A stretch of DNA of 64,000 nucleotides, from NCBI GenBank assembly GCA_002402105.1, contig NVVD01000008.1:1-64000 (forward strand), read 5' to 3'. The notes under the pieces are model-generated. The model was given only the letters and a program-made list of their open reading frames with translations, did no database searches and was not told the origin of the DNA. Shown here piece by piece: positions 1 to 64,000 of this stretch. This DNA is from Candidatus Cloacimonadota bacterium (GTDB taxonomy: Bacteria > Muiribacteriota > UBA6191). The translations under genes and the position numbers were made by a program. Position 1 is the stretch's first letter. Each line of letters opens with the position of its first letter.

Positions 1-2
1 AA

Positions 3-32
3 ACAACAAAAAGGGATTTAATTGAAGTATGA
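3..32 (+). CDS. possible 3' end of the antitoxin paired with YoeB (partial)
   Basis: The frame starting at base 3 reads a short tail ending in ...KRDLIEV and stops at a TGA that overlaps the ATG of the toxin gene (ATGA, 29-32). From memory, a basic residue followed by DLIE is a common ending of YefM/Phd-type antitoxins, and antitoxin-toxin stop/start overlap is typical of these operons. The other two frames also stop within 25 bases, so the assignment is inference from context only; the gene body lies outside the window. Confidence 0.3.
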   Translation, partial: TTKRDLIEV

Positions 33-286
33 GTTATAATTGGTCAGATGATGCCTGGGAAGATTATTTATATTGGCAATCAAAAGATAAAAAAATGGTA
101 GAAAGAATCCATAGGATACTCAAAGAAATAAGAAGAAATCCAGCAGAAGGAATCGGGAAACCAGAAAAGCTTAGAAATAATTTATCTGGATATTGGTCAA
201 GAAGATTAAACAAAGAACATAGAATTGTTTATAAAGTTATTGATAGTATAGTTGAAATCGTTATGTGTAGACATCATTATGAATAA
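29..286 (+). CDS. yoeB: YoeB-family mRNA interferase toxin (Txe/YoeB)
   Basis: An 85-residue toxin of the RelE/YoeB fold, expected to bind the ribosomal A site and cut mRNA, and to be neutralised by a YefM-type antitoxin. It aligns with E. coli YoeB without gaps over its whole length: the conserved YLYWQ (13-17), GKPE (43-46), NLSG-WSRR (51-59), EHR-VY (63-68) and the terminal HHY are all present. The catalytic residues known for YoeB (Glu46, Arg65, His83, Tyr84) fall at exactly those positions, so the toxin looks intact. The antitoxin gene would lie immediately upstream, mostly beyond the window edge. Confidence 0.93.
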   Translation: MSYNWSDDAWEDYLYWQSKDKKMVERIHRILKEIRRNPAEGIGKPEKLRNNLSGYWSRRLNKEHRIVYKVIDSIVEIVMCRHHYE

Positions 287-433
287 TATTAAAAAAGTGT
301 GTTACCGCCCAAATTCTTATCGAAAACTTTCCCGAATTAAGACAACACTCCTTTTTCCCTAAAAACTCTATTTTCCTACGATACTGTCGTATTTTGTTCT
401 ATACCAAAAAAGTTTTAGGTTTTTATAACTAAA

Positions 434-444
434 GTGTCAGACAC
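434..444. repeat. GTGTCAGACAC palindrome with a half-site copy at 520-526
   Basis: The odd palindrome GTGTC-A-GACAC stands in the 258-base gap between yoeB and csrA, and the half GTGTCAG recurs at 520-526 in the same orientation. No open frame of note lies in this gap. The palindrome could be a protein-binding site or a relic of a mobile repeat; the sequence does not decide. Confidence 0.35.
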
Positions 445-544
445 CTCTATATCTCTTTTTGAAAAGTGATTGTTATAAAGCTTTTTCGTCTTGCCAAAAT
501 TATCATATCTGATAGGATGGTGTCAGCTAAGCCTAAAATGAAAT

Positions 545-778
545 TTATTTTTTAAATAAACTAGAAAGTGCTTTAAGTTTTTCGGGTGAAATATCTGTTT
601 GTATAGCGGCTTTGTTTTCTTCTTGGATTGCGTCGTAGACTTCTTTTCTAAAAACTTTTACGTGTCTTGGGGCACTTATGCCAAGCTTTATTTGTTCGTT
701 TTTTATGTCAACAATGGTGAGCTCTATGTCATCACCAATCATGATTTTTTGATTTTTCTTTCGGGTTAAAACTAACAT
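545..778 (-). CDS. csrA: carbon storage regulator CsrA (translational regulator)
   Basis: A 77-residue CsrA/RsmA protein, a dimeric RNA-binding regulator that occupies GGA motifs near ribosome sites, and in flagellated bacteria commonly represses flagellin translation. The N-terminal MLVLTRK strand and the GISAPRHVKVFRKEVYDAI segment (about 33-52), which carries the second RNA-binding face, match the family closely. It has a longer C-terminal tail than the 61-residue E. coli protein, as in many FliW-containing bacteria. It follows fliW by 2 bases, so the two are surely co-transcribed, and FliW is the known protein antagonist of CsrA. Confidence 0.96.
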   Translation of the reverse strand: MLVLTRKKNQKIMIGDDIELTIVDIKNEQIKLGISAPRHVKVFRKEVYDAIQEENKAAIQTDISPEKLKALSSLFKK

Positions 779-780
779 GT

Positions 781-1299
781 TTATTGACCACCTTTAGTGG
801 TATTTTCTTTGGTGTTTAGTTTTACCTCTGCTTTCGCTTTATTGTTTGCTTTTTTAGCTATCATTGCTTCCATTTCGTCTAAGATAAAATGTTTAAGCTT
901 GTGTTTCCCACTAGTTGAAATAACCTGTTTAGCAACCATTTTTATGGCATTAATTACCAATGGTCCTTGTAAATTTGCTGTCATTTTTTGTGGGTTTTCT
1001 TTTGGGATAACTACAATAGAATAAATCATAGCTTCATCAGGGTTTTCTAGTTGAAGAGATGAGACATCATTATCAGACAAATCAAGAGCATATTCAGGAC
1101 GAAATTTGATAGGGTCAATGATTACAAAAGCGAGTTCAGGTTTTTCAATAGATTGAAGCCATCTTAGAGGATCGGTTGCTGGGTCATTTAAAATAACATA
1201 GCGAAGAGAATCCGAAAATCCTAGGATTCCATTTGGAAAAGTTATGATATCTTGTTGAGGGATGTCTATTTCTCCAAAGCGAGTTGTATTAAATTTCAT
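781..1299 (-). CDS. fliW: flagellar assembly factor FliW
   Basis: A 172-residue FliW protein. FliW binds either newly made flagellin or CsrA, so that CsrA is released to repress flagellin when flagellin accumulates. Family features visible are the N-terminal FGEIDIPQQDIITFPNGILGF region (about 7-28), the LRWLQSIEKPELAFVIIDP segment and the later NLQGPLVIN motif (about 108-116). The C-terminal 30 residues are Lys/Ala/Asn-rich and extend beyond the usual FliW core of about 130-150 residues. GGAG lies about 9 bases before the ATG. It sits between a propeller lipoprotein gene (14-base gap) and csrA (2-base gap). Confidence 0.95.
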   Translation of the reverse strand: MKFNTTRFGEIDIPQQDIITFPNGILGFSDSLRYVILNDPATDPLRWLQSIEKPELAFVIIDPIKFRPEYALDLSDNDVSSLQLENPDEAMIYSIVVIPKENPQKMTANLQGPLVINAIKMVAKQVISTSGKHKLKHFILDEMEAMIAKKANNKAKAEVKLNTKENTTKGGQ

Positions 1300-1313
1300 A
1301 TTGATTGGGCTCC

Positions 1314-2429
1314 TTAATTTGCGAATTTTTTTTCATTTATGATTGCAATACCAGACTGTGTTGCAATGTAAATAATATTTTTGTCGAGTTTTTTAAACAA
1401 GTAGAGGTCCATGATTTTATCATCGATAAAGTCAGAATCAATATTTAAAGTAGACCACTTATTGTTTCTAAAAATAGTTAGTCCGTCTTCTGTTCCTATG
1501 TAGAGGGATTTTTTAGTTTGAAGAGCGTTTAAAATATAATTGCTTGGTAAGGGAGAGTTGCCTCTGACTTTTTTTTCGACGACTTCTCCATCAACAACCG
1601 TACTCTTACCATGATTACCTGTGTATGATATCCATGAGTTTGTATTTCTTGGGTTTTGGGGGTCGGTTAAAATACTGAGTCCAGTATTAGTAGAAATAAG
1701 TAAATGATTAAGGTTCTCTAAATATTTTAGGTCTTCAAAGTAGTTGCCAATTAAGGGGCTGTTTCCGCTTTTATTGATTACAGAGCTTGCTTGAACGATT
1801 TGGTAGTTAGCTAAATAAAGTTTGAAGCTAGATTCATTAATCATTTTATAGAGTCCAAAAGTTGTACCGAGCCAAAAATTACCTTCTTTGTCTTGAGTAA
1901 TTTTAAGGATGTTGTTGGCATTTTTAGGAAATTCGCCTTGGCCTCTTACTTTTATTGTTTTAAAAGCTGAGTTTTGATAAATATCAACACCATGAGAGGT
2001 GGCACAATATACATCGTTAGTACCTCTTTTTATAACAAAATCTCTGATTCTAGTGGAGCCTGTAGAAAAAAAATCAAATTCATCAGGGGGAAGAGAATAA
2101 AGCCCTTTTTTAATCACTCGTGCAAATATGAAGTTACCCGATGAAACGGCTAGCTTTCCGATTTTTCTATTTTTTAAATAATGTTTTTGAAGTTCTAAGG
2201 TTTCAGAGTCAAAAGATAAAATTCCGTTATTTGTCCCAACCCATATCTTATTTTGGGCTCTAATAACACAGTTGGCTTTAATTTCACTTTGGGAGGGTAG
2301 CAATTTGAGTATTTCAAAGGAGAGTTCGTCTGTTTGTTTGTCTGGGCTTTTATTAGAAGGGTCTTTAGAGAGCTGAAGGCAACCAGAACATAGTGAAATG
2401 ATAAGAGATATAAATAATATTTTAAACAT
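1314..2429 (-). CDS. putative lipoprotein with two-component-regulator-type propeller repeats
   Basis: A 371-residue exported protein. The N-terminus has a short basic start, a hydrophobic stretch and a lipobox-like SLCSGC ending at Cys17, so it is probably lipid-anchored, though Cys at -3 is atypical. The body contains repeats of the form IWVGTNNGILSF (67-78), FWLGTTFGLYK (about 180) and LYIGTEDGLTIF (about 310), the W-x-G-T-x-x-G-L pattern of Reg_prop beta-propellers. These domains usually sense or bind ligands, but here no kinase or output domain is attached. Its gene leads the fliW-csrA unit with a 14-base gap, so it is probably transcribed with them. A role in flagellar control is only an inference from position. 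Confidence 0.75.
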   Translation of the reverse strand: MFKILFISLIISLCSGCLQLSKDPSNKSPDKQTDELSFEILKLLPSQSEIKANCVIRAQNKIWVGTNNGILSFDSETLELQKHYLKNRKIGKLAVSSGNFIFARVIKKGLYSLPPDEFDFFSTGSTRIRDFVIKRGTNDVYCATSHGVDIYQNSAFKTIKVRGQGEFPKNANNILKITQDKEGNFWLGTTFGLYKMINESSFKLYLANYQIVQASSVINKSGNSPLIGNYFEDLKYLENLNHLLISTNTGLSILTDPQNPRNTNSWISYTGNHGKSTVVDGEVVEKKVRGNSPLPSNYILNALQTKKSLYIGTEDGLTIFRNNKWSTLNIDSDFIDDKIMDLYLFKKLDKNIIYIATQSGIAIINEKKFAN

Positions 2430-2678
2430 TTGGGCATTGTATCATTTTTCAATAAGTTTGTGTATATCCAAATAAAAGGTCATAAATAGGTTCTAAGTAC
2501 TTTTCTTGTTAAAATACATTTAGCTTAGATACAATTTAGATGAAATCCAGACAAAATGAAGAACATTAGGTATAATTATTGTTATAATCAAAGGCAAATG
2601 ATTTCTTTTTGCTTAGAAATAATAAGATTAAAGAATGATTTTAATCAAAGTTGAATATATATAAAATAGGAAAAATGA

Positions 2679-3428
2679 ATGAAATACGGAATCTTAAGTG
2701 ATTGCCACTGTAATTATGAGGGTTTAAAGGCAGCTTCTGAAATGCTTTTAGAAAATGGTGCTTCAAAGCTCCTTTGTCTTGGAGATGTTGTTGGTTATGG
2801 AGCTTTAGCTAGAGATTGTATAGAGTATATAACATCTAATTTTGAGTTTTCTTTGGCTGGAAATCATGATTTTGCTCTTTTGGATATGAAGAAAAGTAAA
2901 AATTATAACAAATATGCCATTGAAGCTCTTAAAATGAATAAATTAAATTTAGATGAATCTCATTTATCTTGGTTGGAGTCTCTAGTCTTGAAAAAATCTT
3001 GGGATGAAGATGGTTTATTTTTACAATTTACTCATTCACACCCAAAAGATTATAAAAACTGGTGTTACTATCCAGAAGATTTATTTTATAGCATCAAAGA
3101 TAAAGAAGATAAAGTATCCTTATCTTTTTATGGACATACTCATATACCAGGGATTTCTTTGTCTTCACAAACAGGGTTCTTTGAAGAACCTGACTTTGGT
3201 GTTCCTTATGACTTTTCTTTAAATGTGAGTGAGACAATTGTTATTAATGTAGGGTCTTGTGGGCAACCAAGAGATGGAGATTATCGGGTTTGTGGTGTTT
3301 TACTTGATACCATAGAAAAGAGCGTTACTTTTTTAAGAACTTCTTATGAATTGAAAAAAAATCAAAAGTCTATCAGAGATGCGGGATTATCAGAATACTT
3401 AGCTCAACGCTTAACCCTAGGTAAATAA
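2679..3428 (+). CDS. calcineurin-like metallophosphoesterase
   Basis: A 249-residue protein of the YfcE/MJ0936-like metallophosphoesterase superfamily, cytosolic and presumably di-metal dependent. The metal-binding signatures are all present: D8-x-H10, GD36-VVGYG, GNHD (61-64) and the late GHTH motif near residue 153. Such proteins hydrolyse phosphodiesters, nucleotides or protein phosphates, and the substrate cannot be read from sequence. Two overlapping ATGs occur (2675 and 2679); only the second is in frame, with AGGA upstream. It is followed by the tRNA cluster and appears to be a single-gene unit. Confidence 0.88.
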   Translation: MKYGILSDCHCNYEGLKAASEMLLENGASKLLCLGDVVGYGALARDCIEYITSNFEFSLAGNHDFALLDMKKSKNYNKYAIEALKMNKLNLDESHLSWLESLVLKKSWDEDGLFLQFTHSHPKDYKNWCYYPEDLFYSIKDKEDKVSLSFYGHTHIPGISLSSQTGFFEEPDFGVPYDFSLNVSETIVINVGSCGQPRDGDYRVCGVLLDTIEKSVTFLRTSYELKKNQKSIRDAGLSEYLAQRLTLGK

Positions 3429-3439
3429 TAAAATAAAAC

Positions 3440-3468
3440 TTGACAAAGTTAAAAGTGAAGAGTACTAT
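3440..3468 (+). promoter_or_regulatory. sigma70-type promoter of the tRNA cluster
   Basis: A consensus -35 TTGACA (3440-3445) is separated by 17 bases from a -10 TACTAT (3463-3468). The expected start is near 3475, about a dozen bases before the tRNA-Pro gene, which fits a promoter for the three-tRNA unit. Confidence 0.75.
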
Positions 3469-3487
3469 TCAAATCTTGAAAAAGAAA

Positions 3488-3562
3488 CGGTCATTAGCGC
3501 AGCCTGGCTAGCGTACCTGGTTTGGGACCAGGGGGTCGCAGGTTCGAATCCTGCATGACCGA
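3488..3562 (+). tRNA. tRNA-Pro (TGG)
   Basis: The acceptor arms CGGTCAT (3488-3494) and ATGACCG (3555-3561) pair fully, with discriminator A. The anticodon stem CCTGG/CCAGG encloses TTTGGGA, giving anticodon TGG (proline). The T arm GCAGG-TTCGAAT-CCTGC is perfect. No CCA is encoded. Confidence 0.96.
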
Positions 3563-3570
3563 TTAGATAA

Positions 3571-3642
3571 GCGAGTATAGCATAGTGGCTCATGCTCCAG
3601 CCTTCCAAGCTGATTACCGGAGTTCGATCCTCCGTACTCGCT
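3571..3642 (+). tRNA. tRNA-Gly (TCC), copy 1
   Basis: The acceptor arms GCGAGTA (3571-3577) and TACTCGC (3635-3641) pair, with discriminator T. The anticodon loop CTTCCAA gives TCC (glycine), and the T arm CGGAG-TTCGATC-CTCCG is intact. CCA is not encoded. Confidence 0.95.
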
Positions 3643-3663
3643 TTCTTTCTTTTTCAAAACTTT

Positions 3664-3735
3664 GCGAGTATAGCATAGTGGCTTATGCTCCAGCCTTCCA
3701 AGCTGATTACCGGAGTTCGATCCTCCGTACTCGCT
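3664..3735 (+). tRNA. tRNA-Gly (TCC), copy 2
   Basis: This is a tandem duplicate of the preceding gene. It differs at a single base in the D region (T at 3684 for C at 3591) and keeps all arms and the TCC anticodon. Confidence 0.95.
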
Positions 3736-3853
3736 TATTAAAACTTCATCATTTTGGTGGGGTTTTTTTTCTTTCTTTTGCTATTTAATTGATCAAATTA
3801 ATAAATAATAATACTTTGTGTGCTTTTATGATTAGAACCACTAACTTAGTAAG

Positions 3854-3882
3854 TTGAAAAGAAAAGTATAGATACGTAGACT
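3854..3882 (+). promoter_or_regulatory. possible promoter of the PLP decarboxylase gene
   Basis: TTGAAA (3854-3859) and TAGACT (3877-3882) are separated by 17 bases and lie about 35 bases before the ATG at 3918. The -10 is only a partial match. Confidence 0.35.
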
Positions 3883-3917
3883 AAATAATTAGTTGAAGCT
3901 TTTTACATGGGTATAAT

Positions 3918-5333
3918 ATGCAACAAAAACAAATGAATAGATTGAGTGAACTTCTGTTGAAGTATAATCATAATCAAGAAAATGAGCCTTTGGCCAAGCA
4001 TCTACAAGAAGATGATTTAAAAAAAATACTTGAAGTAGAAAAAATTGAGGGTAACCAAAACTGGGATGAAACTTTTGATTGGATTGAAAAATATTTAAGC
4101 CATTCACCAAATACTGCAAATTTAGATTTTAGTAATCGTATGTGGTCTAAAGCTACATTACCTTCTATTTTAGCGGAAATAGTTACAGCTACAAATCATT
4201 CTGATGCCTCCACGTACGAGTCAGCTCCAGTAGCGACTATCATGGAAAAATACATGATCGGTGAAATGTTGAGGCTTGTTGGATATTTAGATGGTGAAGG
4301 ACAAATGACGACTGGCTCTTCAAACGCAAATATGCTTGCAATGATGTGTGCTAGAAATTTATTTTTAGAAGGAGTTAAAGCTTCTGGCTTATATGGCCAA
4401 AAAAAGTTAAAAGCTTTTGTTAATGAGGATGCTCATTATTCTTTAGATAAAGCTATGAATATTTTGGGTCTAGGCTTAGATAATTTGATTAAAATTCCAA
4501 GTGATAAAGACGGAAGAATGGATATCGCTTTATTAGAGAAATCAATTCAAGAAACGATTGAAAATGGAGATATTGTATTTTTTGTTACAGCAACTTCAGG
4601 TACAACAGTTCGAGGAGCTTTTGATTCGATTAAGCAAATATTAAATTTAAGAGATAAATATAATTTTTGGCTTCATGTGGATGGTGCTTGGGGTGGTCCA
4701 GCTTTTTTAAGTAAGAGCTTGCGATTAAAGTTTTTAGATCATCTTGAAGATACAGATTCATTTACCTTTGATTTTCACAAAATGCCTGGTATTGCTTTAA
4801 TTTGCAATATGCTTCTTATAAATAAAAGGAGGGGAATATTTAAGTCAACTTGTTCAGCTGGGACGACTAATTATATATTTCATGGCGGTACAAAAGAAGT
4901 TTTACCAAAAAATTTAGGCGAGTTTTCTTTACAGTGTGGAAGAAGAATAGATAGTTTAAAGCTATTTTTAGATTGGAAATTTTTTGGTGCAAAAGGTATC
5001 TCAGATAAGATTGAAAATTATCTAGAACTGGCAAAATATGCAGAAAAAATTATTTTAGACTCCAGTAACTTAGAATTAGTTGTAAAAAGAGAGTCATTTA
5101 ATTTATGTTTTAGGTTTATTACACCAGATACTATTGATTCAAATGAGTTCAATCAAAACTTAAGAAATAATCTTTTGAATAAGAGTATCTTTATGGTTGG
5201 TACTGGGGTAGTAGATAAACAATTAATTATAAGGTATGTCATAACTAATCCTGATACAACAAAAAAAGATATAGATTTATTCTTCAAAAAGTTTGAGTGT
5301 GAAGGACTAAAAATGCTTCAAAAATTATTATGA
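3918..5333 (+). CDS. PLP-dependent group II amino acid decarboxylase
   Basis: A 471-residue cytosolic enzyme of the group II pyridoxal-phosphate decarboxylase family (glutamate, cysteine sulfinate, aspartate, aromatic amino acids). Landmarks are TTGSSNANMLAM (cofactor phosphate region, about 132-143), DAHYSLDKA (ring-stacking His, about 173-181), HVDGAWGG (about 251-258, Asp contacts the pyridine nitrogen) and FDFHKMPG (about 286-293, with the Schiff-base Lys). The substrate cannot be settled; the FDFHKM context is closest to the glutamate/cysteine-sulfinate branch. The stop overlaps the next start (ATGA), so it is co-translated with the DUF924 gene. Confidence 0.85.
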   Translation: MQQKQMNRLSELLLKYNHNQENEPLAKHLQEDDLKKILEVEKIEGNQNWDETFDWIEKYLSHSPNTANLDFSNRMWSKATLPSILAEIVTATNHSDASTYESAPVATIMEKYMIGEMLRLVGYLDGEGQMTTGSSNANMLAMMCARNLFLEGVKASGLYGQKKLKAFVNEDAHYSLDKAMNILGLGLDNLIKIPSDKDGRMDIALLEKSIQETIENGDIVFFVTATSGTTVRGAFDSIKQILNLRDKYNFWLHVDGAWGGPAFLSKSLRLKFLDHLEDTDSFTFDFHKMPGIALICNMLLINKRRGIFKSTCSAGTTNYIFHGGTKEVLPKNLGEFSLQCGRRIDSLKLFLDWKFFGAKGISDKIENYLELAKYAEKIILDSSNLELVVKRESFNLCFRFITPDTIDSNEFNQNLRNNLLNKSIFMVGTGVVDKQLIIRYVITNPDTTKKDIDLFFKKFECEGLKMLQKLL

Positions 5334-5869
5334 GTATAAAATTAGTTTTAGACTTTTGGTTTCAAGAGTTATCTCCTAAACAGTGGTTTTTAAAAAGTGA
5401 CTCTTTAGATTTAGAGATTGAAAATCGTTTTTTTAAGATACATAATAGAGCTACCCAAGGGGAGTTGTTTTCTTGGAGAGATGATGCAGAGGGTTGTTTA
5501 GCTGAAATAATTGTCTTGGATCAATTTTCTAGAAATATCTATAGAAATAAAAAAGAGTCGTTTTTATATGACCCACTTGCATTAATACTTGCTCAACAAA
5601 TGATTAAACTAGGGCTTGATAAAGAAATTCCTATAAGAAAAAGAAGTTTTATATATATGCCCTTTATGCATAGTGAATCAACTTTAATTCACAAAGAAGC
5701 ATTGACTTTATTTTCACAAGAGGGTCTTGAAAGTAGTTATCAATTTGAAATGAGGCATAAAAAAATTATTGATCGTTTTGGTCGCTACCCTCACAGAAAT
5801 GAAGTTTTACAAAGAAAATCAACGAAGCAAGAACAGCTTTTTTTAAGTCAGCCGGGGTCTAGTTTTTAA
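5330..5869 (+). CDS. DUF924 family protein
   Basis: A 179-residue protein of the DUF924 family, whose biochemical role is not established. Recognisable features are VLDFWFQELSPKQWF at the start (6-20), IVLDQFSRNIYR (about 62-73), the helical YMPFMHSES segment (about 107-115), RFGRYPHRNEVL (about 148-159) and the terminal QPGSSF. The whole family length is present. It overlaps the decarboxylase stop by 4 bases, so the two form an operon; no functional link is otherwise visible. Confidence 0.85.
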   Translation: MSIKLVLDFWFQELSPKQWFLKSDSLDLEIENRFFKIHNRATQGELFSWRDDAEGCLAEIIVLDQFSRNIYRNKKESFLYDPLALILAQQMIKLGLDKEIPIRKRSFIYMPFMHSESTLIHKEALTLFSQEGLESSYQFEMRHKKIIDRFGRYPHRNEVLQRKSTKQEQLFLSQPGSSF

Positions 5870-5904
5870 TCTATTCATAGGGGCTGGTTTTCATTTAATC
5901 TTTA

Positions 5905-5933
5905 TTGCGAAATTGGACCCTTTGATTTACAAT
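5905..5933 (+). promoter_or_regulatory. candidate promoter of rsmG
   Basis: TTGCGA (5905-5910), a 17-base spacer and TACAAT (5928-5933) stand 35 bases before the rsmG start. Both hexamers are close to the sigma70 consensus. Confidence 0.5.
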
Positions 5934-5968
5934 GAATTAAAAATATTACATTGGTTTAGAGGGTTTTT

Positions 5969-6655
5969 ATGCATGCAGATTGGTTAGAGTTTAAAGAGTA
6001 TATAGAAAAAAATGAAATGGATTTACCAGGATATGTGGTAGATGGTTGGTATGAGTATTTTTCTCTATTGCTTGAGACTAATAAAACTATGAACCTTACT
6101 CGGATTGTAGAACATAAAGATGCTATTTTAAAGCATTTTCTAGACTCTTACTCCTTACATACTTTTTTAGAATCAAGAGATATTGTAGATAATTTAGAAA
6201 CTTTTTTAGATTTTGGTACTGGTGGTGGCATTCCTGGTATTCCTTTAAAAATTTTATGGGGTGATCCTCATTTATTTTTAGTAGACGCTAGAAATAAAAA
6301 ATTAAAATTTTTAGAGGATGTTTGTTATGAGTTGTCTATTTCTGGAGTTACCTATGTTCATGAAAACTGGGATAAATATAATTCTAAAATATGGTCTAAA
6401 AAAAATAAAATCAAACTTGACTTAGTGGTTTCTAGGGCGGTTGGTAATAGTGTAAAGTTAATAGAGATTTTATCTCCTATTACACAAAAGTATATTTTAT
6501 TGCCAAGAGGGCCAGAGCTTTTACCAAACGAGTTTAATTTGTGTAGAAAGGCAGCTTCTAAAAAATCTTTTAATAAAGCTATTAATAAAAACTTTAAAAT
6601 ATCTTATGCTGACCAAGAAATCGAAAGAAATCTATTTTTCTTTGAAAAGAGATAG
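5969..6655 (+). CDS. rsmG: 16S rRNA (guanine-527-N7)-methyltransferase RsmG
   Basis: A 228-residue SAM-dependent methyltransferase that modifies G527 of 16S rRNA, the position linked to streptomycin sensitivity. The signature MNLTRI (about 41-46), KHFLDSY (about 55-61), FGTGGGIPGIPLKI (about 86-99, SAM-binding glycine loop), LVDARNKKLKFLE (about 108-120) and SRAVG (about 152-156) all match RsmG/GidB. Length is usual for the family. Unlike many bacteria, it is not next to mnmG or parA/parB here; it lies alone between the decarboxylase pair and the PduS-like gene. Confidence 0.95.
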   Translation: MHADWLEFKEYIEKNEMDLPGYVVDGWYEYFSLLLETNKTMNLTRIVEHKDAILKHFLDSYSLHTFLESRDIVDNLETFLDFGTGGGIPGIPLKILWGDPHLFLVDARNKKLKFLEDVCYELSISGVTYVHENWDKYNSKIWSKKNKIKLDLVVSRAVGNSVKLIEILSPITQKYILLPRGPELLPNEFNLCRKAASKKSFNKAINKNFKISYADQEIERNLFFFEKR

Positions 6656-6666
6656 TTATTGCTCGT

Positions 6667-6704
6667 CTTAGAAATATTAATTTATTTAATATATAATGTC
6701 TAAG
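6667..6704 (+). promoter_or_regulatory. stem-loop and TATAAT box upstream of the PduS/PduT-like pair
   Basis: CTTAGA (6667-6672) can pair with TCTAAG (6699-6704), and inside it ATATTAA pairs with TTAATAT. The same span carries TATAAT (6692-6697). It could be the rsmG terminator, the promoter of the downstream pair, or both; no clear -35 and no T-run are seen. Confidence 0.35.
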
Positions 6705-6745
6705 AGGGTATATTTGAGATATTTTTCGCTTAAAAGAGACTTTTC

Positions 6746-8092
6746 ATGCACCCTTTAAAAACTTTAATATCAATATTGGATGAAAATATGGTTACAATTG
6801 AAAATATAAAAAAATGGGGGATTGTTGGTGCTGGTGGTGCTGGCTTTCCTTCTCATGTAAAGTTTGATGCTAAGGCTGAAATTGTCATCATGAATGGGGC
6901 AGAGTGTGAGCCTTTATTGCATAAAGATAAAGAGCTATTAAGATTGTACCCAAATGAATGTATCGAAGGTCTTAAAATTATCATGGACCTTGTTGGTGCT
7001 AAACGTGGCATTATTGGTATTAAGGGTAAGTATAAAGATGTTGTTGATATAACTCGTAAGCATTTGCTTGAAAATATGGAAATTTCTGAACTAGGTAATT
7101 ATTATCCTGCTGGTGATGAGCTTAGTTTAGTATATGATACTACCAGTAGGGTTGTTGCTCCTGGTAATATACCTTTAACTGTAGGCTGTATTGTATCAAA
7201 TGTTGAAACAATGTTAAATGTAGCTCGTAAAAAGCCAGTTACTACATCTTTTTTAAGTGTTGCTGGAGACGTTGTTAAACCTATTTCATTAGAAGTAGCA
7301 ATTGGTTCGACTTTAGCAGATTGTATAAAGCTGGCTGGTGGATCAAAGTGTAATGATCCTGTTATGTTAGTTGGTGGTCCTATGATGGGTCGTTTTAGTG
7401 ACGATTTTTCTGAGCTTGTAACTAAAACTACTGGTGGATTGATTGTTCTTGATCGCTCTCACTCTTTAATTCAAAAATATTTAAGACCAAAAGTTGAGTA
7501 TGATAAAATTGCTAAAGCTAGTTGTGACCAGTGTAATTTTTGTACTGAGCTATGTCCAAGATATTTACTTGGTCACCCAATTGAACCTCATAAAAATATG
7601 CGTAATAAGGCATTTGAAGTTACAGTCGAAAGTTTAATCGCAGGGGCAGAGTTTTGTTGTGAGTGCAATTTATGTAGTTTTTATGCTTGCCCTGAAGACT
7701 TAGACCCAAAAAATGTTTCTACTGACTTAAAGAGAATGATCCAGAAAAAGTCAAAAGAAGAGCGCTTAAGTTTTAAGCCTGGGGATGTAGAGCATCATCC
7801 TATGCTTGATTATAGAAAAGCTCCTATTCCTAAATTAATGAGAAAAATTGAAATTGATCAATTTGAAAATAAGGCTCCGATGTTAGATTATATTCTTATG
7901 CCAGAGTTTGTTAAAATACCTTTATCACAGCATATTGGTGCTCCAGCTGATGCTATTGTGAGGGTTGGAGATAATGTCAAAGAAGGCCAAATTATTGGTC
8001 GTCCAAATCCATCAAAATTAGGTGCTTTTATTCATGCAAGTATAGGTGGCGAAGTTGTTAAAGTTGATGATTATATACATATTAAAGGGTAA
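6746..8092 (+). CDS. PduS-like RnfC-domain electron-transfer protein (microcompartment-associated)
   Basis: A 448-residue PduS/RnfC-like flavo-iron-sulfur protein. Known PduS is a cobalamin reductase in the lumen of the propanediol-use microcompartment, carrying FMN and two [4Fe-4S] clusters. Seen here: the nucleotide/flavin loop GIVGAGGAGFPSHVKF (about 25-40), NGAECEP (50-56), a central SLBB-like segment, two ferredoxin-type cysteine clusters CDQCNFCTELCP (about 260-271) and CCECNLCSFYACP (about 302-314), and a C-terminal barrel-sandwich part (about 395-445). A later in-frame ATG at 6791 would leave 10 residues before the glycine loop and is an alternative start; AAGAGA before 6746 favours the longer form. 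It is followed after 2 bases by a BMC-T shell gene. Confidence 0.85.
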   Translation: MHPLKTLISILDENMVTIENIKKWGIVGAGGAGFPSHVKFDAKAEIVIMNGAECEPLLHKDKELLRLYPNECIEGLKIIMDLVGAKRGIIGIKGKYKDVVDITRKHLLENMEISELGNYYPAGDELSLVYDTTSRVVAPGNIPLTVGCIVSNVETMLNVARKKPVTTSFLSVAGDVVKPISLEVAIGSTLADCIKLAGGSKCNDPVMLVGGPMMGRFSDDFSELVTKTTGGLIVLDRSHSLIQKYLRPKVEYDKIAKASCDQCNFCTELCPRYLLGHPIEPHKNMRNKAFEVTVESLIAGAEFCCECNLCSFYACPEDLDPKNVSTDLKRMIQKKSKEERLSFKPGDVEHHPMLDYRKAPIPKLMRKIEIDQFENKAPMLDYILMPEFVKIPLSQHIGAPADAIVRVGDNVKEGQIIGRPNPSKLGAFIHASIGGEVVKVDDYIHIKG

Positions 8093-8094
8093 TT

Positions 8095-8652
8095 ATGGCA
8101 CATAATGCAATTGGTTTATTAGAGGTTTCTTCAATAGCTAGGGGTTATGAAGTTCAAGATGCTATGTTAAAAGCAGCAGATGTTGAACTAATGACAGCTC
8201 GAAGTATTTGTTCAGGTAAGTTTATGATTGTAATTGCTGGACAGGTTTCTGAGGTTCAAGCATCTGTAGCTCATGGTATCGATAAGGCTAAAGGTGTTTT
8301 GATTGAAGAATTGGTTATTCCAAATATTCATGGAGATGTTTTTAAAGCAATCGGTGGGTCTATCAATCTTGAAAAAGAAGATATGGGAGCATTAGGGGTT
8401 TTAGAAACTTTCTCTGTTGCAAGTATTGTAGAAGCTGCTGATGCTGCTGCAAAAACAAGTGATGGCAAGTTGTTTAGAGTCCATTTAGCGATGGCCGTAG
8501 GCGGAAAAGGCTTTATGATGATTACAGGTGATTTGTCTAGTGTAACGGCTAGTATTGATGTTGCTACAGAAGCTGCATCTAAACGTGGTATGGTAGTGGC
8601 TAAAGTTGTTATCGCTTCACCAAGAAAAGAGCTTTTTAAAGAGTATATTTAA
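8095..8652 (+). CDS. PduT-like tandem-BMC shell protein (BMC-T) with putative [4Fe-4S] pore cysteine
   Basis: A 185-residue protein built of two BMC domains in tandem (about 1-92 and 93-185), the BMC-T class that forms pseudohexameric trimers in microcompartment shells. Each half starts with the typical IGLLEV / LGVLET strand and carries the AADAA-type helix. Cys39 in the SICSGKF turn corresponds to the pore cysteine that ligates a [4Fe-4S] cluster in PduT, so an electron-conducting shell tile is likely. It follows the PduS-like gene with a 2-base gap and ends at a strong terminator. No hexamer (BMC-H), pentamer (BMC-P) or enzyme gene is adjacent, which is unusual for a shell protein. Confidence 0.9.
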   Translation: MAHNAIGLLEVSSIARGYEVQDAMLKAADVELMTARSICSGKFMIVIAGQVSEVQASVAHGIDKAKGVLIEELVIPNIHGDVFKAIGGSINLEKEDMGALGVLETFSVASIVEAADAAAKTSDGKLFRVHLAMAVGGKGFMMITGDLSSVTASIDVATEAASKRGMVVAKVVIASPRKELFKEYI

Positions 8653-8675
8653 TAGGTAATTTTAAAATAAGAAAT

Positions 8676-8708
8676 AAAAAAGCTCCAAATTAATTTGGAG
8701 CTTTTTTA
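8676..8708 (+). terminator. intrinsic terminator after the PduS/PduT-like pair
   Basis: A perfect 10-bp stem AGCTCCAAAT / ATTTGGAGCT (8681-8690, 8693-8702) with a two-base TA centre is followed by a T-run. The A-run on the left could make it work for the minus strand too, for the small gene at 8760. Confidence 0.92.
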
Positions 8709-8759
8709 TTACATTTTTAACCTGACAGGGTTAAAATTTTAAAAATATTTGAAACCTTT

Positions 8760-8957
8760 TTAAGCACATCTCTCTTTTTGCTTTTTAGGAATTTTTCTAG
8801 ATAAACTTGTTAAACAAGAAGTACAGTTTCTTAACTCTAAATCTTCTTCCATAAAGTGGAGTGTTGGTACAACTCCGATTTTTCTAGTGTTTGCTAAAAA
8901 GTCGTCTAAGGTTACAAATTCTAGTCCACACGAGCATACTTTATAAACATCGCTCAT
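8760..8957 (-). CDS. small protein with CxC and CxxC motifs, function unknown
   Basis: A 65-residue protein that I do not recognise. It has a CSCG pair near the start (residues 8-11) and a CTSC pair near residue 45, a spacing compatible with a small zinc-binding fold, then a basic tail. The start is taken at the ATG at 8957 because a GGGGGGGAG tract lies a few bases upstream; an earlier in-frame TTG at 8978 would make the G-tract coding (GGG residues), which looks wrong. It is monocistronic, pointing toward the PduT-like gene's terminator. Confidence 0.65.
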   Translation of the reverse strand: MSDVYKVCSCGLEFVTLDDFLANTRKIGVVPTLHFMEEDLELRNCTSCLTSLSRKIPKKQKERCA

Positions 8958-9132
8958 AAACGCTCCCCCCCCATACAATACAATAACTAAAATTCTTAAA
9001 CTACTGTGTAATACATCGACAGGTTTGTATTCTTAAACCATTATCTTATTGGCCATTTGTGACAAAAGATGGGACATATTAAATCATTTTGTCTGCCTTT
9101 TTGTTTGTTAGGTATAATTTAGTATGTTTTCA

Positions 9133-9168
9133 TAAAAAAAAGACCACTAAACTAAAAGTTTAGTGGTC
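9133..9168 (-). terminator. intrinsic terminator of the cmk-rpsA unit
   Basis: On the minus strand GACCACTAAAC and GTTTAGTGGTC form an 11-bp perfect stem (9142-9152 with 9158-9168), loop of five, followed by a run of T (A on the plus strand, 9133-9141). It lies about 50 bases past the rpsA stop. Confidence 0.93.
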
Positions 9169-9219
9169 AATTTATAATAGTGAATCAATAGGAGATTAAA
9201 TCTCCTAAATTAGAAACGA

Positions 9220-11457
9220 TTAGTTTCCTCTTTCTTCACTTTCAAGCTCAGCTTTTAATGCTGCTAATGCATCATTAACGTCTGGAGCTTCTTTTTCGAC
9301 TTTTTGGTCATTTGCTTTGTTGTATTCAGCAACAGTAGATTTTTCTAAATCTCTTTCTGCTTGTTTAACAGATAAAAGAATTTTCATTTCTCTTGTGTTG
9401 AACTCTACCAACTTAGCAGGAGTTGTATCACCAACAGATAAATCTTTATTCATTTGTTTAGCAAGAACAAGTCCATCAACCTTATCATTTAGCTTTAAAA
9501 CAGCAGAGCCGTCAGCTAAAATTTCTTTAACTTCAACTTCAACAATTGACTTTAAAGGGTTTGTTGAAAAATACTTTTCAACAGGATCATCAGAAAGTTG
9601 CTTTAGACCTAAAGAAATTTTTCTTTGAGTGCCATCAATAGCAAGAACAATTACTTTAATTTCATCTTCAACTTTAAACTTATCAGAAGGATGCTCAATT
9701 TTTTCAGTCCATGAGATATCACTTACGTGAAGTAATCCATCAATACCATCTTCAAGGCTTATGAAAGCTCCAAAGTTAGTGATATTATTGATTTTTCCAC
9801 TAAATACTGTTCCAACAGGAAAGTTTTTAGTAGCTCTTGTCCATGGCTCTTCTGTTAGTTGCTTAATTCCTAAAGAGATTTTTCTTAAAGAAGGATCAAT
9901 TTCAAGAATTTTACACGCAACTTCTGCATCAACAGTTAAAAAATCACTAGCATTATCATAATGCTTGTTCCATGCGAAGTCAGATATATGAATCATTCCT
10001 TCAACATTTTCTGCGATTTCTACAAATGCACCAAAGTTAGTTAATCCAGTAACTTTACCTTTAACAGTTGTTCCGATTGGAAAAGTACCAGCAACATCAG
10101 TCCATGGATCTTCAGAAACTTCTTTAATACTTAAAGAAATTTTTCGAGACTCTTTGTTCATAGAGATGATTTTACAAGTAACACTTTGATTTAAATCAAT
10201 AACTTGTTTAGGGTGGTTGATTTTATTTGACCAGCTTAAATCAGAAATATGAACTAAACCTTGAATGCCGTTTTCGATTTCAACAAAAACACCAAAGTCA
10301 GTAATGTTTTTAACATCACCAGTTATTACTTGGCCTTCTTCATGTTTATCAAATACAGCTTCCCATGGATCTTCAGCACATTGCTTGATTCCAAGAGCGA
10401 TTTTTCGAGTTTCTTTTTCGTAGCTTAAGATTTTTACTTCAACCTCATCACCAATTTTTAGAAGCTCTTCTGGGTGCTTGATTCTTTGAGTCCATGAAAT
10501 ATCACTAACATGTACTAAGCCCTCAACGCCTTCTGTTAATTCAACAAATACACCAAAATGTGTAATGTTCTTAACTTTTCCTTGATGTCTAGAATCAACT
10601 TCAAAGTTTTTCTCGATGTTGTTCCAAGGATCATCACTAAGTTGTTTAACACCAAGAGAAATTTTCTCTTTATCTCGGTCAATACTTAAGATTTTTACTT
10701 GAATTTTATCACCAAGACTTAAAACAGAGTTTACTGATCTAACGTGTGCCCAAGACATATCTGCTTTGTGCAATAGTCCGTCAATTTGTCCATCAACGAT
10801 GGAAACAAAGGCACCGTAATCTGTGATATTCTTAACGATACCTTCACAGATATCTCCTTCTTTAAGAGTTTCAAAAATATGCTCGATATTTTTTCTTCTC
10901 TCTTCTTGAAGAAGCATTTTACGTGATAGAACCATGTTTCTTCTACGCTTGTTAAATTCAATGATTTGAAAATCAAATTCTTTTCCAACGTATTTTTCAA
11001 GATCATATTCAGGATGAAGGCTCATTAATGAACCAGGAATAAATGCTTTTAGACCATTACAATCTGCGTTTAATCCACCCTTAACCTTGTTATGTACTTT
11101 AGCACGAACAATTTTCTTAGTTTCGTATGCTTCAGCAGCGATTTTCCAAGCTCTAGCAGCTTCTGCTTTTGATTTAGAAAGAATAAGAGCATCCTCATCA
11201 TTCTTCATAACCATAACTTCTACTTCTTGCCCTAAAGCAGGAGGTAAAGTATCCCTTGAAAACTCGACTAAGGGAGCAATTCCCTCGTTTTTAAAACTAA
11301 TGTCTAAGTAAACATCCTTAGCATCAATTCTTACAATTTTTCCTACATACGTTCTTCCGACTGTTGCAGGTACAAAGCTCTCCGACCAGAGCTCTTCGAA
11401 GTCGTCCATAGACTCTTCGACGATAATTTCTTCTTCATTTAGATTTTCATCTGTCAT
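9220..11457 (-). CDS. rpsA: ribosomal protein S1, eight S1 repeats
   Basis: A 745-residue S1 protein, the large RNA-binding subunit protein that delivers mRNA to the 30S ribosome. Eight S1 (OB-fold) domains can be counted, at about 32-98, 113-180, 198-270, 285-357, 370-442, 456-528, 542-614 and 628-695, the third to seventh being highly alike (variants of GxVKNITDFGAFVE...GLVHISDxSW). The E. coli protein has six domains in 557 residues, so two extra domains are present. The first 25 residues and the last 45 are acidic. GAGGTGA precedes the ATG. It lies 56 bases downstream of cmk, the same neighbourhood as in many bacteria, and ends at a strong terminator. Confidence 0.93.
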   Translation of the reverse strand: MTDENLNEEEIIVEESMDDFEELWSESFVPATVGRTYVGKIVRIDAKDVYLDISFKNEGIAPLVEFSRDTLPPALGQEVEVMVMKNDEDALILSKSKAEAARAWKIAAEAYETKKIVRAKVHNKVKGGLNADCNGLKAFIPGSLMSLHPEYDLEKYVGKEFDFQIIEFNKRRRNMVLSRKMLLQEERRKNIEHIFETLKEGDICEGIVKNITDYGAFVSIVDGQIDGLLHKADMSWAHVRSVNSVLSLGDKIQVKILSIDRDKEKISLGVKQLSDDPWNNIEKNFEVDSRHQGKVKNITHFGVFVELTEGVEGLVHVSDISWTQRIKHPEELLKIGDEVEVKILSYEKETRKIALGIKQCAEDPWEAVFDKHEEGQVITGDVKNITDFGVFVEIENGIQGLVHISDLSWSNKINHPKQVIDLNQSVTCKIISMNKESRKISLSIKEVSEDPWTDVAGTFPIGTTVKGKVTGLTNFGAFVEIAENVEGMIHISDFAWNKHYDNASDFLTVDAEVACKILEIDPSLRKISLGIKQLTEEPWTRATKNFPVGTVFSGKINNITNFGAFISLEDGIDGLLHVSDISWTEKIEHPSDKFKVEDEIKVIVLAIDGTQRKISLGLKQLSDDPVEKYFSTNPLKSIVEVEVKEILADGSAVLKLNDKVDGLVLAKQMNKDLSVGDTTPAKLVEFNTREMKILLSVKQAERDLEKSTVAEYNKANDQKVEKEAPDVNDALAALKAELESEERGN

Positions 11458-11513
11458 GTTGAATCACCTCAAAATTAAAAATATTCATGGATTAACCCCC
11501 ATGAATGGGCATA

Positions 11514-12170
11514 TTAAAGAGGGTTGATAACTTTATTTAAGTGTTCAACAACCTCGTCTATATTCATGTTACTACTATCAATTAGTTGAGCATTTGTTGC
11601 TTGAATTAAGGGAGCAATGTCTCTACTTGAGTCAATATGGTCTCTTTTTTCAATATCTTGGCACAGTTGCTCAAAACTAATTTCTTCACCTGCTGACTTT
11701 AAATCACTAAATCTTCTTTTTGCTCTGACTTCTATAGATGCTGTTAAAAAGAATTTATGTTCAGCATTTGGAAAAACTACTGAACCAATGTCTCTTCCTT
11801 CAACAACAAAGCTATGAGATTTTGAAGTTTCTCGTAAATTGTTTACAACAGCGTCGCGAACACATTTATGAGTGGCTACAAAAGAAACTTGTGAAGAGAT
11901 TTTATTTTCTCGAATTGACTCTCCAACTTCTACATTATTTAAGTAAAATTTTGCAGGTATTGTAGAGTAGTCAGCTCTTACATTAGACTCTTTAACAAGT
12001 TTAAGCATTTCTGTTTGAGACTTTGTATTTGTATTGCTTTGCATTGCTGCTAAAGTGTAACAACGATAAATGGCGCCAGAATCCATATGATGTATGTTTA
12101 ACATCTTAGATAGTTTGTTTGCAATAGTGCTTTTACCAGCACCTGCAGGTCCATCAATAGCTACGATCAT
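11514..12170 (-). CDS. cmk: cytidylate kinase
   Basis: A 218-residue (d)CMP kinase, which phosphorylates CMP/dCMP with ATP in pyrimidine salvage and nucleotide supply. The P-loop GPAGAGKST (about 6-14), MDSGAIYR (29-36), VVEGRDIGSVVFP (about 122-134, CMP-binding) and the R-x(2-3)-R lid around KRRF/KRDHIDSSRD (about 153-185) are present. The start is set at the ATG at 12170, with GGAGAG 10 bases upstream; the earlier in-frame TTG at 12188 would put that site inside the gene. It directly precedes rpsA. Confidence 0.95.
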   Translation of the reverse strand: MIVAIDGPAGAGKSTIANKLSKMLNIHHMDSGAIYRCYTLAAMQSNTNTKSQTEMLKLVKESNVRADYSTIPAKFYLNNVEVGESIRENKISSQVSFVATHKCVRDAVVNNLRETSKSHSFVVEGRDIGSVVFPNAEHKFFLTASIEVRAKRRFSDLKSAGEEISFEQLCQDIEKRDHIDSSRDIAPLIQATNAQLIDSSNMNIDEVVEHLNKVINPL

Positions 12171-12247
12171 TGACAATTTTCTCTCCAACAGAAGTTTTTA
12201 AAATAAACAGGTGTGGTGAGTATAAGAGTTTTTTAAAAAGTGTCAAC

Positions 12248-13537
12248 TTATTTCTTTTGAATCAAGGTAAGTGTCTCAAAATGGTTTGTCCACGGAAACA
12301 TATCAAAGACTTTACATTTTAAGAGTTGGTAACCTTCTTTTTCAAATTGTTTTAAATCGCTTTCAAGAGTAGAAGGATTGCAAGACAAGTAAATAATCTT
12401 ATCGGGTAGGTGAGAAATAGTTTCTTTTATCATTTTCTGACCAAGTCCTTTTCTGGGGGGATTTACAACGCATAAATCAAAGTGTGCTTGATTTCTTAGG
12501 GCGCTTTTTAGTCCTCTAGGTAGGTTGGCTGTTTGAAAACTTAAATTTTTGTAATTTTGTTGTGACTTTATTGATTTAGCAATCTTAATAGAACTAGAGT
12601 TTACTTCCAATCCTAAGCCAAAATCAATGTGGTTTTGCATGCAAAAAAGTGTTCCACCTACTCCTGTATATAAATCTAATATATTTTTTGATTTTGATTC
12701 AAGAACCCATTGAGAAATTTCTTGATAAATTAATGTCATTATTTCACGATTACTTTGAAAAAACATTTCAGGTGAATAAGGAACATTTATATCTAAGATA
12801 ATTTCATATGGATTTTGAGGTTTAATTAGCCATGTTGGTTGACTTACTGCAAAATGACTAGAAGGGGAATGAAAGTAAAAAATTCCAGAAATAGAGTCTT
12901 TAATTTCAAGAGATATTTCTTGCAATAGACTTTGATTAGAAGGGTGCTTTTTAATGTCAAATCCTAAGATAGGTTTTTGATTGGGTAAGGACTTAAGTAA
13001 TACTTTTTTAAGTCCTTGATCCTTTAATTGTGGATAGTTGATTAGTGTTTTTTGTAAAAGACTTAAAACTTGTTGAAGAGATTTTTCAAGAATCTCACAT
13101 TTATTAATAATAATTTCTTCATTATTAATGCCTTGATAATAGAGCTGTAAATTATCTAATGAAAAATTAAAGACTGCTTTATTTCTAAACTCTGTTTTAT
13201 TTTCTCCTATAATTATATTTTCGACCCTATCTTTTAGTACATAGCGAGATAAGTTTTTAAAAATTTTGAGTTTTATACTTTTGTATGAGTTTGATTTTAC
13301 ATTCTGAATTTGGCACCCACCACAATTATTAAAGTGTTCGCAAAAAGGGGTTTCTCTATGAGGACTTTTTATTATTAGTTCAGAAACTTGGGCCTTGGAA
13401 TATCTTTTAAAGTCTTGGATATTTGTTATTTTTATCTGGTCTTCAGGGAGGGCTTTTGGAATGAAAATAGCTTTATTATCTAGTCTTGTGACTCCGTCTC
13501 CAAAGCCATTGATATCAGTAATTGTGAGTTTTTCCAT
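12248..13537 (-). CDS. rlmD: RlmD/TrmA-family 23S rRNA (uracil-5-)-methyltransferase
   Basis: A 429-residue enzyme of the RumA/TrmA class, making 5-methyluridine in RNA. It has an N-terminal TRAM-like segment, the iron-sulfur cysteines CEHFNNCGGC (about 66-75) and KCEIL (about 147), the SAM region ILDLYTGVGGTLFC (about 298-311), NPPRKGL (about 362-368) and the catalytic YLSCNPSTL (about 385-393) whose Cys attacks the uracil. The cluster cysteines point to the RlmD/RlmCD branch rather than TrmA, but which uridine is modified is not certain. An earlier TTG at 13594 is open; the ATG at 13537 matches where the conserved domain begins. Confidence 0.88.
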   Translation of the reverse strand: MEKLTITDINGFGDGVTRLDNKAIFIPKALPEDQIKITNIQDFKRYSKAQVSELIIKSPHRETPFCEHFNNCGGCQIQNVKSNSYKSIKLKIFKNLSRYVLKDRVENIIIGENKTEFRNKAVFNFSLDNLQLYYQGINNEEIIINKCEILEKSLQQVLSLLQKTLINYPQLKDQGLKKVLLKSLPNQKPILGFDIKKHPSNQSLLQEISLEIKDSISGIFYFHSPSSHFAVSQPTWLIKPQNPYEIILDINVPYSPEMFFQSNREIMTLIYQEISQWVLESKSKNILDLYTGVGGTLFCMQNHIDFGLGLEVNSSSIKIAKSIKSQQNYKNLSFQTANLPRGLKSALRNQAHFDLCVVNPPRKGLGQKMIKETISHLPDKIIYLSCNPSTLESDLKQFEKEGYQLLKCKVFDMFPWTNHFETLTLIQKK

Positions 13538-13565
13538 AGAATACTTGTCTTTAATTAATAGTAGA

Positions 13566-13579
13566 TTCACTATAGTGAA
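13566..13579. promoter_or_regulatory. 14-base perfect palindrome between divergent genes
   Basis: TTCACTATAGTGAA is a perfect palindrome in the short divergent region between the RlmD-type gene and the lipoprotein gene, 28 bases upstream of the former and just before a promoter-like element for the latter. It is a plausible regulator site; nothing confirms it. Confidence 0.35.
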
Positions 13580-13585
13580 GCTGAT

Positions 13586-13615
13586 TTGATTCAAAAATAC
13601 CTTGCAGTATACAAT
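13586..13615 (+). promoter_or_regulatory. candidate promoter of the lipoprotein gene at 13665
   Basis: TTGATT (13586-13591) and TACAAT (13610-13615) are separated by 18 bases, with the start codon 50 bases downstream. Confidence 0.4.
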
Positions 13616-13664
13616 AAATAGTGGGAAAATCTGACAAATTATTATATATCTTTTAGAGGTTTGT

Positions 13665-14864
13665 ATGCTTTATTTAAAATTTTTGTTTGTTTTAACGATT
13701 TTACTTACACTAGTTGGTTGTGGTGGAAGTGGCGGTGGTGGAGATTTTTCTGTTCCTACACAAATTGTGCCTGTTTTAAGTAACTCATCGGTTGAAGGTA
13801 AGGATTATGACTTAATTTCTGTCCAATACTCTCCAGCAAGAAGTGCTATTTTAGATCTATTTGACCATTTTTCTATTCACTTTAATACAAACGAAGTGCG
13901 AAATAATCCCTCTATTTTTGAGCAAGATCAAAATATTAAATTAAAGGGTTATAACTTAAATAGCTTAAAGAATGGTTTAGGTACTATTACTTTGTCAACT
14001 TCAAATAGTGCTAATCAATTAACAGATTTAGCTGTAACTCCAGATGGGGCTGTAGGGGTATTTTCTTTAGATAATTTAAAAAATACAAGCCCAGTACTAG
14101 GGGTGTTTATTGAATCAACAAAAAAATCGGTTCTTTCTACTTCTTTATTTGTAGGAGATTGGGGTTTTATTAGTTTAAGTTCTGCTGGCAAAGGTGTCGT
14201 TGCTCAATTAAGTTTGTCTTATGATGTAGTGAAAGAATTTGGGGAGGTTTCAGAAGGTTATGGATTTTCGACCACCATATCGGGTAATGTTGCTGCGAGT
14301 GCTATAAAAGTTCAAACTTCTAATATTACTTTAAATAGTGATCGAGATAGATTGTTATTTTTAAATTCGAGCTGGCATGTAGGTGTTAATGAGAGTATTG
14401 CTATTTCACCAAGTGGTACGGGGGCCTTAAATGATAGACTCTCTATTTTAATGAAAACAAGTGAAAAAAGCACATTTAATGCGACTTATAATGTGTCTCA
14501 ATGGACAGCTTTTAGCCCAACATCAAATAGATCAACTGTAAACAGAACAGGTTTGGTTTTATCTGAAATAATTCAACAGGGGAGTTTAACTTTTACGGGT
14601 AGTAGAGTGACTTTAAAAAATATTATAGATTTGGCAGATAGAGAAACTAATTTTACTCGAGTTGAAGGTGGTTTAGCTGGAGTTGGTGGTCATATGTTAA
14701 GGTTTGACCCAAACTTTGAAGGTAATAATATTGATTTTAAATTTAGGTTCTTTGTATCTAAAGACGAAGAGTTTTTAGTTGGCTTAGATTATGACAATGA
14801 TGGTGATTCTCCTTTAGCAAAAGCTTCTCGTGCTACTTTTATTATTGGCATAAAACAGCATTAA
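13665..14864 (+). CDS. putative lipoprotein, function unknown
   Basis: A 399-residue exported protein I cannot assign. Residues 1-19 form a signal peptide ending in the lipobox LVGC, followed at once by a glycine/serine-rich linker (GGSGGGGDFS), typical of a flexible lipoprotein tether. The rest is rich in Ser, Thr, Asn and beta-forming residues, and near the C-terminus it has a DYDNDGDSP stretch that could bind calcium. It is a single gene; its stop abuts the stop of the convergent acyltransferase gene with no base between them. Confidence 0.75.
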   Translation: MLYLKFLFVLTILLTLVGCGGSGGGGDFSVPTQIVPVLSNSSVEGKDYDLISVQYSPARSAILDLFDHFSIHFNTNEVRNNPSIFEQDQNIKLKGYNLNSLKNGLGTITLSTSNSANQLTDLAVTPDGAVGVFSLDNLKNTSPVLGVFIESTKKSVLSTSLFVGDWGFISLSSAGKGVVAQLSLSYDVVKEFGEVSEGYGFSTTISGNVAASAIKVQTSNITLNSDRDRLLFLNSSWHVGVNESIAISPSGTGALNDRLSILMKTSEKSTFNATYNVSQWTAFSPTSNRSTVNRTGLVLSEIIQQGSLTFTGSRVTLKNIIDLADRETNFTRVEGGLAGVGGHMLRFDPNFEGNNIDFKFRFFVSKDEEFLVGLDYDNDGDSPLAKASRATFIIGIKQH

Positions 14865-15911
14865 TTACTTTTTAATAAAGTTAACTGTCTTTTTTTCAAT
14901 AAAAAAATATAAAAAATATGAGATAACATATATTGTTAGTAGCATTATTAAATTAGCAAGAAAGGGGTAGTGTTTTATGGATTGCCCAAAAAGAAGAGAA
15001 CTATAGTTTTTGAAAAAAATAACTACAGCAAAATGACTCATATAAATTGAATATGAAATTTTCCCAAGAAATACAATTTGTTTTTTCTCTAAAAAAAGTC
15101 CTATGTAGGAAGATTCTTTTTTAGAAAAAATAATCAGTAGAAATCCAAATGATAAAAGACATAAAAATTTAATATGTATTGAATAGTAAAAAAAACTAAT
15201 AGTACTTAAAGATAAAAGTATAGATATAGGTTCAAAATACTTATTATTTAGGCCGCTTTCTTTTAAATGATTTACTTTTATTCTATAGATAAAGACTCCT
15301 AAATAAAATCCAGCTATAGCTCTTAAATATCCAAATTGAAATGTATTGCTTAAATTTGGTGATAGATAAAATAGTAATAGAAGGTAGATAGAGCATGAAA
15401 TAACAATAGGAATTAAAAGACTGTTTTTTTTATCTAGGTAATAGCTAGTATAGAAAAACATTATATAGATAATTAGTTCAGAGCTAATACTCCAGCTCGG
15501 TTTATTCCAGCTAAGGTAATCATGAATCCCAGTAGAATGAAGTAAAAGTAAATTTGAAATGAAGCTAGCTAGATGATTATTTTCAGGCAGAAAAAACTTT
15601 GAATAGAGTAAATAATTAAGTAGACTTAGAAATACCCAAAAAATTAGAAAAAATATGTGTAATGGGTATATTCTAATGAGGCGTTTTAGAATGTAAGTTT
15701 TAAACTTTAGGCCTGTGGATATTTTATTGTAATAACTGTGAGATATTATAAAGCCAGATAAAATGAAAAAGAAATCTACAAATAAATAACAATGATTAAA
15801 AAATTGAGAATAATTTTCAGAGAAGCGAAAAGGACTATGAAATAAAACAATCATAGATGCAGCTAAACCACGAAAAGATTCTAATTTAGAATATAAATAT
15901 TTACTTTCCAT
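14865..15911 (-). CDS. acyltransferase 3 family membrane protein
   Basis: A 348-residue integral membrane protein with about ten hydrophobic segments, of the acyltransferase-3 (OafA/NodX-type) family that transfers acetyl or other acyl groups to sugars of surface polysaccharides or lipids. The motifs ESFRGLAA followed by FHSPFRF (about 11-29, with the conserved His), LFVDFFFILSGFII (about 43-56) and KRLIRIYPLH (about 75-84) are typical. It appears monocistronic and points towards the lipoprotein gene. The acceptor is unknown; surface glycan is the usual one. Confidence 0.88.
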   Translation of the reverse strand: MESKYLYSKLESFRGLAASMIVLFHSPFRFSENYSQFFNHCYLFVDFFFILSGFIISHSYYNKISTGLKFKTYILKRLIRIYPLHIFFLIFWVFLSLLNYLLYSKFFLPENNHLASFISNLLLLHSTGIHDYLSWNKPSWSISSELIIYIMFFYTSYYLDKKNSLLIPIVISCSIYLLLLFYLSPNLSNTFQFGYLRAIAGFYLGVFIYRIKVNHLKESGLNNKYFEPISILLSLSTISFFYYSIHIKFLCLLSFGFLLIIFSKKESSYIGLFLEKKQIVFLGKISYSIYMSHFAVVIFFKNYSSLLFGQSIKHYPFLANLIMLLTIYVISYFLYFFIEKKTVNFIKK

Positions 15912-15967
15912 TATTATATTTCTAACTAGGAATTGATTTATTGTTGTACAAAAATCATGAAGATTAG

Positions 15968-15995
15968 AAGAGCTTCCTAATTTTAGGAAGCTCTT
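15968..15995. terminator. hairpin downstream of flgG
   Basis: AAGAGCTTCCTAA and TTAGGAAGCTCTT make a 13-bp perfect stem with a two-base centre, 9 bases past the flgG stop. In the minus (flgG) direction no strong T-run follows, so termination efficiency is unclear. Confidence 0.65.
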
Positions 15996-16004
15996 TTGTT
16001 TAAA

Positions 16005-16793
16005 TTATCGTTTTAAACCATTGGCGGTTTGTAACATGGAGTCGGCTGTTTGAATGCCCTTAGAATTTGATTCATAAGCTCTTTGAGCTGTAATTAAGTT
16101 TACCATTTCATCAACAACCGTAACATTAGATGTCTCTAAACTTCCCTGTGCAATAGTGCCAAACTCTCCTTGACCTGGTGTTCCTTGAAGTGGAGCTCCT
16201 GATGCTATTGTTTCTGTTGCAATATTTCTTCCTTGGTTTTTCATTCCACCTGGGTTTATAAATCTAACAGTTTGAATTTGTCCAACCTGAACAGCAGCTT
16301 GATTGTCACCCTGAATAACAGATACAACACCATTTGTACCAACAGTAACACTTTCTGCATCTTGAGGAACAGTAATTGGTGGGTCAAGTAATAAACCAGA
16401 AGCATTTACTAATTGGCCATTTGCATCTGGTCTAAAAGCACCATCTCTTGTATATCCGATGCTTCCGTTAGGTAGTTGGATTTGAAAGAAACCTTCTCCT
16501 TCGATAGCTAAATCAAAAGGATTATCAGTGATTTGAAAACCACCTTGGGTGTTTATTTTAGAAATGCCAGTCACTCTAACCCCATTACCTAGTTGGATAC
16601 CAGTTGGAGCTGATATACCATCAGTTAATTCAGTACCAGGCTCTCTCAGAGTTTGATATAAAAGATCTTCAAAGTTAGTGACTCTTTTTTTGTAACCATT
16701 GGTATTAATGTTTGATAAATTTTGTGTAATTGTTGATATATTTTTATCTTGTGCCTGCATTCCAGTTGCTGAAATATAAAGTGCTCGCATCAT
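16005..16793 (-). CDS. flgG: flagellar distal rod protein FlgG
   Basis: A 262-residue FlgG, the main subunit of the distal flagellar rod that crosses the periplasm. The N-terminal MRALYISATGM..ITQNLSNINTNGYKK (3-36) and C-terminal EMVNLITAQRAYESNSKGIQTAD (about 229-251) heptad regions, which pack as coiled coils in the rod, are both present, as is DLAIEGEGFF (about 93-102). Length is usual for FlgG. It lies 10 bases downstream of flgF on the minus strand. The following FlgA/FlgH/FlgI genes often found after flgG are absent here. Confidence 0.95.
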   Translation of the reverse strand: MMRALYISATGMQAQDKNISTITQNLSNINTNGYKKRVTNFEDLLYQTLREPGTELTDGISAPTGIQLGNGVRVTGISKINTQGGFQITDNPFDLAIEGEGFFQIQLPNGSIGYTRDGAFRPDANGQLVNASGLLLDPPITVPQDAESVTVGTNGVVSVIQGDNQAAVQVGQIQTVRFINPGGMKNQGRNIATETIASGAPLQGTPGQGEFGTIAQGSLETSNVTVVDEMVNLITAQRAYESNSKGIQTADSMLQTANGLKR

Positions 16794-16803
16794 AATATTA
16801 CTC

Positions 16804-17637
16804 CTATCTTAAGGTTCCGATTTGATTAACTGCTTTACCGAGTAATTCGTCTATTCCTGTTAATATTTTAGAATTAGATTCATATGCACGAGAAATTTTA
16901 ATCATATTTACCATTTCATTGACTATATTTATATTTGACTTTTCTAAGTATCCTTGTGAGATTTCGTCTTTTTTATTAACTAAAACTTCCCCACTGATTC
17001 TTTTATAGTTGTTGTGTCCAACTTTTTCTATTTGATTTGTATCTTTAAAACTAACGCTTAACAAACTTTGAGAAATTGTTTGATTGTCTTTGTACATTTG
17101 CCCATTAACATCAACAGTTAGTCCTAGAGGGGTAGAAATTTTAATTGGGTTTAACCAAGTGGCAGGTGTACCATCTTCACTAATCATAGGCGAAGTTGGT
17201 TTCACTCCCCTATAGCCAAGTACACGAAATCCTTGTTTGTTTGTTAGGTACCCATCAGAGTTTACATGAAACTGTCCGTCTTTAGTAAACTGGATGCCAT
17301 CTGGTGTTTGTAGGGCAAAATATGATTTACCATGAATCATAAAGTCTGTTGCATTACCTGTTGAAGACATTGAGCCTTCTTGATGATCTGTGGTAACTCG
17401 ATCTAAAATGACACCTGTTCCCATTCGTCCAACTCTTGGGGCCTTGTAAAACTTTTGCCCATCAGCAATTTTAGTGTCATTGATTCTTTGCTCTAAAATA
17501 TTTGGAAACTCTTCAAAGGTAATTTTTTCTTTTTTATAACCAGTTGTATTTACATTAGCTAGGTTATTTGTCGTTATGGCTAAGGATGCTTCTTGCATAA
17601 GCATTCCCATTGCAGAGGTATATAATCCTTTAATCAT
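16804..17637 (-). CDS. flgF: flagellar rod / hook-basal body protein FlgF-like
   Basis: A 277-residue flagellar rod protein. The N-terminus MIKGLYTSAMGMLMQEASLAI and NLANVNTTGYKKE (about 25-37), and the C-terminal SNINIVNEMVNMIKISRAYESN (about 236-257), are the paired helices of rod/hook proteins; sequence and position next to flgG fit FlgF (FlhO in spirochaete and Bacillus naming). The start is the ATG at 17637 with GAGGAAG upstream, rather than an in-frame GTG at 17649. It overlaps the end of the upstream DUF501 gene by 8 bases, implying co-translation. Confidence 0.9.
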   Translation of the reverse strand: MIKGLYTSAMGMLMQEASLAITTNNLANVNTTGYKKEKITFEEFPNILEQRINDTKIADGQKFYKAPRVGRMGTGVILDRVTTDHQEGSMSSTGNATDFMIHGKSYFALQTPDGIQFTKDGQFHVNSDGYLTNKQGFRVLGYRGVKPTSPMISEDGTPATWLNPIKISTPLGLTVDVNGQMYKDNQTISQSLLSVSFKDTNQIEKVGHNNYKRISGEVLVNKKDEISQGYLEKSNINIVNEMVNMIKISRAYESNSKILTGIDELLGKAVNQIGTLR

Positions 17638-18166
17638 TTTCTTCCTCACATTCTAAGAAATTAGCTTCACAATATGTGCCAAGGGGATTACTTTTTTCTC
17701 TTTTCATTTTCCAAAGAATCATCCCATGAATAAACTCTCCTACAAACCCTTTTTTATGAACTAGATAAAACCCATAATGTGAATGTAGGCACTTTAGATG
17801 GAAAGGATTTTGTACTCCTGCTACATTTAAGCGATTTTCTGCCTCTAAAGCTAGGTAGTACTTTTCATCTAAGGTATTTTTTAAAATTTGTGGAACTTCA
17901 TTTGTAAATTGTTTCCACTTCTCTTGGTAGGGGCCTTGAACAAATGATTCTAGAATTTTAATCCACCCCTTGCTTTCGATTCTATGAACAGCACTTATTA
18001 AACGTGGGCATTGAATCCAGTAAGGAGTACGAGCAAACTTTTCAGATTCACTTCGGGTATGCTCTAAAATAACGGCTTGATTGTAGTTACATTCAAGTGC
18101 AATTCTATGAACAGGAAAGCGAAAATTGATTTGTTTGTCTTTATAAATAAATGGATATGATTTCAT
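17630..18166 (-). CDS. DUF501 family protein
   Basis: A 178-residue protein resembling DUF501, a family of unknown function with conserved cysteines. Seen: YWIQCPRLISAVHRIES (about 48-64, the WxxCPR..VxRxE motif), NPFHLKCLHSHYGF (about 117-130, the KCLH motif) and NPLGTYC (about 161-167). These cysteines could bind metal, which is inference. An upstream TTG at 18244 is open but would add a stretch coded by poor A-rich low-complexity DNA, so the ATG at 18166 is preferred. It is the first gene of the flgF-flgG unit. Confidence 0.7.
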   Translation of the reverse strand: MKSYPFIYKDKQINFRFPVHRIALECNYNQAVILEHTRSESEKFARTPYWIQCPRLISAVHRIESKGWIKILESFVQGPYQEKWKQFTNEVPQILKNTLDEKYYLALEAENRLNVAGVQNPFHLKCLHSHYGFYLVHKKGFVGEFIHGMILWKMKREKSNPLGTYCEANFLECEEEND

Positions 18167-18284
18167 TATATTACTTATCGGCAAAATACCTTCAAATAAT
18201 GAAAAAAAATTAAAAAACAAACAAAAAACAACAAAAACAAACAATAAGTGTGTATTTATTGAAGTAGTAAATAATGGAAAACCC

Positions 18285-18315
18285 TTTACTTAGGGCGGGT
18301 AATCTGGCTTATAAT
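18285..18315 (+). promoter_or_regulatory. candidate promoter of rpsO-pnp
   Basis: A perfect TATAAT (18310-18315) lies 149 bases before rpsO, with TTTACT (18285-18290) as a weak -35 at 19 bases. This would leave a long leader, consistent with post-transcriptional control known for rpsO/pnp in other bacteria. Confidence 0.5.
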
Positions 18316-18464
18316 GCGAGGTTCAAATTTAATTTTGAAAAGATTGGTATCGTCTTTTTGATTTGGACACAATAATGTAATATATAGATACCCAAGCATA
18401 TTAAATGTTTGACATGAAACTAAGCAAGTAAAGCTTAGGTTTAAAGTAAAAGGAAAAGGCAAAA

Positions 18465-18734
18465 ATGTCTATCTCAAAAGAAAAGAAACAAGAAGTAATT
18501 AAAGAGTACGCAACAGCTGAGGGTGATACAGGTTCTCCAGAAGTTCAAGTTGCTATTTTGTCTCACAGAATCAAAGCTTTAACAGAGCATTTCAAAACTC
18601 ATTACCATGATCATATCTCAAGAAGAGGATTAATGGTTCTTATCGGAAGAAGAAAAAGTCTTCTTAAATATCTACGTGGAAAAAGTGAAGCTAGATATAA
18701 AACATTGATCAAACGTCTTGAAATAAGAAAGTAA
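18465..18734 (+). CDS. rpsO: 30S ribosomal protein S15
   Basis: An 89-residue S15, a primary 16S rRNA-binding protein that starts platform assembly and makes a bridge to the large subunit. The conserved [15 protein letters not shown] (about 22-36), HxxDHxSRRGL-type [19 protein letters not shown] (46-64) and terminal [12 protein letters not shown] are complete. AAAAGGAAAAGG lies before the ATG. It is followed by pnp after 9 bases, the classical rpsO-pnp operon. Confidence 0.98.
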
Positions 18735-18743
18735 TAGGGCAAC

Positions 18744-20861
18744 ATGTTTAATGAAACAAAAATTGTATGTGAAGAATTAGGTTTTAGCATTAGTACGGGT
18801 AAAATTGCTCGTCAAGCTGGTGGGTCTGTAGTCGTTGAGGCTGGAGAAACAGTAGTATTTGGTAGTGCTTGTGCAAAAACAACTGCAAGAGAAGGACAAG
18901 ATTTCTTTCCTTTGACTGTTGATTACAGAGAAAAAACTTATGCTGCAGGTAAAATCCCAGGTGGATTTTTCAAAAGAGAAGCTAGACCAACGACTAAAGA
19001 AACATTGATTTCTAGATTGATTGATCGACCAATTCGTCCTCTTTTTCCTAACAAGTATAAAAATGAAACTCAGATTATTCTACAAGCTTTAGCTTATGAT
19101 GGTCAAAATAGACCTGAAATTATGGCTATTAATGCTGCATCTGCTGCATTGTCAATTTCAGACTCTCCATTTAATGGACCAATCGGAGGAGTTCGAGTTG
19201 GTTTAGTAGATGGTAAATTAATTTGTAACCCAACTACAGATCAAATGGCTAAGAGTGATTTAGATTTAATGGTTGCAGGTACAAAAAAAGCGATTACTAT
19301 GGTTGAATCTGAGGCAAATATCTTGTCTGAAGATCAATACTTAGAGGCTCTAAAGTTTGCTCATGAAAATATTAAAATCATTTGCTCATGTATCGAAGAG
19401 TTAGTTGCTAAAGTCGGAAAAGAAAAGCAAGTTTTTACTGCACCTGTTCGTAATGAAGAGTTGTATAGTGAGCTAGTAGCAGCATATTTTGAGCCATTTA
19501 AGGCTTCTTTTGAAATCTCTTCTAAATTAGAACGAGAAGGAAAAAGCGTTGAGATTAAAGCTGCTATTGATGCAAGTTTTGCTGAGCGATTTGAAGCTGA
19601 CGCAAGTTTAAAAGGTTTAGTACATGAGTATTTACATGACATTGAGTATGATGTAATCAGAAAAATGATTGTTGTAGATAAAAAACGTATCGATAACCGA
19701 GAGGTTGATCAATTAAGGGCTTTAAATAGTGAAATTGATATTTTTGCTAGATTACATGGTAGTGCTTTATTTACTCGTGGTGAAACTCAATCACTTGGTG
19801 TTTTAACACTTGGTGGCGGAGACGATGCACAATTTGTAGACGGACTTGATGAAAGTTCAAGAGAGCCATTTTATCTACATTACAATTTTCCTCCTTTCTC
19901 TGTTGGAGAATGTGGAAGATTTGTAGGACCAGGTAGAAGAGAAATCGGTCATGGCGAGTTAGCTTCAAAAGCTATTCGAGCTATCTTACCTTCACAAGAA
20001 GAATTTCCTTATACTATTCGATTAGTTTCTGAGATTATGGAATCAAACGGTTCTTCTTCAATGGCTACTGTTTGTTCTGGTATCATGGCTATGATGGCTG
20101 GTGGAGTTCCTATTAAGGCTCCTGTAGCTGGAATCGCAATGGGCCTTTTCATGGATGAAGCTTCTGGTGAATTTACAGTTATTACTGATATTCAAGGTGC
20201 AGAAGATCATTACGGAGATATGGATTTTAAAGTTGCTGGTACTACTACAGGTATTACTGCACTTCAAATGGATATCAAAATTGAAGGTATAACAATTGAA
20301 ATCATGGAAAAGGCTCTTGAGCAAGCTAAAAAAGCTAGACTTGAGATTTTAGAATCTATGACTGGTGCAATTGCAAAACCAAGAGAAGATATCGCATCAT
20401 GTGCTCCACGTATCTTAATGATTGAAATTCCAAAAGAAAAAATTGGAGAAATCATAGGGCCTGGCGGAAAGATGATTCGTAAGATTTCTGAAATGTTTGA
20501 TTGTAAAATTGAAATATCAGAAGACGAAGCAAATAACCGTGGAATTGTTAAAATTTTAGCAAGTGACGGTGAAAAAGGTGATGGAGCATACGGATTTATT
20601 AAGAGTATGACTACAGACCCTGAAGTTGGCGGAATCTACGAAAGTAAAGTAATCAGAATCACTGATTTTGGTGCTTTTTGTGAATTTCTACCAGGAAAAG
20701 AAGGCCTTTTACATATTTCTAAAATTTCTAAGAAAGGTAGATTAAATTCTGTAAGTGATGTCTTACAAGAGGGAGATCAAATTTCATTGAAATTAATTGA
20801 AAAAGATAGACAAGGAAGATTTTCGTTATCTGCTCAAGAAGTAGAAGAAAACGACTTCTAG
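18744..20861 (+). CDS. pnp: polyribonucleotide nucleotidyltransferase (PNPase)
   Basis: A 705-residue PNPase, the trimeric 3'-to-5' phosphorolytic exoribonuclease of mRNA decay. It has two RNase PH-like cores: the first with FKREARPTTKETLISRLIDRP (about 74-94), the second with RGETQSLGVLTLG (about 345-357), GRREIGHGELA (about 397-407) and DIQGAEDHYGDMDFKVAGT (about 483-501). A KH domain with IIGPGGKMIRKI (about 569-580) and a C-terminal S1 domain (about 630-700) complete the usual architecture. Length is typical. The gene ends before a strong terminator. Confidence 0.98.
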   Translation: MFNETKIVCEELGFSISTGKIARQAGGSVVVEAGETVVFGSACAKTTAREGQDFFPLTVDYREKTYAAGKIPGGFFKREARPTTKETLISRLIDRPIRPLFPNKYKNETQIILQALAYDGQNRPEIMAINAASAALSISDSPFNGPIGGVRVGLVDGKLICNPTTDQMAKSDLDLMVAGTKKAITMVESEANILSEDQYLEALKFAHENIKIICSCIEELVAKVGKEKQVFTAPVRNEELYSELVAAYFEPFKASFEISSKLEREGKSVEIKAAIDASFAERFEADASLKGLVHEYLHDIEYDVIRKMIVVDKKRIDNREVDQLRALNSEIDIFARLHGSALFTRGETQSLGVLTLGGGDDAQFVDGLDESSREPFYLHYNFPPFSVGECGRFVGPGRREIGHGELASKAIRAILPSQEEFPYTIRLVSEIMESNGSSSMATVCSGIMAMMAGGVPIKAPVAGIAMGLFMDEASGEFTVITDIQGAEDHYGDMDFKVAGTTTGITALQMDIKIEGITIEIMEKALEQAKKARLEILESMTGAIAKPREDIASCAPRILMIEIPKEKIGEIIGPGGKMIRKISEMFDCKIEISEDEANNRGIVKILASDGEKGDGAYGFIKSMTTDPEVGGIYESKVIRITDFGAFCEFLPGKEGLLHISKISKKGRLNSVSDVLQEGDQISLKLIEKDRQGRFSLSAQEVEENDF

Positions 20862-20892
20862 AAATTAAATTATAAATTTGATTTAATATATA

Positions 20893-20933
20893 AAACACCC
20901 AAGGTAAGTATGGCTTATCTTGGGTGTTTTTTT
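20893..20933 (+). terminator. intrinsic terminator of rpsO-pnp
   Basis: ACACCCAAG pairs with CTTGGGTGT, extended by TAAG/CTTA across one G-T pair, with a short loop, and is followed by seven T residues. Confidence 0.93.
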
Positions 20934-20988
20934 ATGTAGTTTGACCTTCTATAAATTCTCATGTACATTCGTTAAAAAAGAGAGTTAA

Positions 20989-21501
20989 ATGGATAAAAGA
21001 CCAGTAAGTAAATATATTGAAGCAGCTCTATTTGTTGCTATGGCATTTGTATTATCTCAGTTTACGATATTTCGTTTACCTGTTGGTGGCTCTGTTACTT
21101 TGGGCTCTGGGGTTCCGATTTGTATTTGCGCCTTGAGACTTGGCCCTAAAATAGGAATGATGGCAGGTTTAAACTTTGGTATCCTTTCCTTTTTAGCTGG
21201 CGGAGTAGCAATTGGGGTTTATCCTTTTGTTTGTGATTATATATTAGCTTTTATTTCTCTAGGGGCGTTTGGCTTTTTAAAAAAAATACCGCTTGTATCC
21301 ATTTGTTTAGCTTATTTTTTAAGGTTTTGCTTTCATGTGCTTTCAGGAGTTTTATTTTTTAGTGATGGTATGCTTATGTCAAAGGCTATTACTTTTTCAT
21401 TTTGGTATAACTTTACCTTTATGTTGCCAGAGTTGATTTTAGGGGTTTTTATTTTTTATAAATTGATAAAATCATCTAAGAAAGTTTTATTATATGCTTG
21501 A
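20989..21501 (+). CDS. thiT: ThiT-like thiamine-specific S component of an ECF transporter
   Basis: A 170-residue membrane protein with about six transmembrane helices, resembling ThiT, the substrate-binding S component that works with the shared EcfA/EcfA'/EcfT module. Seen: VLSQFTIFRLPVGGSVTLGS (about 21-40, the helix 1-2 loop over the thiamine site), ALRLGPKIGMMAG, CDYILAFISLGAFG (about 81-94) and LRFCFHVLSGVLFF (about 108-121). No ECF ATPase or EcfT gene lies in the window, and no TPP riboswitch is evident in the short upstream gap, so thiamine as substrate rests on the sequence family alone. Confidence 0.75.
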   Translation: MDKRPVSKYIEAALFVAMAFVLSQFTIFRLPVGGSVTLGSGVPICICALRLGPKIGMMAGLNFGILSFLAGGVAIGVYPFVCDYILAFISLGAFGFLKKIPLVSICLAYFLRFCFHVLSGVLFFSDGMLMSKAITFSFWYNFTFMLPELILGVFIFYKLIKSSKKVLLYA

Positions 21502-21547
21502 GAATAAAAATATTTATAACTTCACTGTGTAAAAAGCCTTAATTTTA

Positions 21548-21611
21548 CGACTATTCTAAACCAGATTTAAATATAGTCGCGACTATTTTTAAGTTGATTG
21601 CAAAATAGTCG
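21548..21611. promoter_or_regulatory. symmetric array of CGACTAT/ATAGTCG sites (candidate operator)
   Basis: Four copies of one 7-mer occur in 64 bases: CGACTAT at 21548-21554, a perfect 14-base palindrome ATAGTCGCGACTAT at 21573-21586, and ATAGTCG at 21605-21611. The last copy lies between the -35-like TTGCAA and the -10 TATAAT of the next gene, which is where a repressor would bind. Confidence 0.6.
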
Positions 21612-21627
21612 ATAAATATTGTATAAT
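21598..21627 (+). promoter_or_regulatory. promoter of the DUF4143 ATPase gene
   Basis: TTGCAA (21598-21603), an 18-base spacer and TATAAT (21622-21627) precede the ATG at 21644, leaving a very short leader with an AAAGG ribosome site. One CGACTAT-family site lies in the spacer. Confidence 0.6.
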
Positions 21628-21643
21628 AAATAAAAGGTACAAT

Positions 21644-22759
21644 ATGATTCAAAGAGCACAATTTAAAATAATTCAAAATGATTTAAAGAATAAAATGGTT
21701 TTTTTAGTGGGGCCACGACAGGTTGGTAAAACTTGTTTATCAAAAGAAATTATGAAAAGCTTTGAAAAAGTTCAATATTTAAATTATGACTATTATGAAG
21801 ATAAAGAAATTATCGAAAAGCATGAATGGCCAAAAGATTTAGATTTAATTATTTTTGATGAAATTCATAAAATGAAAAATTGGAAAAATTTTTTAAAAGG
21901 AGTTTTTGATACATCTAAAATGAATATTTTAGTAACAGGGTCTGCTAGATTAGAGGTGTTTCGTCATGCTGGGGATTCACTTGCTGGCAGGTACTTTCTT
22001 CATCATTTATTACCCTTTAGTTTAAAAGAGTTAATAAATGAGTCATTTACACTAGATGATTTATTAGAGAAGGGTGGGTTTCCAGAACCATTACTATCCT
22101 CAAATTTTACAGCTAAAAGGTGGAAAAAACAATATATTGATACTGCAATAAGGCAAGATGCTTTAGATTTTAAAAATATTCTAGATTTTAAAAGTCTAAT
22201 AAATGTATTTGAAATATTAAGGCGCAGGGTTGGTAGTGGAATATCTTACTCCAATATTGCAAAAGATATAGGAATTTCATCAAATACAGTTAAAAGTTAT
22301 GTAGAAGTGTTAGAAAATTTATTTATAATTTTTTTGGTAAGACCTTACTCAAAAAAAATATCTCGTTCAATTTTAAAAGAACCAAAGGTTTACTTTTATG
22401 ATATTTCTTTGGTTGAAGAAGGTGATGTAAAGGGAGCAAAGCTTGAAAATTTAGTAGCTCTTTCATTATATAAAAGTAGCTTAGCTCGTAATGACTCAGA
22501 GGGTGAAGACTTTTCTTTACATTACCTAAGAACAAAAGATAAAAAAGAGGTGGATTTTTTGGTTGCTAATAATCAAAAGATAGATTATTTAGCTGAGGTA
22601 AAAACTTCGGATAGAAACTTTTCTAAACCTTTATTATCTTTTTCAAGTCAATTAAATGTACAGGGGTTTCAATTGGTTAAAGGTTTAAGACAGCCAAAAG
22701 AACTGGATTTGGTGAAAGTAATAGACTTAGAAGAGTTTTTAAAGAATTTGATGTGGTAA
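21644..22759 (+). CDS. AAA-type ATPase with DUF4143 (AAA_14) domain
   Basis: A 371-residue ATPase of the widespread AAA_14/DUF4143 family, often found in accessory regions and of uncertain biological role. Seen: Walker A GPRQVGKT (about 23-30), Walker B LIIFDEIHKM (about 67-76), sensor-like ILVTGSARLEVF (about 94-105), a helix-turn-helix-like stretch ISYSNIAKDIGISSNTVKSY (about 200-219), and a C-terminal restriction-endonuclease-like segment with KEVDFLV and YLAEVK (about 302-325). The gene stands alone under its own promoter with a symmetric site array, and flanking genes are unrelated housekeeping ones, so lateral gain is plausible. Confidence 0.85.
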   Translation: MIQRAQFKIIQNDLKNKMVFLVGPRQVGKTCLSKEIMKSFEKVQYLNYDYYEDKEIIEKHEWPKDLDLIIFDEIHKMKNWKNFLKGVFDTSKMNILVTGSARLEVFRHAGDSLAGRYFLHHLLPFSLKELINESFTLDDLLEKGGFPEPLLSSNFTAKRWKKQYIDTAIRQDALDFKNILDFKSLINVFEILRRRVGSGISYSNIAKDIGISSNTVKSYVEVLENLFIIFLVRPYSKKISRSILKEPKVYFYDISLVEEGDVKGAKLENLVALSLYKSSLARNDSEGEDFSLHYLRTKDKKEVDFLVANNQKIDYLAEVKTSDRNFSKPLLSFSSQLNVQGFQLVKGLRQPKELDLVKVIDLEEFLKNLMW

Positions 22760-22823
22760 GGTTTTAACTAGCCTTAATAATAGATAATAAAGTTAAGTGG
22801 TATATTTCAAAAGGGCAAAAAAA

Positions 22824-22850
22824 AAGAGCTATAAATTAGCTCTTCTTTTT
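22824..22850. terminator. bidirectional intrinsic terminator between the ATPase gene and rpmB
   Basis: AAGAGCTA (22824-22831) pairs with TAGCTCTT (22837-22844), five-base loop, with an A-run on the left and a T-run on the right. It can stop both convergent units. Confidence 0.85.
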
Positions 22851-22863
22851 TTAAAGCTTCAAA

Positions 22864-23109
22864 TTATCCAATTAAACCACTAGTAGATCTTTTGGCTCTT
22901 TTATACTCTTTATTAGTAATTTTGAGACCAATAGTTTTACCAGCTTTAATCATTTTAGTACAAACTTTAACTTTTTTCTTGTTGTTTCCAACTACGATAG
23001 TTACAGTTTGAAGATTTGGTTTAAACTTATGATTTGTTCGAATATGTGAATGAGAAACTCTTTTTAGAGTAACAGCTTTTTTTCCACTCAAGAAACATTT
23101 TCTTGCCAT
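22864..23109 (-). CDS. rpmB: 50S ribosomal protein L28
   Basis: An 81-residue L28. The start MARKCFLSGKK, SHSHIRTNHKFKPNLQ (about 20-35) and the later TKMIKAGKT are typical. AAAGGAG stands before the ATG at 23109, so the longer reading from 23151 is not used. It lies alone, without rpmG or recG beside it. Confidence 0.95.
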   Translation of the reverse strand: MARKCFLSGKKAVTLKRVSHSHIRTNHKFKPNLQTVTIVVGNNKKKVKVCTKMIKAGKTIGLKITNKEYKRAKRSTSGLIG

Positions 23110-23125
23110 TGTAATCTCCTTTAAT

Positions 23126-23158
23126 CTTTGTATACAACATTTCCTTTGCAATACAAAG
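23126..23158. promoter_or_regulatory. inverted repeat in the rpmB leader
   Basis: CTTTGTAT (23126-23133) and ATACAAAG (23151-23158) form an 8-base inverted repeat around 17 bases, 16 bases upstream of the rpmB start. It may be a leader hairpin or an operator. Confidence 0.35.
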
Positions 23159-23250
23159 GTCAGATTGGATTTTGGATATTACTCTTGATAGTAAAAAAAA
23201 TCAATGATTATTTTCTTTTTACTTGATTTTTTGACCAAAAATGTAGAAAA

Positions 23251-23280
23251 TTGAACAATTATTCAAAAAATCTATATATT
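23251..23280 (+). promoter_or_regulatory. candidate promoter of the amidase gene
   Basis: TTGAAC (23251-23256) and TATATT (23275-23280) are 18 bases apart, with the GTG start 26 bases downstream. Confidence 0.4.
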
Positions 23281-23305
23281 TCTGTTCAAAAAGAGAAAAT
23301 TACTC

Positions 23306-24625
23306 GTGATTAAAACACAATTTATAACACTCATCTTTTTTTTATTAAGTAGTAGAGCTTGGGCTGTAAAGGCTAGCTTAATTTCTTGGCATAGTCTACA
23401 AGATGACAAATATTTAAAAATACATTTAAACTTTGATAAAAAAATAGACTACTCTTTTTTGAAAAAAGAAAAAGCAAATTCGCATGTTTATTATGTTCCT
23501 CATGCTATCAATTCAAAATTTGGTGAAAGACAAGATTTAAGCCATTTATTAGCAATTTCTTTTTGGATAAAAAAGTATAAGAGTGGTTTACGTTTTAAAT
23601 TTTATCCTCGTGGAGTCAAAAATTTAAAAACACGACTCATTCATAATAGAAAAACTCTAGAGATATTATTTTTAAGTCCTTACCTATCAAGAACAGAAAT
23701 AGACCCTTTGGGTGAAAACTTTGTTGTTTGTATTGATGCGGGGCATGGAGGGCAAGATCCTGGCGCTCATGGTTCATATAGTGATGAAAAAGATGTAGTT
23801 CTAAAAATAGCTAGGATATTAAAACAAGAAATAAATTCAAAGCCTAATTTAAAAGCATATCTAACTAGAGATTCAGATTATAAAATTCTTTTAGAAGATA
23901 GAGGTAAGGTTAATGATTATGCGGGAGCAGATGTTTTTATTTCGCTTCATATGAATGCTTCTGTAGCTAGTGCTCGTGGTTTTGAAATTTTTTATATATC
24001 AAAAAAAGGAGCTTTAGACTATAAAACAAAGAGCTTAAAAGTAGATGTCCCCGAAATTTTAGCAACAAAAAAAGAAAAGACTCAAAAAATTTTGAATGAA
24101 ATTTTAGATGATTTAATACAAAATGAAACCATGAATGATAGCGCTTTGTTTGCTCAATCCTTAGCTTTTGAAATGAAAAAAATTAAAAGTAGGCGTAATA
24201 GAGGGGTGCGTAGAGAAGCTTTTGTTGTTTTAAAAAATATTGAAACCCCTTCTGTTTTAATTGAATTAGGCTTTATTACAAATAAAAGTGATGAAAAATA
24301 CTTTAATAAAAAAAGTTCACAAAGAGAAATGTCTAAAAAGATTGCAACAGGAGTAGTAAACTTTTTGAAAAAATATAAAAGTCTACCAAAGGTAAGTGGT
24401 AATTCTTTTTATGAAAAGCTTAAAAGACCTATTATTAGTAGATACCCAAAGTTTATAATTGAATATAAAAACTATACTATAAAATCTGGAGATACTTTTT
24501 TAAAAATTGCTAAACGTTTCAAAATATCTTACTCTAAGTTAAAAAGAGCAAATCCTACAATAAAGCCAGATCGATTATATGTGGGTAAGATACTTAAAAT
24601 ACCAAACATTTTGAAGAATAAATAG
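23306..24625 (+). CDS. N-acetylmuramoyl-L-alanine amidase (Amidase_3) with C-terminal LysM
   Basis: A 439-residue exported murein amidase of the AmiA/B/C type, which cuts the amide between MurNAc and the peptide stem, commonly at division. Order: signal peptide (1-20, ending RAWA), an N-terminal AMIN-like beta domain (about 22-130), the zinc-dependent Amidase_3 domain with CIDAGHGGQDPGAHG (about 146-160; zinc His), ISLHMNA (about 213-219; zinc His) and SVLIELGFITN (about 316-326; catalytic Glu), and a C-terminal LysM (about 393-436, YTIKSGDTFLKIAKRF). The start is GTG at 23306, with no better ATG. A second LysM protein follows. Confidence 0.93.
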   Translation: MIKTQFITLIFFLLSSRAWAVKASLISWHSLQDDKYLKIHLNFDKKIDYSFLKKEKANSHVYYVPHAINSKFGERQDLSHLLAISFWIKKYKSGLRFKFYPRGVKNLKTRLIHNRKTLEILFLSPYLSRTEIDPLGENFVVCIDAGHGGQDPGAHGSYSDEKDVVLKIARILKQEINSKPNLKAYLTRDSDYKILLEDRGKVNDYAGADVFISLHMNASVASARGFEIFYISKKGALDYKTKSLKVDVPEILATKKEKTQKILNEILDDLIQNETMNDSALFAQSLAFEMKKIKSRRNRGVRREAFVVLKNIETPSVLIELGFITNKSDEKYFNKKSSQREMSKKIATGVVNFLKKYKSLPKVSGNSFYEKLKRPIISRYPKFIIEYKNYTIKSGDTFLKIAKRFKISYSKLKRANPTIKPDRLYVGKILKIPNILKNK

Positions 24626-24807
24626 AGGCTTTTACTTTTTAAAACTCACAAAAAATAGTAAAATTTGAAACCTTTTGTATATTTTTACTAAAAATTATAT
24701 ACTTACAAAAAAGATCTTCAAATGTTTAAGGTTTTTTTGTTTATACCTAAATGCAAGTAATTTTACTGTTTTGGGCATATATATATCCAACCAAAAAAGG
24801 TTTTCCA

Positions 24808-25536
24808 ATGAAAATTTCAACTTTTATTTTAGTATTTTTAATGATGTCAAACTGTCTTTTTTCAGCTAAGAGAAATCAAGGTATGTCTAAAGAGAGATTA
24901 AGTCGAATTAGAGCTTTATTTGATCAACTAAAGGGAAGTACTCAAAAGAAAAGAGAGATGGAACAAAACTATGAAAATGATAATTACCAAGAAGCTAACA
25001 ATAAAGAAGAATACGAAGATATTAATTATGAAGTTGAAACAGTAAACTTTGATTTGTTAGAGGATGTAACAGTTGAAGAGGCACAAGTCCAAATAAATAG
25101 AAATAAAATGAAAAAACAACAAAGCTTTGAAATAAAAAATGGGGAAATGTTTTATTATGTAAAACCTGGTGAGTCTTTATTGTTGATTGCTAGAAGAGTT
25201 TATAAAAAACCTGAGATGTATAAAAAAATTATGGAGTGGAACTCTTTGAAGAAGGCTATTATACATCCTAATCAAAAATTAATTTTGAAAAATATTAAAT
25301 CTAATATAATTAACCAGATGAAACAGATTAAAATAGAAAGTGAAATATCTTTGTTCCCTATTAATAAGTATTCATATAAGGTGTATAAAGTAAAAAAAGG
25401 AGATTCTTTAAGTTCTATATCTAAAATGTTTCTAGGTAGAGCATCTTATTTTTATAATCTATCTAAGTTTAATAAACTAGATGCACAAAAATATGTTTAT
25501 ATTGGACAAAAATTAATTATTCCTGTAAAAAAATAA
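24808..25536 (+). CDS. exported protein with two LysM domains
   Basis: A 242-residue protein with a signal peptide (MKISTFILVFLMMSNCLFSA), an acidic, Asn/Glu-rich linker (about 45-90), and two LysM peptidoglycan-binding domains at about 117-160 (YYVKPGESLLLIARRV) and 193-240 (YKVKKGDSLSSISKMF ... VYIGQKLIIPVKK). No catalytic domain is seen. The ATG at 24808 is chosen because it starts the signal peptide and has AAGG upstream; earlier frames give an implausible N-terminus. It follows the LysM amidase by 182 bases, and both probably act at the cell wall. Confidence 0.88.
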   Translation: MKISTFILVFLMMSNCLFSAKRNQGMSKERLSRIRALFDQLKGSTQKKREMEQNYENDNYQEANNKEEYEDINYEVETVNFDLLEDVTVEEAQVQINRNKMKKQQSFEIKNGEMFYYVKPGESLLLIARRVYKKPEMYKKIMEWNSLKKAIIHPNQKLILKNIKSNIINQMKQIKIESEISLFPINKYSYKVYKVKKGDSLSSISKMFLGRASYFYNLSKFNKLDAQKYVYIGQKLIIPVKK

Positions 25537-25552
25537 ACTTTTCATACAAGCT

Positions 25553-26587
25553 CTAAGAAAAGTACTCGATATAATTTGAGTATAATTTATTACACATTTC
25601 TTCAACTTTAAAATGTTTTTTTTCATCTAAAAATGGTTGTTTTTTAAGAAAACCTCTATAAATTAGATGATTTTTTTCCATTAAAGATAGCATTTGTAAA
25701 AAGCTAGAGCTATCTCCTGCTTTAAAAAACAGTCCATGCTTTTCATGTTCAAAAACTTCTTTTAATCCTCCTGTTGATGAGGCAAGTACAGGAACCCCAA
25801 AATTAAGAGCTTCTAGAGCGACATAGCTTAAGGCTTCTTTATAGGATGGAATAATAATAAAAGAGGCTTGTTTGTAATATTGTTTTAAATCTCCGATGAG
25901 AGGTATCCAAGAAATATTATCGTTGTTAGAACTTTTAATAGCTTGTTTTAGTTGGTTTTGATATTTTTTTGGCCCTGTCCCGATGAAACAGATTTTAGAA
26001 TCTTGTTTTTGATTTTTTAATGTATTTGTTACAAACTCTTGCCCTTTGTTTGGGTGAATTGTAGCGAAAATATATGCTTGTAAGTCTTTAGTTTGTTTAT
26101 TGATAATGTTTTCTTTAGAAATTCCATTGTATATAATAGTTGATTTTTTTTTAGAAAAATTAAGTAAATAATTATGAATTGCTTGCGAAACAGAAATTAA
26201 ATGGTGAGGAAATAAATAGTATAAATGTGAAGAAAATCCATGTACGGTGGATAAGATTTTTGTTGTAATAAAAGGTCTATAGGTTGATAGCATAAAGCTA
26301 GCATCATTTAAATGACAATGTACTCCACTAAAATTTTGAGTATTAAGATATGAAATTTGTTTTTTATGTTCTAATAAATCAGTAATAGATTTAAAATTCA
26401 TATTCCATTCTAAATGTTTAGTTTTTAGTTTTGAGAATTTTTCTTTTAAAATAGGTGATGTTTGGGTGATAAGTGTAAATTGAATTTTTTTTTGAAGATG
26501 CTCGATAATATCATATACGTGCTTTTCTCCACCACCCCATTTACTTGAGCCTAATATAATTACTATTTTAAGTTGATTGTTTCCCAC
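25553..26587 (-). CDS. glycosyltransferase family 4 protein
   Basis: A 344-residue GT-B fold transferase of the GT4 type. Seen: the N-terminal GSSKWGGGEKHVYDI (about 13-27, the glycine loop), THG-like STVHGFSSHL (about 113-122), YNGISKENI (about 153-161), the IPSYKEALSYVALEALNFGVPVLAS region (about 246-270, E-x7-E motif) and TGGLKEVFE. It starts at a GTG inside the 3' end of waaA (25-base overlap), so it is translated from the same message and probably decorates the lipopolysaccharide core. The sugar is unknown. Confidence 0.87.
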   Translation of the reverse strand: MGNNQLKIVIILGSSKWGGGEKHVYDIIEHLQKKIQFTLITQTSPILKEKFSKLKTKHLEWNMNFKSITDLLEHKKQISYLNTQNFSGVHCHLNDASFMLSTYRPFITTKILSTVHGFSSHLYYLFPHHLISVSQAIHNYLLNFSKKKSTIIYNGISKENIINKQTKDLQAYIFATIHPNKGQEFVTNTLKNQKQDSKICFIGTGPKKYQNQLKQAIKSSNNDNISWIPLIGDLKQYYKQASFIIIPSYKEALSYVALEALNFGVPVLASSTGGLKEVFEHEKHGLFFKAGDSSSFLQMLSLMEKNHLIYRGFLKKQPFLDEKKHFKVEEMCNKLYSNYIEYFS

Positions 26588-27822
26588 GTTTTTTTTAGAA
26601 CCCCTTGGTATTTTTGTAAATGTTGATTGGCCTGTAAGCTTTTTTCAATAAATGGTTTGGGTTTATTTAAATATTGAGAAAAAAACTTTTGTATTTCAGA
26701 AGAGCTTTTAACTTGCCAAATGAATTGTAATTTTAGAAACTCTTGTGCATCATGATGATAGTTTCTAATAAATGGTCCAATTAATACAGGTTTTTTGTAT
26801 AAAATAGGCTCTAAAAAATTATGGCCACCAATCTGATTGAAGGTTCCTCCTACAACACTAATTTGTGAATATTGATACAGGTGAGATAAAACTCCCATTT
26901 CATCAATTATTAGAATGTTTTCATTTATTTTTAATTGTTCTATTTTTGAGCTGAGAGAAAAGCTAAGTTTATTTTTTTTTAAAATTGTTATAAGTTTTGG
27001 AATAGTATTGAGGTTTCTGGGTACAATTACGAATAAGATTTTTTCATGAAACTTCTTAAAACTGTCGGTAAAATATTGATATTCATCAGGGTGAAAGCTT
27101 CCTAAAATACAGACCTGTCTAGAGTTACTTTTAAGACTTTGATATTTTCCATTAAGAACGCCTCTTTTTAAAAGGTCAAACTTTGCATTTCCGTGGACAA
27201 AAATTTTGTCTAGTTTAATTAACCCTGCTAATTTGTCTTTGTCACTAGGGTATTGAACAAATGCCATTTCTATTGCTAGTAAAGTTTCAATAGAGCTTTT
27301 TTGAATTTTTCTAAAATTAGAGGAGAGTGATTTACTGATTCTTCCATTGACGAGGTAACAGGGTATTTGAGAAGATTTACAAACTCGTAAAGTAGCAGGC
27401 CAAAAATCGGTTTCACAAATATAGAGACTTTTGGCTTTAATTTTTTTTATAAAACTTGAAATGATAGGATAAAAATCTAGGGGCAAAAAATAGTAGTAGA
27501 TTTTATGTGTAGAAAGCAAGGTTTTAGACTCTTGTTGAAACCAAATCATTGCGTCTTCAATAGTAGTAGTGAAACAAATACTTTTCGGAACTTGATTTGA
27601 TTGGATTCCTTGTTTTAAAAACTCTAAGGCTATTTTAGCCTCTCCAAAACTAACAGCATGAATCCAAAGAGTATTTTTATCAGGGAATGCTTGTTTGTTT
27701 TCTTCTTCAAATAGGCCAAACATATGTTTGATTCTTTTTCTTGTGTCTTTTCTAGAGAGTAAAAAAAGTAATATGATAGGGCTTAGTACTAAGTACAATA
27801 GTTGATAAATAGCAAAAACCAT
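26563..27822 (-). CDS. waaA: 3-deoxy-D-manno-octulosonic acid (Kdo) transferase
   Basis: A 419-residue WaaA/KdtA, which adds Kdo to lipid A precursor at the inner membrane, and the best evidence in the window for lipopolysaccharide. An N-terminal membrane anchor (about 2-22) precedes WIHAVSFGEAKIA (about 53-65, with the catalytic Glu), ICETDFWPATL (about 132-142), NGRISKSL (about 156-163), and the C-terminal VVGGTFNQIGGHNFLEP (about 327-343). Length is typical. It lies 8 bases below an unknown gene and overlaps the GT4 gene downstream. Confidence 0.93.
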   Translation of the reverse strand: MVFAIYQLLYLVLSPIILLFLLSRKDTRKRIKHMFGLFEEENKQAFPDKNTLWIHAVSFGEAKIALEFLKQGIQSNQVPKSICFTTTIEDAMIWFQQESKTLLSTHKIYYYFLPLDFYPIISSFIKKIKAKSLYICETDFWPATLRVCKSSQIPCYLVNGRISKSLSSNFRKIQKSSIETLLAIEMAFVQYPSDKDKLAGLIKLDKIFVHGNAKFDLLKRGVLNGKYQSLKSNSRQVCILGSFHPDEYQYFTDSFKKFHEKILFVIVPRNLNTIPKLITILKKNKLSFSLSSKIEQLKINENILIIDEMGVLSHLYQYSQISVVGGTFNQIGGHNFLEPILYKKPVLIGPFIRNYHHDAQEFLKLQFIWQVKSSSEIQKFFSQYLNKPKPFIEKSLQANQHLQKYQGVLKKTWETINLK

Positions 27823-27830
27823 AATAGAAC

Positions 27831-28268
27831 TTATTTTAAGAAAGAGATGTTATTAAAATTTCGGATTTTTCCGTATGGGTCTTTATGATTACCTACATAT
27901 TTAAGAAGTTTTAATTCGTGGTCTTGTAATAATTCGGTATCTAAAGAAGAGTATTTTTTTAATGGAATTTTATCTAATGTTTTATGAATTTTACTGCTTT
28001 TAAGGGAGTGGTTATTACCAAGTAAAGCTTGCAGTCTTTTTTGAATTTGAGGGTTACTAAAATTATCTTTTTTAAGTAATTTTGAACGGTTTTTGTCTAA
28101 CATTTTAATTAAATCAGAATTAAAACCAACTTTAAGTTCATCACTTTTTTGTTTTTTCTTAGAGTGACTTAAAGCTCTAGGAACTTGAAATTCAAACTCT
28201 TGTATTTTTTTAGTAGTAAGAGAGTTATTGTGATTTGTTTTGTATGTTTTAAAAAATGAAATTTTCAT
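27831..28268 (-). CDS. conserved-looking basic protein of unknown function
   Basis: A 145-residue Lys-, Asn- and Ser-rich protein with no signal peptide, no membrane segment and no motif I recognise. It may be real: it has an AAGGAC ribosome site and a 8-base gap to waaA, so it would head that operon. The C-terminal YGKIRNFNNISFL is the most structured-looking part. Low complexity limits confidence. Confidence 0.6.
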   Translation of the reverse strand: MKISFFKTYKTNHNNSLTTKKIQEFEFQVPRALSHSKKKQKSDELKVGFNSDLIKMLDKNRSKLLKKDNFSNPQIQKRLQALLGNNHSLKSSKIHKTLDKIPLKKYSSLDTELLQDHELKLLKYVGNHKDPYGKIRNFNNISFLK

Positions 28269-28431
28269 AATGTGTCCTTAAAATACTGTTTTGAACTAAT
28301 TCGGACATAAATAAACAAGAATTAACAATTATCAATGATATTTTATTTTTTTTATAAAAAAATAATATTTCCTCTAAAAAAGTGAGTATCTGTCTTATTG
28401 ATCATAAATTAGAAAAAAATGAGAATATTTA

Positions 28432-28460
28432 TTGAAGTATTGTATGTAGAGGTCTATCAT
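28432..28460 (+). promoter_or_regulatory. candidate promoter of the cheD-cheX unit
   Basis: TTGAAG (28432-28437) and TATCAT (28455-28460) are separated by 17 bases, 62 bases before the first chemotaxis gene. Confidence 0.45.
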
Positions 28461-28522
28461 GACATAGTTTTAACTAAAGTTTCTATTTGCAAACAAATCT
28501 ATAGGTTTTAATTGGAGCCTAA

Positions 28523-29029
28523 ATGAATGAAAGGCGTAAATCAGAGAAGTTTTTTTTTAAGAACAAAGAGTATTTATTATCACCGGGCTTTTTAATTTTT
28601 CCATTAAAAGCAAAAACTATTTATTCGGTAGTAACAAACGGTATAGTGTTTACTTTATTTGATTTAAAAAAAAGACAAGGTGGAATGGGATATTTCAAAT
28701 ACTCTAGAAGAATTGAAGATAATACTTCTTGTTTATTTGCATATCCAAACATCTCAACTTTGGTGACTTTTTTTATTAAAAGTGGCTCAAGACGTGAAGA
28801 TATAGTGGTTAACTTTTATGGTGGCGCAGTGCAAAAAAAATCTTCCTTTTCACAAAGAAAGCTAAGTATAGATAATATTGAGATAGCAAAAAATATTTTT
28901 AAATATTTAGATTTAAAAGTAGCGATATGTGAAATAGGTGGAGAAACAGGAAGAAAGATAGCTTTTGACTCTGGTTCTGGAAATCATGTCATGGCTTTAG
29001 TAGAAGATTTAAGAGAGTCTGATTGGTAA
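28523..29029 (+). CDS. CheD-like protein lacking the catalytic Cys and His
   Basis: A 168-residue paralogue of the next protein. CheD deamidates glutamines of chemoreceptors and stimulates CheC-type phosphatases; its catalytic Cys lies in LGSCV and its His in a GxMxH motif 17 residues later. Here the aligned segments read VTNGIVFTLFD (37-47) and GGMGYF (53-58), so Gly40 replaces the Cys and Tyr57 the His, with the 17-residue spacing kept. The fold elements YGGAV and the IGGETGRKIAF segment (about 138-148) remain. It is therefore probably not an enzyme but may bind receptors or CheC/CheX. GGAG precedes the ATG; cheD follows after 3 bases. Confidence 0.78.
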   Translation: MNERRKSEKFFFKNKEYLLSPGFLIFPLKAKTIYSVVTNGIVFTLFDLKKRQGGMGYFKYSRRIEDNTSCLFAYPNISTLVTFFIKSGSRREDIVVNFYGGAVQKKSSFSQRKLSIDNIEIAKNIFKYLDLKVAICEIGGETGRKIAFDSGSGNHVMALVEDLRESDW

Positions 29030-29032
29030 CAT

Positions 29033-29521
29033 ATGGGCAAACTAACCTTAGGAATAGGTGAAGCTGGGACTATAAATAAACCTGGTGAAATTATAGAAAC
29101 ATTAGCTCTTGGTTCTTGTGTGGCTATTATTTTAATGGATCCCAAAACTCATTGTGTAGGAATGGTTCACTGTGCTTTACCAGATTCTAAATTAAATAGA
29201 GAAAAAGCTGAAAAATTACCAGGATATTTTGTTGATACTGGTATTCCATATGTTTTAAAACTAATGAAAAACCTAGTAGCCCCAAATACATTGGGTAAAA
29301 TCATTGTAAAATTGGCAGGTGGAGCCTGTGTTGCAGATAAAAATAAAGTTTTTAACATAGGAAAAAGAAATATATTAACAACAAAGAAGCTATTGTGGAA
29401 ATATAGATTAGGAGCAATTGCAGAAGATGTTGGTGGTAGTCATTCAAGAAGTGTTGTTGTAGAAGTAGACAGTGGACGTGTAATTTTGAAGTCTCCTGGC
29501 CTACAAGATAAAGAGTTATGA
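29033..29521 (+). CDS. cheD: chemoreceptor glutamine deamidase CheD
   Basis: A 162-residue CheD. The catalytic Cys29 in ALGSCVAI and His46 in MVHCALPDS are intact with the family spacing; LAGGACV (about 95-101), NIGKRN (about 109-114) and DVGGSHSRSV (about 134-143) follow in order. It probably adjusts receptor methylation sites together with CheR and CheB encoded 6 kb away. It lies third-base-tight after the catalytically dead relative and 24 bases before a CheY-like gene, so this is one operon. Confidence 0.95.
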   Translation: MGKLTLGIGEAGTINKPGEIIETLALGSCVAIILMDPKTHCVGMVHCALPDSKLNREKAEKLPGYFVDTGIPYVLKLMKNLVAPNTLGKIIVKLAGGACVADKNKVFNIGKRNILTTKKLLWKYRLGAIAEDVGGSHSRSVVVEVDSGRVILKSPGLQDKEL

Positions 29522-29545
29522 TTGAAGGATTAAAGAGGTATTGTA

Positions 29546-29914
29546 ATGCATAAAATATTAATCGTAGATGATGAAGAAGCCGCAAGAATTATGACTTGTA
29601 AAATGGTTGAAAGAATGGGATACATTGGTTTTAAGACTAGTGATGCACAAAGAGCATGGGAGATTTTAGAAGATAATTCAGATATTTCTTGTGTTATCAC
29701 TGATAGAATGATGCCTGATATTACAGGCGATGAGCTTGCACAAAAATTAAGAGATTCTGAGAGGTTTTCAGAAATTCCAATTATCATGGTATCTGCTTAT
29801 GTTACTGTTAAAGATACAGCTCAGTTATTAGAGTCTGGGATTTCTGCTATTATTCCTAAGCCTTTGTCAAAAGATGCCTTAGAAGAGCATCTAAATAGAT
29901 ATTTGAAAAAATAA
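29546..29914 (+). CDS. CheY-like single-domain response regulator
   Basis: A 122-residue stand-alone receiver domain. The acid pair Asp8-Asp9, the phospho-acceptor Asp53 (ITDRMMPD), the conserved Ser/Thr region SAY and Lys in IPKPLS (about 103) are all present, so it should be phosphorylated. No output domain is attached. It is one of two receivers in this operon and is likely phosphorylated by CheA; which one controls the motor cannot be told. Confidence 0.92.
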   Translation: MHKILIVDDEEAARIMTCKMVERMGYIGFKTSDAQRAWEILEDNSDISCVITDRMMPDITGDELAQKLRDSERFSEIPIIMVSAYVTVKDTAQLLESGISAIIPKPLSKDALEEHLNRYLKK

Positions 29915-29937
29915 AAGACTGTAAAGAGGTTGGATAT

Positions 29938-30810
29938 ATGCAAAATAGTATAAACCTGAAAATAAGTATGGATATTGAAGAAGAGTTAGATGAAATAATT
30001 CCTCCATCACAAAGTATTTTAAAATTATTAGAAGTTACATCTGATGAAGACTATACAATGAAATCAATTGTAAAGGTCATTGCAGAAGATGCTCATTTAA
30101 CGGCTGAGATCTTAAAAATCATTAATTCAGCAGCTTACTCTTTAAGCAATCAAATAGACTCACTGCATACTGCAATTACTCTACTTGGAGAAAGAATAGT
30201 ATTTAGTTTAGCTATGAAATTAGGTACAAATTTAGGAGAGAAGCTATCAGGTTATTTTTGTGAGCCTGATGGACTTTGGAAACACTCACTCAGAACAGCA
30301 ATTGCTGCAAAGTTATTAGCTCCATACTCAAGACAAACTATTAATGTTGATGTTGCATATACTGGTGGACTATTACACGATTTAGGTAAAAGTGCAGTTT
30401 CTAAAAGTATTGAAGAAAAATATACTTTTGATGAAGTTTCAAAAAAATATGAAATTTATAAATCTGAAGGTAAAAATTGCTTTTTAAAATTTGAAGAAGA
30501 CTTGGTAGGTTTTAATCATAGTGCTGTTGGGCATTATTTAGCAAATGAATGGAGTTTTCCTGATTCATTAATCCAAGTTATTTCGTATTACCATTATCCA
30601 GATTTGGCTGAAGAAGGATTTAGACATTTGGTTTTTTGTATTCATATGGCTGATTTTGTATCTTCTATGACCGGAAGCAGTACAGGTATTGATGCTATGA
30701 GTTATGAACTAAGTGAAAATTATAAAAAATACTTTGATTTAAAAGCAGCAGATTTAGAAAGAGTATCTTTTGAATTAGAGAGACAATTTGCTAAGGTCTA
30801 CAAAGACTAA
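29938..30810 (+). CDS. HDOD domain protein
   Basis: A 290-residue protein consisting mainly of an HDOD domain, a degenerate HD phosphohydrolase fold common in signalling proteins. Seen: PPSQSILKLLEVTSDEDY (about 22-39), the helix EILKIINSAAYSL (about 57-69), TAITLLGERIV (about 81-91) and YTGGLLHDLGKSAVS (about 140-154). The HD pair is partly kept, but the family is mostly non-enzymatic. It sits between two receiver genes in the chemotaxis operon, a place where it could connect phosphorylation to another response. Confidence 0.88.
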   Translation: MQNSINLKISMDIEEELDEIIPPSQSILKLLEVTSDEDYTMKSIVKVIAEDAHLTAEILKIINSAAYSLSNQIDSLHTAITLLGERIVFSLAMKLGTNLGEKLSGYFCEPDGLWKHSLRTAIAAKLLAPYSRQTINVDVAYTGGLLHDLGKSAVSKSIEEKYTFDEVSKKYEIYKSEGKNCFLKFEEDLVGFNHSAVGHYLANEWSFPDSLIQVISYYHYPDLAEEGFRHLVFCIHMADFVSSMTGSSTGIDAMSYELSENYKKYFDLKAADLERVSFELERQFAKVYKD

Positions 30811-30817
30811 GGAAATC

Positions 30818-31204
30818 ATGAAAAAAATTTTAATAGTAGATGACTCTAAAACAGCTAGGATGTTTATAAGAACCTGTTTTAATATGTGTGGTTATGATCA
30901 ACATGAATTTGTTGAAGCTGTTAATGGTAAAGAAGCTTTAGATCTAATCAAAGGTGATTATGGAGTGCCAGATTTATTGGTGACTGATATTAATATGCCC
31001 ATCATGAATGGCATTGATTTATTAAAAAAAATTAGAGTGAGTCCTCAAACAACTGGGATTCCTGTTTTGGTGATTACTAGTACAAGTAATAGACTTCGTG
31101 AAGAAGATTTAGAAAGACTAGGGAATACATCTGTATTAATGAAACCCATATCACCTGCAAGATTACTTGAAGCATTAAAACAAGTTGTAGAAGAGGGAGT
31201 TTAG
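30818..31204 (+). CDS. chemotaxis response regulator CheY-like
   Basis: A 128-residue receiver protein with Asp8-Asp9, phospho-acceptor Asp57 in VTDINMP, the ITSTS switch threonine/serine region and Lys in LMKPIS (about 109). The DDSKTARMFIR start resembles genuine CheY proteins. The ATG at 30818 with AAGGAAATC upstream is chosen over an in-frame start inside the HDOD gene. The CheX-like gene starts at the base after its stop, so phosphatase and substrate are probably co-produced. Confidence 0.93.
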   Translation: MKKILIVDDSKTARMFIRTCFNMCGYDQHEFVEAVNGKEALDLIKGDYGVPDLLVTDINMPIMNGIDLLKKIRVSPQTTGIPVLVITSTSNRLREEDLERLGNTSVLMKPISPARLLEALKQVVEEGV

Positions 31205-31642
31205 ATGTTTGATCATCCAAAATTTGCAGAGATTGTTTTATCTGTTTGTGAATTTACCTTTGAAGAAATGCTTTTTTATGAAGTAATGATGAGCGATGAC
31301 CAAAACTATGTAAGTTCTAAAGAAGAGATTATCCTTTCAATAAATGTTGAGTCTCCAATAAACCATAGACTATGTTTAGTAATGCCTAAAACAATGATTT
31401 TTGAAATGGCTGATATGCTTTATGCAGGATCCATGGAAATATCAGATGATATCTTAATAGACTTTGTGGCCGAGCTTTTAAATACTTTTACTGGAAGAAT
31501 AGTTAGTGAATTATTTCCAGATGAGAAAAATACCTTTTTAAGTATTCCAAAACATGAAGAAAAAATACCATTTGACATGTCTAAATGTCGATTATTAGCT
31601 TTAGAAGTAGAAGGCGAAAAACTTTATTTTATAGCGGAGTAG
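31205..31642 (+). CDS. CheX-like chemotaxis phosphatase
   Basis: A 145-residue protein resembling CheX/CheC/FliY phosphatases, which remove the phosphate from CheY. The helix FVAELLNTFTGRIVSELFP (about 87-105) carries the family's E-x-x-N pair (Glu90, Asn93) that positions water and the phospho-aspartate. The KMIFEMADMLYAG-like helix precedes it. Only one such helix is seen, as in CheX. It abuts the preceding cheY gene and is the last gene of the plus-strand unit. Confidence 0.75.
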   Translation: MFDHPKFAEIVLSVCEFTFEEMLFYEVMMSDDQNYVSSKEEIILSINVESPINHRLCLVMPKTMIFEMADMLYAGSMEISDDILIDFVAELLNTFTGRIVSELFPDEKNTFLSIPKHEEKIPFDMSKCRLLALEVEGEKLYFIAE

Positions 31643-31663
31643 TCAAAAAAATGTAAATAATTT

Positions 31664-32155
31664 TTAGACTATTTGAGAAACTTGTTCTGCCTCGGCTTCA
31701 AAAAGAAGTCTATTTACATCTAATAAAATAAGAACGCTATTTTTCATTTTTCCCATGCCTTCAATATATCTACTAGAACCACCTTGGTTAATGCTTGGTG
31801 GGGGTTCAATGAGACTATTTGGAATATTAGCAACTTCTGCAACTTCATCGATGATGAGTCCAACAGATTTGTTATTTATATTTACTACAATGATACAGGT
31901 TCTATCGTGATAGTCTAGCTCACTTAGACCAAATTTAATACGTACATCAATAACAGGAATTATTTTGCCTCTTAAATTGATTACACCTTTAACACAACCT
32001 TCTAAGTCAGGAAGTGGGGTAATTTTTTGAATACCAATAATTTCAGTGATATATCGAATAGATATTCCATAATCTTCATTATTTATTTTGAAAGTTAAAA
32101 ATTTACCTTCTTGAGTATCTTCTTCAAATTCTAAATTTTCGATTTCGTTTGTCAT
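31664..32155 (-). CDS. cheW: chemotaxis adaptor CheW
   Basis: A 163-residue CheW that links chemoreceptors to CheA. The SH3-like double-barrel features FLTFKINNEDYGISI (about 18-32), ITPLPDLEGCVKGVINLRGKIIPVIDVR (about 46-73; the GVINLRG motif is diagnostic) and VGLIIDEV (about 98-105) are present. The start is the ATG at 32155 with AAGGA upstream rather than a TTG two codons earlier. It follows cheA by 15 bases. Confidence 0.95.
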   Translation of the reverse strand: MTNEIENLEFEEDTQEGKFLTFKINNEDYGISIRYITEIIGIQKITPLPDLEGCVKGVINLRGKIIPVIDVRIKFGLSELDYHDRTCIIVVNINNKSVGLIIDEVAEVANIPNSLIEPPPSINQGGSSRYIEGMGKMKNSVLILLDVNRLLFEAEAEQVSQIV

Positions 32156-32170
32156 TTTCAAAGTCCTTAT

Positions 32171-34339
32171 CTATTTTTGATAATCGTCTCGGATAATTTG
32201 GATTAAAGTACTGGTATCTAGTATTAAACTAATGCTTCCGTTTCCGAGTATTGTGCAACCTGAGACTCCACGAATGTTTCCAAGATAATCACTAATAGGT
32301 TTAATTACAGTTTGGTGTTGTCCATGTAATGAATCTACAAGTAATGCATAAACTTCTTTGTGTGATTCTACTATAACTAAAATACCGTCTTCAAGTTTGT
32401 CGTATTTGGATTCTATTTTATGTAAACGATGCAGTCGTATAATAGGTATTAAGCTATCTCTTAAGGATAAAACCTCTTGTCCATCAGGGTTAATATGAAT
32501 AGACTCTTTTTTTGGTTTGAGAGACTCTTTAATAGAAAGAAGTGGTATAGTATAAAACCTTGATCCAACTTCAATTAACATTCCTTCGATAATAGCAAGA
32601 GTCAGAGGGATTTTTAAAATCATTTTGCAACCAATACCAGGGGTATTTTGAATTTCTATTTTTCCTTTAAGCTTTTCGATGTTTCTTTTTACTACATCCA
32701 TGCCCACACCACGACCAGAAATATCAGAAACTTGATCAGCAGTAGAGAAGCCAGGTTCAAAAACTAACTGCCATACTTCATTGTCTGTAAGTTGGTTGTC
32801 ACTTGTGATAATGTTTTTTTCAATAGCTTTTTTAACGATTTTCTCTCTATTTAGTCCTTGACCATCATCTTCAATGGTAATCCAAACTCCTCCTTCTTCG
32901 TGTTTTGCGGAAAGAGAAATGGTACCTGACTTTGATTTTCCACAGGCTTCTCTTTGTTCGGGAGACTGTATGCCATGATCAGCTGAGTTTCTAATAATAT
33001 GCACTAAAGGGTCTGATATAGCTTCTATTAGAGTTTTATCAATTTCAGTTTCTTCACCAGAAAGTATGAGCTGTATTTTTTTACCCGATTTTTTTTCAAG
33101 ATCATGGACGAGTCGAATCATTTTTCTAAAAGTTGATGATACGGGTACCATTCTGATAGATAGCGTTGTCTCTTGTAGATCACGAGAAATTTTAGTAAGG
33201 TGTCTAGCTGCTTTTTCAAAATTTTCTAAATCAAGACCCTTTAAATCTGGGTTATTAATAACCATTGCTTCTGCTATTATTAATTCACCTACCAAATCAA
33301 TTAATTGATCTAACTTATTTAAATCAACTCTAATGTCCATTCGTTTGACTTCTGTTTTTTGCTCTTTGGTTCGAAGTTTTGTTTTATTTATGGTTTGAAC
33401 TTTAGTTTCTATAGGAGGGGTTTTGACCTTAATAGCTATTGGAGAATTAGGCTCTACACCACTTACTTTATCTAATTGATCTAAAAGCTCTTGTAGATTG
33501 TCTATTTTGGATTCTTCATCATTAGATATTTTAATAATTTGAGTTTTTAAAGCATCTAATACTTTTAAAAAAACTTCGCAGATACTTTCATTCATGACTT
33601 TCTTTTTTTCAGCAATATCTTCTAGTAGGCTTTCTGCTTTGTGAGAAAGTTTTTCTATATCTTTATAGCCTAAAAATGCGGCATTTCCTTTCATGGAGTG
33701 GATGCCACGAAAAGCTTCTTGAATAGAATCTTCGCTATCTGGAAATTGATTTAAAATAAGAATGTCAGCTTCAAAAATTTTTAAAATATCGTCAGACTCT
33801 TGAATGAAGACTTCAATTACTTCAGGGGTTGTTTCAAGTTGAAATGTTGCTTCACTATCTTGTGTTTCTTGGAGAGCTAAAGAATCGATAGCTTTTGGGT
33901 TTGGACCACTTTTAGTAATTAAAATAGCTTGTTCTAATAATTTGATTTGGAGATTTGACTCATTTACATGGTTGCTTTCATTACCATGTGATTGAATCGA
34001 AGATAGCATTTGCCGAACTAAATCACAAACAGCACAGAGTAAATCAACTTGTTCCATAGGAGGGGCTTGCTTTAACTCTCTGTAGAAATCTAAAAGAGTT
34101 TCAGCATTGTGAGCAACATTAACTAAGTTATCAAAACCTAAAAAACCTGCTGATCCTTTTAAAGAGTGAAAAAGTCTAAAAACTGTGTTTAAAACTTGAA
34201 AATTTTGATCAGGGTTGTTTGATTCTTGAAGATTTTTAAATTGTAGTAGAGTTGGTTCTACTTCATCAAGGAGGTCTCTACTATCATTGATAAAGTCTTC
34301 TAGTAACTCATCATCAAAACTGAGTGTATCATTAGGCAT
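32171..34339 (-). CDS. cheA: chemotaxis histidine kinase CheA with two Hpt domains
   Basis: A 722-residue CheA. Order: Hpt 1 (about 8-110, phospho-accepting His58 in FHSLKGSAGFLG), Hpt 2 (about 170-275, His214 in GIHSMKGNAAFLG), a linker with no clear P2 domain, the P3 dimerisation helices (about 330-395, LDQLIDLVGELIIAEAMV), the P4 ATPase domain with N box HIIRNSADHGI (about 440), DDGQGL and GRGVGMDVV, and the C-terminal CheW-like P5 (about 590-720). Two intact Hpt domains are unusual against the single one of E. coli. cheW is co-transcribed downstream. Confidence 0.95.
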   Translation of the reverse strand: MPNDTLSFDDELLEDFINDSRDLLDEVEPTLLQFKNLQESNNPDQNFQVLNTVFRLFHSLKGSAGFLGFDNLVNVAHNAETLLDFYRELKQAPPMEQVDLLCAVCDLVRQMLSSIQSHGNESNHVNESNLQIKLLEQAILITKSGPNPKAIDSLALQETQDSEATFQLETTPEVIEVFIQESDDILKIFEADILILNQFPDSEDSIQEAFRGIHSMKGNAAFLGYKDIEKLSHKAESLLEDIAEKKKVMNESICEVFLKVLDALKTQIIKISNDEESKIDNLQELLDQLDKVSGVEPNSPIAIKVKTPPIETKVQTINKTKLRTKEQKTEVKRMDIRVDLNKLDQLIDLVGELIIAEAMVINNPDLKGLDLENFEKAARHLTKISRDLQETTLSIRMVPVSSTFRKMIRLVHDLEKKSGKKIQLILSGEETEIDKTLIEAISDPLVHIIRNSADHGIQSPEQREACGKSKSGTISLSAKHEEGGVWITIEDDGQGLNREKIVKKAIEKNIITSDNQLTDNEVWQLVFEPGFSTADQVSDISGRGVGMDVVKRNIEKLKGKIEIQNTPGIGCKMILKIPLTLAIIEGMLIEVGSRFYTIPLLSIKESLKPKKESIHINPDGQEVLSLRDSLIPIIRLHRLHKIESKYDKLEDGILVIVESHKEVYALLVDSLHGQHQTVIKPISDYLGNIRGVSGCTILGNGSISLILDTSTLIQIIRDDYQK

Positions 34340-34368
34340 AGTTCCTCGTTAATTTTTAGGTTTAGAAC

Positions 34369-34377
34369 ATTATAGCA
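34369..34377 (-). promoter_or_regulatory. extended -10 promoter of cheA-cheW
   Basis: On the minus strand TGC-TATAAT (34377-34369) is an extended -10 element about 30 bases before the cheA ATG. No good -35 is seen, as is common for extended -10 promoters. Confidence 0.45.
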
Positions 34378-34474
34378 AATATTTATAGATTTAGTAGTAT
34401 ACATGATTAGCAATTTACTTTTATTAAGTTTCTTATATAAAGATAAAGTTGTGTTATTTGGATACCTCTAAAGT

Positions 34475-34503
34475 TTGAGATTGTTGTTTTGTTTTAGTAT
34501 AAT
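34475..34503 (+). promoter_or_regulatory. promoter of cheR-cheB
   Basis: TTGAGA (34475-34480), a 17-base spacer and a perfect TATAAT (34498-34503). The start point would be near 34510, which argues against a TTG start at 34516 for cheR and for the ATG at 34549. Confidence 0.68.
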
Positions 34504-34548
34504 AGAGTTTGTTTTTTGTGTGAATTTATCAAAAAAACGGATGAAAAA

Positions 34549-35385
34549 ATGAGTTTAGCTAGTTGTAAAATTACAGACCAAGAGTTTTTAAAATTTAGAA
34601 AACTAGTCTATGAAGAATTTGGAATAAACTTAACAGAAAAAAAGAAACTCTTAGTTGTAAACAGATTACAAAAAGTTTTAAGAGATAAAAATTTGGGTTC
34701 TTTTACTCAATATTATGATTATATTAAAAGAGATAATACTAATAAGTCTTTATCAGAATTAATTAATAAAATATCAACAAATCATACTTTTTTTTATAGA
34801 GAAAATACTCATTTTGAGGTTTTACGAAAAGATCTTCTTCCAAAAATTACTTTAGATTTATCAAACAAGTTAAGTAAAGACTTAAGAATTTGGTGTGCTG
34901 GTTGTTCTAGTGGTGAAGAGTCTTCAACTCTTATGATGATTATTAAAGATGTTCTTGGTGTAGATTATAATTTGTGGAAAGCAGGACTTTTAGCTACAGA
35001 CATTTGTGAAGAGGTTTTAGAATTTGCTAAAAATGGTCATTATGAAACTAAGAGAATAAAAGAACTACCAGTTGATTTACGTAATAAATATACAGAAATA
35101 ACAACAAAAGTAATGAGTAAAATTAAAAATGATGTTTTAAGCGAAATCACTTATAGAAAATTTAATTTAATGCATGATTTTCCTTTTAAGAAAAAATTTC
35201 ATGTAATTTTTTGTAGAAACGTAATGATTTATTTTGATCAAAAAACAAGAAAAAATCTTGTAAATAAGTTTTTGGATTATTTGATGGATGATGGATTATT
35301 ATTTATTGGCCATTCAGAGTCATTATCTGATGTAGATGATTTAATTGCAATCAGCCCTTCAATGTATAAAAAGAGGGGAAAATGA
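34549..35385 (+). CDS. cheR: chemoreceptor glutamate methyltransferase CheR
   Basis: A 278-residue CheR, which methylates receptor glutamates with SAM. The N-terminal helical domain carries the NHTFFYRE segment (about 73-80), and the Rossmann part has IWCAGCSSGEESSTL (about 107-121), ATDI (about 140) and FHVIFCRNVMIYFD (about 211-224). An in-frame TTG at 34516 is possible, but the promoter position favours the ATG at 34549. The stop overlaps the cheB start by 4 bases. Confidence 0.94.
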   Translation: MSLASCKITDQEFLKFRKLVYEEFGINLTEKKKLLVVNRLQKVLRDKNLGSFTQYYDYIKRDNTNKSLSELINKISTNHTFFYRENTHFEVLRKDLLPKITLDLSNKLSKDLRIWCAGCSSGEESSTLMMIIKDVLGVDYNLWKAGLLATDICEEVLEFAKNGHYETKRIKELPVDLRNKYTEITTKVMSKIKNDVLSEITYRKFNLMHDFPFKKKFHVIFCRNVMIYFDQKTRKNLVNKFLDYLMDDGLLFIGHSESLSDVDDLIAISPSMYKKRGK

Positions 35386-36425
35386 TAAGGGTACTAATAG
35401 TAGATGACTCGTTATTTGTTCGTACTATATTAAAACAAGCTCTATCTCAAGATAAAGAAATAGAAGTAGTAGGATTAGCGTCAGACGCCTATGATGCAAG
35501 CGAAAAAATTATTGCTCTAAAACCTGATGTGATGACTTTAGATATAGAAATGCCAAAAATGAATGGGGTTTCATTTTTGACTAAATTAATTCCTCAATAT
35601 CCATTGCCAGTTATTATGGTGAGTTCATTGACAAGAAGAGGGGCAAAAATAACGTTTGATTGCTTAGAGAGGGGGGCTGTAGACTTTGTACCAAAACCAA
35701 ACTCTCAAAGTATCGGTAAAATGATTGTTAGACTAATTCAATCCATTAAAGATGCGAGTAAAATTGATAAAGAGCTAATTAGAGCTAAAGCATTAAAAAA
35801 AAGAGTTCAAAAACAAAGTTTAGATCCAATTAAACAAAAGATGGACCATATTTTAATAGGGATTGGTTCTTCTACTGGTGGTACAGATGCTTTAGTAGAA
35901 GTGATTTCAAATTTACCATCAAATTGTCCTGGAATAGCAATAGTTCAACATATGCCAGCAGGCTATACAGAGGTTTTTGCAGATAGATTAAATTCAAGGT
36001 CTTCTATGGAGGTTAAAGAGGCTAAAGATGGGGATATCATAAAATCAGGGATAGTTTTAATTGCTCCTGGGGGGAAACATTTGGAGATTGAAAATGATGG
36101 AGGCATTTTTAAAGCAAAAGTCTTTGGGGGTGTCAAAGTTAATGGGCATGAACCTAGTGTAGATATTTTGTTTGGTAGTATAGCTAAAATGAATTTATCT
36201 CAATCTATTGGGGTTATTTTAACAGGAATGGGTAGTGATGGGGCAGAAGGGCTTTTAAAGATGAAACTAGCAGGGGCAAAAACTATAGGTCAAAGTGAAA
36301 AAAGTTGTGTTGTATATGGTATGCCACGTGTTGCTTATAATTTAGGTGCTGTTAACGATCAATTAGATATCAATGAAATTAGTCATAAAGTTGTTGAGTA
36401 TGTTAGGTCTTTTGTCAGTCAATAG
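35382..36425 (+). CDS. cheB: chemotaxis methylesterase CheB
   Basis: A 347-residue CheB, with an N-terminal receiver (Asp8-Asp9, phospho-acceptor Asp54 in TLDIEMP, Lys in VPKP) and a C-terminal methylesterase domain. The catalytic serine lies in GIGSSTGGTDAL (about 163-174), the His in IVQHMPAGYTEVFA (about 187-200) and the Asp in LTGMGSDGAEGL (about 282-293). It reverses CheR and may deamidate receptors alongside CheD. It overlaps cheR, and its stop is 3 bases from the convergent pseudopilin gene. Confidence 0.96.
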   Translation: MIRVLIVDDSLFVRTILKQALSQDKEIEVVGLASDAYDASEKIIALKPDVMTLDIEMPKMNGVSFLTKLIPQYPLPVIMVSSLTRRGAKITFDCLERGAVDFVPKPNSQSIGKMIVRLIQSIKDASKIDKELIRAKALKKRVQKQSLDPIKQKMDHILIGIGSSTGGTDALVEVISNLPSNCPGIAIVQHMPAGYTEVFADRLNSRSSMEVKEAKDGDIIKSGIVLIAPGGKHLEIENDGGIFKAKVFGGVKVNGHEPSVDILFGSIAKMNLSQSIGVILTGMGSDGAEGLLKMKLAGAKTIGQSEKSCVVYGMPRVAYNLGAVNDQLDINEISHKVVEYVRSFVSQ

Positions 36426-36428
36426 TTA

Positions 36429-38243
36429 TTATTTTGGAAAATAAGTAACATTAAAGCCCTCAATATTTGAGTCTAAGCTTAATTCTAACTTCATCTCTAA
36501 GTTACCTGGTCCTAAAAAATCTTCCCAGACTTGGGTATTTGTATAGTTATATCCTTCATCTAAAAATCCCGAACTTTGTAAATTTGTAAAATTTATAAAC
36601 TGTGAGTTATCTAATGGAAACTCTGTATATATATTTAAAGTAGGGTCTACTGTTGCTGGGTCTAAATCAACCCCAGAGTAACCGTCTATTAACATTATTT
36701 TAATTGTACTTGTAGTAAAGTTAACTCTGGTTACGTAGGCTTTATTCCCATTTCTTATGACTACTGATAACTCACCAATCATGATAGGGGATTGCTGGGG
36801 GTCAAAAACAAGGTTTGAAATTAAAAAAGTATCAGAAATTGAGATAGTTTTTCCGCTAGGAAATTTAGAAGAAAGTAGGCGACATTTTTTATTGGCATTT
36901 GATCCCGTACAATTACTAGGAGAAAATCCTAGTTGTGAGTTAAAACTAGAACTATGAGTATGAATAGCTTGAGAAAACTTTAATGTATTTAGGGGGATAA
37001 CATGAGTAAACTTTCGTTTTGTGATTTCTTCAAATACCAAATTATCATAATTACCTCCAATTAAAGCTAATAAATCAAGTCGAGCTAAAGTGATTTGGTT
37101 TAGGTTATTTTGTGAAACTGTTTTTTTAATACCTTGTTCAATCATAGAAATAGGGCTTGAAGTATTGCTTTGTGAGTAATAGCTAAAGCTAGATGGGGTT
37201 AAGTTGTTTGTAATGCCATTTAAATCTATAGGAAACTGAAGTCTAGTTTCTTCGGTGTTATTATTTACTAAGTTTTGTAAAGTAGGCAATAATTGAAATT
37301 TGTGATCATAGTACAAAATAAGAGAGTTGTTGAAACCGATATCATTAAACTCTGCTATATCTACACCAGTAAATCCCAAAGAGCTAGCCTGATTTCCACT
37401 TGTTTGTTTGATAAAAAGTCTAGCAATTAAATGTTCTTGGTTTCCTGATCCATCAATAATTACAGGTTCAACCTCTGGTTGATAGTAGATAATAATTTCT
37501 TCTTTTGTTTGTGAAAATGGGTTTGGAAACAGACTTGCTGAATTAATGTTCATAGTTTCTTCAACACTGGTTGAAGCTGGAGGAATACCATCTTCTCCAA
37601 GAAACTCAAGTGGGGTATTACCACCATGAAAGATGATATAACTAGCTGCTGTTAAATTGTTAATTGGAGGTTTATATACAAAACGTATAGGTAAGCTTAA
37701 CAAGGGAACCTCGACCTCGACTTCTTGTCCAGTTTCTGGATTACTAGTTAGGATAGTTTTACTTAAAAAAACTTCGGGAGGGAGCATACCGGCTCTAGGT
37801 TGTTTTGAAAGGTAGTATCTTAATTCATACTTTTGAGATGATGCATTGAATTGTACCCTAAGTCCTCCTTTTGTGAGTCCATTTTTTTTAGGGGGGCCTG
37901 CTTCGTCTTCAAATGATTTCATTAGGTCATCTTTATAATTTGACGCAAGATCAGAAATTTCTCTATAGTTTGGTACAAAACTAAGTTCATAACTTGAGGC
38001 TTCAATAATTTCACCAGTTGAATTTAAACCATCAAAAAAAATGTCATCTCCTCTCGAAATTTCTTTGATTAAGGAGGTGGTAAGGGTTTGTAAATCGGCC
38101 TGATCTTTGCCCTTTAAATAAATTTGTACAAATTGTTGAGTAAGTACAGATAAAACCAAAGCAAGAATAGTAAAAATACTAATGGTTACGAGTACCTCAA
38201 CAAGATTAAATCCTCTTTTTGAATAGAATCTACTGTTTTGCAT
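36429..38243 (-). CDS. large protein with type IV prepilin N-terminus (pseudopilin-like)
   Basis: A 604-residue protein with a class III prepilin signal: basic leader ending KRG, then FNLVEVLVTISIFTILALVL, where Glu at +5 of the mature form and the hydrophobic helix are as expected for prepilin peptidase processing. The N-terminal part resembles PulJ/GspJ-type minor pseudopilins, but the body is far longer than the usual 200 residues and is rich in Asn, Ser and Thr with beta-type character. It could be a tip or adhesive minor pilin. GTG at 38255 is an alternative start. It overlaps or abuts the GspF gene upstream, forming a unit with it. Confidence 0.75.
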   Translation of the reverse strand: MQNSRFYSKRGFNLVEVLVTISIFTILALVLSVLTQQFVQIYLKGKDQADLQTLTTSLIKEISRGDDIFFDGLNSTGEIIEASSYELSFVPNYREISDLASNYKDDLMKSFEDEAGPPKKNGLTKGGLRVQFNASSQKYELRYYLSKQPRAGMLPPEVFLSKTILTSNPETGQEVEVEVPLLSLPIRFVYKPPINNLTAASYIIFHGGNTPLEFLGEDGIPPASTSVEETMNINSASLFPNPFSQTKEEIIIYYQPEVEPVIIDGSGNQEHLIARLFIKQTSGNQASSLGFTGVDIAEFNDIGFNNSLILYYDHKFQLLPTLQNLVNNNTEETRLQFPIDLNGITNNLTPSSFSYYSQSNTSSPISMIEQGIKKTVSQNNLNQITLARLDLLALIGGNYDNLVFEEITKRKFTHVIPLNTLKFSQAIHTHSSSFNSQLGFSPSNCTGSNANKKCRLLSSKFPSGKTISISDTFLISNLVFDPQQSPIMIGELSVVIRNGNKAYVTRVNFTTSTIKIMLIDGYSGVDLDPATVDPTLNIYTEFPLDNSQFINFTNLQSSGFLDEGYNYTNTQVWEDFLGPGNLEMKLELSLDSNIEGFNVTYFPK

Positions 38244-38247
38244 TTGT

Positions 38248-39462
38248 TTATACACTTTTAGTTAGATTAATAATAGGCATCAATAAAGCAAGAGCAATAA
38301 ATAGTACTGTGCCGCCTAAAAATACAATTAAAATAGGCTCAATCATAGAGGTTAGGTTTTTAACAGCATAATCGACTTCTTGTTCAAAAAATCCAGCAAC
38401 AGTTAAAAGCATTTCACTCAGTCGTCCAGATTGTTCTCCAATGGTGACCATTTGTACAACAATAGGAGGAAAAATCCCTGTTTTTTCAAAGCTTTCTCCA
38501 AGCCCTTTACCTTCGCTGATATCTTTTTTGATCGTTCTAAATTTAGAGGTTAGATACTCGTTATTAAAGATAGCTTCAAGGATATCTAAAGATTGAATAA
38601 GTGAGACTCCAGCGTCTTGTAGATTAACCAAAATATGGCAAAAACGTGACATAATTGCCATTAAAAGTAAATCTCCTAATATTGGAGATTTAATGACATA
38701 CATATCAAAGTAATACCTAAGTTTACCAGCACGTAATGCTTGTTTAATAGAAGCCATTGCAAAAAAACTTGCGGGTATAACGACGTACCAGTAAGCAGAA
38801 AAGAAATCAGAAACTAAAAATAAGACTTCAGTAACAACTGGAAGTTGCATTTTTCTGGCTCGAAACATTATTTTAATTTTAGGCACTACTGTTAAAAATA
38901 AAATGGTAATAACTAAAAAAGCTATAGCTAAAACAATTAATGGATAGGTTAAGGCTCCCCCAATTTTTTGTCTCATTTCATTTTCTTTTTCAAGAGAGAT
39001 GGTATATCTTTCAAGAACAACTTCTAAAAACCCTCCTAATTCTCCAGCCTGAAGAACTGAGATTAATAGGGGCTGAAAAACTCTAGTATGATTACCAAAA
39101 GCACTAGCTAGCCCCTCACCTTTTTTAAGTCGTGACCCGATGTCAGTTAATGTATCTTTAAAGACTTTATTTTGATGACTTTTACAAATGCTTTCAAGGA
39201 TAATAGGTATAGGAATACCAGCTTTTAAAGTAGCGTTAAACTGTCTAAAAAAAAGAATAATATCTTTAGCTGGGACTTTAAAAATTTTAAATTTTAGGTC
39301 TAAAAATTTAACCTCAAAAAAGCTTAAAGGTCGGATAGATACAATTTCAAATTTAAGAGCCATTAAATTATCTCTTAAAGAATCTTTATTTTCTGCTAAA
39401 ACAACTCCAGAAGTGATTTTTCCTTTGTGGTCTTTGACTTTGTATTTAAAATTTATCGCCAT
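38248..39462 (-). CDS. type II secretion / type IV pilus inner-membrane platform protein (GspF/PilC family)
   Basis: A 404-residue polytopic platform protein on which the pilus or pseudopilus assembles. Two related T2SSF halves are seen: the first with FFRQFNATLKAGIPI (about 68-82), LKKGEGLASAFG and PLLISVLQAGELGGFLEVVLERY (about 131-153), the second with FCHILVNLQDAGVSLIQSLDI (about 272-292), EGKGLGESFEKTGIFPP and VQMVTIGEQSGRLSEML (about 333-349). Three to four transmembrane helices fit the family. No GspE/PilB ATPase or secretin gene lies nearby, so the rest of the machine must be elsewhere. Confidence 0.92.
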   Translation of the reverse strand: MAINFKYKVKDHKGKITSGVVLAENKDSLRDNLMALKFEIVSIRPLSFFEVKFLDLKFKIFKVPAKDIILFFRQFNATLKAGIPIPIILESICKSHQNKVFKDTLTDIGSRLKKGEGLASAFGNHTRVFQPLLISVLQAGELGGFLEVVLERYTISLEKENEMRQKIGGALTYPLIVLAIAFLVITILFLTVVPKIKIMFRARKMQLPVVTEVLFLVSDFFSAYWYVVIPASFFAMASIKQALRAGKLRYYFDMYVIKSPILGDLLLMAIMSRFCHILVNLQDAGVSLIQSLDILEAIFNNEYLTSKFRTIKKDISEGKGLGESFEKTGIFPPIVVQMVTIGEQSGRLSEMLLTVAGFFEQEVDYAVKNLTSMIEPILIVFLGGTVLFIALALLMPIINLTKSV

Positions 39463-39465
39463 GTA

Positions 39466-39933
39466 TTATTTCTTGCTCTTTTTGATGATGTCGTAGGCTT
39501 CGGTTATCATTTGCGCTACTTTAGTAGCTGAATCAAGTTTTTTAGGCTGTGTAGCAAAGCGATCAGGATGGTATTTTTTCATGGCTTTTTTATAGGCTTT
39601 TTCAACTTCATCTAATGAGTTGTCTTGTGTGACATTTAATCTAAGGTAGGCTTTATTGAGTTTAGAGACTTCTTTTTTAGGACGAGAAGGAGGATTTTGA
39701 TAATGCTCATTTTTTAAATCATTTAAAATTCGATCAACCTCTTCTTTGCTGAGTTCTTCATTTTCATCTTTAGAGTATGACTTTTGAAAGTTAGAAACTT
39801 TTTTTTTGATTTCATCTACTAGTTCGCCTTGTTCATAGAGTTTGGAAATATCTTCCCACCCATCTTCAAGCTCTTCTTTAGTTGAATGATAATAAGATTT
39901 AGCAATGCCAGCGATTCTGTTTGTAATACTCAT
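39466..39933 (-). CDS. protein with C-terminal J domain
   Basis: A 155-residue protein with a charged helical N-terminal part (1-90) and a C-terminal DnaJ domain (about 95-155) containing KKYHPDRFA, the HPD tripeptide that stimulates DnaK ATPase. It has no Gly/Phe region or zinc domain, so it is a specialised co-chaperone. It precedes the GspF-like gene by 3 bases and is probably made with the pilus components; a role in their assembly is only inferred. Confidence 0.85.
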   Translation of the reverse strand: MSITNRIAGIAKSYYHSTKEELEDGWEDISKLYEQGELVDEIKKKVSNFQKSYSKDENEELSKEEVDRILNDLKNEHYQNPPSRPKKEVSKLNKAYLRLNVTQDNSLDEVEKAYKKAMKKYHPDRFATQPKKLDSATKVAQMITEAYDIIKKSKK

Positions 39934-40263
39934 GAATAGTCCTAGGTCTATTTTATTAAATTAATGTTCTCTTTCATTATACTTTTTTTTATGAGTGATA
40001 AGCAAATAGAGTTGTGTATTTACGTAAAAGATTGTAAACAAGTTCGTATAGATTGAGCTAAATATTAGCAAAAGATAAAAAACACTTTTATTAATTGTCA
40101 AGTGAAAATATACTTTTAAAGTGTGAAATATTCGCCATGAATTGGTAATATGTCGATAATAAAATTAAAACTTCAGGTTTTGAGGTTATTATATTAAGAG
40201 GCTTAAGCTGATTATAGTCTTTTAATAATATAAATTAAATCTAATCTCTTAGGGTAAATAATT
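39934..40263. other. 330-base divergent intergenic region
   Basis: This AT-rich gap separates the divergent J-domain gene and cyclase gene. It holds a partial inverted repeat ACACTTT (40082-40088) / AAAGTGT (40118-40124) but no gene-like frame and no convincing promoter hexamer pair that I can defend. Confidence 0.6.
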
Positions 40264-42183
40264 ATGATAAGCGGAATTATAAAGCGTCTTTTTATAGGGG
40301 CATTTTTATTGAGTTTTGTATTAATATATGACAGTTATATTTATATACAAATAAACCTAATGACTCAGATTATTATAGATGAAGATGGAGAAGAACTAGA
40401 AGAAGAACTTTCTTTAATAGATGCCACTAAAAGTTTTATAAGAGATATTAATAAGCCAGTTGGAGATTTAGCTTTTATTTATAACGGCAAAATTCTTGAA
40501 ACAGATTCGGTTTGGCAAGATGAAGATGGTAAAGAGTATGTTTTAGTAGATGAAGAAGGAAATGTAACTGAGGAAGAAGAAGGTACTGCTGTTTACGAAA
40601 CAGGTAGTGCTTTGTGGCAAGAAATATTAAAAACTACAGTTATCAAAAAATATAAACTTTATTTTTTGATTGTAATTTTTATAGTACTTGGGGCTATTTG
40701 GGATATTATTAAAGCTAGCCGTGAAAAAGGTGCTCCAGAGCGAGCAAAAAAAGCATCACAAAAAGACGGAAAAAAACTAGTTGAGATTCTAAAAGTTTTT
40801 TCAGAAAAAGAGCAATGGAAAAAACTTTTAAAAATACTGGATGATCCGATTAAAAAAACAAAAATACCTGCTGGTGAACTAGACCAATTTGATAAGTTCC
40901 ATGGTTTAGCATTATTTTATACAGGCGATCAAAAGAAAGCGATTCCAATTCTAAAAAAAGCAGCATTAAAAGAAAAAAATGATGAAGAAGTATTATCAAT
41001 TTTGGGTAAATATTTATCAGAAAATACTCAACAAGCTAGAGTTCAAGATTTACCAAGTTTGGTTTCTTATATAAATAACAATGATATTGATGAAGACTTC
41101 GGTAAGTTTTTCTCTAGTTTTGTTATGAAATATAAAGTATCAGACAGAAGCACCTTAAGTGGGTTATGTAAAATCTGCGGTATGGCTTGGGCTGATAATA
41201 CGATTAGAAAATACACTTTAGATTGTTTAGTGAAATTTGAATCTACAGATGATTTAGCTATTGAGTTTTACACAAATTGTAAAAAAGCAACTCCAGAAGA
41301 CCCAAAGCCAGTAATGATGTTAGCAGAAGCCAATATGACTAATGGTAAATTTAATGAAGCTTTAGCAGAATTAGAAGTTTTATTAAGTCTTGATTATGAA
41401 AATGAACGTTTGCATGAAATGTTATTTAAGATTTATCAATTAAGAGAAGGATTAGCTGATTTGTTTTCTATTTATAATTCTATTTTAGAGCAATACCCAA
41501 ATGAAGCAATCGCTGTTGCTCAGCAAAGAAAAATTATGAACGACCCTAGTATAAATGCTGATCAAGTTGATCAAAGGCAAAATCTATCCTTACAAGAGTT
41601 ATTGGCAATGCGAAAAGAGGGTGATGCTTCAGCAGATGAAGACATCATGAAAAAATATGAAAAAAATCTTACTATCATGTTTACTGATATTAAGGGTTAT
41701 ACTAGCATGACAGAGAGCCAAAGTATTGTAGAAACAATGGGGATTTTACAAGAAAGTGATGAGATTGTTCCACCAATCATTGAAAAACATGAAGGTATTA
41801 TTATCAAAAAAATTGGTGATGCTTATATGGCACGTTTTGAATCATCTGATGCTGCTGTTATTGCTGGTATTCAGATTCAGCAAGCGATCTGGAAAAACAA
41901 TAAACAAAGAGAAGAAGCCGGCAAAATTCGTTGGGAAATAAGAATGGGTTTAAATACTGGAAACGTTATTTTAAAAGATGGTGATGTCTTTGGTGATGCT
42001 GTAAATGTAGCTGCTAGAGTTGAAAGTGCTGGTGAAGCTAATAAAGTGTATTGTACAGAAGAGACTAAAAGTGATGTTACTAATAAAAAATTAGAATTTG
42101 AAGAGAAAGACATAAGAAAAGTAAAAGGAAAAGCAGAGGGAATCCAATTATATAGTGTTATTTTTGATGTAGAAGCTTCATAA
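40264..42183 (+). CDS. membrane-bound class III adenylate/guanylate cyclase with TPR-like middle
   Basis: A 639-residue sensor cyclase. An N-terminal membrane helix (about 5-33), an acidic extracytoplasmic loop (about 34-125, DEDGEELEEELS and EEEEGT segments) and a second helix (about 135-155) lead into a helical repeat region (about 185-445) and a C-terminal class III cyclase domain (about 465-635). The catalytic parts are FTDIKGYT (metal Asp), KKIGDAYMARF (second metal Asp and the Lys that favours ATP) and GDAVNVAARVES (transition-state Asn and Arg). It probably makes cAMP. truA follows after 3 bases. Confidence 0.88.
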   Translation: MISGIIKRLFIGAFLLSFVLIYDSYIYIQINLMTQIIIDEDGEELEEELSLIDATKSFIRDINKPVGDLAFIYNGKILETDSVWQDEDGKEYVLVDEEGNVTEEEEGTAVYETGSALWQEILKTTVIKKYKLYFLIVIFIVLGAIWDIIKASREKGAPERAKKASQKDGKKLVEILKVFSEKEQWKKLLKILDDPIKKTKIPAGELDQFDKFHGLALFYTGDQKKAIPILKKAALKEKNDEEVLSILGKYLSENTQQARVQDLPSLVSYINNNDIDEDFGKFFSSFVMKYKVSDRSTLSGLCKICGMAWADNTIRKYTLDCLVKFESTDDLAIEFYTNCKKATPEDPKPVMMLAEANMTNGKFNEALAELEVLLSLDYENERLHEMLFKIYQLREGLADLFSIYNSILEQYPNEAIAVAQQRKIMNDPSINADQVDQRQNLSLQELLAMRKEGDASADEDIMKKYEKNLTIMFTDIKGYTSMTESQSIVETMGILQESDEIVPPIIEKHEGIIIKKIGDAYMARFESSDAAVIAGIQIQQAIWKNNKQREEAGKIRWEIRMGLNTGNVILKDGDVFGDAVNVAARVESAGEANKVYCTEETKSDVTNKKLEFEEKDIRKVKGKAEGIQLYSVIFDVEAS

Positions 42184-42186
42184 TTT

Positions 42187-42951
42187 ATGAAATATTATGC
42201 CTCTATTTCTTATGATGGCTCTTTTTTTAAAGGAATAGCAATTCAGCCAGATCAAAAAACAATTAAAGGAGTTTTTGATTTTGTTTTAAGTAAGTTTTTT
42301 CAGCAAGAAATTAAGATGTATTTAGTATCTAGAACAGATAAGGGTGTTCATGCAATGGATTCTCGGATTTGCTTTGAACTTGAAACAAAAATACCTGTAA
42401 ATAAACTAGCAGAAGTTTTAAACCCAAAATTAGAAAATATTCAGATTAATTGGCTTCAAGAGGTTTCACCAGACTTTATTCTACAAAAACAAGAGTTTTC
42501 AAAACTATATAAATACCAAATTAAATTGGGCAAGACTTATCCATTTGAAAAAAATTATAATTGGTTATTAGATACAATTGAGTATTCTCATGATTTTTTA
42601 CAAGAAATTTTAGATGCTTTTTTAGGAGAGCATGACTTTAGAAACTTTTGTAAAGTAGACCATACAAGAAATATTATAAATTATACAAGAAATATTCAAA
42701 AAATTTATTTTAAAAAAAATGAAAATCAGTTAATAATTTTTATTCAAGGAAATGGATTTTTATGGATGATGGTTCGATATATAGTTAATGTCATTATTTC
42801 TTGTATGAAATTAATGATAAATAAAAGTGATATAAAAAATCTTTTGACAGGAGCTACCCCTTCAAAAGAGTGTTTAAAGGTTTTACGGCCAGCTCCAGCA
42901 GAAGGTCTTTATTTATATAGTACCGTGGGAACAAATGAGCTTTCATTATAA
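42187..42951 (+). CDS. truA: tRNA pseudouridine(38-40) synthase TruA
   Basis: A 254-residue TruA that converts uridines 38-40 of the anticodon arm to pseudouridine. The catalytic SRTDKGVHAM (about 48-57, nucleophilic Asp), YDGSFFKG (8-15), KLYKYQI (about 107-113), HDFRNFCK (about 148-155) and the C-terminal GFLWMMVRYIV (about 190-200) are typical. Its C-terminus overlaps the Xer gene by 17 bases. Confidence 0.95.
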   Translation: MKYYASISYDGSFFKGIAIQPDQKTIKGVFDFVLSKFFQQEIKMYLVSRTDKGVHAMDSRICFELETKIPVNKLAEVLNPKLENIQINWLQEVSPDFILQKQEFSKLYKYQIKLGKTYPFEKNYNWLLDTIEYSHDFLQEILDAFLGEHDFRNFCKVDHTRNIINYTRNIQKIYFKKNENQLIIFIQGNGFLWMMVRYIVNVIISCMKLMINKSDIKNLLTGATPSKECLKVLRPAPAEGLYLYSTVGTNELSL

Positions 42952-43834
42952 TGATTTAAATTCTTTTTTATCTCACTTGGCCATTGAGTTAAACTATTCA
43001 TCAAAGACAATTGGAAGTTATCGAATTGATTTAAATCAATGGGAACAATTTATCTTAAACGAGTTTCCAAATAAAAACCCAAGAGTATTAGAGCTAAACG
43101 AGTTAAAATCTTGGTCTTATGACTTATTTCAAAAAAAATTAAAGCCATCTAGTATTCAAAGAAAGATCTCCTGTTTAAGATCGTTTTATAAATATCTTTT
43201 TAAAAGGGCTTATATTAAAAATAATTGGGCCAGTTATTTAATTAGCCCAAAGTCAGATAAAAAACTACCTAAATTCTTTTTTGAGAGTGATTTAGAGTTG
43301 ATGTTAGACTCTCCTTTATCTGAAAGTTATATTGATTACAGAAACTTCTTATTAATTGATATTCTTTATTCTACGGGTTTAAGAGTTAGTGAGCTAGTAT
43401 CTTTAAAGGTATCTCATTTGAAAAATAAAAAAGGTCAGTTTTTGATTAGAGGTAAAGGTAATAAAGAGCGTCTAGTATTTGTATCAAATTTAGCAAAAAA
43501 GAATTTGAACAAATACTTTTTATTTAGAAGGTTGCATTTAGATGGTAAAAAAGAAGTTGATAGCTTTTTTTTATCAAAGATAGGAAAAGCTCTAAGTATT
43601 AGGGGCGTTCAATATATACTTCAAAAGTATATCGATCAACTTGGTATGATGAAAAATATATCTCCACATATGTTAAGGCATTCATTTGCTACTCACTTGT
43701 TAAATGCTGGGGCTGATATTAGAGCAGTACAAGAGCTTTTGGGGCACTCTAGTTTAGCTACAACTCAAGTATATACTCACGTATCTAAATTAAAGTTAAG
43801 AGAACAATTAATAGCTCATCATCCTCGTGGTTAG
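42935..43834 (+). CDS. Xer-type tyrosine recombinase
   Basis: A 299-residue recombinase of the XerC/XerD type, which resolves chromosome dimers at dif. An N-terminal SAM-like core-binding domain (about 5-95) is followed by the catalytic domain with the Arg of STGLRVSELVSL (about 147-158), Lys of RGKGNKERLVFV (about 170-181), H-x-x-R in SPHMLRHSFATHLLNAGADI (about 244-263), the His of LGHSSLATTQVYTHV and its nucleophile Tyr (about 279). All catalytic residues are kept. Single-copy XerH or XerC/D cannot be separated; no integrase neighbours or att sites are seen. The stop overlaps that of trkH by 4 bases. Confidence 0.92.
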   Translation: MSFHYNDLNSFLSHLAIELNYSSKTIGSYRIDLNQWEQFILNEFPNKNPRVLELNELKSWSYDLFQKKLKPSSIQRKISCLRSFYKYLFKRAYIKNNWASYLISPKSDKKLPKFFFESDLELMLDSPLSESYIDYRNFLLIDILYSTGLRVSELVSLKVSHLKNKKGQFLIRGKGNKERLVFVSNLAKKNLNKYFLFRRLHLDGKKEVDSFFLSKIGKALSIRGVQYILQKYIDQLGMMKNISPHMLRHSFATHLLNAGADIRAVQELLGHSSLATTQVYTHVSKLKLREQLIAHHPRG

Positions 43835-45276
43835 TCTCTCCAAAAAGCAGGAGTAAAAAGAATAACAACTGTAAATAGCTCAAGGCGACCAAGTAGCATT
43901 AAAAATGATAAAACCCATTTGCCAAAGTCAGAAATATTAGCGAAATTATCGGTTGGGCCGACCATAGCAAGGCCTGGACCGATATTTCCAAGACAAGAGG
44001 CTGTTGCTGTTACAGCAGTTGTAAAATCAAGACCTGTTGCTGACATAATTAAAGTACCAAGAAAGAAAGAGAATACATACAGTACTAAAAATCCCATGAT
44101 TCCTAAAATAACAGGAGTTTTGACAACTTGTTGATTCATTTTTAATTGTAAAATAGCTTTTGGATGTATCAGTTGATAAACTTGTTGATAGGCAAACTTC
44201 AAGAAAATAATTAGACGGATGATTTTAACTCCACCACCTGTAGAACCAGCACAACCACCAGTAAACATTAAGCAAAATATTAAAAATTGAGAAAATAGGG
44301 GCCAAGTTTCAAAATCAGCTGTAGCAAAGCCTGTTGTTGTCACCATTGAAGCCGTTGTAAAAAAGACATCCCTAAAACATAAAAATAAATCATTATATTG
44401 TCCACTTATCATAAGGTTTAAACATAATAAAAAGCAGACGCCAAAGATAACTCCAAGGTAAGCTTTTAGTTCAAAGTCTTTAAAAAGTGCATTAAAATTA
44501 CGTCTAGAAAATTGATAATGATTAGCAAAGTTAACCCCAGCAAAAATCATAAAAATAGCAATTATAAAATGAATATAACTAGATTGATAATGAGCAATAG
44601 AGGTATTATTTGGAGAAAAACCTCCAGATGATAGGGTTGTTAAAGAATGACAAATGGCATCGTAAGGAGACATACCAGCAAAAAATAATAGTGTTGCTTG
44701 CAAAAAGGTTAAAAAAGTATAGGCCTCCCATAAAATTTTAGCTGTATCTTTAACTTTAGGGGTTAATTTATCGCTTGTAGGTCCAGGAACCTCCGCTTTA
44801 AATAACTGCATTCCACCAATTCCTAAGATTGGTAAGATAGCAAGACTTAGTACGATAATACCCATTCCTCCAATCCATTGAGTGATGCTTCTCCATAGCA
44901 AAATACCTTTTGTATGCCCTTCAATATTTTGCATAACACTTGAACCAGTAGTTGTAAAACCACTCATGGTTTCAAAAAAACTATCGGTAAAAGATAGGTG
45001 TGGAGTGCTCAACATATAGGGGATTCCACCAAAGATAGAAAATAAAACCCAGATCATTGCGACGATGGCAAATCCTTCTCGATTAGAAATTTCATTGTGG
45101 CCTTTAGTATAGATAGATAAACCAACACCTGTGGCTAAACAAAGTAAAGAGGGTATGATAAAGGCTAAAAAGTCGGTTTCTTGATAGTACCAAGTGACGA
45201 TGAGAGGTAATAATAAAAATCCAGCAAGTACTACGAGCAGTTTGCCCATAATATTTAAAACAACTTTAAATTTCAT
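43831..45276 (-). CDS. trkH: potassium uptake protein TrkH/KtrB family
   Basis: A 481-residue membrane pore protein of the Trk K+ uptake system. The four M-P-M repeats are visible through the filter loops GFTTTGSSV (about 105-113), LTTLSSGGFSP (about 213-223), MVTTTGFATAD (about 313-323) and ASCLGNIGPG (about 424-433). Length fits TrkH rather than the shorter KtrB. It works with the cytoplasmic gating protein TrkA, whose gene overlaps its start by 11 bases. Confidence 0.95.
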   Translation of the reverse strand: MKFKVVLNIMGKLLVVLAGFLLLPLIVTWYYQETDFLAFIIPSLLCLATGVGLSIYTKGHNEISNREGFAIVAMIWVLFSIFGGIPYMLSTPHLSFTDSFFETMSGFTTTGSSVMQNIEGHTKGILLWRSITQWIGGMGIIVLSLAILPILGIGGMQLFKAEVPGPTSDKLTPKVKDTAKILWEAYTFLTFLQATLLFFAGMSPYDAICHSLTTLSSGGFSPNNTSIAHYQSSYIHFIIAIFMIFAGVNFANHYQFSRRNFNALFKDFELKAYLGVIFGVCFLLCLNLMISGQYNDLFLCFRDVFFTTASMVTTTGFATADFETWPLFSQFLIFCLMFTGGCAGSTGGGVKIIRLIIFLKFAYQQVYQLIHPKAILQLKMNQQVVKTPVILGIMGFLVLYVFSFFLGTLIMSATGLDFTTAVTATASCLGNIGPGLAMVGPTDNFANISDFGKWVLSFLMLLGRLELFTVVILFTPAFWRD

Positions 45277-46612
45277 TTGAAAAATACTTTTCGATAGAAA
45301 CTATGTTTTCTGGCATGGTAAAAATGATTACATGGTCACCACTCATAATTTGAGTTGTCCCCGTTGGAATTTTGTAGGTTCCTCCACGGACTAATCCTCC
45401 AATTAAGACATTTTTTGGTAGTTCGAGTTCAGATATTGGAGACTCAGTAATTTTAGCATCTTTAGTAACAATAAATTCAATGGCTTCACAATTGTTACTT
45501 TTAAAAGAAACTACTTGTGCAACTTGACCTTTTCGTACAAATCTTGTGATTTCAGCAATTGCAGCAGATCTTGGATTGATAGTAGCATCTATGCCAAGTT
45601 TAGATACAAGTTTTGAGTATTGTTGCTTTTGGGTAAGGCAAAGTGCTTTTTCTGCTCCGAGACTTTTACCAACAAGACCAACTAAAATATTCCTTTCTTC
45701 ATCATTTAATAAAGAAATAATAGCTTGACAATGCTCAATTTTTTCTTCTTTTAGTAGGCTTGTATCTGTACCACTACCATTTAAAACAACAGCTTTGGTT
45801 AATTTTTCAGCGAGTTCTTCACAACGTTTGCGATCAGGATCAATAATTTTTACGGGTAAGATAGTTTCAAGGGCTTTAGCTACATGAAACCCTAGACGAT
45901 TTCCACCAACAATAATAATTTGTTTTCTCTCTTTTTTAGACTTTAGTGATGCAAAGTGACGTACCATAGGACGTGCACCTGTAACATATATAGTGTCTCC
46001 TTCAAAAATTTCTAAATCATTTGTTGCAATTAGGGTGTCGTTACCTCTGTCAATAGCCACGATCATTAGATGTGTGCCAATACCATCATTTTGGAGTTGT
46101 GAAAGTTTTTTACCAACGAAGGGGTGGTCACTTTCAATTAGGGTTGCGACAATTGCACCACGGTTATTTGCAATAAAACAATAATCAGAGGCAAGAGGAG
46201 CTTCAAATAGTCTAGTAATTTCATCAGCTGCAGCTTTTTCTGGAGAAATCATTAAATCAAATATACCCTTGGTTCTTAGTTGTAAGATATGATTTGGGTC
46301 GTAAAATTCTCTTTCACTAATTTTAGCGATTTTTACAGGGATATTATACTCTTTGGCAATGAGGCCAGTAATAATATTGACATGGTCATCGTTGGTTAGG
46401 GCAAGCAACATATCTGCTTTTTCAATACCTGCTTCTCTGAGAGTTTGAAGAGAGCTTGCACTACCTAGTATGGTTTGACAATCAATTAGATTTGAAACAT
46501 ATTCAACTTTTTGAGGGTCATTATCAATTAAAACGATATTGTGGTCTTCTTTAACAAATTTTTCTGCGGCGGCCAAAGCTAGGCTTCCGGCACCAGTAAT
46601 TAAAATATGCAT
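45266..46612 (-). CDS. trkA: Trk system K+ uptake regulatory protein TrkA
   Basis: A 448-residue peripheral protein with two RCK halves, each with an NAD-binding TrkA_N domain (GAGSLALAAAEKF at 7-19 and VGGNRLGFHVAKAL at about 234-247) and a TrkA_C domain (about 140-220 and 370-445). It binds nucleotide and gates TrkH. Length matches the two-repeat TrkA of E. coli. It is co-transcribed with trkH. Confidence 0.95.
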   Translation of the reverse strand: MHILITGAGSLALAAAEKFVKEDHNIVLIDNDPQKVEYVSNLIDCQTILGSASSLQTLREAGIEKADMLLALTNDDHVNIITGLIAKEYNIPVKIAKISEREFYDPNHILQLRTKGIFDLMISPEKAAADEITRLFEAPLASDYCFIANNRGAIVATLIESDHPFVGKKLSQLQNDGIGTHLMIVAIDRGNDTLIATNDLEIFEGDTIYVTGARPMVRHFASLKSKKERKQIIIVGGNRLGFHVAKALETILPVKIIDPDRKRCEELAEKLTKAVVLNGSGTDTSLLKEEKIEHCQAIISLLNDEERNILVGLVGKSLGAEKALCLTQKQQYSKLVSKLGIDATINPRSAAIAEITRFVRKGQVAQVVSFKSNNCEAIEFIVTKDAKITESPISELELPKNVLIGGLVRGGTYKIPTGTTQIMSGDHVIIFTMPENIVSIEKYFSNEI

Positions 46613-46950
46613 TAAATCCTACTGTTAAAAGAGCCACTTCTTTAAAAAGAAGTTTAATAGCTTTGAAGTTGTAAGGTGCTATTAAATTAAACTCTATATA
46701 AATTATAAAGAGGCAAATATAATTAACCTTTGATTGATATTCAAGAAATAATTTTTTTGATTCAAGTTAAACCATGATTAGTATTTTTTGGTTTTTTACA
46801 AAATATTAAATAATTAGGTGAAAATGTAAGTTTATGTGAAAACTTTTAGGGTACTCTACTGAAACATTTTAGTTAAAAACTCGTAGTAAAATTTAAGGTC
46901 AAAACTTTATATTATCAATAAGGTTTAATTTCGATCATTTTGAGGAAATC
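46613..46950. other. 338-base divergent intergenic region
   Basis: The gap separates trkA from the large exported proteins. A hairpin ACTTCTTT / AAAGAAGT (46636-46653) sits in the trkA leader. The rest is AT-rich with no gene-like frame; the plus-strand promoter for the large exported proteins must lie here but I cannot name it confidently. Confidence 0.6.
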
Positions 46951-49900
46951 ATGAAAAAGAATATTTTAATAAGTACTTTATTGTCAGGTGTTTTTTTAGC
47001 TTCAACTTTTGCTGTTGAGCCAGAGTTTACAGGGGTTGAGACTGAAAGTTCAAACTCTGGTTCGTCCAATGTAACAGCAACTAAAGACTCACGAACAAAA
47101 AAAGATTTTGAATATGTCAGAACAGGAATATCTGATAGAGCAATTAAAAAAAGTTTTATAAGATTTACTTCAAGTAGTAGAAATGCGGGCTTACCTTTAA
47201 TATTTTTGAAAAAATTTGATAGACTTTCTTTAGAGAATCTAAAAAAATATTTATCTGATTCAAATGGCTTTTGGCAACGTCTTGAAGGGGTTGGTGCTGA
47301 TAAAGAAACTCTAGATAAAAAAGTCCGCGAACTCATGGATGAACAGGGAATTACAAAAAAATATGATGCTTTATTAAAAAGATTACATGATATTGAAGAT
47401 GGAATAAACTCAACTGGAGATAAATCAGAAACAACAGATGCAAGCCTAAAAAAAATAAAATCAATCTTAGAAAAAGAATTTACAGCTTTAATGTCTGATT
47501 TTAGATTAAGTTTAGATGATATTATTAAATCAATGAGCAATGATATTTTTGGTCGTGATAGTGATGATTGGGAGCAAATAGCAGACCAAGTCATATCAGA
47601 TTTAGATAGAAAAGAGTTTCTATTAAAGAAATATTATCCAAAAAAATATCGTAGTTTACGAAAAATTACTTTTGTAAATGAAAACAATAAAAAACAACAA
47701 TTAAATATTTATCAGGAGTTAAAAAATAGAATTAGGTTTTTACGTTCTTTTTCAAAAAGTGCTAAAAAGGATGCAAACCGTTATGTAGTCGCTTATTTAC
47801 TGTCATGGCACATGACTAGAAAAAATGTAGATATAGCATTGCTTGGTGACTTAAGTGAAAAAAAGAAGGCTGTAGTTGTAACACCAGAAGTTGACACAAC
47901 TCAAAAAGAAGACGAAACAAATCAAAAAGAAGATCAAGCTAAGATAACAAAAGAAGAAATAGTAACTTTAACAAGACACTACAAAGAAGTTGCAGAGTTA
48001 TTTAATTCAACAGTTTCATTTAGTTTGAGCCCTGATTCAAATGAAAAAGTTGAGGCTCGTCTTCATTCATCTTTAACTAAAATAAATTCTTTATATAAAC
48101 TGAAAGAAGTTGATAAAGCCCAAAAATCATTATCAAATATTCAAAAATCTTTGTTAAATAAAATAGAAGCAAATGCTTCATTAAAAGAGAGCACTGACTA
48201 TGCAAAAATAAAATCTCAAATGGCTCGTCTTGATGCTGAAATGAAGCTATTGACCCGAAACCAAGAACTTAGAGAAACTAAAAGAAAGTCATTGAACGAG
48301 GCTTTAGTAAAAATTGGGATTACAAAAGATGTGGCAGATTTAAATTCAAAAAAAGAAATTGAAGCATTTATGCTTGCATTAACTAAAGTAAAAATAACTA
48401 AAGAAAAGAAAGCTATATTAGCAAAAGAGCTGACCATTTTTACTCAATTAAATATTGCTGTATTAGTGAGTTTAGAAAGAAGCTCAAAACAATACTTTGA
48501 GGCTAAAAAGCAACTAGGTGAATATCAAGAAGTAAAAGAAAAAGATAGTTTATCTATTGTTAAGTGGATTAAACTCTATGATAGAAACCACAAATCAAAT
48601 ACTGAATATAAATCTTATGGTGCTTTAATACAAAAACTTTTAGCAACAGTCCAAAAAAGCTATAAAGGTAGATTAGAAAGTTTAAATACTCCATTTTTAG
48701 GTGATGCTCAAAGAAGTTGTAGAAAGTACTTTCCAAAGACTTCTCTTGAAAAAATGCAGTTTTCAATGGATTCAACAATCTCACAAACAGCAAGTTTTGT
48801 ACAAAGTGATGTCTTTAACTTAGACCAAAAACGAATCATTTGTTATGCTGATTATGAATTCTCTTTACGAAAAAACTGGAATGAGAGTAAAAATAATTTT
48901 CTTTTAGAGACTATCAGTAAAGAAAAACAAACTTTACACTTTAATGTTAAAAATATTGAGATTCAAGATTCATTCGATGATGTTAACTTAAGTTTTGAAA
49001 ATGATGCTTCAAGTTCAATTTTTGAAGGGCTTTTGAAGGTTTTAGGAGATTCTAGAGAGATTTCTAATGTTAAACTGAACGAATACCTAAAAAGAATGGC
49101 AAATGAGGTCTTACCTAAGGGCTATCAATTGGTTCCAAGCTACATTGAAGCTAATATGGTAGAAAGAAAACTAAAACTAGGAAAACAAATCACTGATGAT
49201 GATGAAGAAATGTCTTACTTTTTTCCAAAAGATGGAAGTAACTTTTATTCGGGGTTATGGCTAGGTATCACTATTGGGGCTAAAAACTTGCAAAGTCGTA
49301 GAAGAAATACAAATTCATTGAAAGGTCTGCCAGCTATAAATGAATTAGAGGAAGAGCTTTCAAGGTATATGGGTGATGCGTCTAAAGAGTTTTTACAAAG
49401 AAGAGCTTTAGAGAGATTAAAATCAAGTAAATACCCTCTTTTAAATGCAGGTAGACAGAAAGACTTTTTAGACTTATATGAAGTATCTAAGCTTTCTAAA
49501 CTTTCTGGTATAGTTCCTAGTGTCTCTTTGGTAGAAAACCAAACACAAATTATTGGTTATGGTTATGGAAATGAAAGTGCTCCTGGGGTAACTCGTTATA
49601 TGCATAGTCAATCTCCGTTTTTTACACTAAATAACTGGATAAAAGGAAACACTTATTGGGGTTCTGTACAGAATCTATCCTATAGCTTAAACTCTAATAA
49701 GGGTAGAATTTTTCAGCTTTTTATCCCTGTATCTAAACTAGAGCAAAAATCTGGCGGAGATGAGGATATTTATAGAGAAAAAAGTCAAAAAAGTTGGACA
49801 AAAGAAGAAATTACAAAGATTTTTTCAGAAACGATAAATAAGTCTTTAATAAAATTAGATATGAAAACAAGATATGTAGACTCTATTGAATTTTCAGATG

Positions 49901-49989
49901 TTTTATATTTAGATGGAAAACCAGTTTTAGATGCAACTGGTTTAGAATATAATGATAAAAAAGTACCTGGCGTTAAAATAAACAATTGA
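46951..49989 (+). CDS. very large exported protein, paralogue of the following OmpA-domain protein
   Basis: A 1012-residue protein of unknown function. It has a signal peptide (MKKNILISTLLSGVFLASTFA), then long Lys/Glu-rich, mostly helical sequence likely to form coiled coils (about 90-560), and a Gly/Asn/Ser-richer, beta-type C-terminus (about 700-1012). About the first 700 residues correspond to the next protein by matching landmarks: FLKKFDRLSLENLKK (about 87-101), NDIFGRDSDDWEQI (about 196-209), QELKNRIRFLRSF (about 253-265), RIICYADYEFSLRKNW (about 628-643), and SSSIFEGLL. Its C-terminus is not OmpA. TTGAGGAAATC stands before the ATG. Confidence 0.85.
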   Translation: MKKNILISTLLSGVFLASTFAVEPEFTGVETESSNSGSSNVTATKDSRTKKDFEYVRTGISDRAIKKSFIRFTSSSRNAGLPLIFLKKFDRLSLENLKKYLSDSNGFWQRLEGVGADKETLDKKVRELMDEQGITKKYDALLKRLHDIEDGINSTGDKSETTDASLKKIKSILEKEFTALMSDFRLSLDDIIKSMSNDIFGRDSDDWEQIADQVISDLDRKEFLLKKYYPKKYRSLRKITFVNENNKKQQLNIYQELKNRIRFLRSFSKSAKKDANRYVVAYLLSWHMTRKNVDIALLGDLSEKKKAVVVTPEVDTTQKEDETNQKEDQAKITKEEIVTLTRHYKEVAELFNSTVSFSLSPDSNEKVEARLHSSLTKINSLYKLKEVDKAQKSLSNIQKSLLNKIEANASLKESTDYAKIKSQMARLDAEMKLLTRNQELRETKRKSLNEALVKIGITKDVADLNSKKEIEAFMLALTKVKITKEKKAILAKELTIFTQLNIAVLVSLERSSKQYFEAKKQLGEYQEVKEKDSLSIVKWIKLYDRNHKSNTEYKSYGALIQKLLATVQKSYKGRLESLNTPFLGDAQRSCRKYFPKTSLEKMQFSMDSTISQTASFVQSDVFNLDQKRIICYADYEFSLRKNWNESKNNFLLETISKEKQTLHFNVKNIEIQDSFDDVNLSFENDASSSIFEGLLKVLGDSREISNVKLNEYLKRMANEVLPKGYQLVPSYIEANMVERKLKLGKQITDDDEEMSYFFPKDGSNFYSGLWLGITIGAKNLQSRRRNTNSLKGLPAINELEEELSRYMGDASKEFLQRRALERLKSSKYPLLNAGRQKDFLDLYEVSKLSKLSGIVPSVSLVENQTQIIGYGYGNESAPGVTRYMHSQSPFFTLNNWIKGNTYWGSVQNLSYSLNSNKGRIFQLFIPVSKLEQKSGGDEDIYREKSQKSWTKEEITKIFSETINKSLIKLDMKTRYVDSIEFSDVLYLDGKPVLDATGLEYNDKKVPGVKINN

Positions 49990-50026
49990 TATATAAAAAT
50001 ACAAGAGATTAAAAACTGAGGAAATT

Positions 50027-52744
50027 ATGAAAAATTTACTAATTAAATTTACAGTTATACAGGTATTAAGCTTGTGTTTTTCTGCAAGTGTTATTGCAGA
50101 TAGTGTTATTGATGAAACTAGTCCAAGTGTTACTACAATTATACAAAGTGATCAAGGTAATAGTGCTCTTAGTGATACTTTAGATGTAAGTAAATTAACA
50201 GCTGAGACAGTATCAACAACTGACTTTAATTATCGTGTTTTAATAGATGATGAAGATGCTGCAACTACTGCTTTTGAAGAGTTTTTAAATAATTCGGCAA
50301 ATAGTGGCTTGAGCATTGACTTTTTAAAACAATTTGATAAGAGAAGTTTAAAGATTCTTAAAGAAGACTTTTTTGATTTAGAGTCATCAAAAGGTTTATG
50401 GAAAAAACTTGAAGATAAGGGTGTTTCTGTAAAAAAACTAGATGAAGTTAGATTAGATATGCTGAGTAAAAGCGTAAGAGATGAGTATCTTCGCTTGAAA
50501 AAAGAGGCAGAAGCACTTCAAGAGTTAATATCAAACTCAGACTCAAATAATGAGTCAGTACAAGAAGAACTTAACTCTTTGAAAACAGAGTTATTAGCAA
50601 AACAACAAAAAAGAGATGGATACTTTCAATCAGAGTTAGATAAGTTAAAACTAAACCTTTCTATGATTGATAAATCAATGGGTATCAACTGGTTTGGTAA
50701 CAAATATGATGATTGGGCTCATTTATTATCTCAAGTAGATACTATTTTAGATGATTTAAAAGAAATTTCTGTAGAAAAAGGTGCTAAAACTATTGATGTA
50801 AAAAATGAAAAAGGTGAAACGAAAAAAGTTTCTTTATTTCAAGAGTTACAAAACCGTTTGTCATATATTCAAAGGTTTGCTAGTAAAACAGACTCTGATA
50901 CTTTTAAAATTGGGTCTAAGACTTATAATAAAAAAGGTGTTAGAGCTGGAGTAACTTTGGTTATATCTTGGTACTTTACAAAAGAAAATGTAAATAAGTT
51001 ATTAATTCAAAAAGCACAAGAACCAAAAGATGACGGAGTAAGTACCACTGGTTGGACAGAAGAGTCAAAAGCTTTATATATCTATATGGCTGATAAATTA
51101 AATAAAAGAGAAGACTTTACTTTATCTGTAAAAACAACTGTAACTCAAACCTTAGTTGGTATGGTAACTAAATATAATACAATGGTTAAAAAGGTGAATG
51201 TACCAGAGCTAGAAACTCTTTTAACAGGTAGCTTAAGTAAAAATATTGAAAGATTTTTAAAAGATAAAAAGCTAACACCAGATTCATATAAAGAAATAAG
51301 TAATTGGCAAAGAGAATATAAGATTTATTTAGAGCAAATGAAAGTTGCAAAAAATGCAAAAGAATCTGATTTGGCTAAATTAAAGGTGTTTTTAAAAGAA
51401 AATAATATTGATGAAAACTATATTGAAAAATGGGTTAATGTAAAATCAGCTCATTCAATTATAGAAAAGTTAGCTAAAAGTGGTATATCAAAAACAAAAA
51501 TAGATTATTTTATAAGAGATTTAAAATCCTATACTCAAAACGGTATAACAGAAGCAATGTCTGCTGCACGTGCTTGGGATACTTACACAAAAATTAAATC
51601 AAAATATCTAGAAACTGTTGGAGAAGCTAATAAAAGAGCTCAAGAGTTAATTGATTGGGTTATTAAGTTTGATAAAAAAAGAGAAAATGTTGAAGATAAA
51701 AGCCTATACGGAAAACTTTTATCAGAGATGTTTGTTTTTATTAGAGATGAAAAAGGCGACAAAGTTGAAATGATAAATACAGCTTTTGCAAAGGGTTACT
51801 CTGAGTGTTTAGATCTTTTTACTTTATACTCTTTGGATCAACTAAAAATGACTACAGGGTCATATCCAAAACCATTAGCAGATTCAAGAGTTATAAGAAA
51901 AATAGATACAATTAACAAAACTCGACAAGTTTGTTTTGCTGCTTATGAGTGGAGACTTAAAGAAAGACTAGCTAAAGGTGAAAATGATTATATATTTTCA
52001 CAAACTTCAGCACCAATACAAAATGCTTATGGTTACAGTATAGCTACTATCATTAAATCTATGGGAAAAAGTGCTGAATCTATTAAAGTTGCTTCAAATA
52101 CAGACCATAGTATTTATGAAGGCTTTACTGACTTGATGGAGTTTATCAAAAATATTAGATATTGGGTTGTTAGAATTCTAATCAAAGAATTTAAAGATAA
52201 GGGTATTGTTGTTGATGGTGGTCTAAGTGAAGATCAAAGTGATAATATTAACTTTACAATTCCAAATGGTTCAATTTTATTTGCTCAAGGCTCACATAAA
52301 CTATCAGCAATAGGTAAAGAAACATTAGATAAGTATGTGCCGCAGTTATTAGAGGTTTTAGGAGACTACGGTAGTATTTTATCAAACGTTGATATTGAAG
52401 GACATACTAACTCTGACGGAGGAGCAAAGTATGATAATATTGGCTTATCTAGAAGAAGAGCAATTACAGTACAAAAATATTGTAATGTAGCAATCAAAGC
52501 TTTTAAAGCAAAAGCTCAAGGTGTTAAAGTAGAAGCTATTGCAAAAGGTCCTTTAGAGTTAATTTTTAAGGATGTAAGTGGTAAAAAAGTTGAAGATAAA
52601 GTTGCGAGTCGAAGAGTAGTTATTAAATTTGCTTTAGATAAAGCAAAAATAGCTAATATTAAATCAAATGACTCAGAGTTATTAAAGTTAAGAGATAAGA
52701 TAAAGCTACATTTTCCAAACTTTGAAACTTTAGGGGCTAAATAG
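50027..52744 (+). CDS. large exported protein with C-terminal OmpA-like peptidoglycan-binding domain
   Basis: A 905-residue protein: signal peptide (1-24, ending VIA), long helical charged middle (about 90-680) and a C-terminal OmpA-like domain (about 740-890) with FTIPNGSILFAQGSHKLSA, IEGHTNSDG (about 787-795) and NIGLSRRRAITVQKY (about 803-817), the segments that bind diaminopimelate. So it likely anchors an envelope structure to the cell wall. It is a paralogue of the preceding protein (FLKQFDKRSLKILKE, FGNKYDDW, QELQNRLSYIQRF, QVCFAAYEWRLKER, HSIYEGF). GAGGAAATT stands before the ATG; the next gene follows after 8 bases. Confidence 0.88.
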   Translation: MKNLLIKFTVIQVLSLCFSASVIADSVIDETSPSVTTIIQSDQGNSALSDTLDVSKLTAETVSTTDFNYRVLIDDEDAATTAFEEFLNNSANSGLSIDFLKQFDKRSLKILKEDFFDLESSKGLWKKLEDKGVSVKKLDEVRLDMLSKSVRDEYLRLKKEAEALQELISNSDSNNESVQEELNSLKTELLAKQQKRDGYFQSELDKLKLNLSMIDKSMGINWFGNKYDDWAHLLSQVDTILDDLKEISVEKGAKTIDVKNEKGETKKVSLFQELQNRLSYIQRFASKTDSDTFKIGSKTYNKKGVRAGVTLVISWYFTKENVNKLLIQKAQEPKDDGVSTTGWTEESKALYIYMADKLNKREDFTLSVKTTVTQTLVGMVTKYNTMVKKVNVPELETLLTGSLSKNIERFLKDKKLTPDSYKEISNWQREYKIYLEQMKVAKNAKESDLAKLKVFLKENNIDENYIEKWVNVKSAHSIIEKLAKSGISKTKIDYFIRDLKSYTQNGITEAMSAARAWDTYTKIKSKYLETVGEANKRAQELIDWVIKFDKKRENVEDKSLYGKLLSEMFVFIRDEKGDKVEMINTAFAKGYSECLDLFTLYSLDQLKMTTGSYPKPLADSRVIRKIDTINKTRQVCFAAYEWRLKERLAKGENDYIFSQTSAPIQNAYGYSIATIIKSMGKSAESIKVASNTDHSIYEGFTDLMEFIKNIRYWVVRILIKEFKDKGIVVDGGLSEDQSDNINFTIPNGSILFAQGSHKLSAIGKETLDKYVPQLLEVLGDYGSILSNVDIEGHTNSDGGAKYDNIGLSRRRAITVQKYCNVAIKAFKAKAQGVKVEAIAKGPLELIFKDVSGKKVEDKVASRRVVIKFALDKAKIANIKSNDSELLKLRDKIKLHFPNFETLGAK

Positions 52745-52752
52745 ACCATTTC

Positions 52753-53877
52753 ATGAAATACTTAATTTTACTTATAGTATTTACTCAAATAATATTTTGT
52801 GAACATGTTTTATATCAAGTAAAAAGACATGGAGAGTTGATTTATTTCAACTCTTCAAATGGCAATAAAGAGTCTATTGCTTTGAAGGTAAATAAATTTA
52901 AGATAGCTTACCCTTGGATTGCATATACAAATTTGAATAAAAATTTGTATGCAAAAAACTTACGGGATAAAAAAGTGATTGACCTAGGAAAGTCAAAGTT
53001 ATTTAAGCTAGGTTCTGAATTACTTGCTTTTACTAATACTAAAGGTAAATTGTACTCACTAAACTTAAGTTTACAAAAAAAGCGTTTTCATGAGTTAGGT
53101 ATTAGAAGTTTTAAAACAAGTAGAAACGCTTTAATTTGGACAAATAAAAAAAGAACATTAAAATATTATAATGCAATAAGCACTAAAACAAAGGTTTTAC
53201 AAAAGTATTGTGAGTTTTTTCAAGTATCTTGGCCGATGTTGAGTCATGTTGATATGGGTCATCAGCTTTATGGTACAAATTTAAAGAGCGAAGAGAGTCG
53301 AGTTTTGCTGTCTTCTTTTTATATCTTTCAAGCAGCAAGTGCGGGTATTTTAACTTTAGATAGATCTTATAAATTAAGATATTACAATACTAGTTTAAAA
53401 AGAGTGGGCATCAATAAAGATATTGAGAGAGTTAAAGATTTTAAATTTGTAGACCATTTTATTTTATATCGTCAGTATGATACAAAAAATCTAATGTTTA
53501 GAAATTTAAGAGCTCCAGAAACTATTTTACGTTCCAAAAAACCAAAAACCTATCAATTAGCACCTCATACTTTGACCATCATTAATAATAAGGGTGGATT
53601 AGAAATTGAAAATAGTGATTATAAAATGTTTAGTTTACCAGCCATTTATCGAGCAAAGTCAAAATATAAGCGTTTATTGACTGGTAATTCAATTTTATCT
53701 TATACAATCAGAAATCAAGTATTTTTATATAACGCAAAGATTGGAAAAGAATATAAAATAGCTAAATCAGTTTATTGGATGGAGCTAGAAGGTATGAACC
53801 AAAGAAGGCCTTTAAAAAGTTTAAAAAAGTTAAACTTTTCACAAATACATCAAGATAAATATTCACAAGTTCAATAA
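52753..53877 (+). CDS. exported protein, propeller-like repeats, unknown function
   Basis: A 374-residue protein with a signal peptide (MKYLILLIVFTQIIFC), the Cys16 of which may be a lipid site. The body consists of repeating short beta units of the form L-Y-x-x-N-L-x-x-K-x-x-x-x-L (for example KNLYAKNLRDKKVIDL, KGKLYSLNLSLQKKRF, HQLYGTNLKSEESRVLL), which suggests a beta-propeller. No enzymatic motif is seen. It lies 8 bases after the OmpA-domain gene, so it should belong to the same unit. Confidence 0.7.
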   Translation: MKYLILLIVFTQIIFCEHVLYQVKRHGELIYFNSSNGNKESIALKVNKFKIAYPWIAYTNLNKNLYAKNLRDKKVIDLGKSKLFKLGSELLAFTNTKGKLYSLNLSLQKKRFHELGIRSFKTSRNALIWTNKKRTLKYYNAISTKTKVLQKYCEFFQVSWPMLSHVDMGHQLYGTNLKSEESRVLLSSFYIFQAASAGILTLDRSYKLRYYNTSLKRVGINKDIERVKDFKFVDHFILYRQYDTKNLMFRNLRAPETILRSKKPKTYQLAPHTLTIINNKGGLEIENSDYKMFSLPAIYRAKSKYKRLLTGNSILSYTIRNQVFLYNAKIGKEYKIAKSVYWMELEGMNQRRPLKSLKKLNFSQIHQDKYSQVQ

Positions 53878-53952
53878 ATCATACATTTGACAATTCCATA
53901 GTATTCTAAGAGAATATAGAGCGTGATATAAGATGAATACCCTTTCTAAATT

Positions 53953-54744
53953 ATGATTCAAAATAAAAATAAATTTCCTTATGAAGCTAAAGGATTAAAA
54001 TTAAATAACTTTGCTTATACAATACTTGAGATTATGTTTGTTGTTTCAATCATAACTGTTTTGCTAGCTACTTTTTTCTTAATTTCGATGCGTCGAGCAG
54101 GTAGCATGAGAGACAAAATCAAAAGTGCGAATGCTTTGAGATTACAAGAAAAAGTAAAATTAGATAAAGAAATTGAAATGGATGATGAACTTCATAAATT
54201 TAGAGATGCTATGGAGGCCCAAAAAGCTCAAAAGAGAATGAAAGAAGACTCAGTAACCCCAGCTATTTTCAGAATTTCAAAGGGAATCAATTATTCAGGA
54301 AATACAGACAGTAAAAGTTCTTTATTAGCTAAAAAACTATTAAGTGCTGCTACATTAAAAATTAAATTAAACCAAATGAAAGAGGCTCTGCAACTTTTAA
54401 AAGAAGCTAGTAACTTGGGAGCCTTTGAACCAAAAACCTCTTTGGAGGTAGCTAAATTATTTTGGCAGGCAGGTGATTTTAAATATGCTCAAGAAAGTTT
54501 AGATAATGCACTTATGTTAGACCCAGAATATGCAGATGCGCATTTATTAAAGGCTAGATTATTTATTAAAAATAATCGTTTAGACTTGGCTGAAAAAAGT
54601 ATTATAGCAACTGAAAACCTAAGCCATAAAAACGCTGATGTTTTACTTGTTTGGTCTGAGTTTTATCTTAAAAAAGGTAATAAAGCAAGGTCAAGGCTTC
54701 TTTTAGAAGAATATAAAATGATAATAAGCAGGAATCCAAATTGA
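53953..54744 (+). CDS. prepilin-like N-terminus joined to TPR repeats
   Basis: A 263-residue protein. Residues 20-50 read as a class III prepilin signal, LNNFA followed by YTILEIMFVVSIITVLLA, with Ala in place of the usual Gly at the cut site and Glu at +5. Instead of a pilin globular domain it then has a charged helix (about 55-100) and tetratricopeptide repeats (about 125-260, such as GDFKYAQESLDNALMLDPEYADAHLLKARL). It could be an assembly factor tethered by a pilin helix. No clear ribosome site precedes the ATG. Its stop overlaps the next start. Confidence 0.7.
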   Translation: MIQNKNKFPYEAKGLKLNNFAYTILEIMFVVSIITVLLATFFLISMRRAGSMRDKIKSANALRLQEKVKLDKEIEMDDELHKFRDAMEAQKAQKRMKEDSVTPAIFRISKGINYSGNTDSKSSLLAKKLLSAATLKIKLNQMKEALQLLKEASNLGAFEPKTSLEVAKLFWQAGDFKYAQESLDNALMLDPEYADAHLLKARLFIKNNRLDLAEKSIIATENLSHKNADVLLVWSEFYLKKGNKARSRLLLEEYKMIISRNPN

Positions 54745-55994
54745 TTGGTGAAATTGTTTTAATTGTTGCTTTGTTGATGGTTTCAGCTTTATTCTCAGGT
54801 TCTGAAGTATCAATTTTTTCATTGAAAGACTCTTACCTAGAAGGACTCAAAGAGAAAAAGGGTTTTTTAGTAAAGTGTTTATTATCATTAATTGAAAATA
54901 AAAATGCTTGTTTAATTGTTATTTTGGTTGGAAACTTACTTGTAAATATTTTTTTATCTTCTTTAGTTTCTGAAACAGCAATGACTATGTTTGGTGAAGC
55001 TGGTCTAGCATGGGCTGTTTTGATAATGACCCTGTTAATTTTGGTTTTTGGAGAAATCATCCCAAAGACAATTGCTTTAAAAAATGCAACAACCTTTGCT
55101 TTTTTGTCCTCTCCTATTTTGGTTTTACTAAAAAAAATTGTATTTCCTTTAGTTAGTATATTAGAAAACTTATCTAATTTTTTTGTAAACTTAATTTTTG
55201 GAGCTCCAGATAATGAAGAAGGGCATTTGAGTGTAGATGAATTACAAACAATGACTACTTTAGGTGAAAAAGAGGGGGCTTTAAAGGGTTGGGAAAGAAA
55301 GTTAATAGAGAAGGTTTTTGAATTTCATGAAGTTTTTGCTGTTGAAAGAATGACACCAAGGCCAGATATTTTAGCTCTTGATATTCATGCAAAAAAAGAT
55401 GAGATAGACTTATTAATGGAAGGTATTAAGCACAGTAAAATTTTAGTATATAAAGATGAGATCGATTATGTAGTAGGATATTTTCAAGTAAAAGACTATC
55501 TACTAGAAGAAAACTGCTCTTTAGAAGATATTATTAAACCTGTTTATATTGTGCCTGAGTTTAAAGCTATACATACTCTTTTAAAAGAAATGCAAATTAA
55601 AAATATTAAAATGGCTGTTTTAATGGATGAGTATGCAAATGTGCAGGGTATTATAACGATAGAAGACTTACTACAAACCATTTTTGGAGAAATGAATGAT
55701 CCAAGTAAGCTACAAAGTACTTCAATAGCTAATTTGTCAAAAAATAAATATTTGATCTATGGAAGTGTGTCATGTCGAGAGGTAGATACATATTTAGAAG
55801 AAAACTTTTTTGAAGAAGAATTTGAGAATATTGGTTCAGTGGCAGCTGCTTTTTTAACTAAGTTAAATAAATTACCTGAAGTTGGAGATGTTTATACCAC
55901 AAAAAGCTTTGAGTTAAGTGTAAAAAAAGTGATAAAAAGAAGAATAACAGAAATTGGGCTATTTGTTTTTGAGTCTGATGAGGTGAAAACATGA
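54741..55994 (+). CDS. CNNM-transmembrane / CBS / CorC_HlyC domain protein (first copy)
   Basis: A 417-residue membrane protein of the HlyC/CorC (CNNM-like) family, proposed in other bacteria to work in magnesium or cobalt homeostasis or efflux. It has an N-terminal DUF21/CNNM domain of about four helices (1-160) with VALLMVSALFSGSEVSIFSL and LIVILVGNLLVNIFLSS, FGEIIPKTIALK (about 96-107), a Bateman CBS pair (about 200-325, VLMDEYANVQGIITIEDLL at about 292-310) and a C-terminal CorC_HlyC domain (about 330-415). It starts inside the previous gene and overlaps its paralogue below by 4 bases. Confidence 0.9.
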   Translation: MIGEIVLIVALLMVSALFSGSEVSIFSLKDSYLEGLKEKKGFLVKCLLSLIENKNACLIVILVGNLLVNIFLSSLVSETAMTMFGEAGLAWAVLIMTLLILVFGEIIPKTIALKNATTFAFLSSPILVLLKKIVFPLVSILENLSNFFVNLIFGAPDNEEGHLSVDELQTMTTLGEKEGALKGWERKLIEKVFEFHEVFAVERMTPRPDILALDIHAKKDEIDLLMEGIKHSKILVYKDEIDYVVGYFQVKDYLLEENCSLEDIIKPVYIVPEFKAIHTLLKEMQIKNIKMAVLMDEYANVQGIITIEDLLQTIFGEMNDPSKLQSTSIANLSKNKYLIYGSVSCREVDTYLEENFFEEEFENIGSVAAAFLTKLNKLPEVGDVYTTKSFELSVKKVIKRRITEIGLFVFESDEVKT

Positions 55995-57247
55995 GTATAA
56001 TATTATTTTCAATATTTATTTGTTTAGTTTTTTCAGCTTTTTTTTCAGCTTCAGAAATTGTTTTACTGAGTGTAAATAAAATTAAGCTACGTCACTATTG
56101 GGAAGAAGAAGGCTCAAAGTCAGCACAAGAAATTTATGAATTTATCAAAGATCCTCAGCGTATAATATCTGCAATTTTAGTGGGTAATAATGTAACAAAT
56201 ATTTCAGCAACAGCATTAGCAACTTTATATTTTACAAGATTATTGCAAGGTAAGCATTTATATGGTGATTATATTCCTTTAATAACATCATTAGTGCTTA
56301 CTCCTATTATATTGATTTTATCCGAAATTATTCCAAAAAGTATAGGGCGTCGCTTTTCAAATGAAATTATATTTTTTATTTATAAACCACTAAGAGCACT
56401 AACTTTAATATTGAATCCTATGATTTCTTTATTAGATTCATTAAACCAATTTTTGCTGAGAAGATTTTCTAGTGAAGAAGCTGTTAAAGATGGAGATTTT
56501 TCAAGAGAAGAGTTTTCACATTGGATGAAAAAGTCTGTATCTATTGGAGCAATGAACAGTGAAACAGAAAAAATGGTTCGCTCAACATTTGAATTTAGAG
56601 AGACTCTATGTAAAGAGGTAATGGTGCCTTTAATGGATATGGCAGCTCTATCAATTCAAGGAATGCCTATAGAATCTTTTTTAGACTTTGCTAGAAAACA
56701 TCGTTATACACGTTACCCTATTTATACGAATCGTATTGATCATATCATTGGATATATTAATTTATATGAAGTTTTAGCTTCTTATAAAACTTGTGATAAA
56801 AATCTATCAGGATATATAAAATCTGTTCATTATATTCCAAGTGCTTTACCTATAGATAAACTTTTTTTACATATGCAAAATTCAGAAAAAAGACTAGTTA
56901 TACTTGTTGATGAATATGGTGGTTGTGATGGTATGTTAACCATGGAAGATATCATGGAAGAAATGGTTGGGGAAATTGCAGAGGAACATGAAGAATTTGT
57001 TCCTGAAATTATTGAAGTTAGATCGGGAGTATTTGAAATAGATGCTTCTATTGACTTAGATGATTTGAATGAAGAATTATCTTTAAATCTTCCTAAAAAT
57101 GGCTATGAAACTTTGGCTGGTTATTTAATGATTCAATTAGAAAAAATACCAAATAAAGGAGACAATACTTTTATTGATGATTTACATTTTGAAGTATTAT
57201 CTATGGATGGTTTAACCATTGAAAAAATAAGATTAACTAGGCTATAA
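55991..57247 (+). CDS. CNNM-transmembrane / CBS / CorC_HlyC domain protein (second copy)
   Basis: A 418-residue paralogue of the preceding protein with the same order: CNNM domain (FFSASEIVLLSVNKIKLRH at about 18-36, ISAILVGNNVTNISATALA at about 58-76, LSEIIPKSIGRRF at about 111-123), CBS pair (about 205-330, with ILVDEYGGCDGMLTMEDIMEE at about 303-322) and CorC_HlyC domain. The pair may form a hetero-oligomer; this is inference. It starts on the stop of the first copy (ATGA), and its 3' end overlaps the convergent polyprenyl synthetase gene by 6 bases. Confidence 0.92.
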   Translation: MSIILFSIFICLVFSAFFSASEIVLLSVNKIKLRHYWEEEGSKSAQEIYEFIKDPQRIISAILVGNNVTNISATALATLYFTRLLQGKHLYGDYIPLITSLVLTPIILILSEIIPKSIGRRFSNEIIFFIYKPLRALTLILNPMISLLDSLNQFLLRRFSSEEAVKDGDFSREEFSHWMKKSVSIGAMNSETEKMVRSTFEFRETLCKEVMVPLMDMAALSIQGMPIESFLDFARKHRYTRYPIYTNRIDHIIGYINLYEVLASYKTCDKNLSGYIKSVHYIPSALPIDKLFLHMQNSEKRLVILVDEYGGCDGMLTMEDIMEEMVGEIAEEHEEFVPEIIEVRSGVFEIDASIDLDDLNEELSLNLPKNGYETLAGYLMIQLEKIPNKGDNTFIDDLHFEVLSMDGLTIEKIRLTRL

Positions 57248-58249
57248 AGTTAAAGAATTAGGGATTCTTGAAATCGTGTAAGAGACTAAATCCTCTAAAA
57301 TATTTTTACCTAAATTATCATTAAAACACTCTAGATTTTGAAAACACTTATTTTTTAATTGATGGATAGATGAAATAGTTGTTTCTATAGCATTTGTTGC
57401 AAAAACATTTGTTTTTAAATCGCTTTTTAAAAAGTTATAATTTTTTTGGTTGAAGGCATTTAAAATAGAGCTTTCTTGACCATTTTTTTCTTGATATTTG
57501 ATAGCATTCATTACTGGTAAAGTAATTAAGCCATTTATAACATCATATCCCGTTGTTTTACCATAATAATTAGAGTCTCCATCAAAATCTATGAGGTCAT
57601 CTACAATTTGAAATAACGTTCCAAAATCACTAGCATATTGATTGAGAGATTTGATTTGCTTTGGAGTAAAGCTATCATGGCAAACAATAGCTAGATTGCA
57701 GGCCGCTCTAAAAATAGATCCTGTTTTTAAATCTATCATTTTAAGATATTGGCTCTCAATATAGCTTAGTGTTTGTGCGCTTTGTTGATTATATTCAATT
57801 TCAAGATATTGTCCTTCAACTAGCTCACAAGTAAGTTGTGACATAATTGTATTACAGCTATTAGGGTTATTATGGGTAATGATATGAAATGACTTTGAAA
57901 GCAGCCAGTCTCCAAGTAGTGTTGCTTCTGCTAGCCCCCATTTTTTATGAACAGTTTCAATGCCTCGTCGTAATTCTCCATTGTCAATAATGTCATCATG
58001 AATTAATGAAGCTGTATGGAGTATTTCTAATCCTGCTGCAATTTTATGAAATGAAGATTTATCTTTGGTTTCTATTAAATGACAACAAGCTAAATGAAGA
58101 ATAGGTCTAAGGAGTTTGCCTTTGACATGAAAGGTGTGATCTAAAATTTCTTGTAATAATTTAGAGTGACATTGAGAAGTTTCGTGGTTGATTATTTTTT
58201 GAACTTCAATTAAATCAGAACTTAGAGATTTAATTACTTTTTGTATCAT
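57242..58249 (-). CDS. trans-polyprenyl diphosphate synthase (IspA/IspB family)
   Basis: A 335-residue all-trans prenyltransferase that condenses isopentenyl diphosphate, probably making the octaprenyl or longer chain of a quinone or a carrier lipid. The first aspartate-rich motif HDDIIDNGELRRG (about 84-96) and the second QIVDDLIDFDGD (about 206-217), GKLLRP (about 44-49) and EGQYLEIE (about 147-154) are complete. Product length is not readable with confidence. The ATG at 58249 with AAGG upstream is chosen over one at 58282 without a ribosome site. Confidence 0.92.
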   Translation of the reverse strand: MIQKVIKSLSSDLIEVQKIINHETSQCHSKLLQEILDHTFHVKGKLLRPILHLACCHLIETKDKSSFHKIAAGLEILHTASLIHDDIIDNGELRRGIETVHKKWGLAEATLLGDWLLSKSFHIITHNNPNSCNTIMSQLTCELVEGQYLEIEYNQQSAQTLSYIESQYLKMIDLKTGSIFRAACNLAIVCHDSFTPKQIKSLNQYASDFGTLFQIVDDLIDFDGDSNYYGKTTGYDVINGLITLPVMNAIKYQEKNGQESSILNAFNQKNYNFLKSDLKTNVFATNAIETTISSIHQLKNKCFQNLECFNDNLGKNILEDLVSYTISRIPNSLTL

Positions 58250-58319
58250 TTTATTGCCTTGAATCAAAATATGTATAGGCATAGATATAACATGTTAAAA
58301 ATATAGAAGCAATGAACAA

Positions 58320-59126
58320 TTATCTATGAAGAGTCAGTTTTTGACTGTTTATATTTTGAAAAGGAATAAGCTGATTGTTTTTTAATAAATGCCAAGCACC
58401 TTTATAGCTAAAAGTATTATTTGTATTACTTAGGTGTTCTAGCATGTTTTCATCTTCATCAAATAGAGCAAATGAGATTTGATTAAAACTAAAGGAGATT
58501 AGATACTTAAAACTGATTTCATTTTTATTTCTAACATAGCTAATATTTTTTAATTTTTTAGAAGAATTAAAAACTTGTACATCATATTTGTCGTCGACTT
58601 TAAAAAAAAGTTGGTGCTCGTTATTTTTGACACCTATTATAAGTGAGGGTATGAGTACGTTACTAGTTTTTTGTTGAATTTCTTTTTCAAAAAAACTGTT
58701 ATTATTGGTAGATTGATGGTAGTAATCTTGAGGGTTTTCTAAGTGGCTCATTACTCTATTATATTGTTTTTTATGATAAAGGCTGTATGCCTCTTGGTAG
58801 GTTCTAGGCCTTTCATCATCCATAGAAGCCATCATAGAAATTAGCATAGATTCGGCAGCGTTTAAATAAGGTTTTTCTTTTCGAGCAATTTGTAGTTTAG
58901 ATGCTTCGATTTGTGAGTCAATAGAATCATAAATTTGCTTTTCTACGATAAATGTTTGCTTTAAAGAAATGGTAAACTTAACTTTCTTTTTTGTACGAGT
59001 GGATTTATGAATAGTGAGTGAATTGAGTTTACTTTTATGATTAGCACTCTTAAAACTAAAAATTAGATTGTTTTGGGTAAAGAAGACAGTAGTATTAAAT
59101 AAAAATAAAAAAAGAAGTTTGTTCAT
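58320..59126 (-). CDS. putative exported protein of unknown function
   Basis: A 268-residue protein with a hydrophobic N-terminus (MNKLLFLFLFNTTVFFT) that may be a signal peptide. It has no recognised domain. A helical stretch (about 60-130) with LNAAESMLISMMASMDDERPRTYQEAYSLYHKKQYNRVM might be half of a TPR, and the C-terminal half looks beta-rich. A weak ribosome site makes the start uncertain. It is 70 bases upstream of the polyprenyl synthetase gene on the same strand, and may be transcribed with it. Confidence 0.6.
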   Translation of the reverse strand: MNKLLFLFLFNTTVFFTQNNLIFSFKSANHKSKLNSLTIHKSTRTKKKVKFTISLKQTFIVEKQIYDSIDSQIEASKLQIARKEKPYLNAAESMLISMMASMDDERPRTYQEAYSLYHKKQYNRVMSHLENPQDYYHQSTNNNSFFEKEIQQKTSNVLIPSLIIGVKNNEHQLFFKVDDKYDVQVFNSSKKLKNISYVRNKNEISFKYLISFSFNQISFALFDEDENMLEHLSNTNNTFSYKGAWHLLKNNQLIPFQNINSQKLTLHR

Positions 59127-59440
59127 TGTTTAAACATTATACAAAATGCTCTTTATTTTGTCATCATGAAAAATAGAAACTCCATCAACATGAAGTTTTA
59201 TTTGTTTAAAAACCCCTTTGTTTGAAGATGTGCTGATTGTGCACCTCCTGAAAAATTATGAAAGGAATAAAATATTTAAAATAAAAGTGATTTAGGTATT
59301 GACGTTTAAAAACTTTAACTTATACTGATCTTAACTTTCACAGTGCCGCGAGCATAAAAGCTTTATTTTACTGTTTATAAGTAAGATAAATATAACGAAT
59401 CCGTATTTAAAGTATAGAGTACGGTTTAAAGGGAGATTTC
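59127..59440. other. 314-base divergent intergenic region
   Basis: The gap separates two divergent exported-protein genes. It contains the strong promoter at 59299-59326, leaving a leader of about 105 bases for the plus-strand gene that includes a weak CCGTA/TACGG pairing near 59400-59432. Nothing else gene-like is seen. Confidence 0.6.
59299..59326 (+). promoter_or_regulatory. strong sigma70-type promoter of the exported protein gene at 59441
   Basis: TTGACG (59299-59304), 16-base spacer, TATACT (59321-59326). It is among the best matches in the window. Confidence 0.7.
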
Positions 59441-60244
59441 ATGCTTAAGTTCTCAAAACTTATCAAATTCGCGCTAACAACAGTAGTTGTTATGAACCTA
59501 AATTACGCAAATGATATCGCAGAAGATGTATCTAATGTTATGGCCCAATCATGGACTGTAAGGGATTTATCTACTAAAGCAGGAGTATCAAAAGAAACTA
59601 GAACTCAATACATGGGTGCAATGAACACTTTTGTTAAAAAGTCGAGAGCTTTAGCTAAAGACTTGATTAAAGATAATGATGTTGAAAGCTTTTCAACTTA
59701 TTATAAAACTCTTGATATTGCTGGTAAAGAAAGTCTAGAATTTGTTGTAGAAGCAATTATCGAAGAAAGTTTTCATGCAGAAAATAGAATAGAAATAAAT
59801 GCTCAAGATTATTTTCCTGGTTATGGATATGGAAAACCAGGATATGTATATAGAAAAGGTGAAGAATTAAAAAGAAAATTTTTATATGCTTACTGGAAAG
59901 ACGAAGAAGTTGAAGAGATTACAAACTTTGAAAAAGAGTTAATGATTGAAATCAAACTTTTAGCAAAATTAAAAGCAGCTATCCCTGAACTAATCGAAGG
60001 GGTTAAGCTTGATATTGATATTGATGGTTCTATTCATGAAGTTGTGAAAATTAAATTCACTAAAAAAGTAACAATCAAAACAAAGCAAAAAAGAAAATTT
60101 GGTGTTGAGAAAGTTTGGTTTAAACTTTTTGAAGCTAAGAAAAAGTTTTGGGGAGATTTATCTTGGAAATATGTTGGTAAAACTTTTCAAAATGATACAA
60201 TGCCAACAGGTGAAGCTGTAATCACAGAAGCAACTGTAAAATAA
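59441..60244 (+). CDS. exported protein of unknown function
   Basis: A 267-residue protein with a signal peptide (MLKFSKLIKFALTTVVVMNLNYA, about 1-23). The middle contains a Gly/Tyr-rich loop (YFPGYGYGKPGYVYRKG, about 125-141), followed by a Lys/Glu-rich segment and a beta-type end. I cannot assign a family. A strong promoter, a long leader, a GGGAG ribosome site and a following terminator make it a well-defined single-gene unit, probably well expressed. Its composition recalls the large exported proteins at 47-53 kb but I see no clear homology. Confidence 0.75.
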   Translation: MLKFSKLIKFALTTVVVMNLNYANDIAEDVSNVMAQSWTVRDLSTKAGVSKETRTQYMGAMNTFVKKSRALAKDLIKDNDVESFSTYYKTLDIAGKESLEFVVEAIIEESFHAENRIEINAQDYFPGYGYGKPGYVYRKGEELKRKFLYAYWKDEEVEEITNFEKELMIEIKLLAKLKAAIPELIEGVKLDIDIDGSIHEVVKIKFTKKVTIKTKQKRKFGVEKVWFKLFEAKKKFWGDLSWKYVGKTFQNDTMPTGEAVITEATVK

Positions 60245-60283
60245 ATAAAATGATAAGCTCTAAACGGAGTTTTAAATAGATCT

Positions 60284-60314
60284 AAAAAAAGCTGGGATTT
60301 TCCTAGCTTTTTTT
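60284..60314 (+). terminator. intrinsic terminator
   Basis: AAAAAAAGCTGGGA and TCCTAGCTTTTTTT form a stem (one G-T pair) with a short T loop and end in a T-run, 40 bases after the exported protein gene. Confidence 0.88.
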
Positions 60315-60335
60315 GATTTCTTTGGAGAAAATTTG

Positions 60336-61598
60336 ATGAAAAATTTTTTAGGTATCTGTTTGATTTATAAAAATGAAGAAAAGCACCTAAATGACTTTTT
60401 GGATTGTTTTAAAGAAATAGCAGATGAAATGATTTTACTTGATACTGGTAGTACAGACTCTAGTAATCAAATTATAAAAAAGCATGGTTTTGAACCTTTT
60501 CATTTTGATTGGTGTAATGATTTTTCAAAGGCTAAAAACTATGCTATGAGTTTATGTAAATCTAAATGGCTGTTTATATTAGATGCTGATGAGCGAATGG
60601 ATTATCAAGACTTATTACAATTAAAAAATAATCTTAAAGACTCTGTTTATGAAGGTTATTATTTACCTGTTATAAATTTAAAATCAATTTTATGGAAAGA
60701 AAATAAAGATAGTTATTCATCAAAACAATATAGAATGAATTTAGTGAAAAATTTTAAAAATTATCATTACGTATATCCCATTCATGAAAGATTAGATTTA
60801 TCTTTAGAAAAATCTAAAGCTTTAATAGCTAGTATGGATTTACCCATTTATCATTTAGGTTATGTCGATGAAATTTTAGAAGAAAAAACAAAAAGAAATA
60901 TAGACTTAATTAATGAGCTATATTTATCAGATAAAGAGAACCCTCACTTAATTTTATACTATTGTCTAGCAAATTGGTGTAGTGATTTAGCTATTTATCA
61001 TAAATTATGTGAAGCAATATCTTTATCTAAATTTAATAAAGATAAAGAACAGCTTTATAGAGCTTTGGTTTTAAAGGTTAAATGGTTAGAAGAGTTTCAA
61101 TCAAAAAGTCCAAAAATACCAACAAGTTTGGATGATTTATTACTTTTAGACTCTCGTTCGGGTTTTTATCATTATAGGTATGGGCTTGAATCTATGAAGT
61201 CTGGTAATATTGATGATGCCTTTAAGTCTTTTGTAATTGCCAAAGAAGGCTTATTAACTGACTTATCTGGAGATGAGCAAGCTCATTATGAAATAATAGA
61301 CAATTTAGGCGTTTTATACGCAATTCAAGGAAACTTTGTAGAAGCTGAAAAAAGTTTTATTAGTTTAGAAAAAAGTTTTCAAAGAAATTCAAACACATGG
61401 TATCAATTAATAAAGCTCTATTATATACAAAAAAAGTATCAACAATTTTTAGAAACTTTATCTCATCCAAAAATAGATAAAATAAGTTTAATTGATACAA
61501 AAAAAGATGAAATTATAAAAATGGCATCTTCACTTGATTACTCTAATAAAGATAAAATGTTAAGCTTTCTTCATCAAATAATAAAAGAGAGAAAATAA
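60336..61598 (+). CDS. glycosyltransferase family 2 protein with C-terminal TPR region
   Basis: A 420-residue protein. The N-terminal 150 residues are a GT-A fold: ICLIYKNEEKHLNDFLDC (about 7-24), LDTGSTDSSNQII (about 33-45), HFDWCNDFSKAKNYAM (about 54-69) and the metal-binding LDADERM (about 80-86). After IYHLGYVDEILEEKTKRN (about 170-187) the rest is helical with TPR-like units (DDAFKSFVIAKEG, GVLYAIQGNFVEAEKSF). Such proteins transfer sugars to glycans or to proteins. The ATG at 60336, with GGAG upstream, follows an in-frame TTG. A second protein of the same family lies at the window end. Its stop overlaps the next ATG by one base. Confidence 0.88.
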   Translation: MKNFLGICLIYKNEEKHLNDFLDCFKEIADEMILLDTGSTDSSNQIIKKHGFEPFHFDWCNDFSKAKNYAMSLCKSKWLFILDADERMDYQDLLQLKNNLKDSVYEGYYLPVINLKSILWKENKDSYSSKQYRMNLVKNFKNYHYVYPIHERLDLSLEKSKALIASMDLPIYHLGYVDEILEEKTKRNIDLINELYLSDKENPHLILYYCLANWCSDLAIYHKLCEAISLSKFNKDKEQLYRALVLKVKWLEEFQSKSPKIPTSLDDLLLLDSRSGFYHYRYGLESMKSGNIDDAFKSFVIAKEGLLTDLSGDEQAHYEIIDNLGVLYAIQGNFVEAEKSFISLEKSFQRNSNTWYQLIKLYYIQKKYQQFLETLSHPKIDKISLIDTKKDEIIKMASSLDYSNKDKMLSFLHQIIKERK

Positions 61599-62596
61599 TG
61601 AATATATGCGTGATTGGTGCAGGTTATTGGGGTCCAAATTTAATTCGTAATTTTTTGAAAAATAAGCAAGTTGATACTGTATATTGTTTTGACAATGACT
61701 TAAAAAAACAAAAAGAGATTCAATCAAAGTTTTCTAACGTAGTGATTATACAATCATTAGATGATGTATTAAAAAATGATAAAATTGATGCGGTAGCAAT
61801 AGCAACACCTGTTAGCTCTCATTATGACTTAGCTAAGCAAAGTTTATTGGCTAAAAAACATGTTTTATTAGAAAAGCCAATGACTGCTGATTATAAACAA
61901 GCTATAGAGTTAGTTGATTTAGCGAAATCATTAGATTTGATTTTATTGGTAGACCATGTATTTATTTATACTAGTGCAGTACAAAAAATGAAGTCATTAG
62001 TTGACCAAGGTGAGTTAGGTCAAATAACTTATTTTGACTCTACACGTATTAATTTAGGTTTATTTCAGCATGATGTAAATGTTATATGGGATTTAGCACC
62101 TCATGATATTAGTATCATGCTACATTTAATGGGTGAAGAGCCTATTGCTGTATTTGCCACAGGAGTAGATCATTTAGATAATGGTTTAGAAGATATAGCC
62201 TATTTAACATTATATTTCGAGAATAAAACTATCGCTCACTTTCATCTAAGTTGGATTTCTCCAGTAAAAGTAAGAAAAATGATTGTTGGTGGAACAAAAA
62301 AAATGATTGTATATGATGATATGGAATCAGATGAAAAAATAAAAATTTATGATAAAGGTTTTGATATTAGAGATGAAGATTCAAAAAATGAGAGCTTGGT
62401 TCAATATAGAATAGGTGATATTTATGTGCCAACTCTATTAAACTCTGAGGCTTTATCCTTAGAAATAGATCATTTTGTAGATTGCTGTTTAAATCATTTA
62501 GAGCCGATTACATCAGGTAAACAAGGGGCTCAAGTAGTAAGAATCTTAGAAGCAGCTCAGGCTTCGATTAAGCAAAATAAAAAGGTTTATTTGTGA
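61598..62596 (+). CDS. Gfo/Idh/MocA-family sugar-nucleotide dehydrogenase (WbpB/WlbA-like)
   Basis: A 332-residue NAD-dependent oxidoreductase. The Rossmann start VIGAGYWGPNLIRNF (5-19), ATPVSSHYDLA (about 67-77), LLEKPMT (about 88-94, catalytic Lys) and WDLAPHDISIML (about 163-174, catalytic His) are typical of the Gfo/Idh/MocA family. Together with the acetyltransferase below it resembles the WbpB/WbpD pair that, with an aminotransferase (WbpE, not in this window), builds a 3-acetamido-3-deoxy-sugar nucleotide for surface polysaccharide. The GTGA overlap of 4 bases shows tight coupling. Confidence 0.85.
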   Translation: MNICVIGAGYWGPNLIRNFLKNKQVDTVYCFDNDLKKQKEIQSKFSNVVIIQSLDDVLKNDKIDAVAIATPVSSHYDLAKQSLLAKKHVLLEKPMTADYKQAIELVDLAKSLDLILLVDHVFIYTSAVQKMKSLVDQGELGQITYFDSTRINLGLFQHDVNVIWDLAPHDISIMLHLMGEEPIAVFATGVDHLDNGLEDIAYLTLYFENKTIAHFHLSWISPVKVRKMIVGGTKKMIVYDDMESDEKIKIYDKGFDIRDEDSKNESLVQYRIGDIYVPTLLNSEALSLEIDHFVDCCLNHLEPITSGKQGAQVVRILEAAQASIKQNKKVYL

Positions 62597-63039
62597 AAAA
62601 GTTAATGGATGTTACCTTGGGTGAAAATGTATTAATTTATGATTTTACAAATTTGTATGGGTGTGATATCGGTGATAATACAAAAGTGGGGGCATTTGTA
62701 GAAATTCAAAAAGGCTCTAGAGTCGGTAAAAACTGTAAAATTTCTAGTCATAGTTTTATTTGTGAAGGCGTTTTTATTGAAGATGGTGTCTTTATTGGTC
62801 ATGGGGTAATGTTTACCAATGATAAATATCCAAAATCTTGTACTAATGATGGTCAATTAGCAAAACAATCTGATTGGACTTTATTAAAAACCTATATAAA
62901 AAAAGGTGCTAGTATTGGTAGTGGTTCGACTATATTACCTGGTATAACTATTGGAGAAAATGCTGTTGTTGGAGCTGGCTCTGTAGTAACAAAAAGTGTA
63001 GAAGCCAATACTACTGTATATGGTAATCCAGCTACTTAA
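62593..63039 (+). CDS. left-handed beta-helix N-acetyltransferase (WbpD/WlbB-like)
   Basis: A 148-residue hexapeptide-repeat acyltransferase. The isoleucine-rich hexad repeats run through the protein (DIGDNTKVGAFVEIQKGSRVGKN; FIEDGVFIGHGVMF; IKKGASIGSGSTILPGITIGENAVVGAGSVV), and the loop GVMFTNDKYPKSC (about 75-87) carries the catalytic-region Asn/His context of WbpD-like enzymes. Likely it acetylates the 3-amino sugar from the pathway begun by the dehydrogenase. It is shorter than the usual 190 residues of WbpD, ending soon after VYGNPAT. It starts at GTG inside the dehydrogenase stop and overlaps the convergent gene by 8 bases. Confidence 0.85.
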   Translation: MKKLMDVTLGENVLIYDFTNLYGCDIGDNTKVGAFVEIQKGSRVGKNCKISSHSFICEGVFIEDGVFIGHGVMFTNDKYPKSCTNDGQLAKQSDWTLLKTYIKKGASIGSGSTILPGITIGENAVVGAGSVVTKSVEANTTVYGNPAT

Positions 63040-64000
63040 TATCAAGCACAATATTTAGATGTTGTGCAATTAGTTTTAACTCTTGTAGTTTATTACTTTC
63101 TAAATAAGAAATTCTAGAAGGCAATTTTTTTAATAATAGAGTAACTTTCTCAAATTGATTACAAGCTGTTAAAAGTTTAACTTTTAAATGAAAAAAATCT
63201 ATAATTTGTAAATATTCATCAAAAGAATCAGCATAAAAAAGAGCTTTAGATAGTTGATTGTTAGCTGCTAATAAAAAAATAACTCTGTAGTGAATTTCAT
63301 ACTTATATCTTGAGGATAGCTCACTTATTTTTTCTAAAATACTTTGATATAGAGATAGTGCAATATTAACTTGATGACAATCAAAAGCTTCACGTGCTTG
63401 AAATAAAATTAATACTTTAGAGCTTTTTTTGATCGAGTGTAGCTCATTTAGATAACTAGCCAACTCGTGTTTGTTATCTTTTTGATAGTCATAAATCCAA
63501 TAACAAAGACTTTCTAATAGAGTGTATTTTCTATTAAGTTTAGAGTTTTTTAGTGCTTCTTTTAAGTTTATATAAATTGTATTTGATTTCCCCCAATGTA
63601 GATTACAATAATGATAGATAATGTGGGGTTCTTTTACCCCATTATCATATAAATCTTCGATAATTTTTTTATTTCTTTGAGTTTTTTTAGAGAGTAGTTC
63701 TTCGGCATAGCCTAAATGATAAATTGGTGTGTGATGATGAGCTAATTGATAGTTATTTTCTTCTATAGATATCATCGGGTTTTCATGAATAGCTCCCCTA
63801 TAATCAATACCAAGATGATTTTTAAAAAATACCATTCGATCATGTGTACTTAAAATATTATGAGGTAGGTTTTTCCAATCAAAATTATTTAGATTTACAT
63901 AAGGAGAAATAACCCCATGACTAGAGCAAGACTGTAGATAGTTTTTCATTTCAAGAGCATTTTTTTTACTGATTCGATCATCAACATCAGCTACACAAAT
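63032..64000 (-). CDS. glycosyltransferase family 2 / TPR protein, N-terminus outside the window
   Basis: The reading frame is open to the window edge, giving at least 322 residues. Near the edge it reads CVADVDDRIS, the D-x-D(D) metal motif of GT-A transferases. An internal Met at 63949 is therefore not the start. After it IYHLGYAEELLSKKTQRNKK and EPHIIYHYCNLHWGKS parallel IYHLGYVDEILEEKTKRN and NPHLILYYCLANWCSD of the protein at 60336, followed by a TPR-like helical tail. The two are paralogues of one TPR-glycosyltransferase family, flanking the WbpB/WbpD-like pair and convergent with it. Confidence 0.82.
   Translation of the reverse strand: MCVADVDDRISKKNALEMKNYLQSCSSHGVISPYVNLNNFDWKNLPHNILSTHDRMVFFKNHLGIDYRGAIHENPMISIEENNYQLAHHHTPIYHLGYAEELLSKKTQRNKKIIEDLYDNGVKEPHIIYHYCNLHWGKSNTIYINLKEALKNSKLNRKYTLLESLCYWIYDYQKDNKHELASYLNELHSIKKSSKVLILFQAREAFDCHQVNIALSLYQSILEKISELSSRYKYEIHYRVIFLLAANNQLSKALFYADSFDEYLQIIDFFHLKVKLLTACNQFEKVTLLLKKLPSRISYLESNKLQELKLIAQHLNIVLDIK

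Follow-up and report, generated by a model that had tools for sequence, protein, structure and literature searches.

Microcompartments of the SPU (sugar-phosphate-utilising) type are recognized by shell proteins encoded together with an acylating aldehyde dehydrogenase (ALDH), a DeoC-type aldolase (PF01791) and RpiB (PF02502). They are thought to use deoxyribose phosphate derived from DNA, a role in DNA-sugar catabolism has been proposed for them, and PduS has been reported in some of their loci (PMC4207490, PMC8217296). The PduS of Citrobacter freundii is an FMN protein that depends on NADH; it has two coupled [4Fe-4S] centres (C264xxC267xxC270xxxC274 and C309xxC312xxC315xxxxC320) and binds the shell protein PduT; the reported potentials are –262 or –150 mV for its flavin and +99 mV for the PduT cluster, and the authors proposed that the two proteins export electrons (PMC2982820). 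The function of PduS and PduT in B12-independent microcompartments is an unanswered question in the literature (PMC4207490, PMC6325248). Satellite BMC loci have also been described, in which contiguous genes encode an insufficient set of shell proteins and the main locus lies elsewhere (PMC4207490, PMC8217296).

The PduS/BMC-T pair

In the window, by which we mean the whole stretch of 64,000 nucleotides analysed here, a PduS-like gene and a BMC-T gene lie two bases apart on the forward strand (6788–8652). The reading frames reported in the original prediction (6746–8092 and 8095–8652) are both intact as described, and the proposed terminator corresponds to a strong hairpin behind the second gene. 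The features of the pair are as follows.

6788–8092, + strand: PduS-type NADH:flavin/iron–sulfur protein, 434 aa (Pfam, Salmonella homology, congener start)
7523–7555, + strand: first [4Fe-4S] motif, CDQCNFCTELC (CX2CX2CX3C), cysteines kept in 33/33 relatives
7655–7690, + strand: second [4Fe-4S] motif, CCECNLCSFYAC (CX2CX2CX4C, the PduS spacing), kept in 32–33/33
7889–8083, + strand: RnfC_N barrel-sandwich domain, C-terminal as in the PduS order (N-terminal in RnfC)
8095–8652, + strand: PduT-like BMC-T shell protein, 185 aa, two BMC domains (Pfam)
8209–8211, + strand: Cys39 of BMC-T, counterpart of the PduT pore-cluster Cys38 (alignment, conservation, model)
8673–8710, + strand: intrinsic terminator-like hairpin closing the pair, 17 pairs, readable on the other strand too

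The PduS-type reading frame opens at 6746, but translation more probably begins at 6788: the congener lacks an in-frame start codon upstream of that point, and the closest homologues are 434 residues long. The protein contains Complex1_51K, SLBB, Fer4_17 dicluster and RnfC_N domains, in that order (Pfam). Homologous domains occur in RnfC (of RnfABCDGE) and in PrdC, but relative to these proteins the domain order is permuted, and the scores fall under the family cut-offs. Both cluster spacings, including the CX4C of the second, match those of C. freundii PduS (PMC2982820), which bears out the two [4Fe-4S] motifs of the original prediction. The protein shares 38% identity with proteins annotated as PduS in Salmonella (94% query coverage). 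Judged by its domain order and cluster spacings, the product of the first gene is a member of the PduS family. Its AlphaFold model (mean pLDDT 74.9, below 50 in the cluster region) was set aside.

The best phmmer match of the BMC-T protein is the PduT structure 3pac (1.2e-44). Its AlphaFold model has a confident BMC-T fold (pLDDT 91), for which the best Foldseek matches are 3nwg and PduT (3pac/3n79). We call the protein PduT-like, and not PduT, because its score against the PduT equivalog TIGR02526 (134.5) lies under the cut-off of 250.3. Cys39 had been predicted to occupy the pore-cluster position of PduT, and the alignment does place it on PduT Cys38, at the pore and not away from it; in the model it sits in the loop between two strands (residues 38–42). 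This residue is invariant in 33 of 33 distinct relatives and the cluster cysteines of PduS are kept in 32–33 of the 33, so a chance cysteine is ruled out. From alignment and model, BMC-T carries the pore-loop cysteine of PduT-like [4Fe-4S] BMC-T proteins, the cluster itself being predicted. The pair therefore resembles PduS and PduT of the PDU system in PduS domain order, both cluster spacings, the pore-cysteine counterpart and the adjacency of the genes; it differs in the modest scores given above (38% identity; 134.5 against 250.3) and in that no diol dehydratase or PduO is found in the known BMC loci of this genome.

A promoter-like site upstream of the pair (6669–6697) is a consensus match only, and the 72-aa neighbour downstream matched no Pfam family. 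Elsewhere in the window, an open reading frame encoding a repeated peptide (3585–3788) arises artefactually from tRNA genes in tandem.

3488–3562: tRNA-Pro
3570–3643: tRNA-Gly
3664–3735: tRNA-Gly

Other microcompartment genes and the position of the pair

The absence of other shell genes and of any signature enzyme, stated in the original prediction, holds for the window, and a genome-wide BMC search gave BMC-T alone on the window's contig (C17 of genome G000). The claim that there is no microcompartment locus does not hold for the genome as a whole: other contigs encode BMC-H, three BMC-P proteins, ALDH, RpiB and DeoC. On contig C39 the gene order is BMC-H, BMC-P, acylating ALDH, RpiB, BMC-P (33846–36603); on contig C46 the third BMC-P gene is followed by DeoC (29994–31647).

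C39: acylating ALDH of the EutE/PduP kind (PRK15398, 643 bits against 403)
C39:35894–36346: RpiB (PF02502), between ALDH and the second BMC-P (148 against a cut-off of 135)
C46:30289–31647: DeoC (PF01791), adjoining BMC-P (TIGR00126 equivalog, 303.9 bits against a cut-off of 117.3)

The marks of the SPU type found in the genome are thus BMC-H and BMC-P in the main locus, a DeoC-type aldolase, RpiB within the locus and an acylating ALDH. Compared with described SPU loci (PMC4207490, PMC8217296), the genes lie at no fewer than three sites, PduS and BMC-T occupy a satellite of their own, and PduL (PF06130) is missing from this draft genome. PduL is the usual metabolosome core enzyme and was not taken as an SPU-defining mark; it was found in none of the eight draft genomes of the class (G000–G007; families f1, f2 and f3), unlike relatives in families f5, f6 and f7, where it is present. 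Pta is encoded away from the BMC genes. A search for Fe-type alcohol dehydrogenases gave only a weakly matching protein of 338 aa, and PduS is the single RnfC_N protein found in the draft genome. Given the weak Fe-ADH-like match and the lack of PduL and of a second RnfC_N protein, PduS is the only evident NADH-oxidising BMC protein.

The N termini of ALDH and DeoC contain similar amphipathic helices that, by inspection, resemble encapsulation peptides. A helix of this kind was also seen by inspection at the N terminus of an 84-aa protein on C39 (25965–26219; L007:5965–6219), whose gene lies some 7.6 kb upstream of BMC-H. This protein is conserved in the congener (L058:17283–17537) and matched no Pfam family; it is possibly a small cargo or scaffold. 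A second RpiB-family gene on C39 (29990–30436; L007:9990–10436) lies 3.4 kb upstream of BMC-H, next to genes resembling upp and metK; it may be the housekeeping copy.

In the loci read from family f7 of the same phylum the pair forms part of a single string (PduL, BMC-H, BMC-P, ALDH, PduS, BMC-T, RpiB), and PduS lies within ~4 kb of BMC-H in all 16 f7 genomes with contigs that allow the comparison; PduS is linked to the main locus in f4, f5 and f8 too. Family f1, to which the window genome belongs, has an f7-like string minus the pair, with ALDH running directly into RpiB, and in both f1 genera, in independent assemblies, the pair is found behind rsmG. The presence of the pair within the f7 locus and its constant place behind rsmG in two f1 genera point to a conserved satellite, set apart as a unit.

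We also looked for a complete BMC locus adjoining the pair in another assembly. In the congener G001, an independent metagenome-assembled genome (MAG), the pair is again apart: the pair, the main locus and DeoC are on three different contigs, at 83–96% identity, and the split between pair and main locus is seen on two long contigs. Because G001 shows the identical split, misassembly and contamination (stated as 8.62% for the window genome) are both ruled out as its explanation. The GC content of the three pieces is alike (34.5–36.5%, against a background of 31%). The pair is likewise separate from the main locus in f2 (G004) and f6 (G014, G018), beside other genes, in Planctomycetota (L044, L045), and in CSSED10-310 (L053, L056), where it adjoins an EpmA-like gene named by inspection. 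The PduS gene tree requires at least two changes of linkage, by fission or fusion; its deep branches are weak. PduS and BMC-T distances are correlated over 32 loci (r = 0.84), as shared ancestry alone could produce.

We therefore regard the pair as a satellite of one SPU microcompartment whose genes occupy three or more sites (C39, C46 and C17), with a probability of about 0.88. C39 would supply BMC-H, BMC-P1, acylating ALDH, RpiB and BMC-P2, C46 would supply BMC-P3 and DeoC, and C17 would add PduS and BMC-T; the products of these dispersed genes would then assemble into one compartment. Of the two readings in the original prediction, a satellite belonging to a distant locus and a BMC-T system that stands alone, it is the former that has gained, from the genes on C39 and C46 and from relatives whose locus includes the pair; the latter loses ground to the shell genes in the genome. 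The pair shows the incomplete, contiguous shell gene set and the distant main locus of a satellite. By the strict definition of Axen et al. (PMC4207490), in which no other BMC-related genes are nearby, it is only satellite-like because PduS is adjacent. It does fall under the wider definition of Sutter et al. (PMC8217296), in which shell proteins may or may not be accompanied by enzymes. It is distinguished from satellites made up of shell genes alone by its electron-transfer protein.

Two further observations concern SPU-type loci of the relatives. At the head of f7 loci, directly upstream of PduL, lies a gene for a protein of 290–370 aa with a weak match to triosephosphate isomerase (TIM; L062:5313–6425, L096:6274–7149). 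In f4 and f6, homologues of aldehyde:ferredoxin oxidoreductase (AFOR) with ~180 extra N-terminal residues adjoin DeoC (L064:3958–6123, L091:10463–12769). A literature search on microcompartments in Cloacimonadota or in connection with AFOR turned up no relevant title or abstract.

Proposed electron transfer by the pair

Within the satellite reading, acetaldehyde released by DeoC would be oxidised inside the shell by the EutE/PduP-type ALDH, yielding acetyl-CoA and NADH. The BMC-T trimer would hold PduS at the inner face of the shell, where PduS would oxidise this NADH through FMN and its two [4Fe-4S] clusters; from there the electrons would travel via a [4Fe-4S] cluster at the pore of the trimer to an acceptor in the cytosol, by analogy with C. 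freundii PduS and PduT. Electron export has also been reviewed for other compartments. The conduit across the shell envisaged in the original prediction is compatible with all of our data and is drawn from the PDU literature; we favour this exit route by a narrow margin. More speculatively, in a class without PduL, and in a genome without a clear Fe-type alcohol dehydrogenase, the pair might be the sole means of recycling NAD+ in the SPU shell, via the trimer pore, and might be kept at its own site so that redox traffic is set separately from the enzymes; we hold this to be a tentative and rather doubtful extension.

Alternatively, PduS could have the role it has in PDU and reduce cobalamin for a PduO-type adenosyltransferase, with BMC-T as an anchor only. 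The PduS proteins to which it is 38% identical are annotated as cobalamin reductases, a PduO-type protein is encoded in the genome (C22), and C. freundii PduS reduces both cob(III)- and cob(II)alamin (PMC2982820). We consider this role unlikely, however, as neither DeoC nor the acylating ALDH requires cobalamin and the adenosyltransferase gene lies away from the BMC loci found; Axen et al. regarded the occurrence of PduS in B12-independent SPU loci as a puzzle (PMC4207490).

Less likely again is a flow of electrons inwards, in which the pair would import reductant and PduS would reduce acetaldehyde or NAD+ in the lumen, replacing the missing alcohol dehydrogenase. Axen et al. suggested that PduS might generate alcohol in SPU loci without AlcDH (PMC4207490), and the weak Fe-ADH-like protein of this genome is in keeping with that idea. 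PduS has no alcohol dehydrogenase domain, however, and the reported potentials, from the PduS flavin to the more positive PduT cluster, run outward (PMC2982820).

Co-occurrence with shell genes

A stand-alone system, in which PduS and the BMC-T trimer would form a soluble or sheet-like electron relay outside any shell, accords with the pair being organized like a transcription unit of its own, ending in a terminator. We sampled 40 draft genomes of the phylum for co-occurrence. All 33 with clear BMC matches have PduS (30 full-length, 3 as contig-edge fragments), whereas PduS was found in none of the seven with no or one weak BMC match, in which the matches were RnfC-like or short. Outside the phylum, two MAGs (G194, L053:9872–11793; G192, L049:9995–11890) do contain the pair with BMC-T as the only BMC protein above cut-off and no BMC-H above cut-off. 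Their relatives G195 and G193 carry BMC-H, and the simpler reading is therefore that the G194 and G192 genomes are incomplete. Since the window genome and its whole family also carry BMC-H or BMC-P main-locus genes, a relay outside a shell is very improbable.

That the first gene encodes RnfC of an Rnf complex, with BMC-T as a chance neighbour, can be dismissed: although the top NCBIfam match is rnfC (TIGR01945), the score of 229.3 is under the cut-off of 245.95, RnfC_N is C-terminal, no second RnfC_N protein accompanies it in the genome, and the gene adjoins BMC-T in several phyla.

Both the compartment type and satellite loci as a concept are already known, and the satellite pair is ordinary in kind. 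What the present comparison adds is that PduS and BMC-T are repeatedly found together but apart from the main locus, and that the class lacks PduL. The pair stays together when apart from the main locus in several lineages and is never found without a shell in the phylum, which argues that PduS and BMC-T work together as a single functional unit coupled to the shell. As a module of two genes, they can be examined separately from the other compartment components.
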